A stretch of DNA of 35,534 nucleotides from a virus. The translations under genes were made by a program, and so were the position numbers. Positions 1 to 35,534 of the stretch are shown here, one piece after another. The stretch covers positions 1 through 35,534 of the IMG/VR virus record IMGVR_UViG_3300032898_000012; one strand, written 5' to 3'. Positions within the stretch are counted from its first letter, which is position 1. The number at the start of each line of letters is the position of its first letter. The notes under the pieces are model-generated. The model searched no databases, was not told the DNA's origin, and saw only the letters and a list, made by a program, of their open reading frames with translations.

Positions 1-66
1 GGGGCGGGCCCTGATATGCCCCTTTCCTGCTGGACTTTTTTCGTCCTCTTTTGTCCGGTTTCGGGG
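1..66. other. Non-genic left end
   Basis: Sixty-six bases precede the stop codon of the HNH gene. The stretch opens with a G/C-rich run containing GGGCCC and a short inverted repeat (GGGGC at 1-5, GCCCC at 18-22), then a pyrimidine-rich stretch with a T6 run. No coding potential is seen. If the window is a whole linear phage genome, this plus the right-end 80 bases would form the joint at which terminase cuts. That is inference from the gene layout; the sequence alone does not show where the cut is. Confidence 0.4.
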
Positions 67-354
67 TTACCAGGTGGTGCGGGGTGTGGGCGGCGGGTCG
101 GCGGCTGCTCTGCGGAAGCCTTTGCCTTGCTGTGCGGTTTTGCGTCGGTGGCATGGGGTGCAGGTGGCTTGCAGGTGCTGGTGGGTGGGGTCGGCGGCGA
201 TGCCGAGGGTGTGGTCTACCTGGGTGGCGGCTCCGGTGCACCCGTCGAGGCGCAGTTCGCAGCGCCAGTGTGCCCGCTGGAGCGCGGCCAGCCGGGCGCG
301 CCGCCAGGCTGCGGTGTGCCAGCCTGGTCGGTCGTCGCTCTCCTGCCAGGGCAT
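67..354 (-). CDS. HNH endonuclease
   Basis: A 95-residue HNH nuclease. It has the compact phage architecture: a first cysteine pair (WRCELRLDGC), the catalytic VDH motif near residue 48, and the HLQATCTPCHRRKT segment, which holds the last histidine and the second Cys-x2-Cys pair of the structural zinc. Small HNH proteins of this type typically sit beside terminase genes in phages and assist packaging-site cleavage. Here the gene is the last of the leftward operon and ends 66 bases from the left end. If the ends join, it lies next to the large terminase, consistent with that role. The ATG has no obvious Shine-Dalgarno sequence. Molecular function is confident; the packaging role is inferred from position. 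Confidence 0.85.
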   Translation of the reverse strand: MPWQESDDRPGWHTAAWRRARLAALQRAHWRCELRLDGCTGAATQVDHTLGIAADPTHQHLQATCTPCHRRKTAQQGKGFRRAAADPPPTPRTTW

Positions 355-372
355 GGTCGTCGCGTGGGTGGG

Positions 373-753
373 TCAGGCAGCCGGGGTGCTGGTGCTGCTC
401 GCGTCCGCCGGGGTGCTGGTGGCGGTCTGGTCGGGGGTGCTGGTCGTGGTCGCGTCGGTGGGGGTGCTATCGGCCGGGGTGGTGCTGCTCGCGTCGCTCG
501 TCGGCGCGCTGGCGTCGGTGGCGGCGGTGAGCTTGGCGTACTCGTCGGCGGCGTCGGTGATCAGCTGGGCGATGGACTGCTCGACGTGTGCCGGCAGGAC
601 GGCGGTCTCCAGGGCCTGCACGATCGGTGAGGCGGCGTACTTCTCGGCGGTGGCGATGAGGGTCGGGAGGTGCTTCTCGACGTCCTCGATCCAGCCGCGC
701 ACATTGCCGACGGCGTCGTGGAGGTGGCTGCCGATGTCGGTGAGGATGCTCAT
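373..753 (-). CDS. Unknown protein with Ser/Thr/Pro/Ala-rich tail
   Basis: A 126-residue protein not assigned to a family. Residues 1-75 are predicted mainly helical and amphipathic, with no clear membrane segment or signal peptide. Residues 76-126 are a low-complexity tail of Thr, Ser, Ala, Pro and Asp in which STP/TPADS-type words recur, probably disordered. The start ATG overlaps the stop of the preceding small gene (ATGA), so translation is probably coupled. It lies between a 42-residue peptide gene and the HNH gene at the end of the leftward operon. Similar short-helix-plus-tail proteins are common unknowns in actinophages; no function is proposed. Confidence 0.7.
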   Translation of the reverse strand: MSILTDIGSHLHDAVGNVRGWIEDVEKHLPTLIATAEKYAASPIVQALETAVLPAHVEQSIAQLITDAADEYAKLTAATDASAPTSDASSTTPADSTPTDATTTSTPDQTATSTPADASSTSTPAA

Positions 754-878
754 GGTGTGTCCTTCGGCTTGTGTGTGGTGGTGCCATGGTAGGCGTCTGG
801 TCGGGGGTGCGGCGGTTGACGGGCTGCGGTGATCGCGTGGTCAGGTGCGGGGTGGGTAGTGCTGGTGGTGGTGGTCAT
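750..878 (-). CDS. Small unknown protein (42 aa)
   Basis: This 42-residue ORF is supported by its boundaries: its ATG overlaps the stop of the upstream gene (ATGA at 878-875) and its stop overlaps the ATG of the downstream gene in the same way. Such double coupling is the pattern throughout this operon. The product starts with a Thr-rich stretch and is rich in His, Pro and Thr; no domain is visible. A longer in-frame reading from 959 exists but would overlap the upstream gene by 85 bases and is unlikely. Confidence 0.5.
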   Translation of the reverse strand: MTTTTSTTHPAPDHAITAARQPPHPRPDAYHGTTTHKPKDTP

Positions 879-1291
879 CGGTGGGCCTTTCCGGGCTTGA
901 CGTAGGCGCCGTGGTTGCGCATGCATTCCAGGCAGTAGTGGTTGCCGTCCTTGTGGCACGAGCAGGTGCAGCTGTCTCTCATCGCTGGCCGCCGTGGCGG
1001 TGCCGGTTGTGCTGGCCGCTGGTGAGGTTGGCGTAGGACGGCCGCGTACTGCTCGGCCATCCGGGCGCGAACGCGGTACCAGCGCACCAGGCGCCAGGTG
1101 CCCCAGCCGTCGATCAGGAGGCAGTGGGCGCCGACGACGATGCTGGTGACGCGCGCGGCCTTGGTGCCGCAGTAGTAGATCTCGGCGGGCAGCGCGAGGT
1201 CGGCCGCGACGATGACGGCGATGAGCGTGGCCAGCCGGCGTCGTAGCAGCCGCAGATAGCCGGCGTGGTCGAGGGTGCGCGGGCTGTTCAC
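875..1291 (-). CDS. Membrane protein with C-terminal Cys/His cluster
   Basis: A 138-residue protein. Two hydrophobic segments, roughly residues 20-38 and 48-64, probably form a membrane hairpin. A basic stretch follows. Residues 105-130 carry a cysteine-rich knot (CTCSCHKDGNHYCLEC) that could bind zinc with the next histidine. GTG is the start, overlapping the previous stop (GTGA). I do not recognise the family. A membrane hairpin linked to a putative zinc knot could recruit a partner to the membrane, but this is speculation. It sits among early genes, not in the lysis cassette, so a holin role is unlikely. Confidence 0.65.
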   Translation of the reverse strand: MNSPRTLDHAGYLRLLRRRLATLIAVIVAADLALPAEIYYCGTKAARVTSIVVGAHCLLIDGWGTWRLVRWYRVRARMAEQYAAVLRQPHQRPAQPAPPRRPAMRDSCTCSCHKDGNHYCLECMRNHGAYVKPGKAHR

Positions 1292-1473
1292 GGCTGCTCC
1301 GGGGTGGGTGTGAGGTGCTCGGCGACGGCGGCGACTTGGTCGGCGTAGTGGCGCAGCAGCCCGGCGGTGGCCAGGTCGTCGTGGCCGTCGGCGGTGGCGC
1401 GCATGCGTTCGGCGAGCCGGCGTAGCTTGCGGGCGGCTTCGCGGCGTCGGCGTCGGGATGGGGTGTCGCTCAT
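1288..1473 (-). CDS. Small basic helical protein
   Basis: A 61-residue protein. Residues 6-26 are very rich in arginine and predicted helical; the remainder continues as an Ala/Leu-rich helix. It has no recognised domain. Its ATG overlaps the stop of the HTH-like gene upstream (ATGA at 1473-1470) and its stop overlaps the GTG of the membrane protein downstream, which supports it as a real coupled cistron. The basic helix could bind nucleic acid, but nothing specific shows this. Confidence 0.65.
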   Translation of the reverse strand: MSDTPSRRRRREAARKLRRLAERMRATADGHDDLATAGLLRHYADQVAAVAEHLTPTPEQP

Positions 1474-1919
1474 GCCGCGTGGTGCGCCTTGAACGCGTTC
1501 TGGGCGCTCCAGGCGCGTTGGGCTGCGCGGGCGGCGGCCAGGTCGGCTGCGGCGCGGGTGACGGCGTCGGCCAGCTGCTGCTCGCGCTGCTCGCGCTCGA
1601 CTAGAAACCGCAGTTCGTCGATCTGGACGCGGATGCGGGTGGCCAGCGTGCGGGTGCGCTGTCGGGTGCTGGCGGTGCCGGCGGTGAGCAGCGCGGCGAT
1701 GTCCAGCTGGCCGTCCTCGTCGCAGTCCGCCTCGATGTCCACGGCCGCGCGGGCGGCGATGCGTTGGCGGGTGGTGAGGATGGTGGCCGCCGCGATCTGG
1801 GTGGGGGTTAGGCCGGTGGCGTCGGTGACTTCCTCGACGCTGTGGCCGGCGGCGCGCAGCTGCACGGCCTCACGCTCGGGGTCGGTCAGGGGCCGGACGG
1901 GGATGGTGGTGGTGCTCAT
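1470..1919 (-). CDS. HTH-like protein with C-terminal coiled coil
   Basis: A 149-residue protein. Near the N-terminus (about residues 10-48) the stretch LTDPEREAVQLRAAGHSVEE followed by VTDATGLTPTQIAA resembles the sigma-70 region 4 or LuxR-type helix-turn-helix, suggesting DNA binding. The C-terminal half is Arg/Glu/Ala-rich with heptad-like spacing, probably a coiled coil for dimerisation. The ATG at 1919 was chosen because it overlaps the stop of the WhiB-like gene (ATGA); a longer reading from 2222 would overlap that gene. The operon position next to the WhiB-like gene suggests a regulatory pair. The target is unknown. Confidence 0.65.
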   Translation of the reverse strand: MSTTTIPVRPLTDPEREAVQLRAAGHSVEEVTDATGLTPTQIAAATILTTRQRIAARAAVDIEADCDEDGQLDIAALLTAGTASTRQRTRTLATRIRVQIDELRFLVEREQREQQLADAVTRAAADLAAARAAQRAWSAQNAFKAHHAA

Positions 1920-2239
1920 GCGCTCCTCCGCTCGGGTGGGCGGCTCAGGTGCAGGTAGCTGTGCGGGGAGAGGTCGTCGAGCTTGATGCCGTACTCGCGG
2001 CGCAGCCGGGTGCGCTCTTCGGCGGTGGTGCCGGCCCAGCAGCCGTGGCGCTCGTGGTCGAGCGCCCAGGCCAGGCATGCTCCGGCGACAGGGCAGCGTT
2101 CGCAGGCGGCGCGCGCAGCCGGGGCGGCCTCGCCGGTGGTGGGGAACCACAGCTCGGTGTCCATGAGCCGGCAGGCGGCTTGGTCGCGCCAGTCGGCGGC
2201 GCGGTCGGTGCCACCGCGCCACGCGGCTCGGCTGCTCAT
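1916..2239 (-). CDS. whiB: WhiB-like iron-sulfur transcription regulator
   Basis: A 107-residue WhiB-family protein. It shows the N-terminal DWRDQAACRLMDTELWFP block, a CERCP pair and GACLAWA, which together supply the four cysteines binding a [4Fe-4S] cluster. The conserved turn reads GCWAGTT rather than the more common GVWGG, and is followed by the basic helix EERTRLRREYG. Host WhiB proteins contact region 4 of the principal sigma factor and alter promoter choice. Phage copies are known in actinophages and can antagonise host WhiB proteins. The ATG at 2239 overlaps the previous stop (ATGA); upstream in-frame sequence is a shadow of the neighbour. Family assignment is very secure; whether it activates phage genes or blocks a host regulator is not. 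Confidence 0.93.
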   Translation of the reverse strand: MSSRAAWRGGTDRAADWRDQAACRLMDTELWFPTTGEAAPAARAACERCPVAGACLAWALDHERHGCWAGTTAEERTRLRREYGIKLDDLSPHSYLHLSRPPERRSA

Positions 2240-2703
2240 GCCGGCAGGCAGCTGGTGACGTGCCGGCGGACGAGTCGACACTGGGAGCCGGCGGCGTTGG
2301 CCCGCTGAACGTGTCCGTACGCCTCGGCGTGGGACTTGTAGGTGGTTGGCGTGCCGTAGAACAGGCACGCGTGATCGACGCCCCACTGCGTCTGGGGGTG
2401 GCCGTGTTCGGCGAGCCAGTCGAGCAGCGCGCGGGCGACCTCGCTCGCGGCCTCGACGTCCAGGGGCGCGGTGTGGCCGACAGGCTCGTCGCCGACGGTC
2501 AGCCACAGGCGCGGCTGGCCGTCGTAGTACTCGGCCATGTCCGGCTGCCCGTACCGGGAATCGGGGCGCAGGCGCACGCGGTCGAGGGCGGTGCCGAGGT
2601 CGAGCAGCGTTTCGTCACTGGCCATTGGGCACCTCTGACGGTCGTGTGAGGCGCGCAGCTCAGCCAGCCGCCCGGCCAGCTGCGGGGTGGGTCGCTCAGT
2701 CAC
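2236..2703 (-). CDS. Unknown protein (155 aa)
   Basis: No family is recognised. The protein has a Leu/Arg-rich N-terminal helix, then an aromatic and acidic central region (AEYYDGQPRLWLTVGDE), a likely helix (ASEVARALLDWLAEHG) and a His/Cys-containing C-terminus. It is soluble, with no signal or membrane segment. It starts with GTG at 2703, overlapping the end of the upstream gene by 8 bases, and its stop overlaps the WhiB ATG. Composition and third-position GC match its neighbours. It is a real but unassigned early gene. Confidence 0.65.
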   Translation of the reverse strand: MTERPTPQLAGRLAELRASHDRQRCPMASDETLLDLGTALDRVRLRPDSRYGQPDMAEYYDGQPRLWLTVGDEPVGHTAPLDVEAASEVARALLDWLAEHGHPQTQWGVDHACLFYGTPTTYKSHAEAYGHVQRANAAGSQCRLVRRHVTSCLPA

Positions 2704-2968
2704 GGTCGGGTTCCTCTCGGTGGATGGCGGCGCGGGCGGCGGCGAGTCCTCGGCGGGTGGTCTCGGCCGGCGCCGGGCCGACGCGGGTACGCCAGTCGTG
2801 GCGGTCGTCGTCGGCGGCCGGCCGCCGAGTGAGGATCCAGTCCTGCTCGATGCGGCAGTACTGCTCGTGGGCCACGACCGTCGGGTCGGCGCCGTCGGGC
2901 TGGATGCGCAGCACGGCGACCAGGGCAGCCTCGACGGCGTGGCGCTGGCGCTCGTCTCGGCCGGTCAT
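2696..2968 (-). CDS. Unknown small protein (90 aa)
   Basis: A 90-residue soluble protein. It has a first helix (MTGRDERQRHAVEAALVAVL), a central segment with His-Glu-Gln-Tyr-Cys and a basic Arg-rich C-terminal half. The ATG at 2968 overlaps the upstream stop (ATGA at 2968-2965), which favours it over the ATG at 3025. No domain is recognised. The short, charged, helical make-up is typical of accessory early phage proteins; no function is proposed. Confidence 0.6.
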   Translation of the reverse strand: MTGRDERQRHAVEAALVAVLRIQPDGADPTVVAHEQYCRIEQDWILTRRPAADDDRHDWRTRVGPAPAETTRRGLAAARAAIHREEPDRD

Positions 2969-3198
2969 GGCGTGGTCCACCAGTCGCGTCCGCGCTGCCG
3001 CTTGATGGCGATGCAGGCCGGGCACCAGGGCGCCTCGTCGCTGGCGTTGTTGACGTCGGCCTGGTGGCTGGCGTCAACGCCGCACAGGGCGCGCCGGGCG
3101 GTGGCCGCGACCATGTGCGTCAGGGTGGGGATGCCGCCCTGGATGCTGCGCGGGCCGGCCTGGTGCGTCGGCTGCTGGGTGGTGGTGCTGGTGGTCAT
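2965..3198 (-). CDS. Small protein with possible zinc knot
   Basis: A 77-residue protein. The N-terminus is Thr/Gln-rich and probably flexible. The remainder contains Cys39, His44 and a WCPAC pair, enough for one zinc site of the form Cys-x4-His and Cys-x2-Cys; similar short zinc-ribbon phage proteins often lie beside replication genes. Its ATG overlaps the stop of the replication initiator by one base (TGATG), and its own stop overlaps the next ATG. It is therefore translated with the initiator. The exact role is unknown. Confidence 0.6.
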   Translation of the reverse strand: MTTSTTTQQPTHQAGPRSIQGGIPTLTHMVAATARRALCGVDASHQADVNNASDEAPWCPACIAIKRQRGRDWWTTP

Positions 3199-4100
3199 CA
3201 GGCACTCCTGGTGGCGAGCGGGTGGCAGGTCGGGCAGCGCGCGGCGCGGCCGTCAGGGGTCTCGATCAGCCGGTTCGGGCCGCACGCTCCGCAGGGCTCG
3301 GGCAGCGTGCTGGTCGGCGCGCGGGTGTACGGGCCGGTCGGCAGCCGGGAGATCAGCCAGCCGCCGACGTTGCTCAGCTGGTCCGGTGCGTCGATGGCCA
3401 TGCGGCTGGCCAGCAGCTGGGGTGGCCAGCCGACGGCCAGCAGCTCGGCCAGCACGGTGGTCACGCGCCCAGCGGCGGCACGGCCGGGCCGCAGCCGGGG
3501 CGGCAGCGCGTCGAGCACCTGCTGTGCCTGGGCGTCGGTCTTCGAGGGATCACCGACCGCCCGACCGGCCTGGGCGGCCGGCTCGACCGGCTCGTCCGGC
3601 GGCGCGGGGGGTAGGGGGGTAGGTAGTTCTTCTCTTCTCTTCTCTGGGGCCGTGACGTCACGTGACACGTCACGTGACACGTCACGTGACGTGTCACGTG
3701 ACACGTCACGTGACGTGTCACGTGACACGTCACGTGACGGCTCGTCAGGCGGCGTCGCCGTGCCGGCACCGCGCCGGCGCTGGCGCTGGCGGTCCCGGTC
3801 GGCGCGTCGGCGCGCCTCCAGGGCCTCCAGCTCGGCCTGGTCCTCAGCCCACCGCACGTCCACGTACCCGCCGTCGGCCGGCGCCCACAGCTCGTGCTCG
3901 ACCAGCGCGGCCACCTGGGAGTCCACGTCGGCCGCCCCGAAGCGGCGCAGCTGAGTGCGCGGGATCGCGCCGCCGGTCTTGGCCCGGGTGATGTAGCAGC
4001 GGGCCATCACCCACAGCCAGCCGGCACCAGGCACGTCGGCGTCCGCAGCCTGGATGGCCGGGTCGTCGTCGAGGGTGGCCGGCATCTTGAACCAGTCCAC
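3198..4100 (-). CDS. Replication initiator-like protein with internal SRD repeats
   Basis: About 300 residues. The N-terminal 90 residues (VDWFKMPATLDDDPAIQ onward) resemble the winged-helix replisome-organiser/DnaD-like domain of phage initiators. A basic helical stretch follows, then a tetrapeptide array of SRDV/SRDT units, an acidic-proline linker, a second helical domain (residues about 185-265) and a C-terminal zinc ribbon (CGAC and CPTC). The gene contains seven TCACGTGA palindromes at exact 12-bp spacing, the layout of an origin inside an initiator gene, as in lambda O. The start is GTG at 4100, preceded by AGGAG seven bases upstream and two bases after the previous stop; a GTG at 4151 has no such site. 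Initiator function is inferred from architecture and iterons; no helicase or polymerase gene accompanies it. Confidence 0.7.
   Translation of the reverse strand: MDWFKMPATLDDDPAIQAADADVPGAGWLWVMARCYITRAKTGGAIPRTQLRRFGAADVDSQVAALVEHELWAPADGGYVDVRWAEDQAELEALEARRRADRDRQRQRRRGAGTATPPDEPSRDVSRDTSRDVSRDTSRDVSRDVSRDVTAPEKRREELPTPLPPAPPDEPVEPAAQAGRAVGDPSKTDAQAQQVLDALPPRLRPGRAAAGRVTTVLAELLAVGWPPQLLASRMAIDAPDQLSNVGGWLISRLPTGPYTRAPTSTLPEPCGACGPNRLIETPDGRAARCPTCHPLATRSA
3658..3737. repeat. Seven 12-bp iterons with TCACGTGA cores; candidate replication origin
   Basis: The octamer TCACGTGA occurs seven times, beginning at 3658, 3670, 3682, 3694, 3706, 3718 and 3730, with a strict 12-bp period. The four-base linkers are CACG or CGTG. 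Each core is a perfect palindrome, so every unit is a potential dimer-binding site. The array encodes the SRDV/SRDT repeats of the initiator. Immediately to the left (about 3624-3646) is a pyrimidine tract of TTCTC words, a plausible easily unwound element. The geometry resembles phage origins embedded in their initiator gene. Function as origin is inferred. Confidence 0.6.
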
Positions 4101-4102
4101 GA

Positions 4103-4213
4103 TCAGGCTCCTGTCATAGTCAGATGGGTGAGCAGGGCGGCGCCGATCCACTCCGTGTACGCGGGAGGGATGGCCTGCCGGGCGCCCTGCGGCTCCAGTG
4201 CGGTGATGCCCAT
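4103..4213 (-). CDS. 36-aa ORF resembling the C-terminus of a phage cytosine-5 methyltransferase
   Basis: A 36-residue reading frame whose ATG overlaps the upstream stop (TGATG at 4215-4211) and whose stop lies two bases before the initiator's GTG. Its core, RQAIPPAYTEWIGAALLTHL, matches from memory the final segment of many phage and bacterial DNA cytosine methyltransferases, which end in a similar RxAIPPAYTEWIG block. No methyltransferase catalytic region (PCQ or ENV motif) is present upstream; the preceding gene is a nuclease. It may be a remnant kept because it couples translation to the initiator, or a genuine microprotein. The methyltransferase link is an inference from a short motif. 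Confidence 0.45.
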   Translation of the reverse strand: MGITALEPQGARQAIPPAYTEWIGAALLTHLTMTGA

Positions 4214-4578
4214 CACGACGCGTCCGCGTCGTGCAGCAGCGCCGCGAAGGCCGCGCCGGTCATCGTCACGTACCACTCGCCCGGGTCGGCCCGGCCGCTG
4301 CGCTTGTGCCACACGGCGCCGAGCCACGCGCCCGCGTGGTCGCGCTCCACGTCCGCCTCACGCAGCCACGCGCTGAGCGTCAGCTGGCGGCAGTCCTTGA
4401 CCTCGATTACCACGCCGGGGATGCCGGCGATGTCGCCCTCGTCCAGGCGCCCACGCCGGGCGCGGCGCTCGGCGTGGGCGAAGCCGTGGTCGCGCAGGTA
4501 GCGGGCGACGGCGGTCTCGGCGCGGGTCCCGGCGTCGCGGGCGCTACGCCGAGACCGGCGGGTAGCGCTATCGGTCAT
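4213..4578 (-). CDS. PD-(D/E)XK nuclease, Holliday junction resolvase-like
   Basis: A 121-residue nuclease of the archaeal-Hjc-like type often found in actinophages. The catalytic pattern is visible: GTRAETAVARYLRDHGF carries the first glutamate, GDIAGIPG the metal-binding aspartate, and VIEVKDCR the E-x-K pair. Members cut branched DNA such as Holliday junctions during phage recombination and before packaging. ATG at 4578 is preferred because GGAG lies six bases upstream; the in-frame ATG at 4659 has no ribosome-binding site. It is followed by the methyltransferase-like remnant and the initiator. A strong hairpin separates it from the upstream gene, so it may head its own transcriptional segment. 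Fold confidence is high; resolvase specificity is less certain. Confidence 0.75.
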   Translation of the reverse strand: MTDSATRRSRRSARDAGTRAETAVARYLRDHGFAHAERRARRGRLDEGDIAGIPGVVIEVKDCRQLTLSAWLREADVERDHAGAWLGAVWHKRSGRADPGEWYVTMTGAAFAALLHDADAS

Positions 4579-4670
4579 GGTGGGCTCCAGGGTGGTGGTG
4601 CCCGCTGCCGGCGCAGTGTGCGGACGCGCGCCGGCAGCGGGGATCTGAGGGCTCGTCATCGGGCACGCAC

Positions 4671-4694
4671 CGCCCCGTCGCTGTCGACGGGGCG
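4671..4694. terminator. Perfect 10-bp hairpin between genes
   Basis: CGCCCCGTCG and CGACGGGGCG form a perfect 10-bp stem around the four-base loop CTGT. It lies just after the stop of the gene at 4702-5109 and before the nuclease gene, in a 123-base gap. No T-run follows on either strand, so it fits the T-less hairpin terminators common in high-GC actinobacteria, or an RNA-processing site. It bounds the DUF6745 cassette on its downstream side. Confidence 0.6.
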
Positions 4695-4701
4695 GCGGTG
4701 A

Positions 4702-5109
4702 TCAGTCGGCGAGCAGCCGCCACTCGCCGGCGTACTCCCGCTGCCGGCCGATGCGGTAGGTGCCGGGCTCGATGAGCAGCGCCCCGTGCTCGGGGTGCGA
4801 GAGGAGAGCCTGCTCGCCGTCGGGGACGGTGAGGGTGCCCAGCAGGGTGCTCTCGGTGGTGCCGTCGGCCGGCGTCCAGTAGCAGTCGGCGCCGAGCAGC
4901 AGGTGGGTGTGGCCGCCGTCCTCGCCGCGCACCACCGGCACACCGGCGGCCGGCATGGGGATGGTGGCCGCGCCGGTGGTGACGCGCAGGATGCTGACGT
5001 CGCCCTGCGCGGCGGCGTGGCTGATGACCGGCACCGTCACGGTGCGGTCGAGGTGCTCCAGCAGCGCCAGGCCGTAGGTCTGTTCCGCGTCGGACAGGGT
5101 CGTGATCAC
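4702..5109 (-). CDS. Partner-type protein of DUF6745 genes, ending RQREY
   Basis: About 135 residues, soluble. The N-terminal helix is followed by a beta-rich region with QGDVSILRV, a RGEDGGHTHLL block with a His-x-His pair, and a C-terminus reading EPGTYRIGRQREYAG. From memory, this order (QGD...GE.GH.H...PPG.Y.V.RQREY) is a small family of unknown function often encoded next to DUF6745 proteins in actinobacteria and cyanobacteria, as here. GTG at 5109 is chosen because AGAGGA lies eight bases upstream; the in-frame sequence before it would run through a perfect palindrome and into the previous gene. It is bounded by hairpins on both sides. Molecular function is unknown. Confidence 0.65.
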   Translation of the reverse strand: MITTLSDAEQTYGLALLEHLDRTVTVPVISHAAAQGDVSILRVTTGAATIPMPAAGVPVVRGEDGGHTHLLLGADCYWTPADGTTESTLLGTLTVPDGEQALLSHPEHGALLIEPGTYRIGRQREYAGEWRLLAD

Positions 5110-5134
5110 TGGTGTGATCCTCTCTGTGGGGTGG

Positions 5135-5160
5135 CCTGTCCTCAGGGCCCTGAGGACAGG
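5135..5160. terminator. 26-bp perfect palindrome (arms CCTGTCCTCAGGG)
   Basis: The 13-base arm CCTGTCCTCAGGG is followed directly by its exact reverse complement, giving a 26-bp uninterrupted palindrome. As RNA it would fold into an 11-bp stem with a GGCC loop. It lies between the DUF6745-like gene and the ribosome-binding site of the partner gene. It may be a terminator or attenuator that lowers partner-gene expression, or a dimer-binding operator. No T-run follows. Confidence 0.6.
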
Positions 5161-5168
5161 GGTCTGAT

Positions 5169-6758
5169 TCACCGGCGGCATTCCAGGCGGCGGTAGGCCT
5201 CGATCGGCCACTCGTACAGATCCGCCGCCGCCGCGACCGGATCCTCATGGTGTGCGGGCACGATCAGCCCGTAGCGGCGGCGGGTCCCGTCGCGCTCGAC
5301 GCTGCCGTTGACGGCCAGCAGCAGCCGTGCCGGCCACGTGTACATGTCGGCCAGGTCGGGCGGCAAGTCGTAGAGCGCCAGCTCGTGGGGCGCGTTGCCG
5401 GGGTCCGGCGCGGTGGCCACGGCGCGCAGCCCGGCGTCGGCCACCAGCCGCTCCCAGCCGATGCGCTCGATCGCGCAGCGGCGGATCTCCGCGTTGGGCT
5501 CGGCGAGGATCTGCTCCACGGTCCAGCCGTCGCCCTCGATCAGGGAGGCGGGCACGCGCCGGCCGTGCCAGTAGTGCAGCGCCCAGCCGTCCCACGCGAT
5601 CGCCGGGCCGGTGGCGCAGTGCAGCCGGTGACTGCCCCACCCATCGGGGGCGACACGCTCGGTGTGCAGCACGCGCGGACGCTCGGCGACGATCACATAG
5701 TCGCGGTGCGCCCACCACCAGCCGGCCGACTGGGCGGCATCGTAGGCGCGGGCGCGCTCCCACAGGTCGCCGGGCAGTTGGAGGCCGCACACGTCCCGGT
5801 AGTAGGCCAGGGAGGCGCCCCATGCCGCCCAGTGCTGACCACCCAGGTAGCGCCACCAGTAGACGACGCCGCCCACGGCGTCGCGCACCGCGCGGTGCAC
5901 GGCGTCGCGCACCGCGTCGTGCACTGCGCCGCCGACCGCGACGTCCACGACGTCGTGCACTGCGTCGCCGACCGCGACGTCCACGACGTCGCGCACTGCG
6001 TCGCCGACCGCGCGGTGCACGGCGACGCGGTGCGCGTCGTGCACCGCGCGGTGCACGGCGGCGCGCACCGCGTCGTGCACTGCGCCGCCGACCGCGACGT
6101 CCACGACGTCGCGCACCGCGTCGTGCACCGCCTCGACGACCGCGTCGTCCACGACGTCGTCGTCGTCGTCGACGTCGTGCACCACGCCGCGCACCGCGAC
6201 GCGCACCGCGACGCGCACCGCGTCGTGCACCGCGTCGTGCACGGCGTCGCCGACCGCGACGTGGTGCACTGCGCCGTGCACGGCGTCGCCGACCGCGACG
6301 TCCACGACGTCGTGCACCGCGTCGTGCACCGCGCCGCGCACCGCGCCGCGCACTGCGCCGTGCACCACGTCGTCCACGACGTCGTCGACGTCGTCGACGT
6401 CGTGCACCGCGCCGCGCACCGCGCCGCGCACCACGTCGCGCACTGCGCCGTGCACGGCGTCGACGACCGCGACGTCCGCGACGTCGTCGACGTCGTCGAC
6501 GACGCCGCGCGTAGGGCGTCTGTCAGTCAGTAGCGACGCCGCGATCGGCCCGGCCAGCGCCACCACTAGCGGCGAGGGCACCCACACGATCCGTGCCGGC
6601 TGCGTCAGCCCGGCATACCGGTAGCAGTCCCGGATACCCGCCTCCACCACCGCGTGATCAGCCGGCGACGTGTCCACGCCACGGGCGACCCACGCGGCCA
6701 CATGCGCCGGAATCGCCGCCCGCTGCTCATCCGTCAGCGCGGTGATGCGAGTACTCAT
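5169..6758 (-). CDS. DUF6745-like protein with long tetrapeptide-repeat insert
   Basis: A 529-residue protein in three parts. Residues 1-85 (LTDEQRAAIPAHVAAWVARG onward) match the usual N-terminus of DUF6745 proteins. Residues 86-299 are a degenerate four-residue repeat of the form [DG]-[AV]-V-[HRDG], rich in Val, His, Asp and Arg. Residues 300-529 are the C-terminal domain with YWWRYLGG, SAGWWWAHRD, a LHCATGPAIAW-DGWALHYWHG block, and NAEIRRCAIERIG. Other members carry shorter V-R-D-Q type repeats at the same place, so the insert is a family trait expanded here. ATG at 6758 overlaps the upstream stop and has GGAG seven bases upstream. No catalytic residues are identifiable. It probably works with the following RQREY gene. 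Function is unknown. Confidence 0.7.
   Translation of the reverse strand: MSTRITALTDEQRAAIPAHVAAWVARGVDTSPADHAVVEAGIRDCYRYAGLTQPARIVWVPSPLVVALAGPIAASLLTDRRPTRGVVDDVDDVADVAVVDAVHGAVRDVVRGAVRGAVHDVDDVDDVVDDVVHGAVRGAVRGAVHDAVHDVVDVAVGDAVHGAVHHVAVGDAVHDAVHDAVRVAVRVAVRGVVHDVDDDDDVVDDAVVEAVHDAVRDVVDVAVGGAVHDAVRAAVHRAVHDAHRVAVHRAVGDAVRDVVDVAVGDAVHDVVDVAVGGAVHDAVRDAVHRAVRDAVGGVVYWWRYLGGQHWAAWGASLAYYRDVCGLQLPGDLWERARAYDAAQSAGWWWAHRDYVIVAERPRVLHTERVAPDGWGSHRLHCATGPAIAWDGWALHYWHGRRVPASLIEGDGWTVEQILAEPNAEIRRCAIERIGWERLVADAGLRAVATAPDPGNAPHELALYDLPPDLADMYTWPARLLLAVNGSVERDGTRRRYGLIVPAHHEDPVAAAADLYEWPIEAYRRLECRR
5862..6503. repeat. 12-bp periodic degenerate coding repeat
   Basis: About 640 bases built from words such as GCGTCGTGCAC, GACGTCCACGACGTC and GCGCACCGC, with a predominant 12-base period that encodes the four-residue repeat of the DUF6745-like protein. 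The frame is kept throughout; there is no stop. The repeat also leaves the opposite strand open over its entire length, which explains long antisense reading frames here. Such an array is prone to slippage and length variation. Confidence 0.75.
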
Positions 6759-7111
6759 GAGGCGTCTCCGTCCAGGTCGGTGATCAGCTCGTGCGGCGGC
6801 TGCGCAGTGCCGGCCACGAGGGTGGGCCACTCGCCGGTGCGCACCCATTCGTCGGCGGCAGCCACGTCCGCCGGGTCGGCGGCCAGCGCGTCCAGGAGCG
6901 CCAGGTCGTCGCGGACGGCGTCCTCGAACCGCTGCTCGACGCCCAGGGCGCGCAGCTCGTGGGCGATCGAGGTCCGCCGGTGGCGGCGCTGCGCGCGCCG
7001 CCAGGCGGCCCGTGCGAGCGCACCGTCGGTCAGGCGGATCCCCAGCCAGATCAGGTAGACGACGGCGCCGATGATGCCGCAGACGCCGGCCGTACCCGTG
7101 TACAGACTCAT
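6755..7111 (-). CDS. Membrane-anchored protein, single N-terminal TM
   Basis: A 118-residue protein. Residues 5-25 (TGTAGVCGIIGAVVYLIWLG) form one membrane segment with a short periplasmic/extracellular N-terminus. A basic stretch (ARAAWRRAQRRHRR) puts the rest inside, where acidic helices follow. ATG at 7111 is chosen over 7117 because AAAGGA then lies eight bases upstream. The stop overlaps the ATG of the DUF6745-like gene, so the two may be co-translated. No family is recognised. Confidence 0.65.
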   Translation of the reverse strand: MSLYTGTAGVCGIIGAVVYLIWLGIRLTDGALARAAWRRAQRRHRRTSIAHELRALGVEQRFEDAVRDDLALLDALAADPADVAAADEWVRTGEWPTLVAGTAQPPHELITDLDGDAS

Positions 7112-7123
7112 GATCATGATCCT

Positions 7124-7498
7124 TTAGAGGTCGTGGGGGTGTGGAGACGGCCACGGGCGCACGTCCGGCCAGGACGACGGCCGGTGGGCGCGGGTGCCCA
7201 CGGCGCCGTCCGCGTCGGGCTCGTGGAGCATGAGCGTGGCCACGTGCAGGTCGTGGATGCAGGTCATCGACACCGCCAGGTGCCAGCAGGAGATGAGCAC
7301 CGCCACGGCCGCGCCGGTGGCATGTGCGACGGCCAGCTCGGCGTGCCGGTCACGGTCGGCCCAGGCGCGCACGCTCCAGGACCAGCCGTAGGGCTTGGTG
7401 TAGTGCGGGATGAGCCGGATGATCGCCGCGCCGGGGAGCAGCGCCGCGAGGATGCGGCGCCGGCTGCTGTCGCGGTCGCTGCTGTGGTAGCCGGTCAC
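7124..7498 (-). CDS. Putative membrane protein (124 aa)
   Basis: A 124-residue protein with a hydrophobic segment near residues 14-24 (ILAALLPGAAIIRLI) and a longer one near 53-75 (AVAHATGAAVAVLISCWHLA), followed by a His/Cys-containing stretch and a Pro/His-rich C-terminus. GTG at 7498 overlaps the stop of the upstream gene (GTGA); longer readings overlap that gene. No family is recognised. Membrane location is likely but not certain, because the first segment is short. Confidence 0.6.
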   Translation of the reverse strand: MTGYHSSDRDSSRRRILAALLPGAAIIRLIPHYTKPYGWSWSVRAWADRDRHAELAVAHATGAAVAVLISCWHLAVSMTCIHDLHVATLMLHEPDADGAVGTRAHRPSSWPDVRPWPSPHPHDL

Positions 7499-8196
7499 GA
7501 GGCGGCCTCGCGCAGCGCGGTCTGCCGCTGTGCGTAGACGGCCCGCAGGTGGGTGATCTCGTCGGCGCGCAGCTCGGCGGTGGCCTGACGGATCTGGGTG
7601 CCCAGCTCCGTCAGGTCGCTCAGGCTGTCGCAGGCGACCATCGCGTCCGTGAGGCTGGACGCCAGCTGGTCCATGGCCACCTCCCCGGTGGCCGGGTCGA
7701 TCGCGGTGGCCGGGGCCATCGGCACCTGCTCGTCCGGCGGCACGGGTGGCGTGGACCATTCGTCGGCCGGTGGGGTGCGTGGTCGGGAGCGCTGCGCCCG
7801 ACGCGGCCCATCCTGGGCCGCATCGGCGTCGCGGTCGCGGTCGGCCTGACGGTTACGCACCTCCTGCGCGGAGGCGATCCCGCGCTTGGTGTCGGCGGCC
7901 AGCGCCGCGACGATCGCCCGCCCCCACGCCGACGTCTCGGCGTTTTGCAGCTCCGACCCGCGCGTGTAGGGGGTGCGTCCGGGGTAGGGCTCGTACGCGT
8001 AGCCGATACCGGGCCGCACATCGTCCGGGGTGCGGTAGGCGGCAGCCCCGTACACGATGTGGATCTGGTCGCCGATGGTCTCGATGCGGTATGGGCGCGC
8101 CGGGTCGGCCGGCTGGAGGCTGCCCGTCGGGTACAGCTCCCGGAATGCGGCGATGCGCTCGGCGACATCGATGTAGCCCTCGGCGAAGGTGCTCAC
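7495..8196 (-). CDS. Conserved phage early protein, possible ssDNA annealing/recombination factor
   Basis: A 233-residue protein. Residues 1-110 are strongly conserved in type among actinophages: EGYIDVAERIAAFRELYPTG, AAAYRTPDDVRPG, then PYTRGSELQNAETSAWGRA and the following KRGIASAQEVRNR. A charged linker (residues about 115-160) and a helical C-terminus follow. Proteins with this N-terminal block occupy the recombination slot of many phage genomes and have been compared with single-strand annealing proteins (Rad52/Erf-like). I cannot confirm that from sequence alone. GTG at 8196 overlaps the previous stop (GTGA). With the Hjc-like nuclease downstream it would make a small recombination set. 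Confidence 0.6.
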   Translation of the reverse strand: MSTFAEGYIDVAERIAAFRELYPTGSLQPADPARPYRIETIGDQIHIVYGAAAYRTPDDVRPGIGYAYEPYPGRTPYTRGSELQNAETSAWGRAIVAALAADTKRGIASAQEVRNRQADRDRDADAAQDGPRRAQRSRPRTPPADEWSTPPVPPDEQVPMAPATAIDPATGEVAMDQLASSLTDAMVACDSLSDLTELGTQIRQATAELRADEITHLRAVYAQRQTALREAAS

Positions 8197-8519
8197 GACG
8201 TCATCGCCTCGGTGTCGGCCAGGACGGCGCCCCAGTCCACGCCGTGCTCGGCTGCGGTCAGCACGTGCCGGCGCGCCCAGTCGGCGCGCTGCGCCGGCCC
8301 CTCGGTGCGGGTGTGCGCCCAGGCGGCGTCCTGGTGGCCGTAGGCGTCGGCCAGCTGGGCGAGCGCCCACGCCAGGCCGTGCCGGTGCAGCACCTCGCGC
8401 ACCGCCGCGGCGACCTGCTGGTCGGTCAGCTCCTCGTGCACCTGGTGGTGCGAGCTGAAAAGCGCCTCGATCGCGTGCGCCTCGGGCACCGAGATCGGCC
8501 GGCGCGTGGACGCGGCCAT
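8193..8519 (-). CDS. Unknown early protein (108 aa)
   Basis: A 108-residue soluble, helical protein with several histidines (ALFSSHHQVHEELTDQQV) and an Ala/Trp-rich second half. No domain is recognised. ATG at 8519 overlaps the upstream stop by one base; a GTG directly before it would give a one-residue-longer product. The C-terminus overlaps the GTG of the recombination-type gene. Position and coupling suggest a helper of DNA metabolism, without further evidence. Confidence 0.6.
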   Translation of the reverse strand: MAASTRRPISVPEAHAIEALFSSHHQVHEELTDQQVAAAVREVLHRHGLAWALAQLADAYGHQDAAWAHTRTEGPAQRADWARRHVLTAAEHGVDWGAVLADTEAMTS

Positions 8520-8893
8520 CACGACGCACCGCCAGCGGGGGTGACGGGGATGTCCTCGGGCACGCACTCGGCGTCCACCACCACCACCACGGTGACCTGC
8601 ATGCCGGCCAGCGGTCCGTCCACGGCCAGGTGCACACGGCCAGGTGCCACACTGACGGCGCGGCCCTCGATCGGCCAGCCCAGCGCCTCACTCACGGCCC
8701 GCAGCTGCGCCACGGTCGTGGACGGGTCGTGGCCGCGCAGCTGCACGACCAGCTCGTGCGCGCCCCGCGAGCTGGACACACCGGTGCGCAGCTGTACGTT
8801 CAGCACGTCCTCAGCGTCCAGCTGGAGGCTGGCCAGGATGCCCAGGGCGGTCATCTGGGCGGTGTGCACGTCCTCGATCCATGAGGCGCTCAC
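8519..8893 (-). CDS. Unknown early protein (124 aa)
   Basis: A 124-residue soluble protein. It has an N-terminal helix (MTALGILASLQLDAEDVLNV), then alternating beta strands and a central helix (TTVAQLRAVSEALGWP), ending in a Val-rich strand (MQVTVVVVVDAE). The pattern suggests an alpha/beta fold, but no family is recognised. GTG at 8893 overlaps the previous stop (GTGA). It belongs to the coupled early operon. Confidence 0.6.
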   Translation of the reverse strand: MSASWIEDVHTAQMTALGILASLQLDAEDVLNVQLRTGVSSSRGAHELVVQLRGHDPSTTVAQLRAVSEALGWPIEGRAVSVAPGRVHLAVDGPLAGMQVTVVVVVDAECVPEDIPVTPAGGAS

Positions 8894-9147
8894 GCCGACA
8901 CACCACCCGGGGCCTGCTCGGTCAGCCTGCGCAGGGCGACGATCAGGTCATCCAGGGTGGCTGCCACCTCGTCGGCGATCGTGCGGATCTCGACGGTGAC
9001 GCCGAGCAGCGCGCCGTGCGCGGACGCCAGGCGCACCGCCGGGTGGGTGACCTCCTGGTCGGCGCCGTACAGCTCGTCGAGCACGGCGCGCGCGACGCCG
9101 ACGCGGCCAGCCGGGTGGTCGGATGGGTCCTGTACGGTGGTGGTCAC
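8890..9147 (-). CDS. Unknown early protein (85 aa)
   Basis: An 85-residue helical protein with no recognised domain; a long C-terminal amphipathic segment (TIADEVAATLDDLIVALRRL) may be a coiled coil. GTG at 9147 is chosen because GAGGAG lies nine bases upstream; the ATG at 9156 abuts the same ribosome-binding site too closely, and a TTG at 9168 is less likely. A hairpin at 9189-9218 lies upstream, so expression of the whole following operon may depend on read-through or a local promoter. Confidence 0.6.
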   Translation of the reverse strand: MTTTVQDPSDHPAGRVGVARAVLDELYGADQEVTHPAVRLASAHGALLGVTVEIRTIADEVAATLDDLIVALRRLTEQAPGGVSA

Positions 9148-9188
9148 GGCTACCATCTCCTCTCTCAAGGGGTCTGCTGTGGTGGTCA

Positions 9189-9218
9189 GCGCGTCGGCCG
9201 TGGGAGCGGCCGGCGCGC
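9189..9218 (+). terminator. Plus-strand intrinsic terminator candidate
   Basis: Read on the plus strand, GCGCG-T-CGGCCG and CGGCCG-G-CGCGC form a 12-pair stem (one U-G wobble) with loop TGGGAG, followed at once by CTTTTG. This is the form of an intrinsic terminator for rightward transcription. On the minus strand the wobble becomes a C-A mismatch and no T-run follows, so leftward early transcription would be less affected. No rightward gene lies to its left; it could stop antisense transcripts from reaching the switch. Confidence 0.5.
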
Positions 9219-9224
9219 CTTTTG

Positions 9225-9371
9225 TCAGGCCGCGCGCTCCTGAGTCCAGGAGGCGGCGATCTGCGCGAGCAGCTGCCCGGCAGCCGTGGCCTGCTCGTCG
9301 GTCAGGGGCGGCAGCGTGCGAGCTGCGGCCACCGCCTGACGAGTCAGCTCGTCGCGCTCGGGGCCGGTCAC
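9225..9371 (-). CDS. Small helical protein after the Cro-like gene (48 aa)
   Basis: A 48-residue product that starts with GTG at 9371, overlapping the stop of the Cro-like gene (GTGA), and ends at 9225. It is helical with the segment LTDEQATAAGQLLAQIAASW. Short proteins of this form (LPPLTDEQ...LLAQ) are frequent beside HTH genes in actinomycetes and their phages. Coupling suggests co-function with the HTH protein, but none is known. Confidence 0.6.
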   Translation of the reverse strand: MTGPERDELTRQAVAAARTLPPLTDEQATAAGQLLAQIAASWTQERAA

Positions 9372-9607
9372 TGCTGCACCTGCGCCAGCAGGCTCGCCAC
9401 GGGCACCCCCAGCGCGGTGGCCAGGGTGGCCAGCAGGTGGACCGACGGGCGGCGCCGGTCGGCCTCCAGCAGGCTCAGGTGCGATTGGGTCGTGGCCGTG
9501 CCGAGCGCGACACAGATGTCGGCCAGCTCCTGCTGTGAGTAGCCGGAGCGCTTGCGCTCCGCGTGCAGGCGAGCGCCACAGAAGGCAAGGTCGGTGGTCG
9601 TCGGCAT
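9368..9607 (-). CDS. Xre-family HTH protein, Cro-like
   Basis: A 79-residue single-domain helix-turn-helix protein: SQQELADICVALGTATTQSH contains helices 2 and 3, and LSLLEADRRRPSVHLLATLA the following helices typical of Xre/Cro repressors. As the first gene of the leftward early operon it is positioned like Cro; the divergent gene at 9744 would then be the immunity repressor. The reverse assignment is possible. ATG at 9607 lies six bases after a TAGGCT -10 element and has no ribosome-binding site, so the message is probably leaderless. A GTG at 9613 would add two residues and would fall inside that promoter. Confidence 0.8.
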   Translation of the reverse strand: MPTTTDLAFCGARLHAERKRSGYSQQELADICVALGTATTQSHLSLLEADRRRPSVHLLATLATALGVPVASLLAQVQQ

Positions 9608-9613
9608 GACCAC

Positions 9614-9642
9614 AGCCTACGACTCATGACGTGTGATGACAA
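9614..9642 (-). promoter_or_regulatory. Leftward early promoter (leaderless)
   Basis: On the minus strand TTGTCA (9642-9637) and TAGGCT (9619-9614) are separated by 17 bases, a good sigma-70 type match (TTGACA/TAnnnT). The -10 ends six bases before the ATG of the Cro-like gene, so the transcript would start at or next to the start codon. The spacer contains the operator-like site at 9625-9638. This is the probable lytic promoter for the whole leftward operon. Confidence 0.6.
9625..9638. promoter_or_regulatory. Operator candidate O1 (CATGAC-N2-GTGATG)
   Basis: The site reads CATGAC GT GTGATG, an imperfect palindrome with one mismatch relative to the perfect site at 9681-9694. It lies between the -35 and -10 of the leftward promoter. 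A larger 11-bp inverted pair (TCATGACGTGT at 9624-9634 with its complement at 9685-9695) also links the two sites. The binding protein is probably one of the two flanking HTH proteins. Confidence 0.6.
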
Positions 9643-9680
9643 GGGGTGGGTCGTGATTGGGTCAAGCCTTTCCCACCCGG

Positions 9681-9694
9681 CATGACACGTCATG
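9681..9694. promoter_or_regulatory. Operator candidate O2 (CATGAC-N2-GTCATG)
   Basis: A perfect palindrome, CATGAC AC GTCATG, whose centre is 56 bp from that of O1. It covers the -35 of the rightward promoter. Occupation of O1 would block leftward transcription and occupation of O2 rightward transcription, the arrangement of a two-sided genetic switch. Confidence 0.65.
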
Positions 9695-9710
9695 ACTCTC
9701 CGTCTAGTGT
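9682..9710 (+). promoter_or_regulatory. Rightward promoter of the repressor candidate
   Basis: ATGACA (9682-9687) and TAGTGT (9705-9710) are 17 bases apart, a reasonable sigma-70 type match. The predicted start lies near 9717, giving a leader of roughly 25 bases that contains GGAG before the ATG at 9744. The -35 lies within operator O2, so the gene may be autoregulated. Confidence 0.55.
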
Positions 9711-9743
9711 CGAGGGAGAGCACCAGCACTCGGGAGAGGGATG

Positions 9744-10133
9744 ATGGACGCAGACCGTGACCGCCTGCGGCAGGCGATCGAGGCACGGGCCGCGCAGCTA
9801 CGACTGCGCCTCCAGGAGGTGGCGTCACGGGCCTCGATGTCACTGTCCACCCTCGGCCGCGTGCGCGCCGGCGTAGGTGCGCTGACTCCCTACGTGGTCG
9901 CGTCGCTGGAGGACGCGCTGGAGTGGACGCACGGCAGCGTCCAGGCCATCCTGGCCGGCGACGCACCCACCCCCGTGTCACGCCCCGTGCACGACGATCC
10001 GGCCGTGGCGGAGATCCTCACAAGCGCGTACCTGACGCCCCGTCAGAAGAGTGCCCTGGTCAGCGAGCTAAGCAGGCTACGCGCACAGGAGGATCCCGGG
10101 ACAACCGACACAAATCCACGTGACCGACTGTAA
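9744..10133 (+). CDS. HTH transcription regulator, immunity repressor candidate
   Basis: A 129-residue protein. Residues 20-75 hold an HTH domain of the kind common in actinomycete phages and prophages: LRLQEVASRASMSLSTLGRV, then ASLEDALEWTHGSVQAILAG. The C-terminal part (VAEILTSAYLTPRQKSALVS) is helical and probably dimerises. It is the only rightward gene of the switch and lies on the integrase side, the usual place for an immunity repressor. ATG at 9744 has GGAG seven bases upstream; the adjacent ATG at 9741 would add one residue. It is followed directly by a 26-bp palindrome. DNA-binding function is confident; the repressor role is inferred. Confidence 0.75.
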   Translation: MDADRDRLRQAIEARAAQLRLRLQEVASRASMSLSTLGRVRAGVGALTPYVVASLEDALEWTHGSVQAILAGDAPTPVSRPVHDDPAVAEILTSAYLTPRQKSALVSELSRLRAQEDPGTTDTNPRDRL

Positions 10134-10134
10134 C

Positions 10135-10160
10135 GGGATTCACTCGATCGAGTGAATCCC
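10135..10160. promoter_or_regulatory. 26-bp perfect palindrome (arms GGGATTCACTCGA)
   Basis: Arm GGGATTCACTCGA is followed without spacer by its exact reverse complement. It begins one base after the repressor candidate's stop codon and ends just before a TTGACG hexamer (10162-10167). It could terminate the repressor message, or serve as an operator for a promoter reading into the membrane-protein gene at 10224. No T-run follows. The sequence differs from the CATGAC operators. Confidence 0.55.
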
Positions 10161-10223
10161 CTTGACGATCACCGGACGTGGTACTGAGGTGTGGGACCTG
10201 GTGGGACACCTGGGGAGGCGTGC

Positions 10224-10475
10224 ATGACACACCGTCAGAAGCGGATCGCGCTAGTGGCTCTCGCATGGCTGCCGGCAGTCCTGATGATCGTGCTGCCATC
10301 CAGCGGCGCGCTCGGCTGGCACCGCTGGATGGACAGCGCCGAGGACGTGGCCGCAGCGGCCGCTGCGGCCACCACCGTAGCCGTCGTCATCCTCGACGAG
10401 ATCGTCGTAGCCCGGATCTCCTACATCCTCGGCTACCGCGCCGGCAGCATCAGCCGCCCACCGCACCGCGACTGA
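10224..10475 (+). CDS. Small membrane protein (83 aa) between repressor and integrase
   Basis: An 83-residue protein with two membrane segments, about residues 7-25 (IALVALAWLPAVLMIVLP) and 40-60 (AAAAAAATTVAVVILDEIVV), a short loop, and a positively charged C-terminus. ATG at 10224 follows GGGGAGG with a spacing of five bases. It converges on the integrase and overlaps its 3' end by 26 bases. Membrane proteins in this position are often expressed from prophages and can alter superinfection, but no family is recognised, so that role is only a possibility. Confidence 0.65.
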   Translation: MTHRQKRIALVALAWLPAVLMIVLPSSGALGWHRWMDSAEDVAAAAAAATTVAVVILDEIVVARISYILGYRAGSISRPPHRD

Positions 10476-11883
10476 GGCTGATGCGAGGCAGCACGTCCGT
10501 GGGGTGCACCAGCACCCGCGCACCAGCCAGCGCAGAGGCGATCATCGCCCGGCGCTGCCCGGTGGTGGTCTGCGGGTGATCCCACGTGCGCGCCACCTCA
10601 GCCGGATCGGCCGGCGTCATCGGCACCGACGATGGCGCCGGCAGCGCCGCCAGCTCCGCACGTAGCTGCTGGGCCTGCCGATCCAGCGGCAGCACCGCCG
10701 CGTCGTGCCGCGCGAGGCTGATCTCGCCTCGGCCCAGCCGCTCGGCCAGGGTCACCGCGATCGTCTCCAGCTCCTCCAGCCGCGCCGCGAGCTGCTGGCT
10801 GCGCGCGGCCAGCTCGCCCTGCGCGACCGCCCGAGCAGCAGCGGCCCGGGCATCGGAGAGCCGGTCGATCACCAGATCACGGAGCCACTCCTCCAGCACC
10901 TCAGCCAGGATGTGAGATCCCAGACAGCCGGTCCCGAGCCGCGAGGATGCCGGGTGGTAGCAGCCGTAGGCGCGCTTGCGGGTGCCGTCGGCCAGGGGTG
11001 CCTCCAGCCTGCCGGTCAGCGGCCGGGCGCACGGCGCGCAGTCCACGTACCCGACCGCCAGGTACCGGTGCGAGGGCTGCCGTCCGGCCGCGCGCGCAGC
11101 GCGCTGGGCGACCAGGCGCTCCCAGTCGGCACGGTCGATGATCGGCTCCATAGTGCCCACCTCCTCACCCTGGTGAGTGAGGATGCCGGCCACGCTCGGC
11201 CGGACCAGCCAGCGACGCAGCGCGGTCTGCGAGACTGGGGCGCCACTCAGACCTGTGATGCCGCGCTCCCGCAGGTCCCGGACGATGTCCGCGTCAGCCT
11301 CGCCGTCGAGCGCCCGCGAGGCTGCCTCACGCAGGATCGCCGCCTCCTCCTCGACGACGGTGCCGTCCACCCGACGGCCGAACCCGCGCTTGCCATTCGG
11401 CAGGTGCTCGACGTGGGCGCGGTCGCGCTTGCCACGGGCGACCGCGTCCGAGAGCACGTCCGAGTAGTAGGCAGCGCTGGCGATGATGTCCCGCACCCGC
11501 TTGCGGTCCTCGTAGGAGTACAGATCGTACGTGATCTGGCTGGACACGAGCAGCAGCGGACGCGTCCGCGTCGCCAGCATCGCGATCATCTCCTCGGCCT
11601 CACGGGGCTGCCGGGTGTAGCGCGCCAGCTCGTACACCCAGGCACCGTCGGTGACCTCGGCGCCGAGCCTCTCCATCAGCGCGTCCCACCCTGGCCGGGG
11701 GCCACCAGTCCAGGCGGAGCGCCCGTCGTCGCGCAGCACCTCACCGGCGTGCCATCCGCGTGCTGCGATCGCGCGCCGCCCAGCGGCGATCTGGGAATCC
11801 ACGCTTTTGGCCTTCATGTCGCGCTTGCGGGATACGCGGCCGTAGATGTCCAGCAGGAGGTCCGCGTGCTCTTGCGATGCCAT
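10450..11883 (-). CDS. int: Large serine recombinase (phage integrase)
   Basis: A 477-residue serine integrase. Residues 10-150 are the resolvase domain with the catalytic serine at 18 in YGRVSRKRD and the arginine-bearing WVYELARYTRQ segment. Residues about 155-270 form the recombinase domain (GKRGFGRR and the WLVRPSVAGILTH motif). A zinc beta-ribbon uses Cys282, Cys285, Cys308 and Cys320, with a coiled-coil motif (about 345-400) that controls directionality. It inserts the phage into the host chromosome at attB. No separate excisionase is recognised. ATG at 11883 has AGGA eight bases upstream, inside an inverted repeat that may hold attP. No breaks or missing key residues are seen. Confidence 0.95.
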   Translation of the reverse strand: MASQEHADLLLDIYGRVSRKRDMKAKSVDSQIAAGRRAIAARGWHAGEVLRDDGRSAWTGGPRPGWDALMERLGAEVTDGAWVYELARYTRQPREAEEMIAMLATRTRPLLLVSSQITYDLYSYEDRKRVRDIIASAAYYSDVLSDAVARGKRDRAHVEHLPNGKRGFGRRVDGTVVEEEAAILREAASRALDGEADADIVRDLRERGITGLSGAPVSQTALRRWLVRPSVAGILTHQGEEVGTMEPIIDRADWERLVAQRAARAAGRQPSHRYLAVGYVDCAPCARPLTGRLEAPLADGTRKRAYGCYHPASSRLGTGCLGSHILAEVLEEWLRDLVIDRLSDARAAAARAVAQGELAARSQQLAARLEELETIAVTLAERLGRGEISLARHDAAVLPLDRQAQQLRAELAALPAPSSVPMTPADPAEVARTWDHPQTTTGQRRAMIASALAGARVLVHPTDVLPRISLSRGAVGG

Positions 11884-11890
11884 GTGGACT

Positions 11891-11920
11891 ATCCTACACT
11901 GACTGACGTCAGTGTAGGAT
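11891..11920. promoter_or_regulatory. 30-bp inverted repeat at the integrase start; attP or operator candidate
   Basis: Thirteen-base arms ATCCTACACTGAC (11891-11903) and their exact complement (11908-11920) flank TGAC. The central dinucleotide GA is non-palindromic, as serine-integrase crossover sites require. Location beside the integrase start is common for attP. Each arm also ends in TAGGAT pointing outward, a TAnnnT -10-like element directed at the integrase on one side and at the gene at 11942 on the other. So it may instead, or also, be a divergent promoter/operator. Confidence 0.45.
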
Positions 11921-11941
11921 TATCGACGTCAGGATGTCGCG

Positions 11942-12085
11942 ATGGGGCACGTCTCTCTGCTGGTCAGCACCTACCCGGCCGTGCTGCTCGGCTCGGTCCT
12001 GGCCACCTGGCTGATCGTCACTGCTGCCGTGGCGTGGGTGCTGCCCGCACCACGGCGCGGCCGGCGGCCCCGCAAGGCGCGCTGA
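11942..12085 (+). CDS. Small single-TM protein (47 aa)
   Basis: A 47-residue product: a short N-terminus, one hydrophobic helix at about residues 12-34 (AVLLGSVLATWLIVTAAVAW), then a very basic C-terminus (RRGRRPRKAR), giving an N-out/C-in topology. ATG at 11942 is preceded by AGGA with seven bases spacing. It diverges from the integrase and ends 14 bases before the next gene. Third-position GC is high, supporting coding. No function is known. Confidence 0.5.
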   Translation: MGHVSLLVSTYPAVLLGSVLATWLIVTAAVAWVLPAPRRGRRPRKAR

Positions 12086-12099
12086 GGTAGCTGGCGATC

Positions 12100-12675
12100 A
12101 TGACCGTCACGCGCGCATACTCCGAGCACCGTCACGACTACGTCGAGGGTGCCATGTCCGAGCCGCCGCTGCCGCCACGCCGCCGATCCGGGATCGAGCC
12201 GGCGTACACCATCGGAGCGCGGCCAAGCCGCCGGGCGGCGCCCTCCCGCCGCCCGGCTCAGGCCATCTGGGCGATGATCGCCGTCGCGGGGGTCGCCGTC
12301 GCCGTCGTCGTCGCCGTCGTGCTGTCCACCCGCTCGACCGGCGCGCCGAGCACCCCGCAGACCGGCGCGCCCGTGGCCACGACCAGGTCGGGCGCCGTGC
12401 TGCCGGCGGCGTGCGGCTACCAGGGGACGGCCACCCGCGCCGATGCGCAGCAGATCGGCCCCGCCTCGCGGGCGTGGGCCGTCGCCGTCGCGGACGGCCA
12501 GTCGATGGCCGAGTTCGACGAGCAGCAGCTGGTGCGGCTGCTCTTCGACTACACCACGACCTCGGCCGCCTCGGCTGACGGCGTGCGCGCGGCCGAGGCG
12601 GCGACCCGCGACCTGGCAGCCGGGCAGCCGCCGGCGATCGTCGCCGGCGATTTGGCGCTTTTCACCGGCTGCTAG
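12100..12675 (+). CDS. Membrane-anchored protein with extracellular domain
   Basis: Up to 191 residues. A Pro/Arg-rich cytoplasmic N-terminus precedes one TM helix at about residues 55-75 (AMIAVAGVAVAVVVAVVLS), a Ser/Thr/Pro linker, and an extracellular helical domain with a CGYQG near its start and a terminal GC, which may form a disulfide. ATG at 12100 keeps the strong third-position GC of the upstream segment; ATG at 12154 (MSEPPLPP) has a better-spaced GAGGG and is an alternative. It lies in the accessory region beside the integrase and ends at a strong terminator. Possibly expressed in the lysogen; function unknown. Confidence 0.6.
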   Translation: MTVTRAYSEHRHDYVEGAMSEPPLPPRRRSGIEPAYTIGARPSRRAAPSRRPAQAIWAMIAVAGVAVAVVVAVVLSTRSTGAPSTPQTGAPVATTRSGAVLPAACGYQGTATRADAQQIGPASRAWAVAVADGQSMAEFDEQQLVRLLFDYTTTSAASADGVRAAEAATRDLAAGQPPAIVAGDLALFTGC

Positions 12676-12723
12676 GCTGGCCGCCGGGTAGATAGTGATC
12701 CCGCGCTCAGCGCGAGGACAGGC

Positions 12724-12763
12724 AGACCAGACCCCCGGCACTCGGGTGCCGGGGGTCTGGTCT
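12724..12763. terminator. Bidirectional terminator with 18-bp perfect stem
   Basis: AGACCAGACCCCCGGCAC (12724-12741) and its exact complement (12746-12763) surround a TCGG tetraloop. It sits in the gap between the ends of two convergent genes (12675 plus, 12764 minus), the classic place for a shared terminator. There is no long T-run, only TCTTC on the plus strand. Confidence 0.8.
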
Positions 12764-13291
12764 TCAGCGCAGGTTGAGCACCGCCGGCACCGCCGTCGTA
12801 CGTGGCGGCTGCGGGATCCACACCTGAAGCGTTTTGCCGCCGGCGTCGTCATCGGGGCGCGCCCCGACGTAGCCGCCGGCCGTGCGGGCGATCTGCTCCG
12901 CGTCTGCCAGCCAGTGATCGTGCGCCCAGGCGTGCGTCGGGGGTGCGATCATGCCGGCTGAGTAGCGGCGCCGGTCGTGCAGGCTGGCCAGCACGCCCGG
13001 ACCCTGCGGGAGCCGGTCGGTGCGCCACAGGGTGAGGCCGGCGTAGTCGAGGGCGCCCACCCCTGAGGTGTAGATGGCGTAGCCGACCAGGTCGTGCACG
13101 ACGTCCACGACCGCATCGACCAGCACAGTGGCCGGGCACCCCCAGTGGTGGCGCATCACGCGCTCGGCGATCTGCTCGGAGCGGTCACGGCTGCGGGGTG
13201 CGAGCAGGTCGATCGGCCAGCACACCATGTCCGTGGAGTCCTCGACCGGCCAGTGCAGCAGCATATCGTCATGATCATCGAGTACAGGCAT
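12764..13291 (-). CDS. Unknown protein, possible degenerate GHKL (RsbW-like) ATPase
   Basis: A 175-residue soluble protein. The order of elements loosely follows the anti-sigma/RsbW-type ATPases common in actinomycetes: RSEQIAERVMRHHWGCPAT and VLVDAVVDVVHDLVGYAIYT correspond to the helix that normally reads VSELVTNAVRH, and the C-terminus GARPDDDAGGKTLQVWIP matches the usual end RPxxxGKTVWxxLP. The Mg-binding Glu/Asn residues and the GxGL nucleotide loop are not evident, so it would be catalytically dead or the match is chance. ATG at 13291 has only a weak ribosome-binding site. It stands alone on the minus strand within the accessory region. Confidence 0.5.
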   Translation of the reverse strand: MPVLDDHDDMLLHWPVEDSTDMVCWPIDLLAPRSRDRSEQIAERVMRHHWGCPATVLVDAVVDVVHDLVGYAIYTSGVGALDYAGLTLWRTDRLPQGPGVLASLHDRRRYSAGMIAPPTHAWAHDHWLADAEQIARTAGGYVGARPDDDAGGKTLQVWIPQPPRTTAVPAVLNLR

Positions 13292-13628
13292 GCTCGCAGC
13301 CTGCCACCGCCAGCGCGGATGGTCCAGGCTAGGCGCGCTCGACCAGCAGCACGAGCGCCCCGGCGGCGCCCGTGGGCACCTCGTGCCGCCAGCGCCCGTC
13401 ATCCGCCAGGGCGCCGAGCATGGCACCGTCGGGCGGCACCATGGCCAGATTGAGGGCATGGATGTCGAGGATGCTGACCCCGAGACGGTCATCCTGGACA
13501 GCCAGCCGATGCGCCCCGAGCGGAAGTTACCGGACCGTTACCAAATAAGTCCCGGTACCTATTGCGATCATGGTGCCCCCGAGGCAGAATAGAACCAGGT
13601 CGAAATCCTCTCCTACCTCGGAGGCACC
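13292..13628. other. 337-bp region with no assured gene; promoter candidate
   Basis: This gap lies between divergent genes. Positions 13515-13570 are unusually A/T-rich for this genome. TTACCA (about 13535-13540) and TATTGC, 16 bases further, could form a rightward promoter for the gene at 13629. Two overlapping short frames of high third-position GC exist: minus-strand 13329-13442, and plus-strand 13458-13592 (44 residues), which lacks a well-spaced ribosome-binding site. At most one is likely to be real. Confidence 0.4.
13329..13442 (-). CDS. Possible small protein (37 aa)
   Basis: A 37-residue frame starting MVPPDGAMLGALADDGRWRH and ending VLLVERA. The same frame is open and protein-like for at least 30 codons further upstream but has no start codon there. 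It has no ribosome-binding site. It could be a real small gene, or the tail of a gene whose start has been lost. It lies just upstream of the GHKL-like gene on the same strand. Weak call. Confidence 0.25.
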   Translation of the reverse strand: MVPPDGAMLGALADDGRWRHEVPTGAAGALVLLVERA

Positions 13629-14207
13629 ATGTCCATCAGTATCACCACCGACGGCCAGCGCGTCTACCTCAGCTCCCCCTACAACGCCGACCTGTCGCCC
13701 CGCGCCAAGGAGCTTGGCGGACGCTGGGACGTCGCCAGCAAGCGCTGGCACTTCGACGGCCGCGACGAGCAGAAGGTCCGGGACCTGGCGCGCTCGATCT
13801 ACGGCACCGACGGCAGCCCCGACGAGGCGGCTGACGTGGTCACTGTCCGAGTCCACCTGGCCGACTACGAGGGCAGCCGCCGAGACGACGCGCGCCGTGC
13901 CATCTTCGCCGGGCGCACCATCGCCGAGCGCCGCTATCGCGACAGCGCGGTGCAGCTGTCGGCCGGTGTCGTCCTGGTCGCCGGGCAGCTGTACGGCTCG
14001 GGCGGCTCGGGCCAGTACCCGGCGATCGAGGCCGCCGACGACGTGATCGTGGAGATCCGCGACATCCCCCGCGCGTCCCTGGCTACCGTCCCCGCCGACT
14101 CGTACGTGATCGTCGAGCAGCAGCTGGACGCCGAGGCGCTGCGAGCCGAGCGGGAGCGGCTGGCCGCGCGCATCGCCGAGATCGACGCCCTCCTGGCGCA
14201 GCGGTGA
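13629..14207 (+). CDS. Protein with HARP-like N-terminal domain
   Basis: A 192-residue protein. Residues 8-60 (YLSSPYNADLSPRAKELGGR, then KRWHFDGRDEQKVRDLARS) resemble the small HARP-like module found at the N-terminus of SMARCAL1-type helicases and in stand-alone actinobacterial proteins; in HARP proteins it helps recognise forked DNA. A central beta-rich part (about 65-155) and a C-terminal coiled coil (ALRAERERLAARIAEIDALL) follow. ATG at 13629 has an excellent GGAGG with five bases spacing. It begins a three-gene rightward operon with GTGA and ATGA overlaps. DNA-related function is likely; specific role unknown. Confidence 0.6.
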   Translation: MSISITTDGQRVYLSSPYNADLSPRAKELGGRWDVASKRWHFDGRDEQKVRDLARSIYGTDGSPDEAADVVTVRVHLADYEGSRRDDARRAIFAGRTIAERRYRDSAVQLSAGVVLVAGQLYGSGGSGQYPAIEAADDVIVEIRDIPRASLATVPADSYVIVEQQLDAEALRAERERLAARIAEIDALLAQR

Positions 14208-14434
14208 GCATGCCAGACCGGCATGGCGCCGCCCCGGTCCCCGCGAGGGGACCGGGCCGGCCGCCGGTCGGAGGCCGCGTCGAGGTGATGCTCGGCGACC
14301 TGCTGCCCGACGTGGACGCCTACGCCGCCGCACATCACCTGAGCCGGTCAGCGGCGCTCCGGCGCCTCCTCGCCCAGATCCTGCGACCAGCGCCCCGACC
14401 CCGACGCACCACACCATCTGAGGAGGCATCATGA
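14204..14434 (+). CDS. Ribbon-helix-helix-like DNA-binding protein
   Basis: A 76-residue protein with a flexible Pro/Gly-rich N-terminus, then VGGRVEVMLGDLLPDVDAYA and HHLSRSAALRRLLAQILR, which fit the strand and two helices of a ribbon-helix-helix dimer, as in Arc/MetJ or antitoxin proteins. GTG at 14204 overlaps the previous stop; its own stop overlaps the ATG of the next gene. With a following unknown protein it superficially resembles an antitoxin-first gene pair, but the second gene has no toxin signature. Fold assignment is moderate. Confidence 0.55.
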   Translation: MSMPDRHGAAPVPARGPGRPPVGGRVEVMLGDLLPDVDAYAAAHHLSRSAALRRLLAQILRPAPRPRRTTPSEEAS

Positions 14435-15051
14435 CCGTCACGATCATCGCGCCCGGTCCCACGGACCTGTACGCGCGCTACCGCAGCCAGGACCGGCCCC
14501 AGCCGGCGTACGTCGAGCTGGACATCCGCGACGGCGGGACCCTGACCGCCGGCTACGACCCCGAGATCGGGGGCGCCCACCCGGAGACGCTAGAGCTGGG
14601 GGTCGCCCTGCAATGGGATATCCCCTCTCTGACCGGCGCGGTCGCCACCGCGCTCCTGCACGAGCTCGCCGGGCTGGCGCAGCAGATCGTGGACGACGCG
14701 ACCGTCGAGGCCCGCTGGCCGAGCATCGACATCCTCGGCCACTACGGGCCGCACGCCAAGGCCGCCCGCGCGCAGATCGAGCGGCTCCTGGAGGATCGGG
14801 AGTGGGAGAGCAGCGACCTGGTCGGCGAGCTCGACGGCGGTGAGGTGGTCACCGCCGAGATCGCCGAGGGGGAGTACGGACTGGCCGCCGACACCACCGA
14901 CAGCCGCCTGGCCGAGATCGCGGAGGCCCTCCAGGCGGAGGCGGACACCTGGTCCGAGTACGGGCACACCGTGATCACCGACCTAGATGACGTGCTGGAG
15001 CAGCTCCGCGATAACCTGCGGCAGAAGGTCACCCGTGGCCACCACGCGTGA
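14431..15051 (+). CDS. Unknown acidic protein (206 aa)
   Basis: A 206-residue soluble and strongly acidic protein. The first 55 residues are beta-rich; the rest is mostly helical with long Glu/Ala/Leu stretches that may form coiled coils (ARAQIERLLEDREWESSDLV, LAEIAEALQAEADTWSEYGH). AGGAGG precedes the ATG by four bases. It is the last gene of the rightward three-gene operon and converges on the collagen-like gene, with 17 bases between them and no obvious terminator. No family is recognised; acidic helical phage proteins can mimic DNA, but that is only a possibility. Confidence 0.6.
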   Translation: MTVTIIAPGPTDLYARYRSQDRPQPAYVELDIRDGGTLTAGYDPEIGGAHPETLELGVALQWDIPSLTGAVATALLHELAGLAQQIVDDATVEARWPSIDILGHYGPHAKAARAQIERLLEDREWESSDLVGELDGGEVVTAEIAEGEYGLAADTTDSRLAEIAEALQAEADTWSEYGHTVITDLDDVLEQLRDNLRQKVTRGHHA

Positions 15052-15068
15052 CCACGGCGCCGCCTGAC

Positions 15069-15731
15069 TCAGATACGGCGGATGACCGGCAGCAGCGTGG
15101 CCAGCAGCCACTGGGCGGCAGGACTGCTGGACGTGCTGCTGTCCTGTGAGGTGGCCGGCGCGCTGGACGTGTCGGTGGCCGGCGGCGAGTAGCACTCGAT
15201 GACGCTGCCGCCGGTCGGCAGGTCGCTGGGGGTGGCCGTGTAGCCGGTCGGGCAGTCCGGGCCCGGGCTACCAGCTGGTCCGGCCGGTCCGGCCGGTCCG
15301 GCCGGCCCTTGAGCACCGTCAGTGCCGTCCTCGCCCGGCACACCCTGCTCGCCCTGCTCGCCCTGCGCTCCGGCAGCACCCGGGCTACCCGCCACACCAG
15401 CGGCGCCGGGACTCCCAGCAGCACCCGGGCTACCCGCCACACCAGGGCTCCCGGCCGGACCGGCAGGTCCGGCCGGACCCTGCGCCCCGGCGGAGACGAT
15501 CACCGACGGGGCCGCCACCGACGGGGTGATCCCGGCCTGCTGGAGCTGGGTGCGTGCCTGCGTCAGGCCGTCCGCGAGCCGGCTGATCGCATCCGACTGC
15601 GAGCTGATCCGCCGGTCCGCTGACACCAGCTGCCAGGTCAGCACTCCCAGGGCCGCGACCACGGCGGCGATCACCAGGTACCGGGCGCTGCGCTCAGCTC
15701 GGGCACGTGCCCGCAGTGACGGCGGCTGCAT
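15069..15731 (-). CDS. Membrane-anchored collagen-like protein
   Basis: A 220-residue protein. Residues 18-37 form one TM helix ([20 protein letters not shown]). A coiled coil (about 38-68) leads to 26 uninterrupted Gly-X-Y triplets at residues 82-159, rich in GPA, GSP and GAA. A small module with DCPTGY and IECYSP follows, probably with a disulfide, then a Ser/Thr-rich tail. The coiled coil would trimerise the collagen stalk. Proteins of this layout occur near the lysis genes of actinophages, and their role is unresolved. ATG at 15731 has GGGAGGA about ten bases upstream. It ends the late leftward operon. Confidence 0.8.
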
Positions 15732-15734
15732 CAG

Positions 15735-16067
15735 TCAGTGTCCTCCCTTGCTGGCGGCCCACGCGATCAGCGCCACCAGGGCACCGGCCGCCGTGGCCAG
15801 CGCCCCCAGCCGCACCCATACCTGATCGGCACGCCGCCGGCCCCCCTCCACAGCCTCCCGCATGTGGTCAGTCAGCGTCGCCCGCACATCAGCGATGGCG
15901 CCCTCGATACGGCGCAGCGTGTCCCGGTCGGCGCGCCGCTCCTCCACCAGCAGCTCCCGCAGCGCACCCAGCGCGGCGCCGGTCACGGCGGAGTCCTGGA
16001 GCCGCTGCACGTCGGCCTCTGCCATGGACAGGCGCCGGGCCAGCTCTCCGATGGTGGGCTCATCCAC
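15735..16067 (-). CDS. Holin candidate with coiled coil and C-terminal TM
   Basis: A 110-residue protein. Residues 8-85 are charged heptad-like helices (LARRLSMAEADVQRLQDSAV onward); residues 87-106 form a hydrophobic helix (LGALATAAGALVALIAWAAS) followed by a short KGGH tail. This coiled-coil plus C-terminal membrane helix form is common in small actinophage membrane proteins next to the endolysin and may act as holin or holin regulator. The start is GTG at 16067, with AGGGGG four bases upstream. It lies between a second membrane protein and the collagen-like gene. Confidence 0.6.
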   Translation of the reverse strand: MDEPTIGELARRLSMAEADVQRLQDSAVTGAALGALRELLVEERRADRDTLRRIEGAIADVRATLTDHMREAVEGGRRRADQVWVRLGALATAAGALVALIAWAASKGGH

Positions 16068-16083
16068 GGCACCCCCTCATGGT

Positions 16084-16344
16084 CTACTCGCTGGTGTGGT
16101 GGCTCAGGTGCGTCTCGACCAGGGCGCCCAGCCGACCCCACGGGACGGTCGGCCAGATCTCGCCGACCAGGAGCAGCCCGGTCGCGGCGGCGGCGGACCC
16201 CACCAGATCCCAGGTCAGCGGCCGGTCGGCGGCGGCGATCTGGATGGCCAGGGTCGGGGCGAATCCCTCGACGGCGCGCCGGAGGCGGGCATGCCAGGAC
16301 CGGGCGGCGGCCAGCGCGGCGGCCTGGACCGCCGTCGCGCTCAC
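16084..16344 (-). CDS. Small membrane protein next to endolysin, second holin candidate
   Basis: An 86-residue protein. The N-terminal half is an Ala/Arg-rich amphipathic helix; residues about 48-64 (WDLVGSAAAATGLLLVGE) are one moderately hydrophobic segment; the tail is His-rich (VETHLSHHTSE). GTG at 16344 lies directly after the endolysin stop, with GGAG eight bases upstream. Position immediately downstream of the endolysin makes a lysis role likely. The single, weak membrane segment leaves the holin call open between this and the next gene. Confidence 0.5.
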   Translation of the reverse strand: MSATAVQAAALAAARSWHARLRRAVEGFAPTLAIQIAAADRPLTWDLVGSAAAATGLLLVGEIWPTVPWGRLGALVETHLSHHTSE

Positions 16345-16345
16345 C

Positions 16346-17284
16346 TCACCAGCTCCCGCGCTCGATGGCCCAGCCCACGCCCGGCTCCTGCGTCTGGAGT
16401 GACACTGCGAGCGCACCGGGGATCTGGAGTGTGGTCGCCGGGCCGACCGGGACGCTCACCGTCTGGATGCGAGGGCCCTTCGCGCCACTAGTCCAGGTGG
16501 CGACGCGCACCGTCGCCGGGGGCGGGCTACCCACGGCCTGGATGTGGTCGTAGCTCAGGTGCAGTGCCGTGTCGGGGTAGGCCGACCAGGCTGCGCCAGC
16601 CGGTGAGGCCACGCAGATCGGCTGCGTGCCGGCCGGGATGATGCCCTGAATCTGCTGTGGCATGTCCTCATCCTCCGTGTCGATCATGGCCGCCGGGCGC
16701 GGCCACTGTCCATAGTCGCTGGTCAGAGCCGTGTCCCAGTCGATGGACGCGCCTGCGATGCTGCCCTCGGCGCCCTGACGTAGCTGCGCCGGCCCATACC
16801 AGCGGCCGGCCGACCAGGCGGTGGTCTGCCAGCCGTAGCGGGCCAGGGAGGCGCCCATGATCGCCGCGACGGTGGCGTAGCCGCCGTAGACGCCGCAGCG
16901 TGCGGCGCCCAGCACGCTGGCCCAGCCGGCCGCGTACTGCCGCACCGACCCGGACGGCCCGAGGTCCCCGCTGGTGGCGTCGAAATCGACCGCGTAGTAG
17001 ATCACCGCATCGGGCATGCCCAGGGCCGTGGCCTGCGCCAGAGCGGCCCGCGCGTCCTCCACCCCGGCGCTGCGTCCGCCAGCGGCGTCGGTGGCGTCAC
17101 CCTCCCACACCAGGACCAGGGCGATACCGGCGCCGCGCAGCGACACTAGCTCGGATGCCTCCAGGATTTTCGGGGCCGTGGCGGGGCTGGCCGGCGCCAG
17201 GTAGCGGCACACGAAGCGCACCCCCGCATCCCGCAGCGCCGATATCGGCGGCCGGCTGAATGAGTAATCCGCGCCGGTGATCAC
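16346..17284 (-). CDS. Endolysin, DUF1906 (Rv2525c-like) glycoside hydrolase
   Basis: A 312-residue protein. Residues 1-205 match the DUF1906/glycoside hydrolase-like TIM-barrel: GADYS at the start, VRFVCRYLAP, LVLVWEGD, AVIYYAVDFD, RCGVYGGY and IDWDTAL. This domain is typical of actinobacterial and actinophage cell-wall hydrolases and is taken to cut peptidoglycan sugars. Residues 225-312 are a beta-rich domain (VASPAGAAWSAYPDTALHLS onward) that may bind the wall. No signal peptide is present, so export depends on a holin. GTG at 17284 overlaps the upstream stop (GTGA). Confidence 0.85.
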   Translation of the reverse strand: MITGADYSFSRPPISALRDAGVRFVCRYLAPASPATAPKILEASELVSLRGAGIALVLVWEGDATDAAGGRSAGVEDARAALAQATALGMPDAVIYYAVDFDATSGDLGPSGSVRQYAAGWASVLGAARCGVYGGYATVAAIMGASLARYGWQTTAWSAGRWYGPAQLRQGAEGSIAGASIDWDTALTSDYGQWPRPAAMIDTEDEDMPQQIQGIIPAGTQPICVASPAGAAWSAYPDTALHLSYDHIQAVGSPPPATVRVATWTSGAKGPRIQTVSVPVGPATTLQIPGALAVSLQTQEPGVGWAIERGSW

Positions 17285-17784
17285 GGGCCACTCCTATCGG
17301 TACTCACATATAACACGTTCATTCCGGAAGTATTATTGACGCCATTGTATACGGTGGCCAGGGATCCGCCGGATGACTGGTAGGCCCATATCTCCACATA
17401 GTCTCCGACCTCCATGTGGACGAGAGTGGTGGGCACCACAAGATTGTGCTGGCCGGCGCTTACCGCATTCTCGATGGCCTGGCACAGAGGCATCAGTGTC
17501 GCCCCATTCTTGTATATCCTTGAGTCGCGTACACCGGTCGCATTCGGCGCATATGCGATCTGCCCGGATAACTGGTAGGTGCCGGCGAGCTGCGACGTAT
17601 ACCTGGTCGGGTTTGTGGCATTCCAGCCGCCGACCGTGTCGATAGCCGCAGCACCCATACTGATCGGCGCGAAGACGGAGGTGGTGAGCGTCTGAGCGAC
17701 AGTCTGGTAGAGCTGCGCCATCGGCGGTACTGCCTGCTGATTCAGCAGCGCGGCGGTAATGCGCTGACCGGCCGTGTATGCCAT
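17281..17784 (-). CDS. Tail protein with C1q-like head domain, probable receptor-binding
   Basis: A 167-residue protein. It begins MAYTAGQRITAALLNQQ, a typical start of short tail-tip proteins, and then shows a jelly-roll pattern as in C1q/TNF-like phage domains: DTVGGWNATNPTRYTSQLAG, TYQLSGQIAYAP, RIYKNGATL, HMEVGDYVEIWAYQSSGG. Such trimeric domains bind host surface sugars or proteins. GC is visibly lower than in neighbours, with many A/T-ending codons, a sign of separate origin. ATG at 17784 has AGGAGGG six bases upstream. It lies between minor tail and lysis genes, the usual place for a receptor-binding protein. Confidence 0.7.
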   Translation of the reverse strand: MAYTAGQRITAALLNQQAVPPMAQLYQTVAQTLTTSVFAPISMGAAAIDTVGGWNATNPTRYTSQLAGTYQLSGQIAYAPNATGVRDSRIYKNGATLMPLCQAIENAVSAGQHNLVVPTTLVHMEVGDYVEIWAYQSSGGSLATVYNGVNNTSGMNVLYVSTDRSGP

Positions 17785-17796
17785 CGGTGTCCCTCC

Positions 17797-20076
17797 TCAC
17801 AGTCCTAGGATCATGGGCTGCCACAGGCGCACATCAGAGCCGGCCGGCAGGAGCTTGCTGACGCCATTCACCGCGCGGGCGACGGTGAATGTCTGCGGGG
17901 ACGTGGCGCCGCTGATCGCGGTGACCGTGACGCGCTCACCGGAGATCGCCAGATCGAATGGCATGTCGGCCGGGGCAGTGGTCCACAGCGGGGAGAGCGG
18001 CGACGGGTAGCCGGTGGTCGCCACCGACAGGGTGGTCGCGCCGGGCGCGGCGTCGGCGGCCAGCGTGGAGCCGTCCGTGTCGGCGTGCCCCAGCACCGTG
18101 TCGTCGAGGATCGCCACATGATATGGGCTCTCCGGGGTGCAGTTGTACACGATGTCGTGCTCCAGGACACCGAGGGTCTCGGTGTAGCCCTGCACGAGCA
18201 CCGACACCGGCGACGCGGCCTGGTTACCCGGCACATTGTTGATCACTATGCGTGAGCCGATGCCGACTTTCAGTGCAGCGTTCATCATGTCCACGCTGCC
18301 GGTGAAAGTGGCGTGCCTCAGGTTGATCGACAGCGACGGGTAGCGGGGCTCATCCACGGTGCCCAGATGTAGCAGCCAGCCGGCCTGGTCGGGCAGATGC
18401 GTATCCGAGTCGAGGCTGATCTCGTACTGGGACTCGTAGTCACCGACGCCAGCCGGAGGATTCTGCACATTCATGGTACCGCTGGCCTGAATCAGCTCAT
18501 ACGTGGATCCGTAATTGCGAGTGATCGTAATATCGTTGCGTGTATTCAGGTCATCGTATTGCGGATTCGGTGGCGCCGACAGCTGATTCTGGGCGTAGTC
18601 GAGGGTGAGTGCCGGCGCCTGATTGTAGAGGGATGCCCGCGAGAGGTAGACCAGGGCGAGCTGATCGCGTGCCTCATACATGATGGTCTGGTCGGTGGCG
18701 ATCGGCTCCTGGAGCAGCTCGACGAAAGTCTGCTGATCTTGGATACCCATGCGCACGTCGTCGAACCAGATGGTACCCGGAGCTACGGCGATCGCCGGTA
18801 TGCCCTGCTCGGAGGAAAGGCGCAAGAACCGATTGTAGGGGGTCTCCCCTGACCAAGAGTTGATCAAGGATTGCTGGAAGCCTGACGTATTGGTGACCGC
18901 GTCGGCGGAGACGGCGATCTGACCCACCGAGGTGGTGGCCATGGTGCGCGTCGAGTTGATGGTCACGGTGGAGACGCGGCCAGTATTAGCGGGGGTCTGC
19001 GTCACGTTTACGATGCCAAATGCGCCGTAATCGCCTTGGGGGATGAAGATGAATTCGTAGAGGACGCTGCCGCCGGACTGCGGCACAGCGCCGACGATCA
19101 GTAGCCCGGGGGTCCCGACGAGATTGAATGCCCACGGGCCGGATGTGAATAGGTTAGTGCCATTCACGTCGTATGTCAGGAAAGTAAGGGTGCCGCCCGG
19201 ATTGTATTGGACCACTATAGTGGCGACATTTGATCCGACCGTGGTGATCGTCAGGAGATTCCCGGTCGCGTCGTCACCGGCTGGCACGTCGATGATGCAC
19301 CACACGAGCCAGCCGGTGCCATTGTCCGTGGCGGCGCCCACCGTCCCCCGCCACGAGGACTTGTCGAGGACTGGTACTGCTGATGACGCCCAGTAGCTGG
19401 AGTCGGCGGCGAAGCTCGGGCTGCCCGTGATCAGCATCGTGGCCGTGTTGGGGGTGGCGGCGGCGATGCTGGTCGAGGTGGGGCCGTCCTCGCATGGCCA
19501 GTAGGCGACCGGCCGCACTGAGGGCGGCAGCGACCCGAGGGCGGAGGTCGCCGTGTAGCCCCGGTACATCGCCGAGCGCAGCGGGGACTGACCTGCGTTG
19601 ATGCGGCGTAGCATGCCGGCGGCGGTGATCTGGCAGTACACGTCGGTGGCGGACTGGTCGCTGCTGGTGGGGAGTGCGGCGACCTCCCCGTAGAAGCGCG
19701 GCCAGCGGGTGCCGTTGTACTGCTGCGACACCCGCAAAGGGACATTCCTCGCGAATGTGCCATACCAGGGGCCAAGCGGATTCAGCGGGTTAAATCTGCC
19801 GTCGCGGTTGTTGAGGGTCAGCGTGCACGTCTGCGGCTGGATGGTGCTCGTCTCGTCGGGGCGCCCCCGCGAGATCGTGATCATGTCCCGGTAGTACACG
19901 TACTGGCTGATGTCCGTCCACGCACCACCCACGTACATCTCGACGATCGGCGGACCCACCGTCGTGGACGTGTACGGGCTGCCGCCCTGCGCGGCCGGCC
20001 CAGGCACGATCGCGACCGCCGGGCCGGGCGACTTGCGTCCCCACGCCCACGCGGCACAGTGCGCGGCTGTCAACAC
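17797..20076 (-). CDS. Minor tail protein
   Basis: A 759-residue, mostly beta protein. The N-terminal 200 residues (PIVEMYVGGAWTDISQYVYY, QTCTLTLNNRDGRFNPLNP, NVPLRVSQQYNG, RFYGEVAALP) are the conserved distal-tail block of actinophage minor tail proteins. Residues 210-420 resemble a concanavalin/laminin G-like carbohydrate-binding domain (VAYWPCEDGPTS at its start). The C-terminus contains repeated beta elements (TLSVATTGYPSPL, FTVARAVNGVSK). It probably forms the baseplate or tail tip and may bind host carbohydrate. The start is GTG at 20076 with only a weak ribosome-binding site; parts of the middle are A/T-richer than the rest. Confidence 0.85.
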   Translation of the reverse strand: MLTAAHCAAWAWGRKSPGPAVAIVPGPAAQGGSPYTSTTVGPPIVEMYVGGAWTDISQYVYYRDMITISRGRPDETSTIQPQTCTLTLNNRDGRFNPLNPLGPWYGTFARNVPLRVSQQYNGTRWPRFYGEVAALPTSSDQSATDVYCQITAAGMLRRINAGQSPLRSAMYRGYTATSALGSLPPSVRPVAYWPCEDGPTSTSIAAATPNTATMLITGSPSFAADSSYWASSAVPVLDKSSWRGTVGAATDNGTGWLVWCIIDVPAGDDATGNLLTITTVGSNVATIVVQYNPGGTLTFLTYDVNGTNLFTSGPWAFNLVGTPGLLIVGAVPQSGGSVLYEFIFIPQGDYGAFGIVNVTQTPANTGRVSTVTINSTRTMATTSVGQIAVSADAVTNTSGFQQSLINSWSGETPYNRFLRLSSEQGIPAIAVAPGTIWFDDVRMGIQDQQTFVELLQEPIATDQTIMYEARDQLALVYLSRASLYNQAPALTLDYAQNQLSAPPNPQYDDLNTRNDITITRNYGSTYELIQASGTMNVQNPPAGVGDYESQYEISLDSDTHLPDQAGWLLHLGTVDEPRYPSLSINLRHATFTGSVDMMNAALKVGIGSRIVINNVPGNQAASPVSVLVQGYTETLGVLEHDIVYNCTPESPYHVAILDDTVLGHADTDGSTLAADAAPGATTLSVATTGYPSPLSPLWTTAPADMPFDLAISGERVTVTAISGATSPQTFTVARAVNGVSKLLPAGSDVRLWQPMILGL

Positions 20077-20083
20077 GTTGACG

Positions 20084-20596
20084 TCACTCGTCCCACACGA
20101 TCCATGTCAGCATGTTGACACCGGTGCCGGTGAACGTGGCTCTGACCCGCAGAAACTTGCTGACCGCGATGATCGGGCGCTCGTCAGGCATCCACTGGAA
20201 ATCGTAGTTGACCTCGGTCAGGCCGGCGGTGACCGGGACGAGGTTGGAGTCGAGCAGCCGGGTGGCCGCCGGGGTGCCCTCAGCGCTGGCGCTGTAGCCG
20301 GTGGCCGCCGTACCCAGGCTCATCAGCGACGCGGGCACATTCGGGTCCAGGCCGATCAGGCCGGAGGCGACGTGCGCGGTGACCGTCGCCGCGACGTCGG
20401 TCTGGATCAGCTCGACCTGCCCGGTCTGCCCGGACGCGGTGATCCCGTCCAGGCTGTAGCCCCATCGGATGAGCTGGCACTGCCGGGTCGCCGGGGTGGC
20501 GAGCTGGAGCATCGTCTTGGTGGCGGTGCCGGTGCTCACCCGCGCCGCCGGGGACGTCGTCGGCATCGCCGCATTCCAGGTGATGTACCGGTGCAT
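20084..20596 (-). CDS. Minor tail protein following tape measure
   Basis: A 170-residue, beta-rich protein. It begins MHRYITWNAAMPTTSPAARV and continues with KTMLQLATPATRQCQLIRWG and GYSLDGITA, a pattern that recurs just downstream of the tape measure in actinophages. It is probably a distal tail or tail-tip component joining the tube to the tip proteins. ATG at 20596 has GGGAG six bases upstream and lies two bases after the tape-measure stop; longer readings overlap the tape-measure gene. Function is inferred from position. Confidence 0.65.
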   Translation of the reverse strand: MHRYITWNAAMPTTSPAARVSTGTATKTMLQLATPATRQCQLIRWGYSLDGITASGQTGQVELIQTDVAATVTAHVASGLIGLDPNVPASLMSLGTAATGYSASAEGTPAATRLLDSNLVPVTAGLTEVNYDFQWMPDERPIIAVSKFLRVRATFTGTGVNMLTWIVWDE

Positions 20597-20597
20597 G

Positions 20598-23333
20598 TCA
20601 GGCTCCCTGTCCGAGTGCGCGCTGGACGCTGCCCGAGCCGGTACCGGCTCGGGCGCGAATGTTGCTCTTGATCCAATTCCAGAGCTGGTCGCCAGCGCCT
20701 GCGCCCCCGGTCCATTCCAGCTGGACCTGGACCTGGGTACCGGCGCCACCGAGCATGCTCATGCTGTCCGGATTGGACATGATCGTGGAGCCGATGGGCA
20801 GCCGGGCGATCTCCGGGCCGTGCTCCCCGACCATGACAAGGTTGCCGCGCGGGCCGCCTTCGGCGGCGTGGGCGTAGGGTCCGCCGCCGACGGCGCCGCC
20901 GTGGGCGAGGCCGATCATGCGTAGCCCCTGGGCTAGCCACGAGGTGTGCTGGATCTGGCCCTGAAGTTGAGCGATCGCATTCACCGCATTTGTGGTATCC
21001 GCACTAAATTTCATCATATAGCCGGGGCGAATTCCCGACAATCCGCGCAGAATTCCCTGGATATCATTGGTGACCTGGTCAGTGCCGGGTGCACTGATAT
21101 GGATGGTCTTCACATCCGGTGTACCGAAAAGGGAGATATTGAGTTTGTCGATACCCGATTTGGTGTATCCGGCCTTTTGTGCGGCCTGATCGATTTGGAT
21201 GATGTAGCCCTGGAGTGCGGTGTCGGCTTTGGTCGCGGAGCCGGTCTGCTGGTAGATCGCCGTGGCGGCCTGCTGCGCGGCGCTGGAGAGCTGAGTGAAA
21301 TCCAGTGACGCCTGCGCGGAGCCGACGCCGGCCTGCTTGATCTGGGCGGGGAGCTGCTGGAGATCGACCGTGAATTGGGCCTGCGCCGCCGTCGCATCCG
21401 TGTACTTTGTGTACACGGACGTGAGCGCAGAGCTATATTCTTGGGCGTAGGTGCTGGTCTGCTGGTAGGCGACGGACGCCTGGATCGCCGCCTGCGTGAG
21501 ATGATCTTGGGCCGGAGCGGCAATGTTGAGGGCCTGCGCGGTGAGTGTGGCCTGCTGCGCGGACGCGTACTGCTGGAGCACCATCGACTGGAGTGTCGCC
21601 TTCGCCCCGGCGGCTGAGGCCACATACTGCATCTGCGCCTGAGTGCTGGTGATCGTGGAGGCGGTCTGCGCGGCCAGCGCGGAGACCGCGTCCTTCATCG
21701 TGTCGTCGGTTTGCTTGGTCTGTGCGGCGGCCGTCGCCAGCGCCTGTGTGTACTGGGGGAAGATCTGCGCGGCCGTCTGCGCATTGACGCCGAGCTTGGC
21801 GAGCAGGTCAGACGCCTCAGCGGCGTGCCCGGAGGAGACGAGCTGCGCGAGCGCCGCATCCTCATTCGCGACATTCTTCGCGCCCTCAAGTAGACCCCTG
21901 GTGGTATTGGGCGTGGCCAGCTTCTGCATGGCATCCGCCAGGCCACCAGGCCCCGACAGGGCGTCACTGACGAGCTGCTGGGTTGAGATGGTGGCGTTGA
22001 CTGTCTGCGAGAAGAGGTGACCGATGGTGCCGGCCAGGGCGGTGACGCCCACGGCGGCGATCCCGATGATCGGGATCGCCTTCGCCCATCCCGACGCTGT
22101 CTCCTCGCCAGCGGCTGCCGCACCACCAGCAGCGCCACCGGAACCGGCGGCCGCGCTGGCTTCCTGCGCTGTCGCGGCTGTCGCGGCAGCCTCAGCAGCA
22201 CCCTCTTCGGCCTTCGTGAAGCCGAGCACCGCTGTGGTCGCCGTGTATGCCCTGGTGGCGATCGAGCCGATCCAGGAGAAGAAGCCCTGCTCCTCACTGA
22301 TCAGGCCGGCGATCTGTCCTACTTTGAACGCGGCGAACAGAGCGCCGAGGGCGTCGGCGTCGGCGCGGATCAGCGGCGCCGGCAGCGCATCGATGACCTG
22401 CGTGAAGGCATGAGCGACGGGCATCGCCACGGCGGCGATGTCGCCGAGCGCCGGCCCGAGACCCTGCGAGAGGTGCCCGACGATCTGCCCGATGTCGGTC
22501 AGGAGACCGTCGAGGATGTGGCCGAGCGCGACGAGCGCGGAGCTCGCCCCCGAAGTGCCCCCGGCGAGGCCGCTCATCAAGCCGTTGATGCCCTGCCCGA
22601 CGGAGCCGAGGAGCGAGTCGAATCCGGCCATGACGCGCTGCCCGGCCTGCGTCGCGGTCACCAGGCCCGGCAGCGCATTCGTCGCCAGCGACAGCACCCC
22701 CGTGGTCAGGCCCGGGATGAGTTTCGCCGCCCCGGCGAAAAGTTGATCAAGCTGGGGGGCTGCCTGCCTGGTGGCGGTCTCGATCTGCCCGAGCGCCCCG
22801 ACGACGGCCGGCACCATGGGCTGCGCCGCCGCGACCATGTAGCCGCCGATGTCGTGAGAGGTCTGCTTCCACGCGGCGTCGATCTGCTGATTGCTCTTGA
22901 GGACGAGGATGCCGAGGCCGGCCACGGCGGTGGCGACACCTCCCAGCAGCGCGGCGGAGATGATCGGCGACGCGGCGAGAGCGAGCTCCCCCCACTTCTT
23001 GAACGCGTTCTCGCCGTCACTCTGCGTCCGCGCCGAGACCTCGTCGGACTTCTCCCCGAGCTGGTCCAGGGATGATTCGACGCCGTGGATCTGCGCCTCC
23101 GCAGCCACCGCGCCCTGCATGTTGATGCGAGGATTCGCCACCCGCTTACTGAGCGTCAGCAGCTTGGCGTCGAGGGCGTCGAGCTTCGCGGCGGCGCCCT
23201 CGTCATCGACGGTGGCCCGCGCGGTGGCGACCTTGGCCTTCAGCTCGTCGAGCTTGGCTTTCAGGTCGTCCAGCTCGGGAGTGGCCTGGTCGCGGGCGCG
23301 GACGAAGATCTCGACATAGTTACTGCTGGCCAC
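20598..23333 (-). CDS. Tape measure protein
   Basis: A 911-residue protein, the longest in the genome. The N-terminus is a coiled coil (ELDDLKAKLDELKAKVATAR). Two hydrophobic regions follow, near residues 118-145 (ASPIISAALLGGVATAVAG) and 430-455 (AIPIIGIAAVGVTALAGTIG). Long Ala/Gln-rich helical stretches (residues 460-740) precede a C-terminal domain with GPYAHAAEGGPRGNLVMVGE. This sets tail length and passes DNA at injection. At about 0.15 nm per residue it predicts a tail near 135 nm. GTG at 23333 has GGGAGG nine bases upstream. It follows the frameshifted tail chaperones. Confidence 0.93.
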   Translation of the reverse strand: MASSNYVEIFVRARDQATPELDDLKAKLDELKAKVATARATVDDEGAAAKLDALDAKLLTLSKRVANPRINMQGAVAAEAQIHGVESSLDQLGEKSDEVSARTQSDGENAFKKWGELALAASPIISAALLGGVATAVAGLGILVLKSNQQIDAAWKQTSHDIGGYMVAAAQPMVPAVVGALGQIETATRQAAPQLDQLFAGAAKLIPGLTTGVLSLATNALPGLVTATQAGQRVMAGFDSLLGSVGQGINGLMSGLAGGTSGASSALVALGHILDGLLTDIGQIVGHLSQGLGPALGDIAAVAMPVAHAFTQVIDALPAPLIRADADALGALFAAFKVGQIAGLISEEQGFFSWIGSIATRAYTATTAVLGFTKAEEGAAEAAATAATAQEASAAAGSGGAAGGAAAAGEETASGWAKAIPIIGIAAVGVTALAGTIGHLFSQTVNATISTQQLVSDALSGPGGLADAMQKLATPNTTRGLLEGAKNVANEDAALAQLVSSGHAAEASDLLAKLGVNAQTAAQIFPQYTQALATAAAQTKQTDDTMKDAVSALAAQTASTITSTQAQMQYVASAAGAKATLQSMVLQQYASAQQATLTAQALNIAAPAQDHLTQAAIQASVAYQQTSTYAQEYSSALTSVYTKYTDATAAQAQFTVDLQQLPAQIKQAGVGSAQASLDFTQLSSAAQQAATAIYQQTGSATKADTALQGYIIQIDQAAQKAGYTKSGIDKLNISLFGTPDVKTIHISAPGTDQVTNDIQGILRGLSGIRPGYMMKFSADTTNAVNAIAQLQGQIQHTSWLAQGLRMIGLAHGGAVGGGPYAHAAEGGPRGNLVMVGEHGPEIARLPIGSTIMSNPDSMSMLGGAGTQVQVQLEWTGGAGAGDQLWNWIKSNIRARAGTGSGSVQRALGQGA

Positions 23334-23335
23334 GG

Positions 23336-23880
23336 TCAGTCACCTCCCTGTGCGAGCGTCACGGTGTGGATGAGGGCGAGGATGTCGGCCGGCTCTGCCA
23401 TCACCTCCGACGGCAACTTATGCCACCTGTCACACAGAGTGATGATGAGTTCGGCGTCGATCAGGCCAGCAGGCTTCCCGACGGCGTGAGCGGCTCCATC
23501 GGGATCGACGCTGACACCTCCTGATCGCCAGGCTCCGATGGCGTCGGCAAAGGGCGCGGCGCCTGCGTGATCGCGGTGAGGTAGGCGGCGCCGATCGCAT
23601 CCACGAGCACCTGCTCCTGATCCAGCAGCGACTGCACGCTGATCGGCAGGATGTGCCCGTCGTCGTCGGCCAGGTTCCACTCGTCGATGGCATCGACGAT
23701 CACCTCCAGCCTGGCCATGACGCCGTCGCGGCCGAGCCCGCTCAGCTCGTCGTCCTGCTCGGCCATGGCCAGGACCTGGCCGAGGGTCTTGGCGACGGCC
23801 CGCACCCGCAGCCCGTCGTACTCGGTGCCGGCGAAGTCGAGGTGGTAGCGGCGACGTGCCGGCATGTAGGGGCTGCTCAT
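23336..23880 (-). CDS. Tail assembly chaperone GT, made by -1 frameshift
   Basis: The extended chaperone. It uses the start of the short chaperone (23880), then moves to the -1 frame near 23479-23473 and continues as KPAGLIDAELIITLCDRWHK to LIHTVTLAQGGD, giving about 181 residues. The downstream frame has no start codon or ribosome-binding site of its own in the right place and is open across the overlap, the typical gpG/gpGT arrangement of long-tailed phages. The GT form recruits tail-tube subunits to the tape measure. Frameshift direction (-1) follows from the frame offset; the exact slip site is less sure. Confidence 0.75.
23461..23880 (-). CDS. Tail assembly chaperone G
   Basis: A 139-residue helical protein encoded just upstream of the tape measure, the fixed place for tail chaperone gpG. 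It contains YHLDFAGTEYDGLRVRAVAK and acidic helices (MARLEVIVDAIDEWNLADDD), ending in a Pro/Thr-rich segment before the stop at 23461. It coats the tape measure during tail assembly and is not in the virion. ATG at 23880 has GGAG six bases upstream and follows the tail-tube-like gene by two bases. Most ribosomes would make this form; a minority would shift to the extended one. Confidence 0.8.
   Translation of the reverse strand: MSSPYMPARRRYHLDFAGTEYDGLRVRAVAKTLGQVLAMAEQDDELSGLGRDGVMARLEVIVDAIDEWNLADDDGHILPISVQSLLDQEQVLVDAIGAAYLTAITQAPRPLPTPSEPGDQEVSASIPMEPLTPSGSLLA
23473..23479 (-). promoter_or_regulatory. -1 programmed frameshift site candidate (GGGAAGC)
   Basis: In the zero frame the codons are TCG-GGA-AGC. 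The heptamer GGGAAGC allows the P-site tRNA to slip from GGA to GGG; the A-site pairing (AGC to AAG) is poorer than in the classical GGGAAAN. It lies 12 bases before the zero-frame stop. No better heptamer was seen in the overlap. Confidence 0.45.
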
Positions 23881-23882
23881 GG

Positions 23883-24290
23883 TCAGCTCCACGTCGGGAC
23901 GGCGCCGTCGGCCAGCGCACCCGGGACGGCCCAGGTCAGCTCGCCGGTGTTGGAGCGTGTGAGCGGATAGTCCGTGTACACGCAGTTCGCCGACAAGCTC
24001 TTGCCGTTGACGGTGATCGCGGTGGACCGCACCACGCTGGTGGACGGGATGGTGGAGAAGACGGCGTGCGCCAGGTTCGCGGCCGGGTCGAAGACCCCGT
24101 TGAGGGTGATCGAGAAGTCCGCGAGCAGAAGCAGCCGCTCATTCGCGGACTTGTCGATGCCGGTCACGTCCTGCACCGCGCGCGGCGTGGAGAATTGCAG
24201 GTTGGTGGTGTCGGTGCGGATGTCCTGCGCCGTGCCGGTCGCGTCCGCGACCATCAGCGTGGTCCACCCAAGGCCACTCATTTTGGCCAT
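23883..24290 (-). CDS. Tail tube-like structural protein
   Basis: A 135-residue, beta-rich protein. TTLMVADATGTAQDIRTDTT, RLLLLADFSITLNGVFDP, and TSVVRSTAITVNGKSLSANC followed by GELTWAVPGALADG match the small tail-tube fold of actinophages. Together with the larger tail protein at 24757-25494, one is the major tube subunit and the other an end or auxiliary protein. ATG at 24290 follows AAAAGGGG with six bases spacing, a strong site compatible with high expression, which favours this gene as the main tube subunit. It lies directly before the chaperones. Confidence 0.65.
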   Translation of the reverse strand: MAKMSGLGWTTLMVADATGTAQDIRTDTTNLQFSTPRAVQDVTGIDKSANERLLLLADFSITLNGVFDPAANLAHAVFSTIPSTSVVRSTAITVNGKSLSANCVYTDYPLTRSNTGELTWAVPGALADGAVPTWS

Positions 24291-24292
24291 AA

Positions 24293-24757
24293 TTAACCCC
24301 TTTTGATGATCCGGGCGAGCCGGTCCTGGTTGGTCTGCATGTCATCGACCCAGCTGTCCGCACTGGTGTGCAGGTAGGGCCGTCCGGTGGTGCCGCGCCA
24401 GTCACCGGCGCGGCGCAGGAAGTGCTCCGGGCGCTCGATCCGGATCCGGTGCTCGGCGAAGCACTCCAGGCCGGCGCCGAAGCGGAAGCTTGTGCGGCCG
24501 TCCTCGCGCCGCTCCTGCGTGTAGGGGCGGCGGGAGACGCTGCGGATGTGGTGCGCCTGACGCTGCCCCAGCTCGGTGGCCTCATCTACGACCGTCACCC
24601 ATCCGTGATGGTGGGCGAGACAGCCGACCTCCTCGCAGCTGGCCGCCCGCCAGTGCGTGGCCAGCGGGGCGAGGATCTGGTAGGTGGTCATCGCCGAGGA
24701 CGGCAGAGCCGGCGGCATGCGCATGCCGTCCGGCGACGGGATCAGGCTGGCGGCCAT
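24293..24757 (-). CDS. Conserved actinophage protein in tail cluster
   Basis: A 154-residue protein. It contains PPALPSSAMTTYQILAPLAT, HWRAASCEEVGCLAHHHGW, VVDEATELGQRQAHHIR, RFGAGLECFAEHRI and a DWRGTTGRP block. Proteins with this layout occur between tail genes of many Streptomyces-type phages; their role is unknown. Two Cys (in CEEVGC) plus His residues suggest a metal site. It starts with ATG at 24757, overlapping the previous stop by one base. It may be a minor virion component or an assembly factor. Confidence 0.65.
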   Translation of the reverse strand: MAASLIPSPDGMRMPPALPSSAMTTYQILAPLATHWRAASCEEVGCLAHHHGWVTVVDEATELGQRQAHHIRSVSRRPYTQERREDGRTSFRFGAGLECFAEHRIRIERPEHFLRRAGDWRGTTGRPYLHTSADSWVDDMQTNQDRLARIIKRG

Positions 24758-25494
24758 CAGAAGACCTGTCCTGCGATCGGGTTACGGGTGAGCACGACGG
24801 CGAAGCGGCAGCTGCTGAAGCCGCCGCTGGTGACCGTCGATGCGCGCACGTATCGGTTGACCGTGGTCGTGTTGGTGACGCTGGCCCGCGCAGCCAGCGG
24901 AGCACCCCCCGTGACCTGCGGGAATGCCAGCAGCGTCGTCCAGGTGGTGCCGTCGGTGGAGTGCTGCACCTGCACGGTCACATCGGTGCCGGTCAGGGCG
25001 GCGACGTGCAGGTATGCCTGCGCGCCGTAGGCGGTGCCGGCGCCCTGATCGACGGTCGAGCCGTTGGTGGCGGCGGTGTCGGTGCGCATGCCGGGGGTGA
25101 GCTGACTACCCCACTCCAGGCCGTAGCCGTCGGCCTGCACCTCCACGTCGAGGGTGAGCATCCCGGAGGTGGCGCGCGTCGGGTCGTAGTCGATCTGCTT
25201 CCCGTTGCAGGATGCGGCTGGGGCGCCGAGGGTGGTGCCACGGGCGTAGGTGCAGATCACGTCGGTGAGTGGCAGCGCCGAGAGGACCGGGTGCTCCACG
25301 AGCGGGTCGAATGCGGAGGTGAGCTGCATGGTGCCGTCGCGTAGGCCGCCGAGGCGCACGTGGGCGTAGGCGTTGATCGGGGTGACGTCCAGCAGCGCCA
25401 CGCTCCCGGAAATCTTTTTCAGCTCCAGGACATTCCCGGACAGGTCGGTGCCCCCGATCCAGAATCCGTCTCCGAGACCTGACTGCTTGGTCAT
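24757..25494 (-). CDS. Tail protein with C-terminal beta domain
   Basis: A 245-residue protein. Residues 1-140 (GDGFWIGGTDLSGNVLELKK, TPINAYAHVRLGGLRDGTMQ, TSAFDPLVEHPVLSALP) show the tail-tube-type beta fold seen in actinophages. Residues 145-245 (AQAYLHVAALTGTDVTVQVQ onward, with STDGTTWTTLLAF) resemble a discoidin/galactose-binding-like domain displayed on the outside of tails. ATG at 25494 has AGGAG about 12 bases upstream; in-frame sequence before it overlaps the neighbour. It is either the major tail protein or a decorated companion of the smaller tube-like gene. Confidence 0.7.
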   Translation of the reverse strand: MTKQSGLGDGFWIGGTDLSGNVLELKKISGSVALLDVTPINAYAHVRLGGLRDGTMQLTSAFDPLVEHPVLSALPLTDVICTYARGTTLGAPAASCNGKQIDYDPTRATSGMLTLDVEVQADGYGLEWGSQLTPGMRTDTAATNGSTVDQGAGTAYGAQAYLHVAALTGTDVTVQVQHSTDGTTWTTLLAFPQVTGGAPLAARASVTNTTTVNRYVRASTVTSGGFSSCRFAVVLTRNPIAGQVF

Positions 25495-25502
25495 GGCCGC
25501 CC

Positions 25503-25787
25503 TCACTCCTGTCCGGTGCGCAGTGCGCTGTGGTGGTCGGAGATGACCTGCGCGGCGCTGAGGTGATCGTCGGGGTGGTGCCGGCGGCACACGCGGTGGC
25601 CGGCTGCGGTGGTGTGCCGCCCGAGGCGCCAGCAGCGGCGGACCTCGCAGTTGCGGGCGCGGATGCCGGCCAGCAGGGCGCCGACCAGGGCCAGCTCGGA
25701 CACATCGGAGCCAGCGCCGGACCACCAGCCGTACCAGTAGCCGGACAGGTCATCGAGGCCGAGGACGTGCGCGAACCAGCTAGTCAT
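25503..25787 (-). CDS. Small protein with membrane-like segment and Cys/His cluster
   Basis: A 94-residue protein. YWYGWWSGAGSDVSELALVG leads into ALLAGIRARN, a semi-hydrophobic helix. CEVRRCWRLGRH and VCRRHHPD supply Cys and His residues for a zinc site. Proteins of this type are frequent in actinophage tail clusters and remain unassigned. ATG at 25787 overlaps the stop of the tail-terminator-like gene (ATGA). It could be a membrane-proximal factor during injection or assembly; no evidence decides. Confidence 0.6.
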   Translation of the reverse strand: MTSWFAHVLGLDDLSGYWYGWWSGAGSDVSELALVGALLAGIRARNCEVRRCWRLGRHTTAAGHRVCRRHHPDDHLSAAQVISDHHSALRTGQE

Positions 25788-26269
25788 CCTGTCTGCCCCC
25801 ACATGTCGTTGATGATCAGCGGCAGGCTGATCGTCATGACGCGGGTGGGGCTGTCGCCGCCGGCCATCAGCCACTGGGCGGTCGCCGACAGCGGGGTGCC
25901 GTAGGCGCCGAGCAGGTCGATCTCCCGCACCAGACCATCCGGCGCCAGGTCCAGCTCGAAATCGCCGGAGTAGGCGGCCAGCAGGGTGCAGGTCGCGCCG
26001 AGGATGAGCCGATCCACGGCGCCCGGAGTCTGACTCAGACGCGGCGCATACACGCGGGCCTGGAATTCCAGGCGACCGGAGGTGGCTGCCAGACCGGAGC
26101 CGGCGCGGGCCGGCGCAAGATCACCGAGCATGATCGCGCACACCACACCCGAGCCCGGGGGCGCCGTGAGCTCGGCGTCGTTGACCTGGTCAAAGATCCC
26201 GAGGGCTTGGGCGTGGGAGACGAGCGCGTCGTAGATCGCGGTGATCGCGGTGGTGTCCAGGCCGCTCAC
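25784..26269 (-). CDS. Tail terminator-like protein
   Basis: A 161-residue alpha/beta protein. The N-terminal helix (TTAITAIYDALVSHAQALGI) is followed by beta strands (GVVCAIMLGDLAPARAGSG, LEFQARVYAPRL), a helix with ILGATCTLLAAY, and a last strand (TRVMTISLPLIIND). This order fits tail terminator (gpU-like) proteins that cap the tail tube. It lies between a gp10-like neck protein and tail-tube genes, the expected position. GTG at 26269 overlaps the previous stop (GTGA). Function is inferred from fold pattern and order. Confidence 0.6.
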   Translation of the reverse strand: MSGLDTTAITAIYDALVSHAQALGIFDQVNDAELTAPPGSGVVCAIMLGDLAPARAGSGLAATSGRLEFQARVYAPRLSQTPGAVDRLILGATCTLLAAYSGDFELDLAPDGLVREIDLLGAYGTPLSATAQWLMAGGDSPTRVMTISLPLIINDMWGQTG

Positions 26270-26682
26270 GTGTCACCGCCGATCCGGGGCAGGTACCGCT
26301 GGAGGTAGTCCTCGGCGATCTCCTGCGCGAGACCATCCGCGAGCTGCGCCCGCACCCGCGCGAATGGGTGATATCCGGCGAAATGTGTAGTTTTGTTGCG
26401 GGGTGTGATGCCCTCCAGCCACGGCGCCCAGGTCACGCCCCGGATCATCGGCCCGGGCACGGCGTACCCAAGATCCCGCTCGACGACCTCCAGCGAGTCG
26501 GCGAAGCCTCCGACGGCGCGGCCGGTCTTGTCCATGGGGATCTGGCGCAGCATGTCCCGTGCCTGCTCGGCGATGCGCTGCGCGACCTGCCGGCAGTAGT
26601 CGGCGATGACGCTGTCTGCGGTCCCATCCGCAAGAGCGCCCGAAATGTCCACATAGGCGTTGACGGTCATGGTGCCGCTCAT
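26266..26682 (-). CDS. Neck protein, HK97 gp10-like
   Basis: A 138-residue protein. The N-terminal helix (CRQVAQRIAEQARDMLRQIP) and following KTGRAVGGFADSLEVVE, then an aromatic-glycine region (WAPWLEGITPRNKTTHFAGY) and a C-terminal helix, resemble gp10-type head-closure/neck proteins. It sits between the connector and tail terminator. ATG at 26682 overlaps the upstream stop by one base; an internal ATG at 26670 could also be used. Confidence rests on both pattern and position. Confidence 0.65.
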   Translation of the reverse strand: MSGTMTVNAYVDISGALADGTADSVIADYCRQVAQRIAEQARDMLRQIPMDKTGRAVGGFADSLEVVERDLGYAVPGPMIRGVTWAPWLEGITPRNKTTHFAGYHPFARVRAQLADGLAQEIAEDYLQRYLPRIGGDT

Positions 26683-27806
26683 CAGATCGCCCCCACCCGC
26701 TGGCGCCCGTAGGTGGTGTAGGCCTCATCCCACAGGTCGGCCAGCGACAGGCCGGACGCCCGGACCTGACCCTCACCGACGCCCACCATCCGCGAGTAGC
26801 CGGCGACCTCCTGGAGCGGCTGGCTGATGGCCTCGGCGATGGCCAGGTCACGGATGAGCTGCGGCGGCCGATGCCGGTACACGCCGGTGCCCAGGGTGGC
26901 GGCGGCGGCGGGGGTGCCGAGCTGCCCACGGATCACCGTGTACTGCCGGTAGGCGTACACGGTCGCGTCCGTGTGCGCCTGGAGGACAGTCCCGGCCCAG
27001 GCACGCCGGACGATCACCCCGCTCGCGTCGGCCTGGAGCACGAGCATCTGCTCCTGGTCCAGTAGCAGGATCTCGCCTGGATTCAGGGCGCCGGCACCGG
27101 TGGTGGTCAGGGCATTGTCGGCGGCGCTGCTGGTGGTGCAGCCCGGCCCGGTCTGGGTCAGGCCGGTCGTCGTGGTGGTCTTGTCGGAGCAGATGACGCG
27201 CTCCCCCACGTAGGGGGCGATGCTCGCGGCGTGCGAGAGGTCGTCCGGGTCGGGTGCGCTGCCCCGGCCGTAGCCGATGATCAGCACATCGCCGGCCCCG
27301 GCGATGGACCCGTCGTCGAGGGTCAGCGTGCTGGTGGTGGTGTCGATGGCCGAGGTGAGGGCACCGGCCGCATCAGCGTTGCCGGTGAATCCCCAGGTGC
27401 CGGTGGCCCAGATCGACGCCTGCGGTGTGGGGCCGACGCCCCACGCGGCGGAGGTGGACCGGTCCAGCTCGATGTGCGTGTACGGCCATCCCAGACGTGG
27501 ATTCAGCGGGCGCAGGAAAACCTGTCCGAGGGGGATGGCCTGCCCGGACGGGGACTGGAGATCAGTCAGGCACAGGAGATCATTTTCGCCGAGCCACAGC
27601 TGCCACGGATCCGCATAGTCGTAATTCGGCCAATCCCGGAAAATCGTGCGATCCCAGGGGAAAAAGATGCGGTGTAGCTCGCCCTCGATCTTCTCGGCGG
27701 CGCTGGCCAGCGCACGATCGAGCCGGGCGATCGTCACCAGAGCAGACTCGGTGTCGATCGCCCTCATCACCTCGTCCCTGCTGCAATAGCAGGGGCGGGT
27801 GATCAC
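26682..27806 (-). CDS. Head-tail connector/adaptor protein
   Basis: A 374-residue protein. The N-terminal helical part (CSRDEVMRAIDTESALVTIA, RLDRALASAAEKIEGELHR) and C-terminal helical part (PQLIRDLAIAEAISQPLQEV) match head-to-tail adaptors that bind under the portal. A large beta-rich insert (residues about 150-300) contains a Thr-rich stretch with NPGEILLLDQEQMLV and VIVRRAWAGTVLQAH. The whole is much longer than typical gp6-like adaptors (about 100 residues), which suggests a fusion with an external domain. GTG at 27806 has GGAGG five bases upstream and overlaps the previous stop. Confidence 0.7.
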   Translation of the reverse strand: MITRPCYCSRDEVMRAIDTESALVTIARLDRALASAAEKIEGELHRIFFPWDRTIFRDWPNYDYADPWQLWLGENDLLCLTDLQSPSGQAIPLGQVFLRPLNPRLGWPYTHIELDRSTSAAWGVGPTPQASIWATGTWGFTGNADAAGALTSAIDTTTSTLTLDDGSIAGAGDVLIIGYGRGSAPDPDDLSHAASIAPYVGERVICSDKTTTTTGLTQTGPGCTTSSAADNALTTTGAGALNPGEILLLDQEQMLVLQADASGVIVRRAWAGTVLQAHTDATVYAYRQYTVIRGQLGTPAAAATLGTGVYRHRPPQLIRDLAIAEAISQPLQEVAGYSRMVGVGEGQVRASGLSLADLWDEAYTTYGRQRVGAI

Positions 27807-27952
27807 GTACGCCTCCGGCGGCGGTGCGCCACTGCCGCCTGGTGCCGCTGGTGCTTGACGTGCCGCTCGTGCTTGGCGTGCGCCTGCTGCCCGTGCTTGA
27901 CGTGCCGCTCGTGCTTGAGGTGCGCCTCATGCTGCTGGTGCCGGTCGGCCAT
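27803..27952 (-). CDS. His/Lys/Arg-rich repeat microprotein (49 aa)
   Basis: A 49-residue product containing KHERHVKH twice, with His nearly every third or fourth residue, ending in five arginines. ATG at 27952 has GGAG eight bases upstream, and the stop overlaps the GTG of the connector gene (GTGA). The codons are encoded within a 24-bp perfect direct repeat. Expected charge is strongly positive, and His-rich repeats can bind metal. It lies inside the head-tail operon. No known family. Confidence 0.5.
   Translation of the reverse strand: MADRHQQHEAHLKHERHVKHGQQAHAKHERHVKHQRHQAAVAHRRRRRT
27851..27916. repeat. 24-bp direct repeat inside the His-rich gene
   Basis: Positions 27851-27874 and 27893-27916 are identical over 24 bases (starting GTGCTTGACGTG), 42 bp apart, so the reading frame is preserved. 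They encode the two KHERHVKH units. It looks like an internal tandem duplication. Confidence 0.75.
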
Positions 27953-27955
27953 GGC

Positions 27956-28369
27956 TCACACTCCCGGCGCGGGCTCAGGGTCCGGCTGGCCGGACGTAGT
28001 CGCGGGGGTACTGCCAGCCGTCGTAGGGGCAGTACCGCTCGATGCCGGCTCCGGAGTCGCTGGTGGGGGCGGTGCGGAGGGGCTCTGCGCACCGGGGGCA
28101 GGCGAGAGGGATGGTGCTGGACCACCACTCGCGCTCTTGCTCGGCGTAGCGGATGGTGTCGTAGAGCTGCCACCATCCGCCTTCGTGGACGTCGCTGATG
28201 GCTGCTCACCTCCCTGACTGTCGGCGGCAGCCTCGTAGGTGGCGCCCGCACCGAGCGTGATCTTGGGCATGTCGTAGTCCTCCACGTGATCGTCGGCGCC
28301 GCACTGCGGGCAGCACGCCGCGCCCACCGAGTAGGCGGCCCCGCATCCGGTGCACATCCACAGGGACAT
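27956..28369 (-). CDS. Zinc-ribbon protein with disordered Pro/Ser/Thr tail
   Basis: A 137-residue protein. The start MSLWMCTGCGAAYSVGAACC leads to PQCGADD, a four-cysteine zinc ribbon (Cys-x2-Cys and Cys-x2-Cys). A MPKITLGAG segment follows, then a 90-residue low-complexity tail of Ser, Thr, Pro and Ala. The MWMCTGC ribbon with a MxKIT segment recurs in actinophage head operons; role unknown. ATG at 28369 overlaps the upstream stop by one base. It may bind nucleic acid or a virion partner. Confidence 0.65.
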   Translation of the reverse strand: MSLWMCTGCGAAYSVGAACCPQCGADDHVEDYDMPKITLGAGATYEAAADSQGGEQPSATSTKADGGSSTTPSATPSKSASGGPAPSLSPAPGAQSPSAPPPPATPEPASSGTAPTTAGSTPATTSGQPDPEPAPGV

Positions 28370-28800
28370 CAGGCCAGTCCTCCTACCGCACACACTGCCG
28401 CCGCGAGCGCGAGCGCCCCGTAGGTCTGGGCGAGTGCCGCCATGCCGCGTGCCGGCCGTAGCCACGCGATGATCCCGGCCACGACCATGATCAGTACGAG
28501 CGCGGCGCTCAGCGCTGGTGTGCCGTGGCCGATCGCGTACGGGATCGCCGGCACGATCACCCCGGCCGCTGATGCGGCGCCGCAGGTCAGCGCACGAGGC
28601 AGGCTCGCCCGGTCACCGTCGTCGGCCAGCCACAGCGCGGCGCCCATGCCGACCAGCTCGGCCAGGCCCGCGCCGAGCGCGGCGTGCCACAGCGCCCCGG
28701 GCCGCTGATGGGAGATCACCATGCCGGCCACCAGGCCGAGCACGATGATCAGCCCATCGGCTGCGCCGAGGACCAGTGGGGCACGCCGCGCCGCCTCCAT
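28369..28800 (-). CDS. VIT/CCC1-like multi-pass membrane protein
   Basis: A 143-residue protein with about five TM helices. The first (GAADGLIIVLGLVAGMVISH) and second (ALGAGLAELVGMGAALWLAD) strongly resemble the first helices of VIT1/CCC1 iron/manganese transporters, whose GxxDGLxxxLGLVxG and AGLAxxxxGxxSMAxxEY motifs they echo. The remaining helices include ALTCGAASAAGVIVPAIPYA. The cytoplasmic metal-binding region of VIT1 is missing. It lies inside the head-gene operon. ATG at 28800 overlaps the upstream stop. Membrane location is certain; transport function is doubtful. Confidence 0.65.
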   Translation of the reverse strand: MEAARRAPLVLGAADGLIIVLGLVAGMVISHQRPGALWHAALGAGLAELVGMGAALWLADDGDRASLPRALTCGAASAAGVIVPAIPYAIGHGTPALSAALVLIMVVAGIIAWLRPARGMAALAQTYGALALAAAVCAVGGLA

Positions 28801-29216
28801 CAGGCGCCGAGCGTGGCGAGCTTCGCCGGGTCGCGCTGCACTTCCAGGTCGTGGACGATCGCCGTGACCAGTCCGGACGCGCCGGCCGACGCCTTCACGT
28901 AGCGGTCGCCGGCCGGCAAGTCGTTCGCCGCCACGTAGAAGGCGACCGTCCCCGACGCGGAGACGACAGCGTTGGATGCGGCCTGCGTCTGGTCGGTCCA
29001 CGCGGCGGTGCCGTTGGTGGCCGTGGACCGGTAGTAGTCCGTGATGATGTTGCCCGGTGAGGCGTAGGTGCCGCCGAAGGTCGCCGACGCGGTCACGGTG
29101 AAGGTGTCCGCGCCGGTGCACACGAAGGTCACACCAGCGGCGTCCTTGAGCGAGACCGCCGCACCTGCGGCGATCGGGACGACGTTGAAGACGCGCCCTA
29201 GACCTTCCATAGCCAT
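28800..29216 (-). CDS. Head decoration protein candidate
   Basis: A 138-residue, beta-rich protein with few charged residues: VPIAAGAAVSLKDAAGVTF, CTGADTFTVTASATFGGTYA, NAVVSASGTVAFYVAANDLP. It lies just after the major capsid gene, where decoration or head-fibre proteins are usually encoded. ATG at 29216 follows AAGGAG eight bases upstream, a strong site suited to a protein needed in many copies. No sequence family is recognised with certainty, so the role is from position and composition. Confidence 0.6.
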   Translation of the reverse strand: MAMEGLGRVFNVVPIAAGAAVSLKDAAGVTFVCTGADTFTVTASATFGGTYASPGNIITDYYRSTATNGTAAWTDQTQAASNAVVSASGTVAFYVAANDLPAGDRYVKASAGASGLVTAIVHDLEVQRDPAKLATLGA

Positions 29217-29231
29217 CTTGATCTCTCCTTG

Positions 29232-30629
29232 TCAGCTGTGGAGGAGGACGACCGGCGACAGCGGGTTGCCGCCGTTCTCGGGGGTGATCGCGGACTGGAT
29301 CCAGGTCCGGCCGTCGAGGCGCTCGACGAAGCGGAAGGCCGTCAGATCATTCGCAAACTTATACTCTTCCGAGCTGCTGACCTGCATGGACTGCCGGTCG
29401 CCGAGGAGGTAGTAGCCGAAGTCCACGAAAGCGATGTCGCCGGTCGTGCCGAGGGCGGGCATCTTCTCGGTCACGATCAGCGGCCGGCCCAGCAGGGTGT
29501 AGTCCACGCCGTCCACGGCCTGCATGCCCTGGAGCCACAGCGGCGGCGACACCGCCGAGGAGCCGACGGTCAGCGACAGCTGGAGGAGCTGCCCGATCAC
29601 GTCCGGGCTACACACCCACACGGCGCTGCCCAGCGAAGAGGGCAGCATGCGCGGGTACATCGCGGCGATGTCCGCGAAGAGGACCTCGCTGCTGGTGGCG
29701 CGGGTGATGGTGACCGCGCACGGGGAGTTGATGAAGCCCTGCGGCTCACCCACGCCGGTGCCGCCGATGAATGCGGTGTCCTCAAACCAGGCCAAAGCGG
29801 TCGGGAACATTTCGTTGAACCACTGGTCGAGCGCGGCGATGGCATCCTGGAGCAGCTCGTTGGGCACCTCGGTGTACGCGGTGAGCTTCTTGGCCTCCAG
29901 GACGATCCGGCCGAAAGCGGGCTGCGACGCGGTGAGCGCCGCCGCCTCCTCGGTCCAGTAGGCGGTCACGCCACCGAAAACGCTGTTGGTGTGGCTCGTG
30001 TCGTCGACTGTCGGGTAGGGCACCCGCAGCGAGTCCATGGGGATGACCCTGGCGCGGGGCCGCACGACCGCCTGCTCCAGGGCGACCATCAGGATCTGCG
30101 AGCGCAGCGTCTCCGGCACCAGGAATCCGCCCTCGGACGGGATCCGCTCGCCCATGGCGTTGCGGACCATCTTGCGGAAGTTCCGCAGGTCATCGACCTG
30201 GTCGGGGTTCTTGTCCTCGGCCTTGTGCCAGACGGCCGCCAGGAACGTGCCGATCGAGCGGGCGTACGGCTGGCTGTCCAGGCTCGCGCCGATGGCGCGC
30301 GGGTTGAACAGTTTCGCCCGCGCGGCGATCTTCGCCTCGTGGGGGCTCATGCGCTTGGCGATCAGCGGGTCCGAGGGCAGCCACGCCTTCGCCGACGGCG
30401 CGTAGTCCTTGTCGGCGGCATCGCGCAGGAATTCCTGCATGCCGACGGCGGCGGCCTCGCGGACCTCCTTGGCCAGCTCTGCGTTGCGGGCGCCCATCGC
30501 CGCCTTGGCGTAGGCGGCGGTGACTTCCCCGAGCCGACCCTCCGACAAGATCGCCGACATGCGGCTCTCGTCGTTGAGCAGGTCCTCCAGCTCCTCCGAG
30601 GAGGTGGGGATCGCGGTAGCGGTACTCAC
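29232..30629 (-). CDS. Major capsid protein, HK97 fold
   Basis: A 465-residue protein. Residues 1-150 are a charged helical delta-like scaffold domain (ESRMSAILSEGRLGEVTAAY onward). The HK97 fold follows: GERIPSEGGFLVPETLRSQI, VVRPRARVIPMDSLRVPYPT, TEVPNELLQDAIAALDQWFN, AWFEDTAFIGGTGVGEPQG, and the late LIVTEKMPALGTTGDIAFVD, then GYYLLGDRQSM. No separate scaffold gene is seen, consistent with the long N-terminal domain being cut by the upstream-encoded protease. GTG at 30629 overlaps the protease stop (GTGA). Assignment is secure. Confidence 0.95.
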   Translation of the reverse strand: MSTATAIPTSSEELEDLLNDESRMSAILSEGRLGEVTAAYAKAAMGARNAELAKEVREAAAVGMQEFLRDAADKDYAPSAKAWLPSDPLIAKRMSPHEAKIAARAKLFNPRAIGASLDSQPYARSIGTFLAAVWHKAEDKNPDQVDDLRNFRKMVRNAMGERIPSEGGFLVPETLRSQILMVALEQAVVRPRARVIPMDSLRVPYPTVDDTSHTNSVFGGVTAYWTEEAAALTASQPAFGRIVLEAKKLTAYTEVPNELLQDAIAALDQWFNEMFPTALAWFEDTAFIGGTGVGEPQGFINSPCAVTITRATSSEVLFADIAAMYPRMLPSSLGSAVWVCSPDVIGQLLQLSLTVGSSAVSPPLWLQGMQAVDGVDYTLLGRPLIVTEKMPALGTTGDIAFVDFGYYLLGDRQSMQVSSSEEYKFANDLTAFRFVERLDGRTWIQSAITPENGGNPLSPVVLLHS

Positions 30630-31975
30630 TTGAATGCCTCCCTCAGAGACGCTGCGATCTGGTGCGCCTGCTCGGCGGTCAGATCATGGTGCTGGTGGTC
30701 GCCGGCACTGGAGCCGGCGCCCTTGTTGTGGTCGTCGATGTGTGCTTGCAGATGGGCCTTCACGCCGGCCCGGTCCGTGTCGGGGATCGACGCCCTGGAC
30801 AGGCGGGCGAGCCCGTTGCGGCACGCCGGAATGTTCGCCGGGGAGCCGACGCCCGTGTGGTGCGGAAATTTGTAGTTGCCCTTGACGTCGTCGGCGTCGT
30901 CGTCGCCGGGCTTGTGCGGGGATGCGGTGGCCTCGGGGGTCTCCCACGCGTGGCAGTAGTGCAGGGTGGCGTACTCGGCTGGCATCGCGGCGACGGCCGC
31001 CGGGCCATCCCACGGGGTATCGACCGTCGCGGTGTGGTGCACCGGGATCGGCCCGTCCACGATCGGCATCGACTCGATGCCCAGCACCCGCCGGGTGTGG
31101 TCTGCGGGCATCCCGCCGTCGCCGTCCTGCTCGCCGTCGTCGTCGTCGTCGCTGTCGGGGCTGTAGGTACCGGAGCCGCGACAGGACGGGCACTTGATCG
31201 ACGGCTTGCCGGTGGCGCCGTGCTTGAGTCGGCCGGTGCCGGCGCACGTGCGGCACGAAGTGCCGGCGGACTGCCCGTCGTCGTCGCTGTCGGCGGCAGC
31301 AAGCCAGCTGGGGAGCACGGCGCTGACCCGGCGGGCGTGCGCGGCGACGGCCGCCGGGTCAGCGGGCCGCTCGGCGAGCTGGTCGGCCAGGCCGGCATCG
31401 ACGGCCTGCGCCGCCGTATACCACGACTCGGTTTGCATCGCCGCGCGCCACTGCGCTGGGGTGCCGCCGCGTAGCGCGTACACGCCGGCCAGGTTGTCGG
31501 ACACCTGATCCAGCAGGCTGGCGGTCTCCCGCATGTCGGCGGCGTTACCGATGCACATCGACAGGGCGTCGTGGATCATCATCATGGCGCCGGGTGCGAT
31601 GAGCCGGGTGGTGCCGGCCTGCGCGATCACCGAGGCGATCGACGCGGCGATGCCGTCCACGACGGTCGTGACCTGCCCGGGACGGCTGGCGAGCGCGTTG
31701 AAGATCGCCAGCCCGTCGAAGACGTCCCCGCCAGCGGAGTTGATGTGCACGTCCAGGGGGCCGTCGATGTCGGCGATCTGGCCGATGAAGTCGGCGGCGG
31801 CGATGCCACCGCCGAGCAGACCGGAGCCGCCGATGTCGTCGTAGAGGTCCACCCGCGACGGGGTCACCCCACTGTTGCGGACGATCTTGAACCAGGTGCG
31901 GGTGGCCGGCCTCCCGTCAGCCGCCGGCTGATAGTTGCGTGCCCGCGCAAGGGTGCGCTCACGGGCCGTCGTCAT
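30626..31975 (-). CDS. ClpP-type prohead protease with DnaJ-like zinc finger
   Basis: A 449-residue protein. Residues 25-205 are a ClpP-like serine protease: HINSAGGDVFDGLAIFNAL, the nucleophile Ser113 in DGIAASIASV, His135 in MMMIHDA, and a late SWYTAAQAVDAGLAD block. Residues 238-272 form a zinc finger with two CxxCxGxG motifs (Cys241/Cys244 and Cys262/Cys265), as in DnaJ. An acidic linker leads to a C-terminal domain (VDTPWDGPAAVAAM, GNYKFPHHTGV, DTDRAGVKAHLQAHI) seen in other phage maturation proteins. It should process the capsid scaffold domain. The length is about twice a simple ClpP-type protease. ATG at 31975 overlaps the portal stop. Confidence 0.85.
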   Translation of the reverse strand: MTTARERTLARARNYQPAADGRPATRTWFKIVRNSGVTPSRVDLYDDIGGSGLLGGGIAAADFIGQIADIDGPLDVHINSAGGDVFDGLAIFNALASRPGQVTTVVDGIAASIASVIAQAGTTRLIAPGAMMMIHDALSMCIGNAADMRETASLLDQVSDNLAGVYALRGGTPAQWRAAMQTESWYTAAQAVDAGLADQLAERPADPAAVAAHARRVSAVLPSWLAAADSDDDGQSAGTSCRTCAGTGRLKHGATGKPSIKCPSCRGSGTYSPDSDDDDDGEQDGDGGMPADHTRRVLGIESMPIVDGPIPVHHTATVDTPWDGPAAVAAMPAEYATLHYCHAWETPEATASPHKPGDDDADDVKGNYKFPHHTGVGSPANIPACRNGLARLSRASIPDTDRAGVKAHLQAHIDDHNKGAGSSAGDHQHHDLTAEQAHQIAASLREAFK

Positions 31976-33348
31976 GAGCGTCCTCCAGCGAGCTGGTTGA
32001 AGGGGGCGATCAGGTGCCGCAGGTCCATGTCGGAGACACCGGAGCCGGCGCTCTCGGACTGCTGCGCCGGGGTGACACCGCCGGGCACACCGGGTGTGCC
32101 GACCGGTAGACCACCCGGCGGCGGGATGCTGATCGACGGCATGTCGGGCAGACCGATCACCTCAAGGACGGCCTGCGGGTCGTATCCGGCCTGCACCAGC
32201 ACCAGCGCCGCCTGGCTCTTGGATGTCAACTCGGCGTTGTCCTGCTCCCGGTTGGGTGGCACCGGAGTGACGTAGTCACACTCGACGCCGACGCCGAGCG
32301 ACCCGAACATGGGCAACAGCTGCGTGTTGCCCATGTCGCGCCACCGGTCCAGCCGAGGCACGATCCCCCACGAGGAGAAGACTTCTTCGCCGGTTTGGGC
32401 GTTGGCCCTGTTGACGTCATCGCTGACGCCGACCATGACCTTGTGCATGCGGAATGCCTCGCGGAAGACGTCCCGCGAGAGGTTGCGCAGGTTGGCGAAG
32501 TCCATGTCACGTGCCGAATGCTCGGCCGGCGACCAGGTGGCGCCACCCTCCAGGACGGCGACCCGGTGCGCGCGGGCCACTCCCCGATGGGACTCCCGCC
32601 ACCGGTTCATGAGTGTCCGGAAATCGTCGTCGGACAGCTTGGCCTGGTAGGAGATCACCCCATTGGGCTCGGCCGAATTCAGGAAATAATTCCGGTTCCA
32701 TTCCGCTGAGTATTTGGCGGCGTCGATGTCCACCAGCACCGACTGGACCGGCCCCAGCCCGTGGTACGGGTCCAGCGGATTCGGATACCTCATCGACAGG
32801 ACCTCATCGACGCCGAGCGGCACCTGCTGCCGGCCGTCCGGCGCCGTGTACACCCAGCCCGCCAGATAGTTGACCGGGTCGGGGACGGGTTCCATCCGGT
32901 CCGGCCGCACCGGCCACAGGTGGATCGGCATGCTGGAGCCGGGCGCCCGCTCCACGATCAGGTAGCACTCGCCGGTCAGGTCCAGGTAGGTCTGGCACAG
33001 CTCCCGCAAAGCGAAGCCGCTGTAGAAGGGGTTCGGCTGGTTCCACAGCGTCAGCGCGGGGTGGGTGAAAATCTGCTGCCGCTGGTCGGAGCCCTCATCG
33101 CGGGTGGTGTACCGGTTCGCATCCGCAGTCGAAGAGCGGAAGAGCTGCCAGGTGGGCCGGGCGGTGCCCTGCGCATACAGCGACACGATGCTGAAGATCG
33201 ACCCGACCTGGCCGTAGGCCCGCATGTACGTTTCGCGGTCACCGCCGCCGCCGAGCAGGCTGGAGACCTGGTAGCTGGAGGCGGCGTTGCCGAGCGGCAC
33301 CGGAGTCGCGTTGCGGGGACGCGCCAGCCGGCGCAGCCCTGATCGCAT
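31972..33348 (-). CDS. Portal protein, HK97 family
   Basis: A 458-residue protein. The usual portal landmarks are visible: MRAYGQVGSIFSIVSLYAQG near the N-terminus, QTYLDLTGECYLIVERAPGS, PDGRQQVPLGVDEVLSMRYP, YHGLGPVQSVLVDIDAAKYS, NRNYFLNSAEPNGVISYQAK and the HKVMVGVSDDVNRANAQ block. The C-terminus is a Pro/Gly-rich tail. Twelve copies form the DNA gate of the head and dock terminase. ATG at 33348 overlaps the stop of the upstream membrane gene by one base. It is encoded on the strand opposite terminase, which is unusual. Confidence 0.93.
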   Translation of the reverse strand: MRSGLRRLARPRNATPVPLGNAASSYQVSSLLGGGGDRETYMRAYGQVGSIFSIVSLYAQGTARPTWQLFRSSTADANRYTTRDEGSDQRQQIFTHPALTLWNQPNPFYSGFALRELCQTYLDLTGECYLIVERAPGSSMPIHLWPVRPDRMEPVPDPVNYLAGWVYTAPDGRQQVPLGVDEVLSMRYPNPLDPYHGLGPVQSVLVDIDAAKYSAEWNRNYFLNSAEPNGVISYQAKLSDDDFRTLMNRWRESHRGVARAHRVAVLEGGATWSPAEHSARDMDFANLRNLSRDVFREAFRMHKVMVGVSDDVNRANAQTGEEVFSSWGIVPRLDRWRDMGNTQLLPMFGSLGVGVECDYVTPVPPNREQDNAELTSKSQAALVLVQAGYDPQAVLEVIGLPDMPSISIPPPGGLPVGTPGVPGGVTPAQQSESAGSGVSDMDLRHLIAPFNQLAGGRS

Positions 33349-33611
33349 CAGGACTCGTCCGCGACGATGTGCTCCAGCAGCAGCAGCGACGCGCCGGTGA
33401 CGATCAGCCCGGCCACCGTCGAGGCGAGGATCACCCCCGCGTCCACACATCCGAGGCCGGCGATGGTCAGCGGCACCTGCGCCAGATTCCGCAGCGCGGG
33501 CCGGGCGCGTAGCCAGCGCATGCCGGCCGAGCATGCGGCGGCGGCCCGGTGCGCCAGGACACCGGGCCGCGCACGCGCCGCCGACACCGGCGTGACGCTC
33601 GCGGTCGCCAC
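33348..33611 (-). CDS. Small membrane protein preceding portal
   Basis: An 87-residue protein with a basic N-terminus and two hydrophobic segments, about residues 40-54 (LRNLAQVPLTIAGLGCVDA) and 56-78 (GVILASTVAGLIVTGASLLL). Small membrane proteins with a GLGCVDAGV-type turn are common just upstream of portal genes in actinophages; their role is unknown. The start is GTG at 33611 with GAGG seven bases upstream. It is the first gene of the leftward late operon and faces the terminase promoter. Confidence 0.6.
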   Translation of the reverse strand: MATASVTPVSAARARPGVLAHRAAAACSAGMRWLRARPALRNLAQVPLTIAGLGCVDAGVILASTVAGLIVTGASLLLLEHIVADES

Positions 33612-33725
33612 GCTAGTGCCTCACCCTGCGGACCATACGGCCACGGTAGCAGCCGTTTTTGTGGATAGTCCACAACAGCAGCCGGCTGATGACGAAAGTA
33701 ATGCCCGTCATCTACCCTCAGCTTT
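33612..33725. promoter_or_regulatory. Divergent intergenic control region, late genes/terminase
   Basis: The 114 bases between the leftward late operon and rightward terminase genes hold signals for both. A perfect inverted repeat TTGTGGA-TAG-TCCACAA lies at 33659-33675, preceded by a T5 run on the plus strand. The rightward promoter candidate is described separately. A leftward promoter is less clear (TATGGT near 33635-33640 could be a -10, without a good -35). The inverted repeat is a plausible operator for late control. Confidence 0.5.
33689..33718 (+). promoter_or_regulatory. Terminase promoter candidate, leaderless
   Basis: ATGACG (33689-33694) and TACCCT (33713-33718) are separated by 18 bases. 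The GTG start of the small terminase gene lies seven bases after the -10 and has no ribosome-binding site, so the message is probably leaderless, as with the Cro-like gene. Confidence 0.45.
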
Positions 33726-34043
33726 GTGGGAACCCTACGAGATGCGGACCATCTGCTGGCCACGCATGTGCGTGCCAGCCTCGCGCAGCTGCCGCTGACC
33801 GACGCCGACCAGGCCGCCGCGCGTCTCGCGCTCACCTACGCCCAGCAGATCGACGACCTGACCGGCGCCGACGACGACGGGAAGCTCGGGTCGTGGGCGA
33901 TCCGCTGGATCGGGCCGCTCCTACTCGACGCCCTCGAATCGCTCGGCGCCACCCCCGCCGCACGCGCACGCCTCAAGCCAGGAAGGCCAGCCGATGAGCA
34001 GCCGAGCGGACTCGCGAAGCTCCGCGCGGCACGCGGAGCCTAA
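33726..34043 (+). CDS. terS: Terminase small subunit candidate
   Basis: A 105-residue helical protein: LPLTDADQAAARLALTYAQQ, then IRWIGPLLLDALESLGATPA followed by ARARLKPGRP. This is the small protein that precedes the large terminase in many actinophages and is annotated as the DNA-recognising small subunit. GTG at 33726 has no ribosome-binding site, in line with a leaderless message. It overlaps the large-subunit gene by 50 bases in another frame, which suggests coupling. No classical helix-turn-helix is obvious, so the call relies on position and pattern. Confidence 0.7.
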   Translation: MGTLRDADHLLATHVRASLAQLPLTDADQAAARLALTYAQQIDDLTGADDDGKLGSWAIRWIGPLLLDALESLGATPAARARLKPGRPADEQPSGLAKLRAARGA

Positions 34044-35454
34044 GCTCCTCGGCGCCACCGAGCCGCGCCTGTTCACCCCACCACTGCGGGCACTATCCCG
34101 GCGCACCTCACGCGGCTACGAGGTCGCCGAGTTCGCCGACCTGATCGGGGAGCCGCTACTGCCGTGGCAGCGCTGGGCCGCCATCCACGCACTAGAGACG
34201 ATCCCCGGCGGCGACTTCAGATTCCGCGTCATCCTGATCATGGTCGGGCGACAAAACGGCAAGTCGCAACTCAAGCGCACGATCACCCTGTGGCGCATGT
34301 ACATGGAAGGCACTCGGCTGATCCTCGGCGTCGCCCAGGACGTGTCGCTGGCGCGGGAGCAGTGGCAGATGGCCATCGACACCATCCAGGGCTGCCCCGA
34401 CCTGGCCGCCGAACTTGGCCAGATCCGGCGCGTCAACGGCGACGAGTGGTTCAAGACCACCTCCGGCGCCCGCTACAAGATCGCCGCAGCCAACCGCAGC
34501 GCGGGCCGTGGCCTGTCCATCGGCGAACTCAACATCGACGAGCTGCGCGAGCAGCGCTCCTGGGACGCCTGGTCGGCGCTGTCCAAGACGACCATGGCCG
34601 TACCCCGCTCCCAGATCTGGTGCATGTCCAACGCCGGCGACGACCAGTCCGTGGTCCTCAACCAGCTGCGCGAGGCCGCCCTCAACGGCCGGGACCCCTC
34701 CATCGGCCTGTTCGAGTGGTCCGCCGAAGACGACTGCGACCTCGACGACCCCACCGCGTGGGCACAAGCCAACCCCGGCCTCGGCTACACCGTGTCCGCA
34801 GCCGCCATCCGCAGCGCCCTGACGACCGACCCGCCGTCGGTGTTCCGCACCGAAGTCCTCTGCCAGAAAGTCGATCAGCTCGACGGGGCCATCGACCTCG
34901 GCGCATGGGCGGCATGCGCCGACCCCGCCGGCACCATGGACGCCTACCGCGACCGCATCGTCGCGTGCCTCGACGTCGCACCCGACGGCAAGCACATCAC
35001 CCTCGTCGTCGGCGGACAGAGCGAAGACGGCGGCGCCGTCCGCGTCGAAGTCGTCCGCGCCTGGACCTCCACCGACCAGGTCGCCGCCGAGCTACCCGCA
35101 CTCCGCGACCGCATCCACCCCTACGCGCTCGGCTGGTTCCCCGCAGGGCCCGCCGCCGCGCTCGCACCCATGATGCGGCAGTGGCCAGAGACCCAAGAGC
35201 TCACCGGCGCGAAGGTCGTCGAGGCGTGCACCGGCCTGGCCGAGCTCGTCAAGGGCCGGCGCATCACCCACCCCGGCGACCAGCTCCTGGACGCGCACAT
35301 CCGCACCGCCGAGCGCATCCCCTCCGGCGACGCGTGGCGCTTCGGCCGCAAGGGAGACGGCCACGTCGATGCCGCCTACGCATGCGCCGGAGCCGCCTAC
35401 CTCGCGCAGACCACCCAGCCGCCCGCACCGCTACGCCTGCGCTGGCTCGCCTGA
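33994..35454 (+). CDS. terL: Terminase large subunit
   Basis: A 486-residue packaging ATPase-nuclease. Walker A is GRQNGKS at residues 85-91 in VILIMVGRQNGKSQLKRTIT; Walker B is NIDE at 180-183 in LSIGELNIDELREQ; the motif III-like SNAGDDQS follows near 212. The C-terminal nuclease has Asp327 in ACLDVAPDG and a late HVDAAYA (about 457-463) supplying a second metal ligand. It pumps DNA into heads and cuts it at the packaging site. ATG at 33994 has AAGG seven bases upstream. The gene reads away from portal and towards the right end, 80 bases short of it. Function is secure; orientation is unusual. Confidence 0.95.
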   Translation: MSSRADSRSSARHAEPKLLGATEPRLFTPPLRALSRRTSRGYEVAEFADLIGEPLLPWQRWAAIHALETIPGGDFRFRVILIMVGRQNGKSQLKRTITLWRMYMEGTRLILGVAQDVSLAREQWQMAIDTIQGCPDLAAELGQIRRVNGDEWFKTTSGARYKIAAANRSAGRGLSIGELNIDELREQRSWDAWSALSKTTMAVPRSQIWCMSNAGDDQSVVLNQLREAALNGRDPSIGLFEWSAEDDCDLDDPTAWAQANPGLGYTVSAAAIRSALTTDPPSVFRTEVLCQKVDQLDGAIDLGAWAACADPAGTMDAYRDRIVACLDVAPDGKHITLVVGGQSEDGGAVRVEVVRAWTSTDQVAAELPALRDRIHPYALGWFPAGPAAALAPMMRQWPETQELTGAKVVEACTGLAELVKGRRITHPGDQLLDAHIRTAERIPSGDAWRFGRKGDGHVDAAYACAGAAYLAQTTQPPAPLRLRWLA

Positions 35455-35534
35455 CCGGCACCAGCCGATGGTCACCGTCCCGCCCCTCCCCGACCATCCC
35501 GGATGGTCGGATGGTCCGGGGGGGGAGAAAAGAG
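35455..35534. other. Non-genic right end with hairpin; packaging-site candidate
   Basis: Eighty bases follow the terminase stop. They contain CCGACCATCC (35490-35499) and GGATGGTCGG (35501-35510), a 10-bp inverted repeat with one central base, probably the terminase terminator, then a partial repeat GGATGGTCCGG. A G-run and an A/G-rich end (GAGAAAAGAG) close the window. If the molecule is linear phage DNA, the packaging cut site should lie at or near here. The sequence does not prove it. Confidence 0.45.

Follow-up and report, generated by a model that had tools for sequence, protein, structure and literature searches.

The phage DNA analysed here (35,534 nucleotides, hereafter the window) encodes a DUF6745 protein in which a long array of four-residue units lies between two conserved end domains, and in its relatives the variation inside such arrays falls nearly always at the third residue of the unit (x) and partly at the fourth (y). 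The explanation that best covers the evidence as a whole, to which we assign a probability of roughly 36%, is that of a two-gene module, formed with a neighbouring partner gene, in which the array is reshuffled, the x side chains are selected and the array works as a tether making weak contacts. According to this proposal, DUF6745 and a partner protein with a His/Glu/Asp cluster would constitute an accessory module of phages, prophages and some chromosomes, and would together carry out a conserved chemistry or binding. In the phage form the array holds the end domains apart; recombination among its 12-bp units would quickly lengthen, shorten and reorder it while the backbone stays uniform, and selection would maintain several side chains at x and fewer at y, usually Arg and Gly with an aromatic or acidic residue. 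As to mechanism, the likeliest is an extended tether that, through exposed side chains at x, would contact a varied partner weakly and at many points, its reach and surface being retuned in each lineage. The original prediction had described the insert and the C-terminal domain; the adjacency of the partner gene and the single-residue variation in relatives go beyond it.

The window is the DNA of a temperate phage and encodes an integrase (10450-11883), a portal protein, a head protease and a terminase. The DUF6745 gene (5169..6758, minus strand) starts with ATG at 6758 and codes for 529 residues plus a stop, in an architecture that is the same in homologs. The N-terminal conserved domain (residues 1-82; 6513..6758, minus), defined by alignment and modelled by AlphaFold2 with pLDDT mostly 91-97, has the consensus LTxEQ...W...GLsT.PaDR..AE....Y..AGL..P..vW..SP and is also found in chromosomal and cyanophage homologs. 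It is followed by the tetrapeptide array (residues ~84-299; 5862..6509, minus), delimited by TRF, lag identity and AlphaFold2, and by the C-terminal region (residues 301-529; 5172..5858, minus). The proposed membership of this last part in DUF6745 is borne out by the Pfam profile (PF20530), which matches residues 338-521 (5196-5747) with E 1.2e-21 and a score of 77.4 bits, the cut-off being 27. Conserved H, DG and N-x-E-x-R-R motifs are what the window protein has in common with the family, whose phage members differ in the array inserted between the N-terminal region and the domain; the alignment and the AlphaFold2 model give the invariants of the C-terminal region as H380, G384, D390, G399, N422, E424, R426 and R427. 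A chromosomal DUF6745-like protein (L185, 4984-6336, minus) has pentapeptide repeats in place of the C-terminal part.

Structure prediction, which had been proposed as a check on the repeat, returned a helix for the array at low confidence (pLDDT ~49-74), so that a helical fold is weakly predicted. The Foldseek and VIA matches of the whole model (best 4ke2, an antifreeze protein, Z 8.7) fall mainly on this low-confidence long helix and were discarded as meaningless, and PDB profile searches gave no credible match. Residues 433-503 produce weak VIA and Foldseek rows to WRKY domains and RnlA (Z 2.9-3.8), which are leads only. Long open frames on the plus strand opposite the array (5247-6533) were rejected as genes, being a by-product of the GC-rich 12-bp repeat. 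A literature search for DUF6745 or for the repeat peptides found no paper naming either.

The array of the window comprises ~53 units over ~212 residues, a length that comes from a single metagenomic record and agrees with the insert of more than 50 units and some 214 residues first described. TRF finds a 12-bp period with 48.9 copies and 67% matches, and the lag-4 residue identity of the protein is 0.49 against 0.21 +/- 0.03 in shuffled sequences (z 10.5). The notion that the repeat is strictly four-residue does not hold for this copy, because the pattern, a degenerate (A/V)-V-[H/R/D/G/V]-[D/G/A/R], keeps its V in register only over runs of 14, 11, 10, 7 and 6 units, between which there are one-residue slips and acidic patches. 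Its variant codon types are 3 synonymous and 7 nonsynonymous. L100 and L176 have clean arrays of the nearest types, AVDG/AVRG and AVHD/AVDG respectively. The window copy is thus a degenerate member of the array class and may be old or decaying. The class itself is not an assembly artefact, a concern raised at the outset, since similar arrays are present in genomes of isolates that were sequenced independently, an M. abscessus prophage being one example.

Arrays at the same site were found in 70 of 81 viral homologs and in 12 of the 78 chromosomal homologs counted, which were the top matches (Fisher p 1e-20); several of the array-bearing chromosomal homologs are close to prophage copies (L016 and L017 with L101 and L107). 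The family also has members devoid of an array, namely gp174 of the lytic cyanophage Ma-LMM01 and chromosomal homologs, and the array is therefore not essential to the core function. Among relatives it ranges from 6 units to 77, and no length stands out as preferred, so that 53 units are not extreme; the idea that repeat length evolves holds, and the statement that relatives have shorter repeats is right in that shorter arrays exist and wrong in that longer ones exist as well. The units follow the formula [Q/S/A/T]-[V/L/T]-x-y, in which the first two residues are constant inside one array and differ among arrays (QV, QL, AT, AV, SL, SV, TV). Many arrays have G, R and W at x, others G, D, Y, R and H, while y is for the most part D, S, A or G. 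On a Nocardia farcinica plasmid (L008, ~480-1400), a QV[R/G/W][A/D] array changes reading frame internally, through either an error of sequencing or a genuine frame shift, and owing to this switch the annotated DUF6745 gene begins in the middle of the array.

The variation is localised even more sharply in the DNA. In 65 arrays (1912 units) plus that of the window, mean nucleotide entropy is 1.37, 0.57 and 0.79 bits at x1, x2 and y2, and no more than 0.20 bits elsewhere, silent sites included; the low values at unit positions 1, 2, 4 and 5 derive partly from how the core units were picked, while those at positions 3, 6, 9, 10 and 12 are independent of that choice. Variant codons at x and y in the 65 arrays, counted as independent although they are not fully so, comprise 240 nonsynonymous and 1 synonymous, where ~26% synonymous would be expected, and thinning at 70% identity (49 arrays) leaves 191 and 1. 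An overlapping gene was considered as the cause of the constancy of silent sites and rejected, because no frame other than the main one, which is open in 65/65, stays open in every array. These figures bear directly on the view of the array as a functionless neutral minisatellite growing by slippage. Fast change of copy number and the many homologs that lack the insert are what it would lead one to expect, but neutral drift would make about a quarter of the variants synonymous, against 1 in 241 seen, and would hardly hold a frame open across hundreds of codons in every array counted; we regard this view as disfavoured and quite improbable.

Rapid homogenisation accounts for the uniform backbone. 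It does not account for diversity confined to the amino-acid-changing sites of x and y, which suggests selection for side-chain diversity, inferred from the purely nonsynonymous character of the variation. At least three different x residues are kept in 63 of 65 arrays. The order of x along the array is close to random (lag 2 z 3.0, other lags weak), with no strong period seen, so that the data fit selection for a mixed composition as well as selection for specific recognition. That protein repeats can evolve fast and horizontally under positive selection is already known in general (Persi, Wolf and Koonin, 2016; PMC5120217), and the repeats in question, homogenised and with high dN/dS within an array, resemble those of the phages; the phage pattern differs in being nearly absolute and restricted to set positions of the 12-bp unit, an extreme and localised natural case of repeat evolution under selection.

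How fast the arrays turn over can be appreciated in close pairs. Two prophages (L007 and L116) with 99.7% identity across 12.4 kb of flanking DNA differ in array length (50 and 23 units, respectively) by a few block gains or losses, and another pair (L107 and L108), with ~1% flank divergence, shows a similarity of unit order no better than that of shuffles. The set of units nevertheless persists in the clade: L016, L017, L101, L107 and L108 have x codons and backbone in common, while in their more distant pairs 38-45% of same-residue C-domain codons differ. We infer that the turnover is caused by recombination between 12-bp units, and that an enzyme lies behind it. The single Arg codon used at x in 51 of 52 arrays indicates that the variants are old and reshuffled, not made afresh. 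It thereby weighs against targeted mutagenesis of the kind found in diversity-generating retroelements, which the restriction of variation to 1-3 of 12 nucleotides might recall; moreover, the changes are not adenine-specific, and reverse transcriptase (PF00078) was found in 0 of 24 phage records, some of them possibly incomplete. This origin of x diversity strikes us as most improbable.

A more serious competitor, possible though doubtful, sees in the array a spacer or ruler of tunable length, in which the number of units matters and x varies for solubility or against aggregation. It has precedents in the TAEL repeats of type IC S subunits (EcoR124I/II; PMC3874165) and in the 12-bp repeats carried by H. 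pylori S genes (PMC3077401), which are likewise four-residue, flanked by two domains and variable in copy number. One extra TAEL repeat shifts the two DNA-binding domains by one base pair (PMC3874165). The location of the array between two folded domains, its 12-bp unit, the helix prediction, the different lengths in near-identical phages and the random order of x all fit a spacer. On the other hand, S-subunit repeats number 2-6 units, against the wide range of the phage arrays without a favoured length, and the consulted parts of the same two papers describe no hypervariable residue. The Pfam scan of the window protein, moreover, returned DUF6745 alone above the cut-off, with no HsdS domain, so that no HsdS target recognition domains flank its array as they would in a type IC ruler. 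A pure spacer does not need x diversity and would not exclude synonymous variants, and the x pattern stays unexplained.

TAL effectors, whose helical repeats of 34 residues read DNA by a known code, provide another point of comparison. They too combine a uniform backbone with one or two hypervariable positions in each unit and a reshuffled order, and the first two of these features are present in the relatives of the window protein, the window copy being degenerate. The phage units have four residues and an order that looks random. It is conceivable, though in our judgement unlikely, that the phages possess a new type of modular array for recognition, a solenoid or rod of tetrapeptides whose units each have one residue that recombination reshuffles, so that every lineage acquires its own binding surface, and that this array works with a conserved two-protein machine at sites of phage DNA replication.

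Composition lends itself to a further interpretation, namely that the array is a sticker-and-spacer low-complexity region (Arg, aromatic residues and Gly/Ser/Asp/Gln) that forms clusters or condensates at phage replication sites, with composition and not order under selection. Arg is among the x residues of 62 of 65 arrays, Gly of 55 and an aromatic residue or His of 56, and this composition is maintained in a near-random order and in the setting of replication modules. Arrays of the AT type are, however, poor in aromatic residues, and regions of this kind do not require a period of four with a fixed V, L or T. We consider it rather unlikely.

One observation is not fully explained by the preferred model of a reshuffled tether. 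Within a clade that includes viral (L107, L101) and chromosomal (L016, L017) members, codons for the same amino acid differ, at 80-95% identity, in 12% of cases in the arrays vs 41% in the C domain. This excess conservation could reflect exchange of arrays between phages or a constraint at the level of DNA. Another idea is that the array is a translated DNA element, a recombination or origin site whose backbone is conserved as DNA, and the better conserved codons of backbone and x alphabet, as well as a second 12-bp array in the nearby replication initiator gene, speak for it. Nevertheless, the backbone DNA is wholly different among phage groups while the amino-acid pattern is retained, only the main frame is open throughout, and the variation is only nonsynonymous, which makes such an element very unlikely.

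The neighbourhood of the DUF6745 gene in the window consists, on the minus strand, of the partner gene, a RusA-like Holliday junction resolvase (phrog_244; 4213..4659) and a phage replication initiation protein (phrog_2447; 3198..4151). The 12-bp array inside the latter (3655-3739, minus) codes for SRD[V/T/G] and contains CACGTG palindromes; it could represent origin iterons inside the initiator gene. In related phages, RecT, RecE, Erf, RusA, RuvC-like proteins, helicase and replication initiator are encoded near DUF6745, and phage pairs of DUF6745 and partner lie mostly within replication-recombination regions. This setting, together with the PADLOC models of known anti-phage defence, of which only weak matches were obtained (best E 0.039, none significant), does not favour the earlier idea that the protein may act against a host or a competing system.

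The partner gene (phrog_27831; 4702..5109, minus) directly adjoins the DUF6745 gene on the same strand and codes for 135 residues from a GTG start at 5109, after AGAGAGG. When open reading frames were clustered, a single family stood next to DUF6745 in 73 of 82 loci, and a profile search finds the partner in 71 of the 78 viral loci and 79 of the 80 chromosomal ones, either upstream or downstream and on the same strand. Six of the seven viral loci that lack it are cut upstream, and the single chromosomal one stops ~40 bases past the DUF6745 gene. Because similarity to the query had guided the choice of these loci, 149 genomes from one phylum, sampled evenly, were added; DUF6745 occurs in 4 of them (5 copies), with the partner beside 4 of the 5 copies. 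No third conserved neighbour was found in the chromosomal loci. The two genes are thus co-located, and their proteins would presumably function jointly. On a Mycolicibacterium plasmid (L013, 3228-5549), a DUF6745 protein of 773 residues as annotated has its N-terminal and part of its C-terminal module duplicated, and no partner gene was detected there.

Across 76 sequences the partner has the invariants G36, H69, H105, H108, E125 and D135, the last residue, and AlphaFold2 models it with confidence (pLDDT 93.8) as a small beta protein. It has no significant match in Pfam or NCBIfam, and its model none by Foldseek at E <= 0.001. Cupins are frequent among the weak VIA rows (best Z 3.1, rmsd 3.3 A, 70 aligned), and three invariant His and a Glu recall cupin-like small beta-barrel metalloproteins, although Z is far under that of a confident match. 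A metal site in the partner is therefore a guess, the model having no confident match in the PDB.

Such an array is found in dozens of phages that are unrelated to one another, as part of a widespread and undescribed two-gene module with clear invariant residues, and hypervariable repeat arrays often signal molecular recognition under conflict. Near-identical prophages that differ in the array make any effect of its content or length on phage growth, lysogeny or replication directly testable in laboratory strains.

In Ma-LMM01, the homolog gp174 and the partner gp175 form a pair inside the block of replication genes, surrounded by DNA polymerase gp178, exonuclease gp180, uracil-DNA glycosylase gp173 and clamp loader gp169. 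A transcriptome account (PMC5780444) assigns the last four to the middle, replication class and, in the part consulted, does not name gp174 or gp175. Beside the pair, the hypothetical protein gp176 (L186, 2788-3891), whose sole match is a phage-specific PHROG, resembles a sliding clamp by eye.
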